Under the pieces are notes generated by a model, which saw only the letters and a program-made list of their open reading frames with translations, did not search any database and had not been told where the DNA came from. This document shows, piece after piece, positions 1 through 39,595 of a stretch of 39,595 nucleotides of DNA. The translations under genes were made by a program, and so were the position numbers. Source of the DNA: a virus; IMG/VR virus record IMGVR_UViG_3300030333_000188, positions 1-39,595 of that record; one strand, 5' to 3'. Position 1 is the stretch's first letter, and every line of letters starts with the position of its first letter.

Positions 1-643
1 CCAGTTTTGACCAGTCAGCATCAAACAATTCTAACCCTTTATCTGTGAGAATATGTTTGTACATTCCTGTAAAAACTTTGGGAGGAATAGTGCATATATC
101 AGCACCCACTCTAAAAGCAGAGGATACTTGACCGACTTCCCTAATAGATGCTGCAAGGACTTGGGTTTTAGATTGATGTGTAGCGTAGACATCTGCTATC
201 TCCTCTATAAGTTTTAATCCATCAAATGATTGATCATATACACGACCAACAAAAGGAGAAACATATGTTGCTCCTGCCTTTGATGCTAGTATTGCTTGTG
301 CTGTAGAAAAACATAGTGTAACGTTAACAGGGATGTCATCCTCTGATAAACTCTTACATGCTTTTAGACCTGCAGGTGTTAAAGGAACCTTGATAGTAAT
401 ATTAGGTCCTATATCTACGTACTCATCTGCCATGTCTAGCATTTCTTCTGTAGTTTCACCTACAACTTCTGCTGAAATACTTGAGTGGAAAGGAAAGATC
501 TCTGAAATCTGTTTGATTACTGTGACTGGATCATGTCCATTCTTTAGCATCAAACTAGGGTTGGTAGTAATACCATCAACTAATCCTGTATCAAAAGCAT
601 CTTTGATGAAATCAGGATCAGAGCAGTCTAAAAAGATTTTCAT
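1..643 (-). CDS. talC: Transaldolase TalC (3' end beyond window)
   Basis: Small fructose-6-phosphate-aldolase/TalC-type transaldolase, moving a three-carbon dihydroxyacetone unit in the pentose phosphate pathway. I translated the minus strand: the protein begins MKIFLDCSDPDFIKDAF, carries the family signature TTNPS at residues 26-30 and the Schiff-base lysine in ITIKVPLT (Lys85). The visible 214 codons are nearly the whole of a 215-220-residue family member; only the last few residues are missing. The ATG at 643 is chosen because the ATG five bases upstream is followed at once by a stop. In cyanophages TalC is a known auxiliary metabolic gene thought to push host carbon away from the Calvin cycle toward NADPH and ribose production. 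A sigma70-like promoter plus a late-promoter box lies directly upstream. Confidence 0.95.
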   Translation of the reverse strand, partial: MKIFLDCSDPDFIKDAFDTGLVDGITTNPSLMLKNGHDPVTVIKQISEIFPFHSSISAEVVGETTEEMLDMADEYVDIGPNITIKVPLTPAGLKACKSLSEDDIPVNVTLCFSTAQAILASKAGATYVSPFVGRVYDQSFDGLKLIEEIADVYATHQSKTQVLAASIREVGQVSSAFRVGADICTIPPKVFTGMYKHILTDKGLELFDADWSKL

Positions 644-662
644 TTCATATTATTATTTCCAA

Positions 663-695
663 TATTTATTATACCATAAAAAAGACCCCTGTCAA
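663..695 (-). promoter_or_regulatory. talC promoter: sigma70 TTGACA-N16-TATAAT with overlapping late box
   Basis: On the minus strand TTGACA (690-695) and TATAAT (668-673) are 16 bp apart, and a TGG triplet before the -10 box gives an extended -10. The overlapping AATAAATA (663-670) matches the NATAAATA late-promoter motif of T4-like cyanophages. The talC ATG is 20 bases downstream. The -35 box lies in the loop and adjoining stem end of the upstream terminator, so terminator and promoter share bases. Seen in sequence; activity is inferred. Confidence 0.7.
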
Positions 696-703
696 AAGGG
701 GTC
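677..703 (-). terminator. Intrinsic terminator after the small-ORF cluster
   Basis: A 7-bp perfect stem, GACCCCT (684-690) with AGGGGTC (697-703), has a 6-nt loop and is followed on the minus strand by a run of six Ts. It would end leftward transcripts from the three small genes and the RNA region, insulating talC. Confidence 0.85.
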
Positions 704-723
704 AGTGTTTTGAAACAAACAAT

Positions 724-810
724 TTACTTCCTATAAAGTAGTTGAATCTCAGCGTTTATGATTGTGAGAAAGATTGCTGCTGCAATCATTATCTCTGCTG
801 TAACAATCAT
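724..810 (-). CDS. 28-aa hydrophobic peptide
   Basis: A tiny ORF reading MIVTAEIMIAAAIFL followed by TIINAEIQLLYRK. It consists of one predicted membrane helix with a short basic tail. Its ATG overlaps the stop of the DUF4278 gene by one base (TAATG), so it is probably translated by coupling, and a terminator follows it. I do not recognise a function. Single-span phage peptides of this kind can act on host membranes, but nothing here shows that. Confidence 0.55.
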   Translation of the reverse strand: MIVTAEIMIAAAIFLTIINAEIQLLYRK

Positions 811-932
811 TATACGTTAGTAAGTTCTTTAACCTGTCTTACACCACGGTAAGTTAGTTCGACCTTATTGCTATGCTGAGTTTTGTTTCTGTCGGTGTCA
901 TACTTAACACCTCTGTATGTGACTTGTGCCAT
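810..932 (-). CDS. 40-aa DUF4278-like protein
   Basis: Begins MAQVTYRGVKYDTD and repeats the motif later as LTYRGVRQ. The (L/V)TYRG motif is the hallmark of DUF4278, a family of very small proteins found in cyanobacteria and their phages, function unknown. The start is set by a good ribosome site, TTAGGAG, five bases before the ATG. It sits 32 bases downstream of a sequence matching the 3' half of a glutamine-type aptamer and is coupled to the next ORF. A second DUF4278-like ORF lies at 34793-34969 on the other strand. Confidence 0.75.
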   Translation of the reverse strand: MAQVTYRGVKYDTDRNKTQHSNKVELTYRGVRQVKELTNV

Positions 933-964
933 TTGGTTCTCCTAAAGTAGTTGGATGTTTAATC

Positions 965-992
965 CGTTCCTTCAGTCGGCTTTTGCGTCCCT
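965..992 (-). promoter_or_regulatory. 3' half of a second glutamine-aptamer-like sequence
   Basis: Read on the minus strand, this segment contains AGGGACGCAA, then GCCGACTGAAGGAACG. It matches the conserved GACGCAA and GAAGGAACG blocks of the glnA/downstream-peptide aptamers as I remember them. Its partner 5' half, ACGTTCATCCCT, lies at 1152-1163. Between them CGTTC can pair with GAACG (P1) and TCCCT with AGGGA (P2). The 59-aa ORF occupies the P2 loop. It could be a real nested aptamer or a decayed duplicate. Confidence 0.4.
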
Positions 993-1151
993 ACAATCTA
1001 GACCCTGAGTCATACCAAAGTCGTAATACAAATCAATGATCTCTTGTCTATCTTCTTTGCTAAGGTCAGGGTATGACTTAGCACGATCTACTAGAGTATT
1101 GATATCTCCACAGGAGAATGTAATAGCAGTGGCAATTAATGTGGGAATCAT
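972..1151 (-). CDS. 59-aa 'downstream peptide' after the glutamine aptamer
   Basis: Reads MIPTLIATAITFSCGDINTL and then a charged helical part ending GLDCRDAKAD. The hydrophobic N-terminus could be a short signal peptide or membrane anchor, with a cysteine at residue 14. No Shine-Dalgarno is evident. The ATG directly follows CCCT of the second aptamer 5' half, so initiation could depend on how that RNA folds. Its position 16 bases after an aptamer of the downstream-peptide class is typical of the short ORFs that gave the class its name. Function unknown. Confidence 0.65.
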   Translation of the reverse strand: MIPTLIATAITFSCGDINTLVDRAKSYPDLSKEDRQEIIDLYYDFGMTQGLDCRDAKAD

Positions 1152-1163
1152 AGGGATGAACGT
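1152..1163 (-). promoter_or_regulatory. 5' half of the second glutamine-aptamer-like sequence
   Basis: The minus strand reads ACGTTCATCCCT immediately before the ATG of the 59-aa ORF. It repeats the start of the intact aptamer and is complementary at CGTTC and TCCCT to blocks at 965-992. Confidence 0.4.
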
Positions 1164-1166
1164 ACC

Positions 1167-1213
1167 CGTTCCGAGTCGGCTTACTTGCGTCTTGAATGTA
1201 TCAAGATGAACGT
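1167..1213 (-). promoter_or_regulatory. Glutamine riboswitch-like aptamer (downstream-peptide/glnA class)
   Basis: The minus strand runs ACGTTCATC, a small hairpin (CTTGA, loop TACAT, TCAAG), then GACGCAAGTA, then GCCGACTCGGAACG. P1 forms from CGTTC and GAACG, P2 is the small hairpin, and the GACGCAAGTA block matches the conserved core of aptamers shown to bind L-glutamine in cyanobacteria and marine phage. The usual GAAGGAACG is replaced by CTCGGAACG here, a deviation from consensus. It precedes the 59-aa ORF. The assignment rests on remembered motif blocks; a covariance-model search (Rfam RF01704 and RF01739) would decide. Confidence 0.7.
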
Positions 1214-1214
1214 A

Positions 1215-1234
1215 ATGTCATGATTACATGACAT
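1215..1234 (-). promoter_or_regulatory. Perfect 8-bp hairpin just upstream of the aptamer
   Basis: ATGTCATG (1215-1222) and CATGACAT (1227-1234) are perfect inverted repeats with a 4-nt loop. It lies between the late-promoter-like box and the aptamer, so it would be at the 5' end of a transcript started there. No T-run follows on the minus strand, so it is not a normal terminator. It may protect the transcript end or bind a protein. Confidence 0.5.
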
Positions 1235-1237
1235 AAT

Positions 1238-1244
1238 TATTTAG
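1238..1244 (-). promoter_or_regulatory. Late-promoter-like box CTAAATA
   Basis: CTAAATA on the minus strand, within TTTACTAAATAATT, resembles the CTAAATA/NATAAATA late promoters of T4-like cyanophages. It lies directly after the noncoding RNA terminator and before the aptamer, where a promoter for the small-ORF operon would be expected. Confidence 0.45.
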
Positions 1245-1245
1245 T

Positions 1246-1271
1246 AAAATAAAAAGAGGATGCGAACCCTC
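1246..1271 (-). terminator. Intrinsic terminator of the noncoding RNA
   Basis: The minus strand has GAGGG (1267-1271) pairing with TCCTC (1256-1260) around a TTCGCA loop, followed by TTTTTATTTT. The five-pair stem includes one G-U pair. It could be partly leaky toward the small-ORF genes. Confidence 0.7.
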
Positions 1272-1503
1272 CAATTAGGGAATTAACCCTACGCTTTTTG
1301 TAATGTTGTTGGGTAAAGGGGGAGGTTGGAATCCTGTATACCAACAAGAGATGGGCATTTCTACAGTTTAGAAAAACATCTCTGCCTAAGACCCGACTGG
1401 TAAGTCGATTCTCCTTTCGGAGCAGCACCACCTGTGTCTCATCACCTTAACTAGCTATATGCCAGTAAGTTTATTCAGTCACTCCCGATGTGTTGATCAG
1501 CAC
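1246..1503 (-). ncRNA. Structured noncoding RNA of about 260 nt, unassigned
   Basis: Bounded upstream by a strong sigma70 promoter and downstream by an intrinsic terminator, with no convincing ORF inside. Minus-strand hairpins: 1488-1505 (ATGTG/CACAT), 1446-1469 (nine pairs with one bulge, loop ATATA), 1411-1422 (CTCC-GAAA-GGAG, a GNRA tetraloop), 1394-1407 (CGACT/AGTCG), 1347-1383 (seven pairs, AGAGATG/CATCTCT, enclosing TTTCTA/TAGAAA), 1276-1291 (TAGGG/CCCTA). CCAACAA and TTGTTGG (1341-1347 with 1306-1312) close another domain. CTGC near 1423 and GCAG near 1385 could close a multiloop. I cannot match it to tRNA, tmRNA, 6S, RNase P or SRP RNA. T4 also makes stable small RNAs, but I claim no homology. 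The transcript start is estimated from the -10 box. Confidence 0.65.
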
Positions 1504-1509
1504 ATTTAT

Positions 1510-1538
1510 AATATAACAGTACCCTAATTATTTGTCAA
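1510..1538 (-). promoter_or_regulatory. Strong sigma70 promoter, TTGACA-N17-TATATT
   Basis: On the minus strand a perfect -35 TTGACA (1533-1538) is 17 bp from TATATT (1510-1515). Transcription should start near 1503-1505. It looks like a host sigma70 early promoter and has no protein gene directly behind it, which is the main argument for the noncoding RNA. Confidence 0.8.
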
Positions 1539-1551
1539 CAGGTATTTTTAC

Positions 1552-1716
1552 TTAATAACTTTGCTCTGCTGTTGCTAAGTCATTATTGACCACAGAGTAG
1601 GTAAGTTCATCCTTAAAGTAAGACTTGTATATCCTACCCCATACAACGTCAAACTCTTCTTGACTTAAATCTTTGAACAGACACTTGTCTTCTAGGTAAA
1701 TGTGATATGATTTCAT
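1552..1716 (-). CDS. 54-aa conserved-looking cyanophage protein
   Basis: Starts MKSYHIYLEDKCLFKDLSQE and continues with an aromatic, acidic sequence. The ATG at 1716 is chosen over an in-frame upstream start because it overlaps the previous stop as ATGA and has GGGAG eleven bases before it. I associate this peptide with the nrdB neighbourhood of cyanophages, but the function is unknown. Confidence 0.75.
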   Translation of the reverse strand: MKSYHIYLEDKCLFKDLSQEEFDVVWGRIYKSYFKDELTYSVVNNDLATAEQSY

Positions 1717-1904
1717 TGTTGTTGCTCCCTTTGTCTCCACATTTTCTTTTCCATCTCCCACATTGCCTCTGCTGTACCTTCGGGAGGTGATTCGTTACCT
1801 GCTTTTTCTAGCAATCTATCATACTCTTCAGCAGCATCTATGATTGCTTTCTTACATTCTTCCAAACTAAAGTTTAAATCCTGCGAAGGTGTCTGATTTG
1901 ACAT
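1713..1904 (-). CDS. 63-aa acidic helical protein downstream of nrdB
   Basis: Starts MSNQTPSQDLNFSLEECKKA and is predicted to be mostly helical and acidic, ending in glutamines. The start at 1904 is preferred to 1928 because GGAGGA lies before it inside the nrdB coding sequence. It overlaps the nrdB 3' end by 38 bases and the next gene by four. No domain recognised. Confidence 0.65.
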   Translation of the reverse strand: MSNQTPSQDLNFSLEECKKAIIDAAEEYDRLLEKAGNESPPEGTAEAMWEMEKKMWRQREQQQ

Positions 1905-3027
1905 CTTGCTTGATTCCTCCAACGACATAAGATTCTATCTCCGTTTCTTGAGGTGCGTTTTGTTGACCTTTACTGTTTAACCAGTGTTCAGTCCAAGGTA
2001 AAGGATTATTCCTTAATGGTTGATCGTAGATAGGTTTTAAACCAATCGCTTTCATACGACGGTTAGCAATCCACTCCACATAATTATATAACAGTTTGGC
2101 ATTTAGACCAATCATACTACCATCTTTAAATAGATAGTCTGCCCATGCCTTCTCTTCGTTGACACAGTTCTCAAACATCTTAGAAACAGTTTCCTTTTCC
2201 TCTTTAGCTATCTCTACCATGTCTGGATCGTCACCCTTTTCCCAATTTTTTAATATTTGTTGAGTAAGAACTAGATGTTGAGATTCATCTCTAGAGATAA
2301 GAGATAGTATCTTTGCTGATCCTTCCATGAGTTTGTTCTCACCGAAAGCAAATGAACATGCAAAACTTACATAGAACCTAATACCCTCTAAGATATTAAC
2401 GTTAGCAACTGCAAGATATAATTTTCTTTTTAAATCTTTTGCTGTCCACCTAGCAGTAGGAGAATCCTTTGCGTTCTTCTGCCATAAACTACCATTACTA
2501 TACTCTTGTGCGTACTGTATGAACTCATCATATGATTGAGTTACAGATTCTGATCTTGACATGATCTTATCGTCATCAAGTATAGTATCAAATACTTCTG
2601 AAGGATTAGCATATACATTCTTAATGATGTATGTGTATGATCTACTATGAATCATTTCCATAAACTGCCACACCTGCATACATGCTTCTAGTTCTGGTAG
2701 AGAACAGTAAGGTATAAAAGCCATACCTGGTGCACGTCCTTGTACACTATCAAGCATGATCTGATACTTCAAATTACTAGTAAAGATATGCTTCTGATTG
2801 TCTGTAAGATTCTGATAATCTGCACGATCTTTCTGTAGTGAGACCTCTTCTGGTCTCCAGAAATATCCTAACTGTTGTTGTGTCAACCTATCGAATGTAG
2901 GATACTTATAATTGTCATAACGTTGAACACTCAATGGTGCTCCAAAAAACATTGGTTGTTTAGGTGTTTCTACTTTTGCTCTATTAAATACGGTCATTCC
3001 TTTGGGTTCAGATTTTACAGGACTCAC
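1867..3027 (-). CDS. nrdB: Ribonucleotide reductase class Ia, beta subunit
   Basis: Holds the diiron-tyrosyl radical that starts ribonucleotide reduction by NrdA. With the GTG start at 3027 (GAGGAGG just before it) it has 386 residues. Iron ligands are visible: Asp93 in MLDSVQGR, Glu124 and His127 in FMEMIHSRSY, Glu214 in ILEGIRFY, and Glu248/His251 in ISRDESQHL. The radical tyrosine is Tyr131 in HSRSYTY, so this is a classical Tyr-type beta subunit. A later ATG at 2997 (MTVFNRAKVE) is an alternative start. It overlaps nrdA by 20 bases and is clearly co-transcribed. It supplies dNTPs for phage replication. Confidence 0.96.
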   Translation of the reverse strand: MSPVKSEPKGMTVFNRAKVETPKQPMFFGAPLSVQRYDNYKYPTFDRLTQQQLGYFWRPEEVSLQKDRADYQNLTDNQKHIFTSNLKYQIMLDSVQGRAPGMAFIPYCSLPELEACMQVWQFMEMIHSRSYTYIIKNVYANPSEVFDTILDDDKIMSRSESVTQSYDEFIQYAQEYSNGSLWQKNAKDSPTARWTAKDLKRKLYLAVANVNILEGIRFYVSFACSFAFGENKLMEGSAKILSLISRDESQHLVLTQQILKNWEKGDDPDMVEIAKEEKETVSKMFENCVNEEKAWADYLFKDGSMIGLNAKLLYNYVEWIANRRMKAIGLKPIYDQPLRNNPLPWTEHWLNSKGQQNAPQETEIESYVVGGIKQDVKSDTFAGFKL

Positions 3028-5302
3028 ACTCTTCCTCCTCGGTGGATAGTAGGTTTTCGATTAGATTATCAACAGTGTCAGTTTGACTAACAACTTCATC
3101 ACCATCTTTCTTAGCATCATATGTATTCTGATAGTAAGATGTCTTCCACCCATACTTGTATGTTGTTAGAAGATCATTTGCCATTACACTAACAGGCACT
3201 TCATTGTCAGGATAGTTCTCAGGATTATAAGACCAGTTACCACTGATCGCTTGATCGAAGAACTTCTGCATTACAGCAGTGATTTTTATATATCCTTCGT
3301 TGGATTTCATATCCCACAAAAGAGTATAGTTATTCTTCAAGGACTGATAAGACGGAACAATTTGCTTAAGAGGTCCTTTCTTTGATTTTTTAATGGACAA
3401 GTAGTCTCTAGGTGGTTCGATTCCATTGGTTGCATTTGACACAACGGAACTGCTCTCCGAAGGCATCTGTGCGGACAACGTGCTGTGCCTGAGTCCGTAC
3501 TCCATGATCCTCCCCCTGAGATACTCCCAATCACATGATAGGTCATTTGATATTATCTCATCTACCTCGCTCTTATATGTATCTATTGGTAGTATTCCCT
3601 GAGCGTATTTTGTCTTACCGAAATAACCGCAAGCACCTTTTTCCATAGCAAGCATATTAGATGAATGTAGCAATGCATACTGGAATCTTTCTGTCAGATC
3701 ATGTACTAATTTTACTGCCTCTGGTGAGTCATACTTAGCACCGTTCTTAGCAAGGTAATGTGCTAAACCAATGTATCCTATACCCAAAGATCTACGGTTG
3801 ATTGTAGAGTGTTTTGCTGCCTTTACAGGATACTGTTGATAGTCTATCAATGCATCTAATCCTCTGACTGCAAGATCACATAAATCATCTAGTTCTTCAA
3901 GTCTATTAATCTTACCTACGTTGATAGCAGATAGAATACACAATGCAATCTCACCATCACCATCAATATGTTGAATGGGGTCTGTAGGTAATGTGATTTC
4001 CTGACATAGGTTACTCATATTAACCTTGTCTTTGAATGATGAGTGACTATTACAATGATCTATATTCATCAAATAGATACGACCAGTCTCTGCTCTTTCC
4101 TTAAGCATGTTAAGGATTAGTGTCTGTGCTTTAATAGTCTTCTTAGGAACTGTTTCATCCTGTTCATACTGCTCATACAATTCATCAAACTCTGGTAGAC
4201 CAAATGCCTCATACAAACCTGGTACATTGTGTGGTGAAAACAAAGTAATGTCTCCATCAGATATGAACCTCTTGTAGAAGAGACCACTTAACTGAATACT
4301 ATAGTCTAATTTTCTAACCCTATTATCTTCTGTTCCTTTATTGTTCTTGAGAACAATGATGTCTTCTATTTCTTGGTGCCAGATTGGGAAGTGGACTGTT
4401 GCTGAACCACCTCTGATACCGTTTTGCGTACAACATCGTACAGTGCTCTCGAATTTTTTAAGGAAGGGGACGACACCAGTATGTTGAACTTCTCCACCCC
4501 TGATTTTACTGTTGATGCCACGGATCCTACCTGCGTTGATACCAATACCTGCCCTCTGAGCGACATATTTGCCAATAGCCATATCACTGCTAAAGATACT
4601 ATCGAGGGTGTCATCAGAATCAACCAAAACGCAACTTGCAAATTGACGAATGGGGGTTCTAACTCCTCCCATGATCGGTGTTGGGATGTTGATTTTGTGT
4701 TTTGAGATTGCGTCATAATACTTTTTAATGTACTCGAGTCGATAGAACTTATCATCATCTTGAAAGAGAGTTGCTGCCACCATCATATACATGAATTGTG
4801 GTGTCTCAAAGACCTTACCAGTGCTACGATCTTGTACAAGATATTTATCTACTACCTGACGTATACCTGCATAGGTAAATAGGTAGTCTCTATCATGATC
4901 AATGTAAGAATCTAATAGTTCCCACTCTTTATCAGTAAACTTCTTTACTATTGAGGAGTCATAGAGACCCTTCTCAATACAAAGGTCTACATGTGATCTT
5001 AAAGTAGGATGTTTATCTGGATGTCCTTTATATACTTCCTTTCTTAATCCAAATAAAAGAAGTCTAGCAGCAACATACTGATAGTTAGGGTTCTCTAATG
5101 TAATTAAATCATTAGCAGAACGGATAAGAATTTCTTGAATGTCTTCTGTCTTAATACCATCAAAAAACTGTAGACCAGAGTTCATTTCTACTGCAGATTC
5201 AGAGACACCTGCAAGACCTCTGCAAGCATGTTCTACTATGTGGTGTACTCTTTCTAAATCTAAGGGTGCAGTCTCACCATTTCTCTTAACTACGTTTGTC
5301 AT
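3008..5302 (-). CDS. nrdA: Ribonucleotide reductase class Ia, alpha subunit
   Basis: Catalytic subunit reducing NDPs to dNDPs. The 764 residues align along their length with E. coli NrdA from memory. Order: N-terminal ATP-cone (VVKRNGETAPLDLERVH, about 4-90), then the ten-stranded barrel with Cys224 (FASCVLV), Asn431-Cys433-Glu435 (NLCQE, thiyl radical site) and Cys455 (ALCILSA). The radical-transfer tyrosine pair is in KTSYYQNT, and the C-terminal shuttle pair Cys759/Cys762 is in ECESCKI. The start at 5302 gives an ATGA overlap with the primase stop and fits the family; an upstream GTG is less likely. The retained ATP-cone suggests allosteric control by ATP/dATP. Confidence 0.97.
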   Translation of the reverse strand: MTNVVKRNGETAPLDLERVHHIVEHACRGLAGVSESAVEMNSGLQFFDGIKTEDIQEILIRSANDLITLENPNYQYVAARLLLFGLRKEVYKGHPDKHPTLRSHVDLCIEKGLYDSSIVKKFTDKEWELLDSYIDHDRDYLFTYAGIRQVVDKYLVQDRSTGKVFETPQFMYMMVAATLFQDDDKFYRLEYIKKYYDAISKHKINIPTPIMGGVRTPIRQFASCVLVDSDDTLDSIFSSDMAIGKYVAQRAGIGINAGRIRGINSKIRGGEVQHTGVVPFLKKFESTVRCCTQNGIRGGSATVHFPIWHQEIEDIIVLKNNKGTEDNRVRKLDYSIQLSGLFYKRFISDGDITLFSPHNVPGLYEAFGLPEFDELYEQYEQDETVPKKTIKAQTLILNMLKERAETGRIYLMNIDHCNSHSSFKDKVNMSNLCQEITLPTDPIQHIDGDGEIALCILSAINVGKINRLEELDDLCDLAVRGLDALIDYQQYPVKAAKHSTINRRSLGIGYIGLAHYLAKNGAKYDSPEAVKLVHDLTERFQYALLHSSNMLAMEKGACGYFGKTKYAQGILPIDTYKSEVDEIISNDLSCDWEYLRGRIMEYGLRHSTLSAQMPSESSSVVSNATNGIEPPRDYLSIKKSKKGPLKQIVPSYQSLKNNYTLLWDMKSNEGYIKITAVMQKFFDQAISGNWSYNPENYPDNEVPVSVMANDLLTTYKYGWKTSYYQNTYDAKKDGDEVVSQTDTVDNLIENLLSTEEEECESCKI

Positions 5303-6312
5303 ACTTTTTTCCACTCAGATAATTTGATTTTTGCTTGAAGTCCGTGGTATGTATTAGATTCTACCAGAGACTGAACGTTATGTCCAGCTAGATGCATGTC
5401 ATTAATATCCTTTTGTTGTATTTGTTTTGGCCATATTACTACCTTGTCTCCTCTATCAACGGTGGTTGAGATTCGTTTGACGATTTCTCTGTTACGAGGT
5501 TCGTTATCATAAACCCAAATATAATCGCTCCAATTATACGACCTAGGATCAATGTCGGAGCCAGCCATGCCAACCGAGTTTTCCAAGAAGAGCGAGTCGA
5601 AGGGTCCTTCGACGATGTAGACTTTTTCATGTGGATTAATTCTATGGAGTCCATATACTTTTGATTGATTTTCATCCAACATGATAGTGATATATCTTAG
5701 TTGGTCTTTGGGGTCGAGGGATCGTCCTTGGAATCCGAACCATCCTTCATGATATCCTCCATCTTCTTTTTCGCTTGGTTTAATGAATGGGATAACGATC
5801 CTAGGTTTATCGTTTTTGATTTGAGTAAACGATGGTTTGTTTTTGTTAACCCAAGTACAGAAGTCTTTTGTGTAAAAGAGTTCGTTCCAAAATTTTTTAG
5901 GAATTTGTCTATCTGCAAGATATTTTACGGCAGGGTGCTCATTATTTAGAGAAGAAATACTTTCGAGATCTTCCTTCTTCTTAAAAACTGGTTTGTTAAA
6001 TTTTGGTTTAGGAACATACGATCCTTTACCTGTTGTTCCACTCTTATACCTCTCCATGATGTACTCATCATAGAGGTCAGGAGCGTTGTCTTTAAGAAAA
6101 TTAGGTAGAGTTCTACCAACACCGCAGTTATGACACTTGTAAACTAAATCTGTTTTTACACGAAAAAAATACCCCCTTGCCTTGTTCCTGTGTTTCTGTG
6201 AATCACCACAGTAAGGGCATCGGAAGTTGTATACATCTGTTTTCTTCCTGACAAACTTGTCTAGTCTGTTAGAAAGTAGATTTACATAATGTGCATCAAC
6301 AAATTCAGTCAC
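5299..6312 (-). CDS. 61: DNA primase, T4 gp61-like
   Basis: Makes RNA primers for lagging-strand synthesis with the gp41 helicase. The 337 residues have an N-terminal zinc ribbon (Cys32, Cys35, Cys60, Cys63), a linker, then a Toprim catalytic domain with Glu235 in VYIVEGPFDS, the acidic VYDNE near 269 and DIND near 303. The length matches T4 gp61 (342). The start appears to be a GTG overlapping the previous gene by 8 bases. Its stop overlaps the nrdA ATG. Here it is not beside gp41, as its partner helicase is at 14780-16147. Confidence 0.92.
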   Translation of the reverse strand: MTEFVDAHYVNLLSNRLDKFVRKKTDVYNFRCPYCGDSQKHRNKARGYFFRVKTDLVYKCHNCGVGRTLPNFLKDNAPDLYDEYIMERYKSGTTGKGSYVPKPKFNKPVFKKKEDLESISSLNNEHPAVKYLADRQIPKKFWNELFYTKDFCTWVNKNKPSFTQIKNDKPRIVIPFIKPSEKEDGGYHEGWFGFQGRSLDPKDQLRYITIMLDENQSKVYGLHRINPHEKVYIVEGPFDSLFLENSVGMAGSDIDPRSYNWSDYIWVYDNEPRNREIVKRISTTVDRGDKVVIWPKQIQQKDINDMHLAGHNVQSLVESNTYHGLQAKIKLSEWKKV

Positions 6313-6697
6313 TAAGATGGACGGTATGTCCGCTTATCATACTTGTATTGTTATTATTTGTCAAGTTTTTAAGGAGTGCTTGTCCTGGTGCAGACACGAG
6401 GAAAGATACAACAGTAAGAGCACCAAAAATAGACCACATCTTTTTTTCAATGAGTCTAAGACGGTCATCAACCTTACGTATATCCCTTTCACAACCTTTC
6501 TTAATTGCATTTGTTTCTCTATTAATATCTCTGTTTAAATTATCTAACTTCTCGAACAAAACTTCATCTACTTTGTCTTGCTTATCTAATTTCTCATTGT
6601 GTACAGCAAGAAGTTGACCCATCTTCACACTGTTTTCTTGAAGAGTGTCAACTACTTTTTCGAGTCTTTCTATTATTGCTGCATTTATGTCAGACAT
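6305..6697 (-). CDS. 130-aa coiled-coil membrane protein
   Basis: Residues 1-85 are heptad-rich and charged (predicted coiled coil), followed by one membrane segment around 88-108 (WSIFGALTVVSFLVSAPG). This layout recalls haemolysin XhlA-like and spanin/holin accessory proteins of other phages, but there is no decisive motif. One-base overlap (TAATG) with the upstream gene shows operon coupling. Function unknown. Confidence 0.7.
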   Translation of the reverse strand: MSDINAAIIERLEKVVDTLQENSVKMGQLLAVHNEKLDKQDKVDEVLFEKLDNLNRDINRETNAIKKGCERDIRKVDDRLRLIEKKMWSIFGALTVVSFLVSAPGQALLKNLTNNNNTSMISGHTVHLSD

Positions 6698-7275
6698 TAC
6701 CTTGTCTCGTCTTGTTCTGTCCCTGCTCTCGCTTGTTTCTTTAAACTTTGTGTCTTCATTTGTAGTTGCTTCTGAAGTTGTTGCTTCTTCAGCTGAACCT
6801 TTTTCTTTTCTATTGCTACCTTAGCTTGTGCTTGTTGATTCTTGAACTTCTGTTCTAATTCTTCCTTAGCATACAGACGTTTGTTTGCCTGTGCAGTGGT
6901 GTCAACGTTTTTCATGTGTGCCATACGCTTGTCCATAAAGAACTTAGCAGCATTGGCAGGTAATATTCTTTCAATCTTGATGTCTCCTCTGTAACGAGGG
7001 TTGATCAACAGACGAAGTTTCTGTGTCAGTTGTGCAGGTGAATTTGCATATACTATAGTTTCACCGACCTTTGGTATATTAACTTTATATTGAAATAATC
7101 TAGAGCGACCACTCATATCAATAGGGCGATCTATTTCATTGTCTTCTTTGATCTTCTTTCGCTTTGCCATCTTTTTTCTGAACTTCATAACAGGATCGAA
7201 ACCTGCAACAGGACCTTTGGCATTAGCACTACCGCTAAAACCTCCTGTACCCGTTGTCATCATTTCTTCGTTCAT
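6697..7275 (-). CDS. 192-aa basic protein, unknown
   Basis: Gly-rich N-terminus, a central ordered part (FQYKVNIPKVGETIVYANSP, about 81-100) and a long Lys/Gln-rich helical tail from about residue 120 that should form a coiled coil. It belongs to a block conserved in cyanomyoviruses beside gp61. Possibly a virion or scaffold-related protein, inferred only from position and composition. Four-base overlap with the previous gene. Confidence 0.75.
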   Translation of the reverse strand: MNEEMMTTGTGGFSGSANAKGPVAGFDPVMKFRKKMAKRKKIKEDNEIDRPIDMSGRSRLFQYKVNIPKVGETIVYANSPAQLTQKLRLLINPRYRGDIKIERILPANAAKFFMDKRMAHMKNVDTTAQANKRLYAKEELEQKFKNQQAQAKVAIEKKKVQLKKQQLQKQLQMKTQSLKKQARAGTEQDETR

Positions 7276-7634
7276 ATGTTTGTAAGCTCGTCGTTGATGT
7301 CTTCATCTACATCCAAGTCGGGAAGCATCCCTACTGGATATTTATTCAAATAGATTAATATAGTTTTGAGTATTGACCAATACTCTCGTTCGAGTCTATA
7401 AAAGATAAGGGGAGTTGCTGCCTCGCCAAATACATTATAAAGGATGATAAGATGGTTAATAATAAGATGAGTCCTCAACGGACCCCCTCTAACATAACGT
7501 TTTAAGAGTCGTTTTAGATACTTAAAACGCTTCATGTCTTCATCAAAATCCTCACGTGTGACACAATGAGGATTCTCATAATGTTTGATGGCGAACAGAA
7601 TGTAGGTCTCCTCATTCAGTTCGTCAAATTTCAT
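7272..7634 (-). CDS. 120-aa conserved phage protein (DUF7207-like)
   Basis: A helical, aromatic-rich protein starting MKFDELNEETYILFAIKHYE. I recognise the type from marine myoviruses, where it often lies near structural or replication genes; the DUF assignment is from memory. No catalytic motif or membrane segment. It overlaps the next gene as ATGA. Confidence 0.75.
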   Translation of the reverse strand: MKFDELNEETYILFAIKHYENPHCVTREDFDEDMKRFKYLKRLLKRYVRGGPLRTHLIINHLIILYNVFGEAATPLIFYRLEREYWSILKTILIYLNKYPVGMLPDLDVDEDINDELTNI

Positions 7635-7637
7635 TTA

Positions 7638-8210
7638 TTAAGTTGTAGTAATTGTCTTGGTAGAACCAGAACCACCTGCTCCGACTGTATCACCTAGAAC
7701 GAATACTTTGTCTGATGCGGTAGAAGTACCTGCGTCAACGATTGTTCCAGAGATTGTTTGAGCACCAATAGTATGTACCTTACTTGCTGCAGCACATGTA
7801 AAGTCAAACTCGATACGGTTAGTACCTGTTCCTCTAGCATATGTAGCAGTAATACTAGCACTATCAGTAGTATTGGTTACCACAAGAGTAGCACCTGCAG
7901 TTACATCAACTAGCTCATTGTAGATAACTACAACAGTTCCAGTCGCTGCTGCTGCGTATGTACTCTCTTCAAAGAATACTGCAGTAATATCAGCACCACC
8001 TAGGGTGTTGGTTCCTCTTGAACCTGCTCCAACCAAACCATCAACTGCGACTAAAATCTCATCCCAGTATTCTGATTGATCTCCTTTCTTATAGTGACGA
8101 AGAACCCAACCTTGTGAAGTTGCAAAGATATTTGATGGATCAACTGCTCCACCCCTTACAGCCCACTTTGGCTTTGCTTCATCAGCATCGGTTACACCGT
8201 ATAGTGCCAT
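7638..8210 (-). CDS. Probable virion structural protein
   Basis: Starts MALYGVTDADEAKPKWAVRG, the N-terminus of a cyanomyovirus structural protein family as I recall it. After about residue 55 it becomes Thr/Ala/Gly/Val-rich and beta-strand-like, consistent with a decoration or fibre-type protein. A late-promoter box TATAAATA lies 36 bases upstream of the ATG, and TAGGAG precedes the start. Both fit late expression of a virion component. The exact location in the particle is not known to me. Confidence 0.7.
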   Translation of the reverse strand: MALYGVTDADEAKPKWAVRGGAVDPSNIFATSQGWVLRHYKKGDQSEYWDEILVAVDGLVGAGSRGTNTLGGADITAVFFEESTYAAAATGTVVVIYNELVDVTAGATLVVTNTTDSASITATYARGTGTNRIEFDFTCAAASKVHTIGAQTISGTIVDAGTSTASDKVFVLGDTVGAGGSGSTKTITTT

Positions 8211-8245
8211 TTTTTCAGTACTCCTAGCTTATTCCTATCTGAGAT

Positions 8246-8253
8246 TATTTATA
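8246..8253 (-). promoter_or_regulatory. Late promoter TATAAATA
   Basis: Exact match on the minus strand to the T4 late -10 element. It overlaps the T-tract of the upstream terminator and drives the structural gene at 7638-8210 with a leader of about 30 nt. Confidence 0.75.
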
Positions 8254-8282
8254 AAAAATAGGGGTTCAAGACCCCCTATTTT
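8251..8282 (-). terminator. Intrinsic terminator downstream of the 65-aa gene
   Basis: A 10-bp perfect stem, AAAATAGGGG with CCCCTATTTT (8255-8264 and 8273-8282), has an 8-nt loop and ends in a T-run on the minus strand. One of the strongest terminators in the window. Confidence 0.88.
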
Positions 8283-8289
8283 GGTATGT

Positions 8290-8487
8290 TTAACTACGTG
8301 TTTGCAAAGCAGACTTAACTGTCTCTAGTAGTTTGTCATCAGCAGTAGTTTTAGTCAGTTTAACTGCCTTTTCCAGAACGATAATGCAAAGGTCGATGAG
8401 TTTTTCACCCAACTCTCCGTCATCTGGAATTTTATTTACTGCGTCTGCAACAATTTTCTTAGCGAATGGTAGTAGAAATGATAGCAT
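8290..8487 (-). CDS. 65-aa conserved helical protein
   Basis: Starts MLSFLLPFAKKIVADAVNK and is predicted to be two or three amphipathic helices. The type is common in cyanomyoviruses. The hydrophobic N-terminus could associate with membrane but is short for a full span. A terminator follows directly. Function unknown. Confidence 0.75.
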   Translation of the reverse strand: MLSFLLPFAKKIVADAVNKIPDDGELGEKLIDLCIIVLEKAVKLTKTTADDKLLETVKSALQTRS

Positions 8488-8522
8488 GATCTAATAATAA
8501 TTACTTCACACTATATATGAGA

Positions 8523-8795
8523 CTAAGCGTATGTTTTTTTACCGCCCTTCATATAACCTTCGCCCTTCTTATCTTTAAACTTAATTCCTCTAGGGTCTCT
8601 GATCTTTTCTTTTGCTTTTTTACCTTTAGCAACAATCTCTGCATACTTTTTCTTGCCATGCATCATGATGCCTTTCTTCTTTTTCAGTTCAGCTTCTTTT
8701 TTCTTTGATGCCTGTCTATATTTTTCGTCATCAAAAGTGTCACCATACTTCTCTTTAAGTACAACTGGATTAAATTCGTCGGGTAGTATATTCAT
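8523..8795 (-). CDS. 90-aa lysine-rich protein
   Basis: Acidic start (MNILPDEFNPVVLKEKYGD), then a very Lys-rich part with KKKKG and GYMKGGKKTYA. It is likely a nucleic-acid-binding or capsid-interior protein given composition, but no family is recognised. It resembles the tail of the 621-aa neighbour in style (KKG and GYG-type motifs). Confidence 0.7.
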   Translation of the reverse strand: MNILPDEFNPVVLKEKYGDTFDDEKYRQASKKKEAELKKKKGIMMHGKKKYAEIVAKGKKAKEKIRDPRGIKFKDKKGEGYMKGGKKTYA

Positions 8796-8811
8796 ATCTC
8801 TATTATAGCAC

Positions 8812-10677
8812 CTAAGTTCCTAAACCGCGACCTTTCTTCATGTTTTCTTTGCTACCGTATCTAGCTTTGGTTTCGATATACCCTTTAGTATCCTTACCAT
8901 AACCCATTTCCTTAGCATCTTTCTTCAGTTGCTTCTTATCATCTGCTGCCTTCTTGTATTTACCAGTTCCTGCAGTAGATTTCGCACCTTTAACTTTCTT
9001 AGACTGTTTACTACCCTGTCGCATGATGGCATTCTTACCATACTTGCTTGTAATTTTTGATAGCACTGCGTCTAATGCTGCGTCTTTTCTCTTTGGAGAG
9101 GTAGGTTTTTTAGTCCCGCCCTTTACGTAGTTACCAGTTTCTTTTTTATATCTGGTTGCTTCGTCAACCGTTTTGTCAAGTTTTGTCTCTTCTGTTGTCT
9201 TTTCTGAGATTTTTTCTTGACTACCATAGACATTCTCCTGAGTTTGTACACTATCTATAAGACTTAAGGATGAGAACTTTTCTAGAGTGTCGCTCTCATT
9301 ACATCTCCATTTTCTAAGTGACTTATTAATTCTTGAATCTGGATCTCTTGCAGTCTTAGCTGAGGTAAGTTTCTTTTTCATACCCTTCATTCTCTTACAG
9401 AATGAATTTTGTCTGCCTTCTGCCTTACCACCTTTCTTTGGATTAGGGTCAGTTACAGGTGCTTTGAGATCTGAACCAGGATTTTCTTTCTCGTAGGACT
9501 TTCTTCCTTTTTCATTAAGTCCACCAGAGGCAGACTTACCTGACTTTTTTGTCCATGCTGCTCCCTCCATCATCTCTTTTAGTTTCTTTCTTGCTGCAGC
9601 TTTTGCTTTAAGACGTGCTTCCTTCTTATGAGGATACATTGTGTCTATAGTATGACTCCTCTGTGGATATGCACTACCACTATGTCCTGCCTTAGTTCCC
9701 TTAGTTTTCTTTCCTCTGTCTGCCTTATGTCTCTCTCGTCTTTCTTTTTGTTCACGTTCTGGTTTAGCCATACCCATACCAGATCTATTCATAGCAGAGG
9801 TTGTATTTCTTCTTGCTCTCTTACTTCCTGTTTCACCTTCTATAAATGAGTCATCACCCTTATGTCCCTTACTTTCCTTTACTGTTGGAGGAGTACCTAC
9901 AGACATTATGGCATCCTTTTTCTTCTTAGCTTTCTTAACAAATGCTGCCATTGCACCTTTAGGTTTACCATCACCTTTAAAGATACCATAAGATGTTCCT
10001 TCCATTTCTACATCTTCCCTCTTGTACGCAGGAACCTTTGCACCTTTAACACCTCTACGTTCTTTGTGCTCTTTTCGACGTAGTTCTATTGTCTTACCTC
10101 TCTTACCTTCTGGGTCAAACATACCAGGATCATCATGACCTGGTCCTTTTCTTCTATAGTTTCTTATAGATGCTTTACCATAATCACTACGTCCTTTATC
10201 TACCTTTGCTTCATCAACAAACTTGACAGGCATTGATACTGTTCCTTTACCTGGCACATACTTTGTAGTCCTAGGTTTCTTAGGATCATCACTCTTAAAA
10301 TCTTTGTGAAGTTTGTTGTATGCTTTCTTAGTCATCTGAATGACTTCTTTCAATCCTCTAGTTTTCTTACCTCTTCTCTCTGCATGATCTGCTCTTCTAT
10401 CTCTTTGGATACCACCGCCAAGTGCAAGAGATCCATGAGGATTACCATAACGTTCTAGTCTCTTACCTGATCTCTTATGATCTGGTAATAACTTGTCAAC
10501 CTTTGCCTCATCAATGTCTTCCTTACGACGTTTTGACTCACACTTCATACAATCACAGTCATCACCGTGATTCTTTTTCAAATCAACATCATCCCCAGAA
10601 CCTTCAGTTATGTCTTCTTTTTTGGGATTGATTTTGATTTTAGTTTTCTTTTCAGATAGAGATTTAAAACTAAGCAT
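8812..10677 (-). CDS. 621-aa highly basic, mostly disordered protein with a DUF6321-like domain
   Basis: Lys/Arg/Gly-rich throughout. There is a Cys cluster CDCMKC at 41-46, and the element DEAKVDK occurs twice (56-62 and 155-161). An ordered segment at about 374-459 (AWTKKSGKSASGGLNEKG ... KSLRKWRC) resembles DUF6321 of myovirus proteins. The C-terminus is again KKG-rich, ending GRGLGT. Composition and neighbourhood suggest an internal head or DNA-associated protein; this is inference. It is followed by the nucleotidyltransferase group and lies only three bases from the upstream gene. Confidence 0.75.
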   Translation of the reverse strand: MLSFKSLSEKKTKIKINPKKEDITEGSGDDVDLKKNHGDDCDCMKCESKRRKEDIDEAKVDKLLPDHKRSGKRLERYGNPHGSLALGGGIQRDRRADHAERRGKKTRGLKEVIQMTKKAYNKLHKDFKSDDPKKPRTTKYVPGKGTVSMPVKFVDEAKVDKGRSDYGKASIRNYRRKGPGHDDPGMFDPEGKRGKTIELRRKEHKERRGVKGAKVPAYKREDVEMEGTSYGIFKGDGKPKGAMAAFVKKAKKKKDAIMSVGTPPTVKESKGHKGDDSFIEGETGSKRARRNTTSAMNRSGMGMAKPEREQKERRERHKADRGKKTKGTKAGHSGSAYPQRSHTIDTMYPHKKEARLKAKAAARKKLKEMMEGAAWTKKSGKSASGGLNEKGRKSYEKENPGSDLKAPVTDPNPKKGGKAEGRQNSFCKRMKGMKKKLTSAKTARDPDSRINKSLRKWRCNESDTLEKFSSLSLIDSVQTQENVYGSQEKISEKTTEETKLDKTVDEATRYKKETGNYVKGGTKKPTSPKRKDAALDAVLSKITSKYGKNAIMRQGSKQSKKVKGAKSTAGTGKYKKAADDKKQLKKDAKEMGYGKDTKGYIETKARYGSKENMKKGRGLGT

Positions 10678-10679
10678 TA

Positions 10680-11207
10680 CTACTTTCCTAATCTTTTTGC
10701 GGCTTGCTTCTTGTATAAACGTTTTGCTTGCTGTAATTTAGACACTGCTCTTTCTTTGTCACCTGCATGTGCTGCCTTTCCTCTCTCTATGTCTGCTTTT
10801 TTAGAAGCTTTGAGTGCTAGGTCTGCAGATATCTCATCAATTTGTTCTACCTCTTCTTTCTTACAATCAGGTACTGCTCTACCATCCTTCATCTTAGTGC
10901 CTGTTGCTGTGTAACCTTTCCAACAAGATTTTTTCTTAGGATCTCTACCAATATTCTTACGTGCTGTTGCTAGTGTAGCTTCATCTACTTCTACCTCTTC
11001 CTTACGAGTGTCTTTTCCGTCAGGTTTTAGACCTTTCTTCTTTTGGATAGCATTATGAACTGCTCCTGCATGTTCTTCTGATCCACTTTCGATCTTGCCA
11101 TCACCATCGTAATCTTTCTTTGCTTTCTTTTCAGCTATGGCTTGCACCTGACGATATGCATCGCTCATATCAGGTAATTGTATGTCAGTAAAGGTCTTCA
11201 TTGTCAT
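10680..11207 (-). CDS. 175-aa protein with EF-hand-like loop
   Basis: Contains DYDGDGKIE at about residues 32-40, the core of a calcium-binding dockerin/EF-hand-type loop, then alternating Lys- and Glu-rich segments with EEVEVDEA and EEVEQIDE. These acidic EEV-x-DE elements also occur in phage head proteins processed by the gp21 protease, but cleavage is not shown. ATGA overlap with the nucleotidyltransferase gene fixes the start. Function unknown; a virion role is plausible. Confidence 0.7.
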   Translation of the reverse strand: MTMKTFTDIQLPDMSDAYRQVQAIAEKKAKKDYDGDGKIESGSEEHAGAVHNAIQKKKGLKPDGKDTRKEEVEVDEATLATARKNIGRDPKKKSCWKGYTATGTKMKDGRAVPDCKKEEVEQIDEISADLALKASKKADIERGKAAHAGDKERAVSKLQQAKRLYKKQAAKRLGK

Positions 11208-12361
11208 TGCAGTACTTTCTCCTTTTTATTTATCTTCTTTAGAAATTGTCCTGGCGTTAATTTACGCACGTAAGCATCTAAACTATCTGTTCCGAACTCA
11301 CGTGTAGCAGGTTCAGACCATTGGGATTCATCAAAATCTGTTTCTACTAAGTCTTTTAACCAACTGCGAAATATATTATCATGCTCATCAATAGAGATGA
11401 CGTAATTGCTGCCACGACTAACAACTTTAGAAATGATCCCTGTGTTGAGGTTCTCGACATAACTACCTATAGAAAATAGTCCTTCTGTGAGGTATGCTTC
11501 ACGCAGCCCCTTCGGATCTAATTTAGGTGCTATCTCATATAAATGAAACGAAACTTCATTAAAATCATCTACACACTCTTCAACTTTCATTGCTCCTTTG
11601 AGTGTATTAAACAGTTCCTGTCTGTCTTTTGGTTTTAATCCTTTAGGACATCCCTTTTCAAACTCAGCGTAATTATTTTCAGATGCCAACTTACGTTGTT
11701 TAGATGCAGACATACCTTCTATGCCTTCACCATCAGGATCTCTATCACCTGCTGATGTCACCATTATGTTTTCAAATGTATAAGCTTGTCCATTATATTT
11801 CTGTGCTAGTGAATTAAACTCACTAACTCTATCACCACCTACAATAATATTAACATCACTATATCCTTCTGAGTCTAACGCTTCCAGAACATCAAATATT
11901 GTACGCATTTCTTCATTAGAGACAATAGCGTTCGTATGATCTGGGTACGCCTTATGCATAAACTTAACCTTCGTCGAAGGGTCAAGGGGATTCTTCTTAT
12001 CATCCTGCGTCCTTGAGGGGTATATTCGATACTCTCCATTTTTTGCACTCTCTGCTACTTTTTTTATGAGTGCCTCATGTCCTGTAGTTGGAGGATTAAA
12101 TCTTCCAAAAGTAATAGATATGCTACCTTGATCGACCTGACCATCGCCAGATGTCGTTTCTTCTCCTCCATTGGTTGCATCTCCTTTTGCTAATTCTGCT
12201 GCTGTAAGTCTTACAAGCTTCCCTGCTTTTGACATGTGTGTTACATTGCCAGCTTGATCGGCATACTTTCCGTAACCCACGTGTCTAAGATTTCGTTTTT
12301 CTGCTTCCTTTGCTGCCATTGTTCTTTCTGCTTCAGCAAGGAATAAACTAAATTTCTTCAT
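11204..12361 (-). CDS. Nucleotidyltransferase-domain protein
   Basis: 385 residues. An N-terminal basic stretch (1-75) precedes a HIGH-type nucleotidyltransferase fold: FGRFNPPTTGHE at 85-96 supplies the (T/H)xGH motif, IVGGDR at 173-178 is the central strand, and SASKQR at 218-223 matches the ISxTxxR element. A C-terminal module at 294-340 (GLFSIGSYVENLNTG...) looks like a small beta-barrel seen in cyanophage virion proteins. The family transfers NMP groups (NMN adenylyl- or cytidylyltransferase type); the substrate is unknown. A late-like box, CTAAATA, lies upstream. Either a metabolic enzyme carried in the particle or a structural protein with an enzymatic domain. Confidence 0.8.
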   Translation of the reverse strand: MKKFSLFLAEAERTMAAKEAEKRNLRHVGYGKYADQAGNVTHMSKAGKLVRLTAAELAKGDATNGGEETTSGDGQVDQGSISITFGRFNPPTTGHEALIKKVAESAKNGEYRIYPSRTQDDKKNPLDPSTKVKFMHKAYPDHTNAIVSNEEMRTIFDVLEALDSEGYSDVNIIVGGDRVSEFNSLAQKYNGQAYTFENIMVTSAGDRDPDGEGIEGMSASKQRKLASENNYAEFEKGCPKGLKPKDRQELFNTLKGAMKVEECVDDFNEVSFHLYEIAPKLDPKGLREAYLTEGLFSIGSYVENLNTGIISKVVSRGSNYVISIDEHDNIFRSWLKDLVETDFDESQWSEPATREFGTDSLDAYVRKLTPGQFLKKINKKEKVLQ

Positions 12362-12392
12362 TTATAATAGGAATGAGGTCGCTCTCAAATAT

Positions 12393-12399
12393 TATTTAG
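12393..12399 (-). promoter_or_regulatory. Late-promoter-like box CTAAATA
   Basis: Lies two bases after the stop of the 375-aa gene and about 30 bases before the nucleotidyltransferase ATG, in the only noncoding gap of this block. Confidence 0.5.
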
Positions 12400-12400
12400 G

Positions 12401-13528
12401 CTAAAGTGAAAACATACCTGGTTGTGCCTCTAGATAGTGCCTTGGATAGAATTTATATACTTTAGTACCTTGAGATGAACTACTAGCAACCTCAAGTTTA
12501 TATCTGATCTGCATGATAAAGTTTTCTTTACCTGCTAATTTCTTACCAGTATCATCTGCACGATATATTTTAACAGTAGGACTACCTGTCTTAACTAGTT
12601 CAGTAGTATAACGTCCTTGTAGTAGTTGTTCTTTGAACTGTTCATTGATAACAAAACTTTTAACTTCTTTTTCACTCTCAAATTTAACTAGTTCAGTCTC
12701 TACATTTCTAGACAATCCAAATACAATATAGTCTGCAAACTTTTTCTTTACATCTGATGCAAAGTTTGCGTTCAATCCTTTCTCAAGTGTTCTTTGTGCC
12801 TGTTCATATACAACCTTTGCTGATTCTTTTAAGTTATCACCGCCACCAGTTTTCTCAGCATCTTCTCTACTAGAATATTTCTTAGTGTATACTTCATTGT
12901 CAAAGAACTCGGTTAATTTCTTCTCATATATCGCTTGAGATTCTTTGACACTCAGTCCCATCTCACCAAATATATTGACAAACTTATCAAATCCTAATCC
13001 AGATACCTGATGGAACTGTTCACCACCAGATACTTTAAGAGAGTAATCTGTAGTCTTATATTTTTTATCTTTTGATTTTATTTCTACCTTAACGTCTGCC
13101 TTAGTACCTTTCTGATCTTCTGTTCCTGCTGCTATTACTTTTATAGTATCATCTTTGACATTGAGAGATAGATCTTTTGATTGTATATTAATCTTTTGAT
13201 TACCATTAACAAATCTAATAGCACCATCCCTAAGATCAGTTACCTTTTTCCAGTTCTCTTTCTTCTGTAGAAATGCTGTTGCCTTTGCAGGTATAGAAAC
13301 ACTAACTGATACAGTATCCATAATTGCACTGCCAACATCATTTACTTTTTTCTTATATCCTCTCTTCATCATTTCAGTGAGAACCTTATCAACATCTTTA
13401 CCTTCAACTAGAGGTAGTTTCCTCTCAGTTTTTTTCTCCATCCTCTTAACAAATCTTGCTGCTACTGCTGCTGCAAAAAATGCTTCAAATAAATCTCCTC
13501 GGTTGGCATCAATCTTTGCCTTCGCCAT
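12401..13528 (-). CDS. 375-aa protein, candidate PD-(D/E)XK-like nuclease fold
   Basis: N-terminal helix with GDLFEAFFAA (11-20, Glu15). A beta region then contains KADVKVEIK (143-151), followed by DYSLKVSGGEQFHQVSG (161-177). An upstream Glu, an Asp in a KADV strand and an SLK strand followed by a Gln-Phe element is the pattern of PD-(D/E)XK nucleases (candidates Glu15, Asp145, Lys165). This is a pattern judgement, not a match to a named family. The rest is Lys/Ser-rich and helical. It overlaps the 242-aa gene by 20 bases. It might equally be structural. Confidence 0.6.
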   Translation of the reverse strand: MAKAKIDANRGDLFEAFFAAAVAARFVKRMEKKTERKLPLVEGKDVDKVLTEMMKRGYKKKVNDVGSAIMDTVSVSVSIPAKATAFLQKKENWKKVTDLRDGAIRFVNGNQKINIQSKDLSLNVKDDTIKVIAAGTEDQKGTKADVKVEIKSKDKKYKTTDYSLKVSGGEQFHQVSGLGFDKFVNIFGEMGLSVKESQAIYEKKLTEFFDNEVYTKKYSSREDAEKTGGGDNLKESAKVVYEQAQRTLEKGLNANFASDVKKKFADYIVFGLSRNVETELVKFESEKEVKSFVINEQFKEQLLQGRYTTELVKTGSPTVKIYRADDTGKKLAGKENFIMQIRYKLEVASSSSQGTKVYKFYPRHYLEAQPGMFSL

Positions 13529-14237
13529 CGTTTTTATTTTTATTTATTTCATCTAAGTCATCTAATGCCTTACTTGACCAGTATACTTCTGGTTCTTCCT
13601 CTTGTGTTTTGTATGCCCACTCATCTGTATGTCCTACTGACCACCATTTAGGTAGTGTCTCTACTGCATAGTTCTGTGTACACACCTTGAAATCAGGTAT
13701 CTTTAGATTATCATTATCAACTAAACTGTTATCAAAGAACTGACATCTATTGTTTGGTTGTGCAGCAAACTGTCCATTGTCTAGTGCAATAATATTAAAT
13801 GTCTTATGCTCAGGATCATGCTCTGAGAAGTTAGTATCTAATACAGAGAAGTCTGGATGTGCAGTATCAATAGTAAACTCATACTCTCCTGCATGCATCT
13901 TTCTATCCTTACCAAAGAACTGACATCTACCTAGTATAGGTTTTTCTACTACAGTAATATTATAATCAAAACAATCCCATAGTTCTAATACATCTAATGG
14001 TAATTGATTGTCCCAATCTATATCTTCTTTCCATACAAATGCACTCAATGGTAACTTGTCAAACAGTGCACCGTAGTCAGTTAGTAATGTCTCAAAGTAT
14101 AATGCCTTTGCCTGTATGCTTCGTACAGAAATCCATAGACCAGGTGTCAATTCACCGTATCCTTTCTCAAGATCGTATAGATATTCTTTCTTCACCCAGA
14201 CTTTTCTAGGTGGTAGAGGATGAACTAAGTATGCCAT
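13509..14237 (-). CDS. 242-aa conserved cyanophage protein, unknown
   Basis: Starts MAYLVHPLPPRKVWVKKEYL. It has two similar cores (CQFFGKDRKM and CQFFDNSLVD, about 105-115 and 164-175) and the phrase ALDNGQFAAQPNNR, which I recall as conserved in cyanomyovirus homologues. Mixed beta content, no membrane segment, acidic tail. Start overlaps the zinc-ribbon gene stop by one base. Function unknown. Confidence 0.8.
   Translation of the reverse strand: MAYLVHPLPPRKVWVKKEYLYDLEKGYGELTPGLWISVRSIQAKALYFETLLTDYGALFDKLPLSAFVWKEDIDWDNQLPLDVLELWDCFDYNITVVEKPILGRCQFFGKDRKMHAGEYEFTIDTAHPDFSVLDTNFSEHDPEHKTFNIIALDNGQFAAQPNNRCQFFDNSLVDNDNLKIPDFKVCTQNYAVETLPKWWSVGHTDEWAYKTQEEEPEVYWSSKALDDLDEINKNKNDGEGKD
13541..13548 (-). 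promoter_or_regulatory. Possible late box AATAAATA
   Basis: Matches NATAAATA on the minus strand but sits only 13 bases before the ATG of the 375-aa gene, in an A-rich stretch coding for KNKN-type residues. It may be coincidental. Confidence 0.25.
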
Positions 14238-14389
14238 TATTTGTGATGAAACACTTCTACATATGATTCACACTTAGGACATGTAAATGTTGAATAGAAA
14301 TCATATTCAGATTCATCACCATCATTTATCTCATCCATACTATAATCACAACCCCAGATCAATTCAGTCTGACAATGCCAACAGTTCAT
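14237..14389 (-). CDS. 50-aa zinc-ribbon peptide
   Basis: Translated here: MNCWHCQTELIWG, an acidic middle, then FTCPKCESYVEVFHHK. Two CxxC pairs (Cys3/Cys6 and Cys37/Cys40) form a minimal zinc ribbon. Coupled on both sides: ATGA overlap with mazG upstream and TAATG with the 242-aa gene downstream. Such peptides bind nucleic acid or protein; the target is unknown. Confidence 0.8.
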   Translation of the reverse strand: MNCWHCQTELIWGCDYSMDEINDGDESEYDFYSTFTCPKCESYVEVFHHK

Positions 14390-14787
14390 AGATCTCCTTC
14401 CTTTCTATTTTCTGAGTAATGAACATCAAACTCTCCACCAGGATATCTACTCTTTAACTTATCTACATTCATTTCTATAATCTCTTCTGGTGATACATCT
14501 AGTGCTATACATGCCTGTATAAAATACCACATGATATCACCTAGTTCACGTTTCATATGAGTTAGATTCTCTTGAGTAACTGGTTTACCTTGGAATAATA
14601 TCTTCTTTACTATTTCAGTAAATTCTCCTGACTCAGCACATAATCCTAGTGCAGCAGTCAATGCTCTATGTGAAGAGAAGTCTTTAGAATATAATTCTCT
14701 TAGACGATCTTGGAAATGCCCACCGTACTTACTTTCATTAGAAGTTACAGCATTAACAAACTTTGTATACTTTAGAAAATCAATCAT
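14386..14787 (-). CDS. mazG: MazG-like nucleotide pyrophosphohydrolase
   Basis: 133 residues with the all-alpha NTP pyrophosphatase signature: Glu52 and Glu55 in CAESGEFTE, and Glu81 and Asp84 in ELGDIMWY, which bind Mg. Cyanophage MazG was proposed to lower host (p)ppGpp; later enzymology on a cyanophage MazG favoured dGTP/GTP-type substrates. It could therefore recycle host nucleotides for phage DNA. It overlaps gp41 by 8 bases and the zinc-ribbon gene by 4, inside the replication operon. Confidence 0.9.
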   Translation of the reverse strand: MIDFLKYTKFVNAVTSNESKYGGHFQDRLRELYSKDFSSHRALTAALGLCAESGEFTEIVKKILFQGKPVTQENLTHMKRELGDIMWYFIQACIALDVSPEEIIEMNVDKLKSRYPGGEFDVHYSENRKEGDL

Positions 14788-16147
14788 ACTTTAATTCAGC
14801 GAAGGATTTTTTACCAGAAATTTTTTTAATGATCTTATCTTCAACACCTGCGTCAACGAGATCTTTCTGTGCTTCATCAACATCATACAACCTCATCTTA
14901 GATCTGTCAATACCTAAGCAAAATCTTTTGTTCAAAGTAGGATCATAGTATCTATTCTTTAATTGCTTGACCATTATTTGATTCTGTTCTTCCAATTCCT
15001 CCGTAGATATAAGAGCAAACATAAGATCAGCAGTTGCGGGAAGACCAAAGGATTCACTTGTATCAGTAAGATCAACATCACTACTCCCAAAGCCAGAACG
15101 AGTCGTCTGAGTAGCGGTGACGATAGGTACATTAGTCTCAACTGCAAGACCACGGAGTTCTTCAGCAATCGCTTTAACATAGGTATACGAGTTTACTATA
15201 GATCCTTTATACCTCTGAGAGGCACAGATATTTAGATAGTCTACGAATATAATATCAGGTTTAATATTTCTCTTCAGTTCTAATTCATTTAATAATGCTT
15301 TGAAATGTCCTACATGTGCAGATGCTGTAGGATATTCTTTGATAATTAATTTACCTTGAGTCTTCTTACTTAATGCAGATATTTTATTCTCGTACATTGC
15401 TCTTGGTAAGTCATGTAATTTTTGAATAGGAACGTTCAATAGATTAGCATCTATTCTTTCGGCAATCTTTTCCTCTGCCATCTCCATAGTAATATAGAGA
15501 ACGTTCTTACCTTGGAGCAAACAACTACTAGTGACATGGCACATAAAAAGAGACTTACCCACACCAGTCCCTGCAAGAGCAACATTGAGAGTCTTGTTAG
15601 GAAGACCACCCTTTGTAATCTTGTTAAAGAACTCCAAGTCAAAAGGAATCTTTTCCTCAGTCTTATGGTAGAAGTCGTATCTTTCTTCGTAGTTCTGTAA
15701 GTAATCATGACCTACATTTTGGTCAAACGACACACCTAATGCATCACTTAGTATTTGTGGAATAGCCCCCTTATCCCTCTTTTCATCCTGTCCATCTGCG
15801 ATCTTGACACTCTCCATAAGTGAGAGATAAATCGCTCTTTCCTGACACCACTTTTCCGTTGAATCAATGATCCAATCCAGTTCTGCTTTCTCATTGGATA
15901 AGCCACTTAATACCTCCATAATATCTTTGAACTGACTCTCTGATAAATCAGTTCTTTCTTGACACTCAATACTCAATGCATTCAGAGAAGGCAATGCATT
16001 GTAATTAGAAATATACTCATGGATTTCAGCGAAGATTATCTTGTATGATCGTACAGTAAAATAATCTGACTTCAAGAAAGGTAATACCTTGCGGGTAAAC
16101 TCTTCATTTGATATCAGATTATTCAGTATGGTAACTTCTAGATTCAT
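14780..16147 (-). CDS. 41: Replicative DNA helicase, T4 gp41-like
   Basis: Hexameric 5'-3' helicase that unwinds the fork and works with gp61 primase. The 455 residues have an N-terminal helical DnaB-like domain (1-150), then the RecA-like motor with Walker A AGTGVGKS (192-199), Walker B IIFVDYLN and the later ATQTTRSG sensor segment. The C-terminus ends KKSFAELKYD. ATGA overlap with the upstream 2OG gene. The length is close to T4 gp41 (475). Confidence 0.95.
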   Translation of the reverse strand: MNLEVTILNNLISNEEFTRKVLPFLKSDYFTVRSYKIIFAEIHEYISNYNALPSLNALSIECQERTDLSESQFKDIMEVLSGLSNEKAELDWIIDSTEKWCQERAIYLSLMESVKIADGQDEKRDKGAIPQILSDALGVSFDQNVGHDYLQNYEERYDFYHKTEEKIPFDLEFFNKITKGGLPNKTLNVALAGTGVGKSLFMCHVTSSCLLQGKNVLYITMEMAEEKIAERIDANLLNVPIQKLHDLPRAMYENKISALSKKTQGKLIIKEYPTASAHVGHFKALLNELELKRNIKPDIIFVDYLNICASQRYKGSIVNSYTYVKAIAEELRGLAVETNVPIVTATQTTRSGFGSSDVDLTDTSESFGLPATADLMFALISTEELEEQNQIMVKQLKNRYYDPTLNKRFCLGIDRSKMRLYDVDEAQKDLVDAGVEDKIIKKISGKKSFAELKYD

Positions 16148-16710
16148 GTGTAGTGTAAATAAGAACCAACAATGTATTTTTGAGATGACACTGGTGGTAG
16201 TCCTGAGTGTCTATACTGCCAATTAGCAGGGAACAAAAGTATTCTACCACATTTCGGTTTTATTGCAACATCAAGTTTAGGGAAATTTGTTTCTCCTCCT
16301 TCTTCTACATCATTTAGATATAGAAACATAACAAGAAACCTTTTAGCAGAAGCATAGTCTCCAACATCAACATGATCTTTGAATTGATCTTTACCATTAT
16401 TATCATACATCTTCATACGGAACTGTTCAAATCCGTACTGTGCAGGAAAGTCAGGTCCTACATCCAAATAATTAATATAACTTTTAGCACTTACAGTTAA
16501 GATGTCAGATAGTCTTGCTTGAATAGACATCCATTTAGGATCTTTATTCAAATACCTTTCTGATATATTTAACTCTCGGAAAGTTGGTCGCTGCTCTCGA
16601 TCAACATATATGCTGTCGGATTCATGAAACGTGTTAATGATAGTTTCACAAAAAGACTTATCAAGTTTGTCATCATATGTCTTAATATAATCTGATAATC
16701 TAGTTGCCAT
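16144..16710 (-). CDS. 2OG-Fe(II) oxygenase (prolyl-4-hydroxylase type)
   Basis: 188 residues with the iron triad His113 and Asp115 (KDHVDVGD) and His168 (YRHSGLPP), plus Lys178 placed to bind 2-oxoglutarate. [10 protein letters not shown] at 138-147 is typical of the prolyl-4-hydroxylase fold. Its substrate is unknown; it is one of four such enzymes in the window. It lies between uvsX and gp41, overlapping both, so it is expressed with replication genes. Confidence 0.88.
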
Positions 16711-17707
16711 AACTAAACTCTTTGGCAGCAGCTACGTCTAGTTTCTCCATTATCTCTTCGGTGAAATATGTTTCTGGATCCTTAAGTATTGCAGAAGGAT
16801 ATACACTGCTATCACCAACAACGATCCTATTTCCTTTGCGTTCAAAGATTCCATACTTCTCACCTAATTCTAAGAGTCCATAGTATTTGTCTAGACCTCT
16901 TTCATCATAGAACAGTCTAGTTTCTATGTCGGAGTTTTCTTTTGTAAGTCTACTTTTAGCCGTCTTAGCCTTAATAATGTTACCAACAACTTCCGTCTTA
17001 TCCTTTTCTTTTTTCTTAGAAAGATAAATGATCGTAGACGCGGCGTACTTGAGACCAGAGCCTCCTCCCATTTCTTTAGTAGGGATATAAGATCCGACGA
17101 CATCATAAGTGTGATTTGTAACTATTAAGGGAACATTTGCTTTTCCAAGTTTTAAAGTTAAAACTCTAAAGATTGACTTAACAATTTGAGCACGAGTCAT
17201 GTCTCGTGTTTCTTTACCTGCTTCAGCGTCTTCAACTTCTTTCGTTGTGGAAAGCATACCAAGAGAGTCTAACACAAACATTAATGGTTTGCGATCACTC
17301 TGTTGAAGGTATTTATCTAAAATTCTTATTGCTTGAGTTCTAAATTCTTGGACAGTAGTAATAGGAACTATCAACATACGTGATGAGTCTATACCTCTAC
17401 TCTCTATTAACTCTTTAGAAAGGGCAGATTCGGACTCGAAATATATGACACCAGAATCGGGATCAGACTCAAGGAAATGCTGAACGATGCCGAGACAAAA
17501 ATAAGTCTTACCAGTACTTGACTCTCCTGCGAGAGCAGTGATCTTGTTTCCTGGGATGCCTCCATAGATCGACCCAGATAATAAAGCATTAAATACATGG
17601 CTACCAGTGTCGATAAAACCGCTTGTATCACCAGCTGAAACTCCGTCGCTGACAAGTGCAGCATATTCATTGTCAATCTCCGTTGCTACATCTTTGAGAA
17701 AATTCAT
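16700..17707 (-). CDS. uvsX: UvsX recombinase (RecA family)
   Basis: Forms filaments on single-stranded DNA and drives strand exchange and recombination-dependent replication. Walker A GESSTGKT at 61-68, Walker [10 protein letters not shown] at 142-150, and [12 protein letters not shown] in the DNA-binding loop region. The ATG at 17707 ([14 protein letters not shown]) is chosen because it falls one base after the previous stop; an upstream TTG would run into that gene. The resulting 335 residues are shorter than T4 UvsX (391), as usual in cyanophages. Confidence 0.95.
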
Positions 17708-17708
17708 G

Positions 17709-17861
17709 TTAAGGGGAACGTTTAGTAAGTTTAGTGATGTGATTAGAACGTTGCTTTGCTTTTTCAAACCAACGTGCTTCTACCTCATCGTGAAATTCCT
17801 TTTCCTGCATGTGCTCACCTGCACCAAATGCTTTTTTATATTCAACAATAAAAATAGTCAT
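17709..17861 (-). CDS. 50-aa protein between gp43 and uvsX
   Basis: Starts [20 protein letters not shown]; the start at 17861 is set by an ATGA overlap with the gp43 stop. A longer in-frame start at 17903 would overlap gp43 by 46 bases. The sequence is aromatic then basic ([17 protein letters not shown]). Its fixed place in the operon suggests a DNA-related role, but no family is recognised. Confidence 0.7.
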
Positions 17862-20338
17862 CCAAAAAGAAACTCCAAACTTGCTACCTTTTCCGACTTC
17901 CATCCTATTGTATCTAATATAACCTTTATTGGGTCAAGGAAACTCTTCTCAAATTGTAACTCATAATCCACCTGTTTGTCAAGTCCAAACTCCTTTGGGA
18001 AGGTGCTGATAAATGACACTACATTTTCTCCAAACTTATTAGGTGTTTTTAAATAAACAAATTTAATTTTTTCACCGTCTTGTATAAGGGGATATTTGTG
18101 CATTAAGTTATTCTTCTTATTGTAGTGGTTGTATAACAACGCACCACGAACATGAATGGGTGTTCCTTTACTATAGATACTGGATGGGTTCGCCCATTTA
18201 TTTATCCCATTGCATCCTCTGGGGAATGATATGTCTTCAACAGGTAACTCGTTGAAGTGATCTTTAAAGTTTGCAATGAACTCCTGTGCTGCCTCTTCTC
18301 CTTCATTCATGATAACAGTCAAGCACTCTTTAATTTTCTCTCTGCATGCACCAGGTGTACTAGACTTGACCGCTTCAATACCCATAACTTTTAGTTTAGG
18401 TTGATCAAATCTTACACCTTCTATGTCCCATGCATTTAAAATATATCTTTTCTTTGCAGTCCATATACCTTTGTTGGCAATGGTCTCACGTTTCATAAAC
18501 ATCTTCTGGTCATAAGCGTTTACGTAGTTGGCCAACGCTTGATAAGAATCCGAAATATATTTCTCAAATTCCACATCACACACCTTATCAAGGAAGCTAA
18601 CGATGACTTTATCATCCTTCTCTCTCCCCTTGTATACACTTTGAACCAAAGGACCGAGATTAAGATATATGCTATCAGTATCACTTGCAATGACATAATC
18701 TACATCCTCCGTCTTAAGAATCTTGTTTAGATATTTATTCATACGTCCTTCAATCCAACGAATAGAAACCTGACCAGATAGAGTAATAGCTTCTGCGTTG
18801 GCAAGGTTGTAATAGCGAAAGTATTGATTACCAATAGCACCATAAGCACTATTAAGTTGGATCTTTCTCGCCATCTGAATGTTATTAAACTTGGAGATAT
18901 CTCTTTGTAGTTTATCAGTCGGTGCTTTTTCATATGCTTGTTTTGCTGCGAGCATTTTCTTTTTATAGATCGTACGTTCTTTGTAGATCTTATCCATCAT
19001 CTCAGGTAAGAAACCTTGTATGTCTTTACGATACTGTGCACCATTAGCACATACACATACATCATCTTCGATGGTTATCTCTTCATTTAAAATCCTTTCA
19101 ACGCTCGCACTGGGATGTCTAGTCTCCCAGAGTGTTTCTGGCGAGATATTGTACTGCATGATAAGGTGAGGATACAGACTATTAAGGTCAAAACTAACCA
19201 CCCAATCATACTTTCCTGGTATCGGTTCTTTAACATAGGCACCTGCATACTTTTCATCTTTCTTTGCACCCTTCTTAGGGGGGACAACAATATTTCTATC
19301 AGTAAGATAGTTGTAGATCATTGTATCCCACATACGAACCTGTGAGTACACATCTTCAAAGTTAACCTTGGCATCATAACTCATAGTTATGGCAAGATCT
19401 AATAACTTCATCTTCTCTTCAAGACGATCAATCAATTCTGTATCTTGAATGTTATATTCAATAAACTTCTGCCAATCTGATGTATAGAAATCTTTGAAGT
19501 TTTCATACTCACTATGGTCAACCTTACGTTGTCCTAACTCGACATGAGCGATGTGATCAAGTCGATAGGATTCTTGGTTACTATAAGTAAACTTACGGTA
19601 AAGGTCGAGATAGTCAAGAATGTTAACCCCACTAACATCATAAGCATAGTTCTTGCGTCCTTGGACATAAACTTCCCTCTCATTTGCACGATTCCAAGGT
19701 GAAATAGAGTTCATCCATTTGGAACCTAGGATTCTTTTAACCCTACGACATATGTATGGTACATCATAAAGGTTTACATTCCATCCTGTCAAGATATCTG
19801 GGGTGTGTTTCACCCACCAGTCTATGAAATGCATAAGCATCTCACGTTCAGTATCAAATATAAACTTCTGGTGTTCTGTATTAAAATCTTTGACTGCCCA
19901 GATGTAAAACTTTTTAGTCACCATATCTTTAATGGTGATTGATAGCATTTCTTCTGCTGCTGCTTCTACATCAGGGAAACCGTTTTCGCATTGAACCTCG
20001 ATGTCCATTGCGTACATCTTTATCTGATTGACATTATAATCTACGTCATCAGGAAACTCTTGTCTGATATATTGATATACGAAACGTTCATACCCATGAA
20101 CTTCAAAACCTTCTACACCATCATACTGACGAATAAATTCTCTACCTTCTCTTGGTTTGTCAAACTTAACAGGTGAGACATATCTTCCATCAAGAGTTTG
20201 AAACTTCTCTTTATTTTTTGATAAGACATATAATGTAGGAGAAAAATGAGAACGAAACTGCACAGGTTTTCCATTCTCATACCCTCTATACAGGATTGTA
20301 TCTCCTGCTAGTTGGATGTTAGTATAAAACTTGCTCAC
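17858..20338 (-). CDS. 43: DNA polymerase, family B (T4 gp43-like)
   Basis: Replicative polymerase with proofreading. Exonuclease motifs: Asp112/Glu114 in YAMDIEVQC, GWNVNLYDVPY (185-195) and YNIQDTELI (Asp299). Polymerase motifs: A, FDLNSLYP with Asp384; B, KIQLNSAYG near 492-500; C, ASDTDSIY with Asp553/Asp555. The clamp-contact tail ends VASLEFLFG, resembling the C-terminal gp45-binding peptide of T4/RB69. Length 826, a little shorter than T4 (898). The start is a GTG overlapping the previous stop (GTGA). Confidence 0.97.
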   Translation of the reverse strand: MSKFYTNIQLAGDTILYRGYENGKPVQFRSHFSPTLYVLSKNKEKFQTLDGRYVSPVKFDKPREGREFIRQYDGVEGFEVHGYERFVYQYIRQEFPDDVDYNVNQIKMYAMDIEVQCENGFPDVEAAAEEMLSITIKDMVTKKFYIWAVKDFNTEHQKFIFDTEREMLMHFIDWWVKHTPDILTGWNVNLYDVPYICRRVKRILGSKWMNSISPWNRANEREVYVQGRKNYAYDVSGVNILDYLDLYRKFTYSNQESYRLDHIAHVELGQRKVDHSEYENFKDFYTSDWQKFIEYNIQDTELIDRLEEKMKLLDLAITMSYDAKVNFEDVYSQVRMWDTMIYNYLTDRNIVVPPKKGAKKDEKYAGAYVKEPIPGKYDWVVSFDLNSLYPHLIMQYNISPETLWETRHPSASVERILNEEITIEDDVCVCANGAQYRKDIQGFLPEMMDKIYKERTIYKKKMLAAKQAYEKAPTDKLQRDISKFNNIQMARKIQLNSAYGAIGNQYFRYYNLANAEAITLSGQVSIRWIEGRMNKYLNKILKTEDVDYVIASDTDSIYLNLGPLVQSVYKGREKDDKVIVSFLDKVCDVEFEKYISDSYQALANYVNAYDQKMFMKRETIANKGIWTAKKRYILNAWDIEGVRFDQPKLKVMGIEAVKSSTPGACREKIKECLTVIMNEGEEAAQEFIANFKDHFNELPVEDISFPRGCNGINKWANPSSIYSKGTPIHVRGALLYNHYNKKNNLMHKYPLIQDGEKIKFVYLKTPNKFGENVVSFISTFPKEFGLDKQVDYELQFEKSFLDPIKVILDTIGWKSEKVASLEFLFG

Positions 20339-20592
20339 TGTTTTTTGTAAAGTTTCTCAATAGCAGGACTAGGATCAAGTATAGTCAAGACTGTCTCGGA
20401 TGTCAAGAACATGTCACGTTGGGATGTGAATGATGGAAATGGTCTTATCTCTGTATCAGAAATAATCTCAAAACAATTTTCAATCAATAAGCTTGGCTCC
20501 TCGTCAAGCTCCGTCACCTTCCCCAACAGGTATTCCTTCCTTTGTCTCAATAAGATCACTTTGATCTGCTGTTGTAGCATCTCCTCTTCCAC
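20335..20592 (-). CDS. 85-aa possible Sm-like fold protein 2
   Basis: A GTG start at 20592 with GGAGG six bases before it gives 85 residues; a later ATG at 20580 is possible. YLLGKVTELDEEPSLLIENC is a strand-turn-strand phrase similar in feel to Sm/Lsm-like small barrels, followed by FLTSETVLTILDPS. It overlaps the neighbouring Sm-like gene by 89 bases in another frame and ends in gp43. RNA binding is a possibility, not shown. Confidence 0.6.
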   Translation of the reverse strand: MEEEMLQQQIKVILLRQRKEYLLGKVTELDEEPSLLIENCFEIISDTEIRPFPSFTSQRDMFLTSETVLTILDPSPAIEKLYKKQ

Positions 20593-20926
20593 TGTCTGCC
20601 TCCACTAGATGATTGTACTTTTTAATAACCTCTGGATAAGTTTCGTATGCTGATACGACTTCATCCATCTTTATCATAATTTTTTTAGATACTGATAAAG
20701 GTGCCCAAGGTCTGAAATGAATTTGGGGATCAGGAAGTTTTTGAACCTCTGGTTGTGCATCTGTTTCGATAAGAACTCTAGGTTCATCAACACCCTCCAA
20801 CCATACATTGTATGGATGTGATAATTGAAACGCAACAGGTTCTTCTGGTTTTTCTTTAGTAGTTACCTCATAAAGATCGCAAATGATGTCTTCACCATTT
20901 TTTGTTCTTACGATTCTTACGCTCAT
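20504..20926 (-). CDS. 140-aa possible Sm-like fold protein 1
   Basis: Starts MSVRIVRTKNGEDIICDLYE; it has the phrases AFQLSHPYNVWL and RPWAPLSVSKKIMIKMDEVV. The order (strand carrying NGEDI, then a membrane-like NP/HPY strand, then FxPWAP, then the helix EVIKKYNHLV) is one I recall from small cyanophage proteins with a presumed Sm-like barrel. A ribosome site AAGGAG lies inside the upstream gene. Position next to gp43 suggests control or replication, unproven. Confidence 0.65.
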   Translation of the reverse strand: MSVRIVRTKNGEDIICDLYEVTTKEKPEEPVAFQLSHPYNVWLEGVDEPRVLIETDAQPEVQKLPDPQIHFRPWAPLSVSKKIMIKMDEVVSAYETYPEVIKKYNHLVEADSGRGDATTADQSDLIETKEGIPVGEGDGA

Positions 20927-21122
20927 TTTCTCTCCTTTCGATTTCGTAGATAGAATTTTTAATGATGTCCTTCAGAACTCTGGTTTCAGATTTGTTGTAT
21001 TCCTCTGCCAAAGGTCTAACGTATTTCATTATATCACCAGACATGTCACTTGGCAAGTCTAAAGTTATTAAATCGTAATCACCTGTATAATTATTAGGTT
21101 TACAATTCAAGTAGTAATTCAT
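20892..21122 (-). CDS. 76-aa protein, unknown
   Basis: Starts MNYYLNCKPNNYTGDYDLIT, ends in a basic Arg/Asn/Lys tail after a helix (ETRVLKDIIKNSIYEIERR). The overlap of 35 bases with the next gene and its position after a terminator suggest it begins the gp43 operon. No clear Shine-Dalgarno. Confidence 0.65.
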   Translation of the reverse strand: MNYYLNCKPNNYTGDYDLITLDLPSDMSGDIMKYVRPLAEEYNKSETRVLKDIIKNSIYEIERRENERKNRKNKKW

Positions 21123-21132
21123 AGTTTATTCC

Positions 21133-21162
21133 AATAGAAAAGAGACCCCTTGGAGGTCTCTT
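21133..21162 (-). terminator. Intrinsic terminator after the pstS-side operon
   Basis: AAGAGACC and GGTCTCTT (21140-21147 and 21155-21162) form an 8-bp perfect stem with a 7-nt loop, followed on the minus strand by TTTTCTATT. It separates the hsp20-pstS group from the gp43 group. Confidence 0.85.
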
Positions 21163-21179
21163 CAGTTGTATACTATATA

Positions 21180-21407
21180 TCACTTTAGAATGACTTGAGG
21201 ACACTTAAGTAAGATAACTGCTTTTGCTTGGAGTTTAATATCTCCAGACTGTTCGATCACTTTCTTAACTTCCTCTACTCCATACTCTGCACTAGCATCA
21301 CTGTACGCCATTAGCAATGACTTGTAATCATCATGCCCTTCTTGAGCATATTCACAGAAGTTTCCTCCCATGAACATTAGAAGTGAAGTAAGAGTTAATT
21401 CAATCAT
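21180..21407 (-). CDS. 75-aa exported or lumenal protein candidate
   Basis: Starts MIELTLTSLLMFMGGNFCEY, a short hydrophobic N-terminus that may be a signal peptide, then a helical body ending LLKCPQVILK. Two or three cysteines could form a disulfide. It follows pstS by 15 bases, suggesting co-expression. Function unknown. Confidence 0.55.
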   Translation of the reverse strand: MIELTLTSLLMFMGGNFCEYAQEGHDDYKSLLMAYSDASAEYGVEEVKKVIEQSGDIKLQAKAVILLKCPQVILK

Positions 21408-21422
21408 ACTAGGATTATATAC

Positions 21423-22385
21423 TTATTTGCCGATCTTGTCAACTGCTGTTCTTGCCTTCTCAAGAATGTCACCCTTAAGAGGAACGAAACCTAACTTAGG
21501 TGCTTTGTCCTGATACTCATCACTCAATAGAGTTGACAGAGTTGTCTTGATTGCTTCAGTGTTTCTACCATTACCAGTTTCATATGCAAGTATCCAAGTC
21601 AATGTAGCAATAGGATATGCTCCTTCTGTTTCTGGATTTGGATTTGTACCTGCAAGGTTCTCATCAAGTTCAATACCATTAAGTGCCTTTGCTCCTGCAT
21701 CAACAGATGGTTTTACAAAGTCACCCCACTTGTTTTCTAATGCTGCAGGTCTTACATCATCATCAATATAAGATTGATTTACATAACCGATAGCACCAGG
21801 TGTATTCTTAATAATTCCTGCTACTCCTGCATTACCTTTACCACCCACACCTGTTGGCCACGCTACAGATTTGCCTGTACCTAATGTCCAAGTTTCTGAG
21901 AATGCTTGCATACTATTTGTAAATGCCTTGGTAGTTCCAGCTCCATCAGATCTATGTGCCCAAGTCATCTTCTGATCATTACATCCAACTTCCTTCCAGT
22001 TAGTAATGATACCCATAGCAACTTCAACTGCCTGTTGTTGAGTTAACTTAAGATCACAGTCAGGATTGTTATAACCAAAAGCAATAGTTCCACCTGTCAT
22101 AGGAATTTGTACTAAACCTCTTGTTACTTTGTCTATGTCCTTTTGTTTCATAGGATCATCAGACGCACCGAAGTTTACGGTCTCGTCAATAAATGCCTTT
22201 CTTCCACTACCAGAACCAACTGCCTGATAGTTTACTCTTGCTCCACCAGACTTTGCTACGTCTGAGAACCAACGAGTATAGATCTTAGATGGAAATGATG
22301 CACCTGCACCACTCAATCTTGTTCTTGCATTCGCACAACTACTTGTCAGTAGTAAAGGAAGTAATGCAACTGCTAATGCTTTCAT
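21423..22385 (-). CDS. pstS: Periplasmic phosphate-binding protein PstS
   Basis: 320 residues. The N-terminus MKALAVALLPLLLTSSCANA is a lipoprotein-like signal with Cys17. Next comes the phosphate-binding core: GAGASFPSKIY, VGSGSGRKAF, FGASDDPM and HRSDGAGTT are the loops that ligate phosphate. Cyanophage pstS is known to be induced by host PhoR/PhoB in phosphate-starved cells and probably boosts uptake through the host ABC transporter. I see no pho box in the 27 bases before the ATG, so such control would have to act from farther upstream, for example before hsp20. Confidence 0.95.
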   Translation of the reverse strand: MKALAVALLPLLLTSSCANARTRLSGAGASFPSKIYTRWFSDVAKSGGARVNYQAVGSGSGRKAFIDETVNFGASDDPMKQKDIDKVTRGLVQIPMTGGTIAFGYNNPDCDLKLTQQQAVEVAMGIITNWKEVGCNDQKMTWAHRSDGAGTTKAFTNSMQAFSETWTLGTGKSVAWPTGVGGKGNAGVAGIIKNTPGAIGYVNQSYIDDDVRPAALENKWGDFVKPSVDAGAKALNGIELDENLAGTNPNPETEGAYPIATLTWILAYETGNGRNTEAIKTTLSTLLSDEYQDKAPKLGFVPLKGDILEKARTAVDKIGK

Positions 22386-22412
22386 AGTTCTTTTAATAAA
22401 CCTTCTTATCTA

Positions 22413-23051
22413 TTACATTTTGTCTAAAGTTAACCATTCTCTGTCTTGGAATGTAACACCTTTATCACCCCTTGAAGGAAAACTTACTGATAGTCTATCA
22501 TCTTCAGAAGTTGCAAGATGCGGATAGTATTTTGGAATCCACACAGCATCACCTGGTAGTAACGTTACATCTAGTGCAGGAGGTTTATCCAAATCTAGAT
22601 TTACCCAATCCTTTCTACTATCAGGTATAACATCCATCTTATCCCATACCTTCCAGTTAGTTGCACCTTCACATTGTACTATAACATTATCATTGTCATC
22701 TATGTGAGCACCTAGAGGATGAGGTAAGTCTGGGTTTAGAGTTGCATAGATGTGAGCATCAGTTTGATACCCATATTCTTTTTCTATTTCCTTTGCTAGT
22801 TCATTAATCTTTCTGGTAAACCTAGATGCTTCTTTGATATACAGAAACCCAGTCTCCAATACTTCTTTAATAACTGAAGCAGGAACTGAATCTTGTGTAG
22901 ACCAAGTATCTAAATTCCATTCATATCCTTTTTTTGAATGCAAAAGAACCACCCTGTCGGTAGACATGAGTGGTCTTAAGTTGATGAGGAGTTCTAGTTC
23001 TTTCCAACTAAACAGATCCCACCAGTAGTTTTCTTCATGATGTAATTCCAT
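22413..23051 (-). CDS. JmjC/cupin-type 2OG oxygenase
   Basis: 212 residues with a RoxA/JmjC-like arrangement: His116 and Asp118 in PLGAHIDDND, and His178 in YYPHLATSEDDR, with LLPGDAVWIP just before the last strand. The family hydroxylates protein side chains (for example ribosomal Arg/His); the target here is unknown. It lies between hsp20 and pstS in one operon. Confidence 0.8.
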   Translation of the reverse strand: MELHHEENYWWDLFSWKELELLINLRPLMSTDRVVLLHSKKGYEWNLDTWSTQDSVPASVIKEVLETGFLYIKEASRFTRKINELAKEIEKEYGYQTDAHIYATLNPDLPHPLGAHIDDNDNVIVQCEGATNWKVWDKMDVIPDSRKDWVNLDLDKPPALDVTLLPGDAVWIPKYYPHLATSEDDRLSVSFPSRGDKGVTFQDREWLTLDKM

Positions 23052-23059
23052 ACACCTAT

Positions 23060-23488
23060 TTAGATGTAATCTTTACGTGCATGTTTTTCTGGAACAATTT
23101 TCTTTAGCTCTATTGTAAGTAATCCGTTCTCAAATGTAACTTCATCAACTACACAGTCTTCAGATAGTGTCCAAGATTTGTTAAAGTTTCTACGTGCTAG
23201 TCCTCTGTGGAAGTACTCTGTGGTTTGTTTCTCTTCTGGTTTAGTTCCTTCTACTACTAGTTTTCCATATTCTGTGTAGACTTTTACCTCTTCCTTTTTG
23301 AATCCTGCTAGAGCAATCTCTAGTCTAGACTCATGATTATTCAAGTTAATTAAATTATAAGGTGGATAGTTGGAAGAAGGAATATTAAAAAACTGATCGA
23401 AGTAGTTGTCTAGTCCAATACTGTTTCTTGAAATCTTATCTAAAAGATCTGGTAAATCGGTAGAGCGATACCTTTCTATTTTTTCCAT
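23060..23488 (-). CDS. hsp20: Small heat shock protein Hsp20
   Basis: Alpha-crystallin-domain holdase chaperone, common in cyanomyoviruses. The ATG at 23488 has AAGGAGA six bases before it and gives 142 residues. The core reads LEIALAGFKKEEVKVYTEYG, then FHRGLARRNFNKSW and NGLLTIELKK; the C-terminal I-x-I tail is replaced by KKIVPEKHARKDYI. It likely protects phage or photosystem proteins during infection. Upstream lies a possible late box (TTAAATA). Confidence 0.92.
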   Translation of the reverse strand: MEKIERYRSTDLPDLLDKISRNSIGLDNYFDQFFNIPSSNYPPYNLINLNNHESRLEIALAGFKKEEVKVYTEYGKLVVEGTKPEEKQTTEYFHRGLARRNFNKSWTLSEDCVVDEVTFENGLLTIELKKIVPEKHARKDYI

Positions 23489-23646
23489 AATGGTTCTCCT
23501 TAAGTAAGCGAGTGTAAATTGTGTCCCCGAAGGCGACAATACTATTTAACCATAGACTCAGGTATAAGCAAACGGTACATTCCGAACATTTCTAGGGGGT
23601 TCTCGACACCTATATAGATCAGATAGTTATATCTACTTAGAAGAAA
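23489..23646. promoter_or_regulatory. Divergent intergenic region, hsp20 / secreted-protein cluster
   Basis: The only divergent gap in the window. Leftward, GTTAAATA (23543-23550 on the minus strand) could be a late box 55 bases before hsp20. Rightward, TATATAG and TATATC lie near 23615-23635, but I see no convincing -35 partner. An AGAAG sequence before 23647 is a weak ribosome site. Confidence 0.4.
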
Positions 23647-24159
23647 ATGAAGAAAGCATTAATCTTTTTCGGTATGATTGGTTTGATGAGTCCAATGGCA
23701 GCGAGAGCAGACCTCACTCATAAACTGACTAGCTCTGTTCAACTACAGGTTGATGCGGGCTATACTCAGGTATCACGAGCAGGTAACTCTTATAGCACCA
23801 GTGGATCTGGTGTCAGCACAACTATTACACCGTCTGGTGGTAGTGCTGCTAGTAACTTAGGTGGTATCTCTGCTGTAAGCACTGCAGGTGTAGCAACTTT
23901 TGCACTTCCTGATGTAGCACAGACAACTCAAGGAAATTCATATAGTTTCACTCAGAATATAACAACTGGTGATGCTATTGTTACTACTGCTGCTGATGTA
24001 GGTGATGTATTAGGTTACAGTAACATAGTTTCTACAGCACCTGGTACTAAAGATACCTTAGCTGGAACCCTTGGTACATCTGGAGCAATGACACTAACAG
24101 CAGGTGGAAGTGGAACTTCAGCTACTGGACAATTCGTCACAGAAATCACAATCAGATAA
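23647..24159 (+). CDS. 170-aa secreted Ser/Thr/Gly-rich protein
   Basis: Clear signal peptide (MKKALIFFGMIGLMSPMAARA, cleavage before Asp22). The mature part is Ser/Thr/Ala/Gly-rich with beta-repeat character and no cysteine. It heads a four-gene rightward cluster. It could be exported by the host Sec system to the periplasm or outer membrane; function unknown. Confidence 0.75.
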   Translation: MKKALIFFGMIGLMSPMAARADLTHKLTSSVQLQVDAGYTQVSRAGNSYSTSGSGVSTTITPSGGSAASNLGGISAVSTAGVATFALPDVAQTTQGNSYSFTQNITTGDAIVTTAADVGDVLGYSNIVSTAPGTKDTLAGTLGTSGAMTLTAGGSGTSATGQFVTEITIR

Positions 24160-24176
24160 AGCGACTATATAATATT

Positions 24177-24656
24177 ATGAAACGTATAGTACTACTAGTG
24201 ATATGTTTCATGGGTATACCACTGAGAACCCTTGCGGTTCCAGTCGTACCAAATTTCCAACAAGGCTCCATGACAAGCCACACGGAAACTGAATCCACGG
24301 TCCAGGAGACCATATTTTCAATAGATTATCGTACAGGATGGGAATACTCAGTAACAGGGGTCGGGGTTTCAAACAATGGAGAAGCACTCAACCCACCAGT
24401 GAACACTTCCACAGTGACAGTGACTCCTTCACAATCAGCAACTTCAGCAAGTGGAGTAAACGTATCAGGAACTGTAACAAGTTCCTTCGACAGTTTAGAC
24501 TTCACTCAAGCGAACAACTTCACCATGACAACACCAGGAGAAGCGTTCCAATTCACTCAGAGCTATCAAGGCCCAGGCATGACCAACCAGACAATAATAC
24601 AGCGTACCACTACTATCCAAAGCGTCACCGACACAACAAGTACGTTTACGCAATAG
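24177..24656 (+). CDS. 159-aa secreted Ser/Thr-rich protein
   Basis: Signal peptide MKRIVLLVICFMGIPLRTLA, then a Thr/Ser/Val-rich mature chain. It shares style with the preceding protein, including an NxFTM/SFTQ-type phrase (QANNFTMTTPGEAFQFTQS). Its stop TAG overlaps the beginning of the next reading frame. Confidence 0.7.
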   Translation: MKRIVLLVICFMGIPLRTLAVPVVPNFQQGSMTSHTETESTVQETIFSIDYRTGWEYSVTGVGVSNNGEALNPPVNTSTVTVTPSQSATSASGVNVSGTVTSSFDSLDFTQANNFTMTTPGEAFQFTQSYQGPGMTNQTIIQRTTTIQSVTDTTSTFTQ

Positions 24657-25501
24657 CGACCATAACTAGTCTTTTATCTCCAACAGTAGTACTAGCAGAA
24701 AGTGTCGGAGGTGTTTCTGCCACAGCGAATCCAATAGCAAATTCCAGTGGCTCAGTGACCAATCAAGCTATACAAGTTTTACAGGGACCGTATATAACTA
24801 ATACCTATGGTGGTGGTGTTCAGTGTCAAGGTAGTACACTTAACGTTACACCATACATTCAATTTGCAGATTCAAGAAAGGATCCTTGGGAGGACGTATA
24901 TTACGAACCACAATATGATGCTACTGACTTTACAGGTCGGACAACCACACAAACTATTACGGTTAAGAACTACCCTTGGGAAACATGGTATGATACCCGA
25001 ACCAAAGATGACGGTAGTAGATGGTTTGAAGATGGTGCTGACATGGATATCAGAGTTGATGTAGACGGACCTGACGGTAGACCTGATAATCCTGGTCAAG
25101 TTTTATGGAGAAAACCTATTCGTACTGATATGAAAGCAAACCAATCATTTAATATAGGATTGTCTGCTACCCTATCAATACCTATGAATAAGAAGTTAAC
25201 TAAACAATGCCATGAGGCAGCACAGGCTCAGATAGATTTACAAAATCAAAACGTAGCTAATAAGAGATTAGACTTTGAATTAGCAAGATTGAAAAACTGT
25301 GGTGAATTAAAAAAGGGTGGAATATTTTTCCATCCTAAATCTCCTTACCATACCATATGTGCTGACGTAGTAGTAACAGCTCCTGGTGGTCAAGTGATAC
25401 CACATCAACATGTAACACCACAACCTAAATGGAAACAACCTAATAGCAATGATCCCAAAGACTTTGAAATGTCAATAGGTGATATCAATGCCGATAAATG
25501 A
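24653..25501 (+). CDS. Secreted protein with non-canonical start (5' end uncertain)
   Basis: The frame is clearly coding from about 24638: KYVYAIATITSLLSPTVVLA resembles a signal peptide, followed by ESVGGVSATANPIANSSG and a helix ending in LARLKNCGELKKGG. No in-frame ATG, GTG or TTG lies between about 24500 and the signal region; the nearest ATG at 24338 would add over 100 residues that fully overlap the previous gene. The ATA at 24653 overlaps the previous TAG as ATAG, mimicking the ATGA couplings elsewhere, and I use it provisionally. A frameshift from the previous gene or a sequencing error are alternatives. Product about 282 residues. Confidence 0.6.
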   Translation: MATITSLLSPTVVLAESVGGVSATANPIANSSGSVTNQAIQVLQGPYITNTYGGGVQCQGSTLNVTPYIQFADSRKDPWEDVYYEPQYDATDFTGRTTTQTITVKNYPWETWYDTRTKDDGSRWFEDGADMDIRVDVDGPDGRPDNPGQVLWRKPIRTDMKANQSFNIGLSATLSIPMNKKLTKQCHEAAQAQIDLQNQNVANKRLDFELARLKNCGELKKGGIFFHPKSPYHTICADVVVTAPGGQVIPHQHVTPQPKWKQPNSNDPKDFEMSIGDINADK

Positions 25502-26330
25502 AATACAAAATATACAATTAAATAATGCAGGTATACCTAATATTACCATTCGTCCTGTTGGAAATAATTACATAGGTATTAGACCCATTCAACATAATTG
25601 GGTCTACTCACCGTACAGTGCTTTACCAATAGAAGTTCCAGTAACAACATTGATAGGAACTCCTATTGTAAACATGCCAGGTTGTGTAAAAGTCAATAAA
25701 GAGAACGCAAAGAATCCTGTTAATAAGAATAAACAACTAGTAAATGATGATCCTAAACAGAACGTAGTATTATGTGATGGTGGTATGCCATACTATGAAC
25801 CACCTGAGTATGATGCTAGAGAATTGTCTTGGCAAACAGTATACGTTGAACCAGAAGAAGCAGAAGGTATTGATACTAGTAATGATTTACCAGAACCCCC
25901 TGAGACAGATGTAACACCACCAAAGACACCTCCTACTGACAAAGAAATAGAGTGTCCTCCACCTAATGCTAGACGTATAGGTGATAGAAACCAGAAAGGT
26001 GATGAGCAAGTTAAAGAATATAAACTAACACCTGATGGATTGATCTGTGAAACGATTTGGGAACCAGTTCCTGCAGTGGAACAGTTTGTACCTTCAGCAG
26101 GAGCAGTCAGCACCACTGCAATAATAGCAACAGTCGCAACAGCATCTGCTATCTTTGCTAAACCATTAGCAGACTTAGCACTAAGAGTCTTTAAACCAAT
26201 TATCAAAAAACTATCTAATACCGTTCAGAAAAAATTAGGTAAAAAAGTTACGAAACCCACTCGTCAAGATATTATAACGGATGAGTATCGTAAGAAAAAA
26301 GGATTGCCTCCTAGAAAACCTACTTCTTAG
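25488..26330 (+). CDS. 280-aa proline-rich membrane protein
   Basis: The start at 25488 (MPINEIQNIQLNNAG) has AGGTG before it; an in-frame GTG nine bases upstream is possible. The middle is Pro/Glu-rich (PEPPETDVTPPKTPPTDKE), followed by a membrane segment near residues 210-235 and a basic tail. It overlaps the previous gene by 14 bases. Its 3' end overlaps the convergent minus-strand gene by 11 bases. Confidence 0.7.
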   Translation: MPINEIQNIQLNNAGIPNITIRPVGNNYIGIRPIQHNWVYSPYSALPIEVPVTTLIGTPIVNMPGCVKVNKENAKNPVNKNKQLVNDDPKQNVVLCDGGMPYYEPPEYDARELSWQTVYVEPEEAEGIDTSNDLPEPPETDVTPPKTPPTDKEIECPPPNARRIGDRNQKGDEQVKEYKLTPDGLICETIWEPVPAVEQFVPSAGAVSTTAIIATVATASAIFAKPLADLALRVFKPIIKKLSNTVQKKLGKKVTKPTRQDIITDEYRKKKGLPPRKPTS

Positions 26331-26562
26331 GTATAGGATTAACTTGATAACCTTTCACAGGACCTGAAGTCTTTGGCCAGTTCTCTACTAGTTGTATATA
26401 AATCTCTTCTCTGATAACTTTTCTTATCTCTTCTAATTGTGCTTCTTGTCTCTTGGCAGGACCGTCATTCATATTGTCAATAACTTGACCACCACCAACT
26501 ACTGCACCAGTCCCTACAACTGCTGCTGCTGTTACTCCTGTAGTTATTTTTTGAAAATCCAT
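26320..26562 (-). CDS. 80-aa protein with glycine-rich membrane segment
   Basis: Starts MDFQKITTGVTAAAVVGTGA; hydrophobic and glycine-rich through residue 28, then a charged helix (KRQEAQLEEIRKVIREEIYI). It could be a membrane anchor with cytoplasmic coil. TAATG coupling to the upstream 2OG gene. Function unknown. Confidence 0.65.
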   Translation of the reverse strand: MDFQKITTGVTAAAVVGTGAVVGGGQVIDNMNDGPAKRQEAQLEEIRKVIREEIYIQLVENWPKTSGPVKGYQVNPIPKK

Positions 26563-27044
26563 TACTTAAAATTAAAATTTAGAACGACTCTACGATTACT
26601 GTCAGTAGATGTTACACCTACATGTTCGTACTTAGAATCAAATATTAACATGCGGTTTGCAATACTATTTACCTTTATACCAGATTTAAACTCAGTCCAT
26701 CCATTGTTAGTATTCATATAAAAAACACCAGTCTGTCCTACAAATTCCTCTTCAGTAAAATCTGTATGATAACCAGTGTATGTATGTGATTCAGTTTTAA
26801 TAGTTAGGTTTGCTTTTATTCTATAAACAGCACCACCTAGTTTATTTAATATTGATTTGCAATGATAGAACAAAGGACTCTTCTGATCTTTAGGTGCATC
26901 AAATATAGTATGAGTAAATTGGAATAACCCATCACCCTCATGAGTAATACCATCATTCCAATACCAATCAATATGGTCTCCTAGTATGCGAGACTCCAAA
27001 TCATTGAACTCTTCAGCACTTAAAAAATTATCAACAGTCTGCAT
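26562..27044 (-). CDS. 2OG-Fe(II) oxygenase
   Basis: 160 residues with His93/Asp95 in GYHTDF and His141 in YEHVGVTST, and Arg151/Arg152 placed for 2-oxoglutarate. This is the prolyl-hydroxylase-like fold, short version. Starts MQTVDNFLSAEEFNDLE. Overlaps both neighbours by one base. Substrate unknown. Confidence 0.85.
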   Translation of the reverse strand: MQTVDNFLSAEEFNDLESRILGDHIDWYWNDGITHEGDGLFQFTHTIFDAPKDQKSPLFYHCKSILNKLGGAVYRIKANLTIKTESHTYTGYHTDFTEEEFVGQTGVFYMNTNNGWTEFKSGIKVNSIANRMLIFDSKYEHVGVTSTDSNRRVVLNFNFK

Positions 27045-27637
27045 TAGCAGTTCTTGTTTAAATCTTCTGCCATGTTACCACCTATATCTGCACCTTGATC
27101 TCCACCAAACATTGCTACCCAACCTGCAGCAACCCAACCAACAAAGGGAATAGAGGAAAGACTAGGAGCAGCAGCAGCACCAATGCTAGTCCCAACCAGT
27201 CTCCCAGTTCCTTTTGCTGCACCGACTGCTTCGATACATGCTTCACTTTTTCTGATCTCATCTATTGCAGCTGCCTGACCTGCAGTCAAACCAGGTGGCA
27301 TATCTATCCAAGACCTATTGTTAGATACAGGTCCTCCCTGATTGATCTGACCATCCATGAAGTACTCTTCTGTAACCTTAGTAGTATTATTTGCAAGTCC
27401 TAGGAATCCACCTTTCTCTTTAATATCTCTAGTAATGAATGCTGTCTTTGGATCGTTTGCTGAATAACTTATTTTATATCCTTCTTCGCTTGCTGAGATA
27501 ACATAAGAAGTATAGTCACCATGAGGTATATCAATCTTAGGTAATTTACTACCTTTCTGAGTAGCAATCATACCAATCATACCTATATGTGTTATGCCTA
27601 AGATTCCTCCCAGACTAATACCTATCCATTTATTCAT
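27044..27637 (-). CDS. 197-aa membrane protein
   Basis: N-terminal membrane helix (about 5-26), a soluble central part, then Gly/Ala-rich hydrophobic segments near 150-180 (GTSIGAAAAPSLSSIPFVGW). The C-terminal glycine-zipper-like stretch suggests insertion in a membrane. It sits among other membrane genes; function unknown. Confidence 0.7.
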   Translation of the reverse strand: MNKWIGISLGGILGITHIGMIGMIATQKGSKLPKIDIPHGDYTSYVISASEEGYKISYSANDPKTAFITRDIKEKGGFLGLANNTTKVTEEYFMDGQINQGGPVSNNRSWIDMPPGLTAGQAAAIDEIRKSEACIEAVGAAKGTGRLVGTSIGAAAAPSLSSIPFVGWVAAGWVAMFGGDQGADIGGNMAEDLNKNC

Positions 27638-27646
27638 AATTACCTC

Positions 27647-27883
27647 TTAAAAACTAGGAACTTCTACATCTGACACAGGAAGTTCTGGAAGTCCTACGTC
27701 TGGTGTAGTTCCAGAACCCAATCCATCAATACCTGGTACAGATGGCATAACTGATTCCATAACTTTAGATTTAACTCCATCAATGATGGATGCCCTATTG
27801 AGGTATACGTATATACCACCACCAACAACGGTAGCAGATACAACAGTAGACGCAATAGCAAGTACATTAATAATTTTTTGCAT
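27647..27883 (-). CDS. 78-aa single-span membrane protein
   Basis: The start at 27883 (MQKIINVLAIASTVVSATVV) is four bases after the previous stop. One membrane helix near 5-28, then a short Pro/Gly/Val-rich exterior tail. No ribosome site is visible. Unknown function. Confidence 0.65.
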   Translation of the reverse strand: MQKIINVLAIASTVVSATVVGGGIYVYLNRASIIDGVKSKVMESVMPSVPGIDGLGSGTTPDVGLPELPVSDVEVPSF

Positions 27884-27887
27884 GATC

Positions 27888-28298
27888 TTATTTATCAGGG
27901 ACGATTTTGACAGGTGCTGACTCAATTCTTATAGTTTGAGCAGGTGCAGTCTCTGATGCTTTAGCAATAAGGAACTCCATATCTTTTTTAGATATGTTTG
28001 CTCCTCCACCATTCTCACCATTCTTTTTCTTACCAGCCGCTTGTACGCCAAAAGTAGCTAGCGTACCAGTAAAGACCGAAGCTATGAAAGTTGGATCCAG
28101 TTTTTGTTCTGGTATTTTAAATGCAGTAGGCAATTTAACATATGCTAATGTCAAGATCCCTGCGGACCACACAAGCACTGCCAATCTTACAAATGTAGAA
28201 AGAATAGCGAGTTGCTCTTCTTTATCGTCTGCTGCTTCTTTAAGCTTACCTAGGATACCTTTCTTCTTAGGGTCTTCTTTTTTAACTGCTTCTGTCAT
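27888..28298 (-). CDS. 136-aa two-span membrane protein
   Basis: Basic N-terminus, membrane segments at about 31-53 (LSTFVRLAVLVWSAGILTLA) and 68-88 (FIASVFTGTLATFGVQAAG), then a cytoplasmic tail with a Lys/Gly linker. The size and topology fit a class II holin, but no lysis partner is adjacent. Holin is only a hypothesis. Confidence 0.65.
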   Translation of the reverse strand: MTEAVKKEDPKKKGILGKLKEAADDKEEQLAILSTFVRLAVLVWSAGILTLAYVKLPTAFKIPEQKLDPTFIASVFTGTLATFGVQAAGKKKNGENGGGANISKKDMEFLIAKASETAPAQTIRIESAPVKIVPDK

Positions 28299-28324
28299 GA
28301 TTTAGAGTTTACCTACTCTATATA

Positions 28325-28741
28325 TCATTCTGATACTTGTCTCTTTTTACCGATGTTATACTTGGACTCAAGGATCCACTCTCCCTTTTCCCTGTATGCT
28401 ATTACCTTTATCTGACTTAGTGGTGCTACATCTACCACATCTGATACCTTAACAATCTCTACTAGTCCCCAATCAGACAGTAGTTTAATAATTCTATTCC
28501 TGCGTTGTAGATCATTCTCTGAAAGATTTGCTTTCTTACCGTCTAATGCAAATAACTCTTTGAAATGTACTATGTAATACTGTCCTTTCTTATGAAGAAT
28601 ATGACATGACTGGTATAACTTTCTTTCTTTTCTAGATGCTACACCTATACGAGTAAGAGTCTCTCTTATTTTTAAGAAGTCATCTGGTTCTTTAAGAGTG
28701 ACTTCAACCATATCATCTTTAGTCCAATCCACATCATTCAT
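28325..28741 (-). CDS. regA: RegA translational repressor
   Basis: RNA-binding protein that represses early mRNAs. LKEPDDFLKIRETLTRIGVA, LYQSCHILHKKGQYYIVHFK and the QRRNRIIKLLSDWGLVEIV helix match T4 RegA along its length as I remember it. 138 residues against 122 in T4, with an extra C-terminal tail. The ATGA overlap with gp62 and gp62-RegA order are the T4 arrangement. Confidence 0.93.
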   Translation of the reverse strand: MNDVDWTKDDMVEVTLKEPDDFLKIRETLTRIGVASRKERKLYQSCHILHKKGQYYIVHFKELFALDGKKANLSENDLQRRNRIIKLLSDWGLVEIVKVSDVVDVAPLSQIKVIAYREKGEWILESKYNIGKKRQVSE

Positions 28742-29136
28742 TTCTTGCCTCCCTTGCTCAGTTTTTGTCTAATGTAGTTAAGTTGGTCAGGAGTTAAGAT
28801 CCGTAAGGCTTGATTTGCTTTTTCACTACTATAACCATAGTATTTTTTCACAAGGTCAAGATCTTTCACTTGCTGTTTCTTTGCCCAAGGAGAAAATCTT
28901 CTTTTGGGTCTAACAGTATGTATATAAAAATCATATTGCAAACGTTTATCTAAATTAGGATATCTATTCATTTCATTAGCAAAGACAATAGTATCCATAT
29001 GATGTGACATACACTTATTAATAACATAAGTTGGGTAATTCTTTTCCCAGTCTGGATCCTCTTCCATGAGGTAATCCTTAGTGTAATTAATACTATTCAA
29101 ATAATCCTTTAGAGGATAACGATCATCGTATGCCAT
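28738..29136 (-). CDS. 62: Clamp loader small subunit, gp62-like
   Basis: Starts MAYDDRYPLKDYLNSINYTK. RPKRRFSPWAKK and the helical C-terminus ALRILTPDQLNYIRQKLSKG are features I recall from the short cyanophage gp62. At 132 residues it is shorter than T4 gp62 (187). With gp44 it loads the gp45 clamp. Position directly before regA supports the call, although dam and two more genes separate it from gp44. Confidence 0.85.
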   Translation of the reverse strand: MAYDDRYPLKDYLNSINYTKDYLMEEDPDWEKNYPTYVINKCMSHHMDTIVFANEMNRYPNLDKRLQYDFYIHTVRPKRRFSPWAKKQQVKDLDLVKKYYGYSSEKANQALRILTPDQLNYIRQKLSKGGKK

Positions 29137-29947
29137 AATTTAATAAAAGTAATTCTTTTCTGTCTTGTTGATCTTTCATGTAGTCACCTACTGATCTCAT
29201 AGTGTAGGTGTGATCGTACTCTTGTGCATCCCAGTCTACAAATCTATCTTTAATTAACTGAGAACTATTATATGATACCATCATGTGTCCACAGGAGTGA
29301 TCACAGTTTTCATAGAATTTATCGTGATCGAATCCTTTGTGCATCCTACCTCGCTTTCCGTACAATGAAGATCTGATTTCATAAGGTGGGTCAAGGTAAG
29401 TAAAAGTGCCCACACTATCAGTGTATAGTTCCTCGTACGTCGTGTTGGTGATTTTCCAAGTTTCAATGATACTCCTATAATATTTTAACTTTTCAATGCC
29501 TCTAACTGTGAAGTTGTTGTCGGAGGCTTGAGGGGAGAAGGAGGACGATTCTGTGAGACCACTAAAGCTACACTTATTAACAATATAAAAACTAACGGAG
29601 CGATCAAATGTGGTTGAGGTTTCTCTATCGAGATACTCTTTAGCTTCGATAAAAAGTTTTCTAGCTGTCTCAGGGTTACTATGTTTGTGCTTAAGTTGAA
29701 TAAGTTCATCGTAGAGTTCATCTCCTTTGGATGCTAGGGTTTGCCAAAATTCTATTAATGGTGTATATAGATCATTCACCCAGATGTCTAGGTGAGGATA
29801 AGTTTGAGCAATGTATAATGCAACAGACCCACCTCCTAAGAATGGTTCATGATATGATTTATACTTTGTAAGATCTGGAAGAAATTGTGCTATCTTTTTT
29901 GTGGCACGAGACTTGCCACCAGGATAACGCAATGGGGTTTTCATCAT
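29123..29947 (-). CDS. dam: DNA adenine methyltransferase, Dam/D12 class
   Basis: 274 residues: TPLRYPGGKSR at the start, the SAM site EPFLGGGSVAL (34-44), catalytic DPPY (186-189) and RKELLLLNY at the end. The enzyme methylates the N6 of adenine, GATC in most relatives. It may protect phage DNA from host restriction. It overlaps gp62 by 14 bases and the 2OG gene by 4, so it sits inside the clamp-loader operon. Confidence 0.93.
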   Translation of the reverse strand: MMKTPLRYPGGKSRATKKIAQFLPDLTKYKSYHEPFLGGGSVALYIAQTYPHLDIWVNDLYTPLIEFWQTLASKGDELYDELIQLKHKHSNPETARKLFIEAKEYLDRETSTTFDRSVSFYIVNKCSFSGLTESSSFSPQASDNNFTVRGIEKLKYYRSIIETWKITNTTYEELYTDSVGTFTYLDPPYEIRSSLYGKRGRMHKGFDHDKFYENCDHSCGHMMVSYNSSQLIKDRFVDWDAQEYDHTYTMRSVGDYMKDQQDRKELLLLNYGIR

Positions 29948-30564
29948 AATACTTTCAAGGTTGCAACTGGAACTCCACCAGGACCACCGTTAATGGCACC
30001 ATCAGGAAGACTGTTGAATGATATAGTAAATCTATTAAAGTCCTGATGATGTGGTGCTGAACAATGTCTTAACCAACCAGGAAATAGAATTAGTTTACCA
30101 GGTTCTGCAACTATTTCTTTTTCATTAGGAACACTCTCTCTATCTCCCTGTAATATTTCAAGAGTATCTAACCCTCTAATATCTACAGGATCTAAAAAGA
30201 CTGTAGGTGATCCTTCTGTAAGATAATATACAGCAGAGTAGTACGCATAGTTATGTCTATGCATTGGGTGACCTGCACCAGATTGTTTAGGTGCCCAGTT
30301 TGCCCATGACAATGATATCTTTAAACTTTCACATTGTAATCCTTCTGCTACTCTTGCCTCTTCTAAACACTGATGAAACCAATCATATAATGGTTTAAGT
30401 TCTTCGTGTTTATGAAGATCACCATGAGAACTCATGACTCTATGTGGAAAGTTAAACCGACTCATCTTAAGAGTGTCAATATAACTATAGACATCATCCC
30501 GAAGTTGGAGATCATGTAATTGAAACTCAAAGATATTTGTTGGAAATATCCCTATCTTTTTCAT
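29944..30564 (-). CDS. Putative 2OG-Fe(II) oxygenase
   Basis: 206 residues. MHRHNYAYYSAVYYL (101-115, with His99/His102/His104 nearby) and LFPGWLRHCSAP (160-171, His167) followed by Arg178 in FNRFTISFN fit the putative 2OG oxygenase family (PF13759-like). Substrate unknown. It and the neighbouring dam gene are inserted between gp62 and gp44. Confidence 0.82.
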   Translation of the reverse strand: MKKIGIFPTNIFEFQLHDLQLRDDVYSYIDTLKMSRFNFPHRVMSSHGDLHKHEELKPLYDWFHQCLEEARVAEGLQCESLKISLSWANWAPKQSGAGHPMHRHNYAYYSAVYYLTEGSPTVFLDPVDIRGLDTLEILQGDRESVPNEKEIVAEPGKLILFPGWLRHCSAPHHQDFNRFTISFNSLPDGAINGGPGGVPVATLKVL

Positions 30565-30830
30565 TTGATTACCATGTCCTCAGAATGCCAATCCATAGGA
30601 GGTGGAATTATAGGTAAGTAACGACCTCTTGGAATAGGCACTGGTTGAATGATATCAATAGTTTCTTCAAACCATCTGTTCATTGATCTTGCCATTGCAC
30701 GATAAGATGTACCAACATAAATTTGTCCACCTACAACAGCACCTGCCATAGCACCCCAGAACAAGTAATAGAATCTGGACTTCATTTGTGCTCTGATCTT
30801 CTCACGTTTTCTCATAAATTTGTTAGTCAT
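30561..30830 (-). CDS. 89-aa membrane protein
   Basis: Basic N-terminus (FMRKREKIRAQMKSR), one membrane helix near 21-41 (YYLFWGAMAGAVVGGQIYVG) and a Pro-rich end. Positive-inside rule predicts a cytoplasmic N-terminus. Coupled (ATGA) to gp44 and the 2OG gene. Function unknown. Confidence 0.7.
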   Translation of the reverse strand: MTNKFMRKREKIRAQMKSRFYYLFWGAMAGAVVGGQIYVGTSYRAMARSMNRWFEETIDIIQPVPIPRGRYLPIIPPPMDWHSEDMVIK

Positions 30831-31768
30831 TTAAAGTTACACTCCAACATAATTTGGGTAAGACAAGCTAATAAGTTTATCTCTTGGTCTACAACAAATG
30901 CTGCCTTGTATTGATACTCAGCAATTATTAAAACTGCTGCAGCAACACTAGGACTATCTACTGTTGTAGGTAAACTATCATACAGTTTACGCATGATAGA
31001 TATGGGATCGTTGTCTATATTTTGTTGAACCCACTTTTTAACATCATTGAATTTCTTGTTCTTTAATGATGCTACAAGTGGATCTATCTTAGCATCACCA
31101 AGGGTTGCTAAGATACCAGTATCTATCTTTCCTGTAGATGCGTATCTCTGTAATTCGTTGAGTGTTCTTCTAAAGTCTGGGAAGTATTTCTGGACGACTT
31201 GAGCGACCACAGAATCAGTGTATTGTATATCTTCTGCAACAAGAATCCCACGACACCGTTCAAAGAATTTACTAGCGAGTTCTTGTTTTGTTTTTCCACG
31301 AACATTAAAATCAATAACAGTTGTTCTAGAGTGTAGAGGTTCAATTATTTTATTCTTAAAATTACATGTGAATATGAACCGACAGTTTTTCTGGAACTCC
31401 TCGATTGAGGCACGTAAGAGTAATTGTACGTCGGGTGTCGTATTGTCCGCTTCATCAATAATGAGAATTTTATGACGAGATTCAGATGTAAGAGAAACAG
31501 TAGCAGCAAAGGTCTTTGCCTGATTGCGTACAGTGTCCAAGAATCTACCCTCATCAGACCCATTAATAACATAGAAGTCTGCTCCTAATTCATTGCATAA
31601 TGCTTTTGCAATAGTTGTTTTACCGACTCCTGCTGTTCCTGACAACAAGAGATTTGGTATCTCTCCTTGCTTTACGAAACTAGTAAAAGTCTCTTTCACA
31701 TTTGATGGAAGAATACAGTGCTCAATCTTTTTTGGTCTGTATTTCTCCACCCATAAAAAATCATTCAT
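30827..31768 (-). CDS. 44: Clamp loader large subunit, gp44-like
   Basis: AAA+ ATPase that, as a gp44/gp62 complex, opens and loads the sliding clamp. Motifs: WVEKYRPK near 6-13, Walker A SGTAGVGKTT (43-52), Walker B LIIDEAD (102-108), and HSR near 151 as the arginine-finger region. The 313 residues match T4 gp44 (319). Confidence 0.95.
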   Translation of the reverse strand: MNDFLWVEKYRPKKIEHCILPSNVKETFTSFVKQGEIPNLLLSGTAGVGKTTIAKALCNELGADFYVINGSDEGRFLDTVRNQAKTFAATVSLTSESRHKILIIDEADNTTPDVQLLLRASIEEFQKNCRFIFTCNFKNKIIEPLHSRTTVIDFNVRGKTKQELASKFFERCRGILVAEDIQYTDSVVAQVVQKYFPDFRRTLNELQRYASTGKIDTGILATLGDAKIDPLVASLKNKKFNDVKKWVQQNIDNDPISIMRKLYDSLPTTVDSPSVAAAVLIIAEYQYKAAFVVDQEINLLACLTQIMLECNFK

Positions 31769-31938
31769 GATGTAGTAATGTTATATTCAATTTGAATGAC
31801 AGTGCTCATTCTACCAGTAGAATCAACTTTAGTCAATTTAGTCATGTTACCACCAAGTTGTTTGGTGATACCTTCAAGTTCTGTTAGAAGTTCTTGTTCC
31901 AGATTGTCTACTGGATCCCAGTGTCTATCTACTCTCAT
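31765..31938 (-). CDS. 57-aa conserved cyanophage protein before gp44
   Basis: Reads MRVDRHWDPVDNLEQELLTE then a helix-strand end (TGRMSTVIQIEYNITTS). Coupled by ATGA to gp44 and by a 4-base overlap to the 165-aa gene. I recall this small protein next to clamp-loader genes in cyanophages. Function unknown. Confidence 0.78.
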   Translation of the reverse strand: MRVDRHWDPVDNLEQELLTELEGITKQLGGNMTKLTKVDSTGRMSTVIQIEYNITTS

Positions 31939-32432
31939 ACCCACTCTGGTTTGCGAGATGGGTCACGTAAGTAATTAGTGGAGACCCAAGGTTTAAATGC
32001 AACATATCTTTTGTATGCAGTAAAGATGTCAATGCTAGTATCATACTTGAATTGATCAGGACCTGCGAATACGAATGATGTTGGTGGTGGACAATCTGGA
32101 AAAATAATATCCGCACACTCTATGGTGTATTGACAACTATGTGTCTTGTTATATCTGTGTGTATATTCTGCACACAATGCAAGACCATGTTCTATCAACC
32201 AACGAAAGTTATTCTGTGCCCAGATAGTACAAGGGTGATTACGAAATGCACCCTTATCTGTTTTGTATGGTGCTCCATCTACTTTAGGTAGAACACCAAA
32301 TCCATGACCCCATTTCTCTGATGCAACAATAGAAAGCATTTGACATGTTTCTAATGGCATCTTTACTATGTGTTTGTCTGGTAAGACTTGTGCTGATTTA
32401 ACAGGGTCAGGATCAGTCACAAAGATGTTCAT
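31935..32432 (-). CDS. 165-aa conserved cyanophage protein, unknown
   Basis: Starts MNIFVTDPDPVKSAQVLPDK; conserved-looking phrases are HIVKMPLETCQMLS, AFRNHPCTIWAQNN and a PW motif near the C-terminus. Several His, Cys and Asp residues could form a metal site. I considered relation to pyrimidine-dimer excision proteins but cannot support it. Located between gp45 and gp44. Confidence 0.8.
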   Translation of the reverse strand: MNIFVTDPDPVKSAQVLPDKHIVKMPLETCQMLSIVASEKWGHGFGVLPKVDGAPYKTDKGAFRNHPCTIWAQNNFRWLIEHGLALCAEYTHRYNKTHSCQYTIECADIIFPDCPPPTSFVFAGPDQFKYDTSIDIFTAYKRYVAFKPWVSTNYLRDPSRKPEWV

Positions 32433-33088
32433 GTGTTTGGTTCTAGTGCTATAAAATATTTTATCCCATTACCTTGGAAGAGTGCAACGTTAGTTTTACT
32501 TATTGACACATCATATGCACCAGGTAATAGTTTTAAATTTTCAACTCTGAAACAATAGCAGAACTCAGCATCTGTAGATCCTACTTCAACTGAATAACTG
32601 TTTGATGTATCATTCTTCTTATCACATACAGTCAAGTTCATTACTTCACTGTCACCATAAAGACATAAGTCTGGTAGTTGATATACTGAAGCAGCACGTT
32701 GAAGTTGCTGAAGAACATTAGCATCAAGATGGAAACTAACATCCTGACTAGGAAGAGTAATTTCCTTCTCTGGAGGTTGTGTAATAATATCAGGATCGGC
32801 ATAGAAGAATCTAGTTTTAGAACGTCCTGCAGCATCACTAACAGTTACATAATTCTCTTTTGATGTATCAATAGATGGTTTCTCAAATAAAGATAACCCA
32901 CCTAAAAATGTTGAGAGATCATAGATAGACATCTGTGAATCAAACTGTTCCTCAACATCAGCATAGGCAAGAATATTTTTATTGATACTTAATGTACTTA
33001 ACCTATTGCCAGGTTTAATAACAAGAGACTTGTTGATAGAACAAAAGTTCTTTAGAATTTCAATAGTGGGTTTGGTAATCATAATCAT
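32429..33088 (-). CDS. 45: Sliding clamp, gp45-like
   Basis: Processivity clamp that tethers gp43 and, in T4, also activates late transcription. 219 residues. Recognised from position, length (T4: 228), two-domain beta-rich pattern, the LDANVLQQLQRAASV helix at the second domain start and the end KYFIALEPNT. ATGA overlap with the DUF3310 gene supports the start at 33088. Confidence 0.9.
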   Translation of the reverse strand: MIMITKPTIEILKNFCSINKSLVIKPGNRLSTLSINKNILAYADVEEQFDSQMSIYDLSTFLGGLSLFEKPSIDTSKENYVTVSDAAGRSKTRFFYADPDIITQPPEKEITLPSQDVSFHLDANVLQQLQRAASVYQLPDLCLYGDSEVMNLTVCDKKNDTSNSYSVEVGSTDAEFCYCFRVENLKLLPGAYDVSISKTNVALFQGNGIKYFIALEPNT

Positions 33089-33399
33089 TTGTCGTAATCT
33101 ACAGTAAAGGCAGAAGGAGTTCCTGCATTAGTTTGATTTGCTTTTTCGCGTTTGTCGTTGAAGTGTAGGAGGAGTAGACCATAGTGAACAATCTTTAGAA
33201 TGTCCTTTCTTGCTGTCCCTTTCCTATCATAACGTGATGCATACTTTAGAACATTACTTCTACAGAATGCTTCAGCATCACCAACAGAGTCAATGAGGTC
33301 AAGAGTCTGTACGTTTCCTACAGAATAATGACCTCGGTATGTATTAGCAATGTATTCGGAAATCTCTTTTAGATATCCATCCTCATTGTATTTCCTCAT
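33085..33399 (-). CDS. DUF3310-family protein
   Basis: 104 residues. The signature HYSVGNVQTLDLIDSV followed by EAFCRSNVLKYASRYDRKG and a helix with KDILKIVHYG matches DUF3310 (SaV-like), common in phages and sometimes annotated as nucleotide kinase. Function unknown. It directly precedes gp45. Confidence 0.82.
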   Translation of the reverse strand: MRKYNEDGYLKEISEYIANTYRGHYSVGNVQTLDLIDSVGDAEAFCRSNVLKYASRYDRKGTARKDILKIVHYGLLLLHFNDKREKANQTNAGTPSAFTVDYDK

Positions 33400-33411
33400 A
33401 ATGAAGGGTTA

Positions 33412-34482
33412 TTATTCCCCTTCATTATACTCTGTTTCTTCCCCTGCGTCAACTTTAGTATAAAGATCAAGGAATGATTGCTTAGTGTCATCATCGAAAC
33501 GGTTAACACAATGAGTGATAGCAGTCAATCTGTTGTTGAAGATGTTGAATGCTTGAACAATGTGAACAAGTCTACGTGTTGTAATCACTTCATCAACACC
33601 ACCATCAAAGAATGTCTTACGGATGATACTTGCCCACTTGACTAGGTTCTCTGCGAACTCTTTATCACATCCTTGATTTGATAGAATCTTATTCTCAATA
33701 GATGCAGATGGATACTCTTGCTCAAAAGTGATAGGGAATCTCTCAAGGAATGCTTCGTTAAGAACATTAGTTCCTATGAATCTACCATCGTCAGAACCTT
33801 TTCCTTTTGTATTAGCGGTGGCTATAATCGTGAAACCTGCAGCAGGTTTTACAAATCTTCCAATTTTCTTAAGGAATACACCCTTACCTTCAAGGATAGA
33901 TTGTAAACATAGAATCTTGTTAGATGCTAGGTCGATCTCGTCTAGGAGAAGTACTGCACCTCTTTCGAGTGCTTCAATAACAGGACCGTTATGCCATACA
34001 GTTGACCCATCGTTAAGACGGAAACCACCGATAAGATCATCTTCATCTGTCTCGATAGTAATGTTGACTCTGATCAACTCACGTCCTAGAGCAGCACATG
34101 CTTGCTCAACAGAGAAAGTCTTTCCGTTACCAGATAGACCAGTGATGAACGCAGGATAGAACATCTTAGACTGTATAATCTTCTTGAGACTATTGTAGTT
34201 ACCGAAAGGAACATAGGTGTTGTCCTTATCAGGAATGTAAGATGCCTCAACAGCAGGTTGTGCAGAAGGTGCAACAAATGCCTTATGAATTTCTTGTGCA
34301 GTAAGATTCCAACGACCACGACCTAGTTTCTGGAACTGTGGAAGTTTGTTCATTCTCTTGGTGACACTTTGAATCTGAACATTGTATTTTGTAGCGAATG
34401 CTTTTACTTGTTCTGTGTCTATGTCTCCTGCTTGAAAGAAGTTAAGGAGATCGTCTTTAGTAAAGATTGGTTGGAAAGTCAT
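33412..34482 (-). CDS. cobS: MoxR/CobS-like AAA+ ATPase
   Basis: 356 residues. Order: N-terminal helical domain (about 1-70), then Walker A GLSGNGKT (115-122), the DDLIGGFRL insert near 148-156, Walker B LLLDEID (178-184), IATANTKGKG sensor and a helical lid. Cyanophages carry this gene as 'cobS', after a subunit of aerobic cobaltochelatase. A VWA/CobT-like protein four genes away suggests a MoxR-VWA pair, which remodels partner enzymes. Both a sigma70 promoter and a late box lie just upstream. Confidence 0.85.
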   Translation of the reverse strand: MTFQPIFTKDDLLNFFQAGDIDTEQVKAFATKYNVQIQSVTKRMNKLPQFQKLGRGRWNLTAQEIHKAFVAPSAQPAVEASYIPDKDNTYVPFGNYNSLKKIIQSKMFYPAFITGLSGNGKTFSVEQACAALGRELIRVNITIETDEDDLIGGFRLNDGSTVWHNGPVIEALERGAVLLLDEIDLASNKILCLQSILEGKGVFLKKIGRFVKPAAGFTIIATANTKGKGSDDGRFIGTNVLNEAFLERFPITFEQEYPSASIENKILSNQGCDKEFAENLVKWASIIRKTFFDGGVDEVITTRRLVHIVQAFNIFNNRLTAITHCVNRFDDDTKQSFLDLYTKVDAGEETEYNEGE

Positions 34483-34500
34483 GATGTAATCGGAATCATT

Positions 34501-34508
34501 TATTTATA
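34501..34508 (-). promoter_or_regulatory. Late promoter TATAAATA before cobS
   Basis: Exact TATAAATA on the minus strand, 19 bases before the cobS ATG and downstream of a sigma70-type promoter. Confidence 0.7.
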
Positions 34509-34513
34509 CATTT

Positions 34514-34542
34514 ATTATAATAGTAAACGATACCATTTGCAA
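34514..34542 (-). promoter_or_regulatory. Sigma70 promoter of cobS, TTGCAA-N17-TATAAT
   Basis: TTGCAA (34537-34542) and TATAAT (34514-34519) with 17 bp between them, minus strand. Together with the late box it would express cobS early and late. Confidence 0.65.
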
Positions 34543-34559
34543 GCCAGGTGGTACACTAA

Positions 34560-34724
34560 TTAAACTGTCCACTCTCTTTTAAGCTGTCTGATATCACTTA
34601 CTCCATACATCGCTTTACAACGTTGTTCAGCATCTTCTCTTAAATTTGATTCGGTTGTAAATTCTACTTTAGTTAATCTATTAGATTGTAATAGAATATA
34701 GGCAGACCATTTAGTAGTTTTCAT
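34560..34724 (-). CDS. 54-aa protein upstream of cobS
   Basis: Reads MKTTKWSAYILLQSNRLTKV and ends VSDIRQLKREWTV. A short alpha-beta sequence with balanced charge; the stop is 18 bases before the cobS -35 box. No ribosome site is obvious. Function unknown. Confidence 0.6.
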   Translation of the reverse strand: MKTTKWSAYILLQSNRLTKVEFTTESNLREDAEQRCKAMYGVSDIRQLKREWTV

Positions 34725-34792
34725 AAAAGTGTGCTTGCTTGAACTGTTTTGTTAGGATCTCCGAACACTAAATATTACAGGAGGTAAAGACA

Positions 34793-34969
34793 ATGTTACA
34801 AATTAATTGGAAGATACCAGATGTTCCAGAATACGATCCAGAAATTCATAATCCTGAGAAGGTCTTTGCCCTGCTGTGTTATCGTGGAGTCCACTATGCA
34901 AAGTGGGTTTACTTAGATGTGATCTTTAATAAGAACTGGAATCTATTTAATCCTAGGAAGGTCAAATAG
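34793..34969 (+). CDS. 58-aa DUF4278-like protein, opposite strand
   Basis: AGGAGGT seven bases before the ATG is the best ribosome site in this gap. The product reads MLQINWKIPDVPEYDPE, then LLCYRGVHYAKW, a DUF4278-like YRGxxY motif. It is one of only five rightward genes in the window and converges on pcyA, sharing 27 bases at the 3' ends. Function unknown. Confidence 0.72.
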   Translation: MLQINWKIPDVPEYDPEIHNPEKVFALLCYRGVHYAKWVYLDVIFNKNWNLFNPRKVK

Positions 34970-35623
34970 TACATTATCTATGTAATCATTTGCCCAAGTT
35001 TCATCAAATAAATTTACAAGAATGGCACGTGTTTTGTCATTCTTTTTTTGTTGTTTACAATAATGAATCTGGTCATCATATCTTAGCATAGTCATGATCC
35101 AGTTGTCATCCTTTTCAGCAGAATCTACTAGATCACAATATGTTTTTAAATAGTTTACTACAAGAACATAGAAGTTTGATATGTCTTTGTCATTACTTAA
35201 ACGCATAAACTTAGCATAAGGAGAAAATACATCATCACCCCATGCAGGTATATGTCTCTTCTCACTAAAGTCAAAAGCATTACTAATATCTCTAATCTTA
35301 TCCCACTCTTCAAATCCTTTTACTGGTGATACGTCAACAATAGCAGCACTAACAATCTTATCGTTAGCAACTATATCACATCCAAAGATAGGTAAATTAT
35401 AATTAGGGTCTGGAAAAAATACACAGTGTAGTATCTTTAATCCTTTTAGTTCTGCTAGTTCTAAATGTATCTTCCTAAGTTTAGGTGTCTTGTACATTGT
35501 ATTTCTAATGATAAGATCTTCCCTTTTAACTTCTGGCATAGGACACTTTAATGGTTCTACACCTTCAAAGTCCTGCATACAGTATGCTAATAGAACTGCT
35601 ATGTCCTGATTAATATTATGCAT
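34943..35623 (-). CDS. pcyA: Phycocyanobilin:ferredoxin oxidoreductase
   Basis: Reduces biliverdin IXalpha to phycocyanobilin, using host ferredoxin. The 226 residues match cyanobacterial PcyA along their length as I recall it. Catalytic residues are kept: Glu55 (KIHLELAEL), His66 (ILHCVF) and Asp83 (IFGCDIV), equivalent to Glu76, His88 and Asp105. SAAIVDVSP and the C-terminal IHYCKQQKKNDKTR are diagnostic and argue against PebB. The start overlaps the pebS end by 8 bases. It is a known cyanophage auxiliary gene. Confidence 0.93.
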   Translation of the reverse strand: MHNINQDIAVLLAYCMQDFEGVEPLKCPMPEVKREDLIIRNTMYKTPKLRKIHLELAELKGLKILHCVFFPDPNYNLPIFGCDIVANDKIVSAAIVDVSPVKGFEEWDKIRDISNAFDFSEKRHIPAWGDDVFSPYAKFMRLSNDKDISNFYVLVVNYLKTYCDLVDSAEKDDNWIMTMLRYDDQIHYCKQQKKNDKTRAILVNLFDETWANDYIDNVLFDLPRIK

Positions 35624-36239
35624 AACTGAAAAAGAACTCCTTGATTAGTTTATCTGATTCTTCTTTACCAAAAGCACTACCTAGATATCCTGAGATAGGG
35701 TCAAGTCTTATCATATACTTATCAAAATCATTATAGCAACTAGTATCCTCTCCTGTGGGTTGTGCTTCATCTAACATCTTTTTATATACCGATAGATATT
35801 TTTTAAAGTCAGGAAGATAATCATCTACCTCAGACATAGTGCAATACCTAACAAATATATTTTCAGAAAAATGATTACCAGGTTCAAAGAATCTATATGT
35901 TCCTTCTGCTTTTGGTAACTCAGGTACAGACATTAGATATTTTTCTACAGGATGTTGGAAGTCAAATACTATGATGACTTTCTTTTCAAAGAACCCCATG
36001 AGATCCATACCAAAACAGGGAAGGTTATGTCCTGTCTTAGGATAGATTACATTGTTATGAATGTTTAGTTTGTCATCCCATATATCAACATGCCTAGACT
36101 TAATAAAATGTTTACCAGAATACAAGTCAGCAGTGAGGTTTACTCCCCTGTCATTGATCCAGTGAACATGTTGTTTTTCAAATGTCAAATCAGGAAACGT
36201 TTCAAAAACCGCTTCCTGATAATTTTTCCAGAGACTCAT
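35616..36239 (-). CDS. pebS: Phycoerythrobilin synthase
   Basis: Phage-type bilin reductase that takes biliverdin through 15,16-dihydrobiliverdin to phycoerythrobilin in one enzyme. The 207 residues carry the FDBR core: YPKTGHNLPCFGMDLM with Asp79, VFDFQHPVEKYLMS, GNHFSENIFVRYC and RLDPISGYL with Asp180. The two aspartates correspond to Asp105 and Asp206 of P-SSM2 PebS as I remember that protein. PebA is the alternative; overall similarity favours PebS. It is shorter than 233 because it lacks an N-terminal extension. Directly before pcyA and after the VWA gene (ATGA). Confidence 0.9.
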   Translation of the reverse strand: MSLWKNYQEAVFETFPDLTFEKQHVHWINDRGVNLTADLYSGKHFIKSRHVDIWDDKLNIHNNVIYPKTGHNLPCFGMDLMGFFEKKVIIVFDFQHPVEKYLMSVPELPKAEGTYRFFEPGNHFSENIFVRYCTMSEVDDYLPDFKKYLSVYKKMLDEAQPTGEDTSCYNDFDKYMIRLDPISGYLGSAFGKEESDKLIKEFFFSYA

Positions 36240-38398
36240 GCTATTTGATTGATGAATGCGTTGAGGATTGTCTTGTTAGTCATCTTAGAACCCATGTGCT
36301 TTTTGAATGCACGTTGTAGTTCTGCCTTAGTAGCAACCTCACTCTTTTGCTTGACTTCGATATCCTGAGTTCCTTCTCCGTTACCTCTGTCAGGCATGAA
36401 GAATGCTTCAGTAAATCCACAGTCATTCTTGATAGATGCCCATCTTTCTTTTCTCCATTGCTTATCTAGTTTCTCATAGTCTGCCATAGCGTACTGTCTG
36501 AACATACGATTTGCATCACCTTTGTTGCATAGACGAATACCTACCCAGTTGTAATCAGTAATTTCTCTAAGGAAACCTACGATACCTGATGTAGTAGCAC
36601 TTGAGCAAGTATCTATTTTCTTAGTGTAACCAGTTGTTCTATCACGTAAGAAGTAAACTTTACCATAAGTAGTTGCTAGACTCTTTGAATACCACTGACC
36701 TTCGTTGTGCTCATAAGTTGACTTAGCAGTGAAGTTCATTGGTTGTGCTTCGCCATCAGTTAGACAGATAACATTTACTTTAGATACTTTCTCTTCTTTC
36801 TTTAGTCTGTCAACAATTTGACGTGAAGCATATAGTGCTTCTGCTAATGGAGTTCCACCTAAACTATACTCTTGACAATATCCTAACTGTGAGTTATGGA
36901 AACTGTGGCACTGTAGGAAGAGATACTTCATTGACTCTTCAAGATCTCTAGTGCGTTGTCTAGAAGATAAGAACTCTAGTAAATCTACATCATCACCAAT
37001 CGCTAACTGATTTTCTTTTGGTGACATGCATGGATGAGTATGATCATTACCATGATAGTAGTAACCTCTACCACCTTTGAAACCACTAGCAAATCCGTAT
37101 ACTCTGAATGGAATGTTTACTTTTTTGCAGAACCAAACTAGATTGTATACTTGCTTAAGTGTATCAAGGATAGTCCAAGACATAGAACCAGACCAGTCAA
37201 GATACATTACAAGACCGTGATTCTTACCATCTGGAACAACAGTGATTTTCTTAAAGATATCATCTGTTAACTTGTACTTGTGAAGTGCATTTGTATTGAT
37301 AACACCTGTCTTAGAAGTTGCCTGTCTCTTGTAGTTCTCTGCAGACTTCTTCATTTCAAACTGTTTTACAAGATAGTTTACAGTTTTAGATGCTGACTTT
37401 TTGAAATCAAGATACTTTCTGATTCCATAGTTAAGTTGCTCCATATACCAGTCTTGTGTCTCACGTGAAGACATTGCTCTACCGTTGAAGTGATAGTATA
37501 GTGTCTCTGTAATTTGCTTAGAAGGTATGATGAATTTGTCTAAGTCGATCTTTGGTAAGTCTAAGTAAACCCACTCTTTAGCATCCTCATCAATTAATGA
37601 ATCTAATGCTTCTATAAATGCTGCATCTGTTTTTGCTTCTGTCTCAACAGTACCTGTATCTCCACCCATAGTAGAAGGTAGTGGTGCATCTTGCTCATCT
37701 TCATCTCCCTCATCTTCTGGATTAGAGTCTGACTGAGCAGGTTTCTTAGAGTCAATTCTTTGCTCTTCACCTTGATTGTCTGATTGAGATGGAGTCATTT
37801 CAAAGTCATCTAAATCAAAGTCCATGTCATTTCCTTCGTTAGGTAATGATGCAAGTTTCTCTAGATCTTTCTCTTCCATCAAACCATATAGTTCGATTGC
37901 TAGTTCTACAACTTCATCAAAAGTTTTTGTTGCACCTGCACGTTCTACATATACTCTCTCTTCATCAGTGAACTCCATGTCATAGCAACCTTTGTAGAAT
38001 AGATTGATACGATCAATAAAAGCAATCTCATTTACATCTTCGTTAGCAACACCAAAGAAGTCATCCTTCCATAACTCTGCATATCCATTGAAGAAAGTTT
38101 TCTTAAGACCTGGATATGCTGCTCTCATCAACTTCTCGATTCTTACATCCTCTAGAACATTAAGGAATGACTTGTTAACATTATCTGGTCTTTCGTTAGG
38201 TGTGTATAGTGCATGTCCTACCTCATGACCTACTAGAAGATCGTATACTGTGTTAGAAGCATTCTTCCAGATAGGAAGACATAGTAGACGCTTCTCTGTA
38301 TCGAAATATGCTGTGCTTACCTTACGATGCTCTACTGTAAGGTTTTCTGTTGCTAGTAGTCTAGCGAGTGTTCCTTTGACTTCTTGATTGATGTTCAT
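36236..38398 (-). CDS. CobT-like VWA protein with HExxH motif
   Basis: 720 residues. GHEVGHALY at 57-65 is a zinc-protease-like HExxH, followed by NVLEDVRIEKLM (80-91). A long acidic low-complexity linker spans about 183-260. A C-terminal VWA domain has the MIDAS motif YLDWSGSM (399-406) and CLTDGEA. This is the layout of CobT/NorD-type partners of MoxR ATPases. With the cobS-like gene it may form a chaperone or chelatase pair. It is unclear whether HExxH is catalytic. Overlaps both neighbours by four bases. Confidence 0.82.
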   Translation of the reverse strand: MNINQEVKGTLARLLATENLTVEHRKVSTAYFDTEKRLLCLPIWKNASNTVYDLLVGHEVGHALYTPNERPDNVNKSFLNVLEDVRIEKLMRAAYPGLKKTFFNGYAELWKDDFFGVANEDVNEIAFIDRINLFYKGCYDMEFTDEERVYVERAGATKTFDEVVELAIELYGLMEEKDLEKLASLPNEGNDMDFDLDDFEMTPSQSDNQGEEQRIDSKKPAQSDSNPEDEGDEDEQDAPLPSTMGGDTGTVETEAKTDAAFIEALDSLIDEDAKEWVYLDLPKIDLDKFIIPSKQITETLYYHFNGRAMSSRETQDWYMEQLNYGIRKYLDFKKSASKTVNYLVKQFEMKKSAENYKRQATSKTGVINTNALHKYKLTDDIFKKITVVPDGKNHGLVMYLDWSGSMSWTILDTLKQVYNLVWFCKKVNIPFRVYGFASGFKGGRGYYYHGNDHTHPCMSPKENQLAIGDDVDLLEFLSSRQRTRDLEESMKYLFLQCHSFHNSQLGYCQEYSLGGTPLAEALYASRQIVDRLKKEEKVSKVNVICLTDGEAQPMNFTAKSTYEHNEGQWYSKSLATTYGKVYFLRDRTTGYTKKIDTCSSATTSGIVGFLREITDYNWVGIRLCNKGDANRMFRQYAMADYEKLDKQWRKERWASIKNDCGFTEAFFMPDRGNGEGTQDIEVKQKSEVATKAELQRAFKKHMGSKMTNKTILNAFINQIA

Positions 38399-38640
38399 TG
38401 CTGTTCCTTAGATGTCTTTATTATAGCGGAACTGTCAACAGGTGCGACCACTTGTGTGCCACTTTTCTGATTGGCATTCCAATGTCGTACTACCCCTGAT
38501 ATAATAAAACAATTAGTAATGAGATACCAAGCACAGATAACAGATCGAACAACGACCACAGCATTATCATATTCCTTCGTTGTTTCATCATTAAAAGATC
38601 CTAATGAGTACTTCCATATTTTCCAAGCTTTATGCATCAT
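38395..38640 (-). CDS. 81-aa membrane protein
   Basis: Starts MMHKAWKIWKYSLGSF and has one membrane segment near 28-50 (VVVVRSVICAWYLITNCFII), then a polar tail. Its start overlaps the gp46 end by 11 bases and its stop overlaps the VWA gene. The leader holds no clear ribosome site. Function unknown. Confidence 0.7.
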   Translation of the reverse strand: MMHKAWKIWKYSLGSFNDETTKEYDNAVVVVRSVICAWYLITNCFIISGVVRHWNANQKSGTQVVAPVDSSAIIKTSKEQQ

Positions 38641-39595
38641 CTACCATTTTACTGAAATCATTTATCTTTTCAAAGGATAAAGTTCGTTTGAATTTATCCA
38701 TAAGAATTTCACCTTTATGTGATATCACAAATAAATTTGTGTCAGCACCTAGTTTTAAAAGTATACTGATTAGATCATTTGTTGCAGCAGCATCAAGAGA
38801 ACTATCAAATACTTCATCAAGAATCAACAGATTAGTTGCTGCTGAGTTCTTCATACGTGCTACCTCTCTCCAAGTAAAGAGAAGTGCTAAGTCAATCTTT
38901 TGTTTCTCACCTTCTGAGAATGATGAGTAACTAAACTCATCTCTAAACCTACTCTTAATAACTTCATTAAACTCTTCATCAAGAGTAAAGTTAAAGTAGG
39001 TATCCATACTGTGAAGATATTTATTAATAAGATTATTGAATACAGGCACATACTTTCTAATAATTTTTGCTTTGATACCTGAGTCTCTCAATAAATTAGC
39101 AACGACTTTGAACTCATCTAGTTCTTCTGATACCTTACCACACTTGTCTCTGACATCTTCTAGATCTAATTCAAGAGACTTTAGTATATGATTCTCCTTA
39201 TCAATGTTAGGAGTATCATGTTCTAACTTATCTAATTCCTTTTCAATAGTAAGTACATCTTTTTCTAAACGAATAATGTCTCTATCATAAGATGATACCT
39301 GACTACGAAGTTGATATACCTCTTCAGATATAGTTTCTAGTTCCTGTATAGTTTCTACAAGAGTAGAAATCTGTTCTTTAAATTCGTTTGTTTTCTTTGT
39401 AAGAGATACACCATCCTTTGTTAGAATATCTACCTTATCCTTTTTAAAATCTGGATTAATAACCTGAGTACATGTAGGACATGTATCATTGTTCTTAAAG
39501 AATTTTGTTTCTTTAGTGACTCTCCTTAGTTCTGATTTGATATCAGATTCAGTAGACCTTAACTCTTGTAGTGATTTCTTATGACTATCAAAGTC
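38630..39595 (-). CDS. 46: Recombination endonuclease subunit gp46 (5' part beyond window)
   Basis: SbcC/Rad50-like ATPase partner of nuclease gp47, used for host DNA breakdown and recombination. Only the C-terminal 321 codons are here. Translated from the edge: a coiled coil with the zinc hook CPTC near visible residue 39, a second coil, the ABC signature SFSEGEKQKIDLAL, Walker B LLILDEVFDSS and the H-loop FVISHKG. The N-terminal Walker A lies beyond 39595. The hook to signature order is standard for this family. Confidence 0.94.
   Translation of the reverse strand, partial: DFDSHKKSLQELRSTESDIKSELRRVTKETKFFKNNDTCPTCTQVINPDFKKDKVDILTKDGVSLTKKTNEFKEQISTLVETIQELETISEEVYQLRSQVSSYDRDIIRLEKDVLTIEKELDKLEHDTPNIDKENHILKSLELDLEDVRDKCGKVSEELDEFKVVANLLRDSGIKAKIIRKYVPVFNNLINKYLHSMDTYFNFTLDEEFNEVIKSRFRDEFSYSSFSEGEKQKIDLALLFTWREVARMKNSAATNLLILDEVFDSSLDAAATNDLISILLKLGADTNLFVISHKGEILMDKFKRTLSFEKINDFSKMVDDA

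Follow-up and report, generated by a model that had tools for sequence, protein, structure and literature searches.

The manA RNA was first described by Weinberg et al. 2010 (PMC2864571) from marine samples, gamma-proteobacteria and T4-like cyanophages, and was confidently called cis-regulatory there, possibly a riboswitch. Its Rfam type label is also cis-regulatory, and its Rfam alignment was fixed in release 14.3 (PMC7779021). Since 2010 it has been an orphan RNA treated as a riboswitch candidate; in the literature searched, we found neither an assigned function or ligand nor infection transcriptomes that name it. S-CREM1 is an example of an individual cyanophage with an annotated manA (PMC9964418), described as cis-regulatory only and, in the text of that paper, without comparison of site or copy number. 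The wcaG RNA (RF01761), likewise an orphan RNA of marine samples and cyanophages, was described beside manA and forms a separate family.

The window (the whole stretch of 39,595 nt analyzed, IMG/VR record IMGVR_UViG_3300030333_000188) contained a full-length match to manA (Rfam RF01745, model positions 1-192 of 192) at 1504..1315 on the minus strand, with a score of 180.4 bits against a gathering cut-off of 55.2 (E = 8.5e-49, cmscan). This was the sole Rfam match in the whole window, wcaG included among the families without one (cmscan). All helices of the model were found in the window copy, with one non-standard pair, within P1. Membership in the manA family is practically certain, and the RNA belongs to an already catalogued family, so its structure is genuine but not undescribed. 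The initial annotation had matched the stretch to no RNA family it knew and had called it the best candidate for something undescribed; both statements were wrong, and the Infernal search against Rfam that it had proposed removed the novelty. An undescribed family, with no point in its favor after searching and contradicted by the full-length match, was dropped as having a negligible probability. The elements of the locus are as follows.

1533..1538, minus strand: -35 hexamer TTGACA of a sigma70 promoter (consensus scan)
1510..1515, minus strand: -10 hexamer TATATT, with TG just before it (consensus scan)
1315..1504, minus strand: manA RNA, RF01745 (covariance-model match; covariation in relatives)
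1489..1504, minus strand: P1, the 5′-terminal hairpin, beginning at the predicted transcription start (model alignment)
1482..1486, minus strand: P0 5′ strand GGGAG, closing the whole fold (model alignment, covariation)
1320..1324, minus strand: P0 3′ strand CUCCC (model alignment, covariation)
1255..1272, minus strand: intrinsic terminator after manA, its T run reaching approximately 1246
1238..1244, minus strand: CTAAATA, resembling a T4-type late promoter, just past the terminator (consensus match only)

Covariation was decisive for the structure. When 48 diverse relatives were aligned and the Rfam structure was mapped onto the window (the length-variable P1 being left out), changes on both sides were observed in 26 of the 47 pairs, against a mean of 10.4 in shuffled alignments and no more than 6 in the slid controls, and 95.6% of cells were paired. 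P0 was paired in 100% of the sequences, with A-U replaced by U-A in three and G-C by A-U in two; helix 10 was weakly supported (62% paired). Among the matches listed, P1 varied from 4 to 10 pairs, often with a GACG loop. The folding energy of the stretch was unremarkable (-70.4 vs. -64.5 kcal/mol in shuffles, z = -1.18; 24 of 200 shuffles equally good) and was set aside as evidence, so that the case for a structure beyond chance is made by the covariation and the covariance-model score. The hairpins reported by the initial annotation, CTCC-GAAA-GGAG included, were present, and conservation with covariation in other cyanomyoviruses, its second proposed check, was found. Its 9-pair stem corresponds to a long stem that does exist, with seven pairs in the family model. 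It had also noted approximately 260 nt without a credible ORF, and a 64-aa GTG frame was indeed the only one spanning the RNA. Hypothetical proteins have been annotated over manA in P-SSM4 (L126, 2068-2241), S-SSM5 (L136, 2006-2212), P-HM2 (L132, 2055-2159 and 2131-2229) and P-HM1 (L133, 1955-2131). Those of P-SSM4 and S-SSM5 share one cluster, T4-GC 428; this gene is probably spurious, an artifact of the manA RNA.

The promoter described earlier was recovered as TTGACA-N17-TATATT at 1538..1510 (minus strand), with 11 of 12 consensus matches and TG ahead of the -10 hexamer. For comparison, at least 120 IMG/VR loci in addition to the window were collected by one exact 19-base pattern, which skews the set to close relatives. 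Among the matches listed, a sigma70 promoter with at least 10 of 12 matches was found in 96 of the 106 copies with enough upstream sequence; the frequency in random control windows was 2.6%. The first base of P1 lay mostly 4-6 nt after the -10 hexamer (among the matches listed), which is the expected start site. Several of the ten exceptions were misses of the scan, the last -10 base being A (L017, L104). In two loci (L005, L090) the promoter was absent and a tRNA ended at the base directly before P1; two others (L046, L095) had similar upstream sequence.

On the 3′ side of the window copy, the annotated intrinsic terminator was confirmed (GGAGGGTTCGCATCCTCT followed by TTTTTATTTT at 1272..1255, minus strand). 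A tRNA-like arm considered at this place (GGGTTCGCATCC) was rejected, no tRNA or tmRNA being found, and is hence the terminator hairpin. Counted from the end of the manA core, the terminator lay at +47 and the first ORF at +168 nt, a position other than that of a coding-gene 5′ UTR, and the sequence signals of a stand-alone RNA gene, its own promoter and its own 3′ end, were both present in the window. The window RNA resembles the manA of Weinberg et al. (PMC2864571) over its full-length sequence and structure, in all helices and in its cyanophage host range, but differs in being followed by a terminator and then 168 nt free of ORFs, with no obvious coding gene for which it would be the 5′ UTR.

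Family-wide, the 3′ ends were mixed among the matches listed. Of the 94 listed loci that were non-redundant in their flanks, with ORFs and terminators called by simple scans, 49 had an ORF inside the first 100 nt after manA, at 10-92 nt, and no terminator; 21 (22%, the window included) had a terminator ahead of any ORF; 11 had an ORF at 101-250 nt; 8 (9%, L012 being assigned by eye) had a tRNA; and 5 had none of these. Terminators followed 28 of the 121 manA copies listed vs. 32 of 1050 controls (3%; P ~ 1e-13). In L014, L065 and S-SSM7 the final base of the manA model was also the first base of a tRNA-Gly, and a tRNA-Asn or tRNA-Asp started 7-18 nt past the core in seven other loci. A long-loop terminator (AAAGACCTAAGATGCAACT...GGGGCAGATGGTCTTT) whose loop is conserved was observed 12-54 nt after the core in L009, L062 and L088, and a similar one followed manA in L011, L012, L019 and L116. 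The CTAAATA at 1244-1238 (minus strand) would start the next unit after the manA terminator. Within 200 nt after manA, [CA]TAAATA occurred in 15 of the 28 terminator-bearing loci and 26 of the 93 others among the matches listed, and in 6.7% of controls; this enrichment suggests an early RNA set ahead of late units.

Infernal found exactly one manA in each of the 14 manA-bearing complete cyanophage genomes (12 complete phages from BLAST hits and two of nine further cyanophages). The other seven of these nine had no match (Infernal), so manA is not essential. The 26 IMG/VR contigs, mostly fragments, also had one per record (among the matches listed). Six or more different sites were occupied among phages: the nrdB/pstS-talC region, before talC; after gp23 in several phages, P-HM1 and MED4-213 among them; before gp32 (P-HM2); after psbA and ferredoxin; between regA and purL; upstream of tRNA-Gly and gp43; and after a phosphate transporter gene in S-SSM4. 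Among the matches listed, the first gene after manA was gp32 in 21 loci and talC in 13, and what followed overall was inconsistent, comprising gp32, talC, small ORFs, capsid-region genes, tRNAs and terminators.

The change of site was most direct in P-HM1 and P-HM2, two phages of high synteny that were isolated on one host from one water sample (PMC3037559). In P-HM1, manA followed gp23 and was absent ahead of gp32; P-HM2 showed the reverse, its copy being located between the gp32 -10 region and gp32. Among the matches listed, and where the context is known, the P-HM1 manA was closest to that of MED4-213, also after gp23, and the P-HM2 manA to three copies before gp32 (L036, L054 and L035). 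Because the closest relatives occupy matching sites in other phages, each copy was probably exchanged along with the DNA flanking it, and not moved inside one genome.

Three bacterial records also had manA by the pattern, labelled Flavobacteriales (L122), Prochlorococcus (L123) and Gammaproteobacteria (L124). Bacterial hosts were rejected for them, since around the RNA they were closest to cyanophages; in these records, phage DNA was probably binned or sorted along with bacteria. The gamma-proteobacterial members of Weinberg et al. (PMC2864571) were not recovered by the strict 19-base pattern.

Beyond the placement of the promoter, the terminator, the copy number and the changes of site, which are established from the sequences, we infer transcription, release of the RNA and action in trans. 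In the window phage, a host-type sigma70 promoter of its own would drive manA, the transcript would begin at the first base of P1 and adopt a multi-branched fold with P0 as the closing stem, and an RNA of approximately 250 nt would be released at the terminator at 1272-1255. Such a discrete, terminated transcript is likely in this phage. Rather than switching a single downstream gene, the RNA would itself be the product of a single-copy, early-expressed phage gene and would act in trans on machinery of the host or the phage. The initial annotation had already suggested a stable early RNA that could target host RNA or proteins. We give action in trans about an even chance, because manA occurs once per genome, at changing sites and with a conserved start, followed by tRNAs, terminators or unrelated genes. 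A gene switch would travel with its gene or be repeated, and the context of manA therefore fits the cis label poorly; this comparative context favors the trans reading over the Rfam label. It is possible, if a little short of even chances, that manA as a whole is misfiled as cis-regulatory and is a relocatable single-copy RNA gene of approximately 190 nt working in trans during infection. A promoter +1 or tRNA processing would then set its 5′ end, and a terminator or, again, tRNA processing its 3′ end. What weighs most against action in trans is that half of the copies would be 5′ UTRs, as implied by the 49 loci with a close ORF and no intervening terminator, and that gp32 and talC recur.

That same 5′-UTR placement, in about half of the loci listed, would suit a ligand-sensing leader, in which P0 and the core would fold upon metabolite binding and so control formation of the downstream terminator or translation of the gene. 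The conserved complex fold and the presence downstream of talC, thyX-like and other nucleotide or sugar genes (read from sequences) are also consistent with a riboswitch. Single copies, followed by unrelated genes, tRNAs or nothing, argue against it, as does the retention of gp32 by sister phages with or without manA. Among the matches listed, Shine-Dalgarno-like motifs preceded 7 of the 49 ORFs directly after manA vs. 61 of 209 other ORFs (P = 0.046), which mostly leaves manA without a ribosome site to mask. In the window, the 3′ strand of manA can pair with the 5′ arm of the terminator (-9.4 kcal/mol), but across the 24 terminator-bearing loci listed the mean was -5.5 kcal/mol with the own arm and -6.5 with swapped arms; an attenuator, strong in the window, was not supported as the mechanism of the family. 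We consider sensing of a ligand unlikely.

Structured RNAs at the 5′ start of phage transcripts are also known from the HK022 put RNAs and other processive antiterminators. Like put, manA may stand at the start of a phage transcript ahead of terminators and mixed genes; in many of its copies, though, no terminator follows. manA could be a generic module, a promoter with a stable 5′ leader that protects mRNA from 5′-end-dependent decay or promotes terminator read-through and senses nothing. The start of the 5′ hairpin at +1 in nearly all copies listed, the high diversity of downstream genes and the enrichment of terminators would all be expected of it, but the highly conserved core of approximately 170 nt goes far beyond the needs of a stabilizing hairpin, one copy per genome is odd for something generically useful, and many copies have a terminator, or an immediately adjoining tRNA, after them. 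This explanation is rather improbable.

Ligand hunts for manA presuppose cis regulation. If manA is instead an RNA that abundant ocean phages carry once per genome and that acts in trans, other experiments would fit, for which P-HM1 and P-HM2 are a ready-made comparison, and the takeover of marine cyanobacteria by phages would gain an RNA component.

The surroundings of manA in the window are listed below.

3027-1867: nrdB, upstream of manA
Also upstream of manA: two small ORFs
1234-1215, minus strand: perfect palindrome, downstream of manA
1214-1163, minus strand: near-threshold glutamine riboswitch (Rfam models)
1151-972, minus strand: 59-aa ORF of no known family, downstream of manA
932-810, minus strand: DUF4278 ORF, downstream of manA
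From 643, minus strand: talC, downstream of manA, running off the window

The match at 1214-1163, ahead of the 59-aa ORF, was complete but fell slightly short of the cut-offs (RF01739, 31.8 bits for a cut-off of 35; RF01704, 31.5 for 33). S-CREM1 (PMC9964418) is similar to the window in this respect, being a T4-like cyanomyovirus with the same RF01745 family and a glnA riboswitch elsewhere in its genome. At approximately 995-965 (minus strand), just before the DUF4278 ORF, a second GGGACGCAA...GGAACG stretch looks like the 3′ portion of a glutamine riboswitch, but the 5′ portion is absent and Rfam reported no match. Before talC, at 703-668 (minus strand), a TTGACA -35 hexamer lay inside the hairpin of an intrinsic terminator and was followed by a T run and a TATAAT-type -10 hexamer. 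A combined terminator-promoter of this kind was found upstream of 47 of 116 manA loci among the matches listed.
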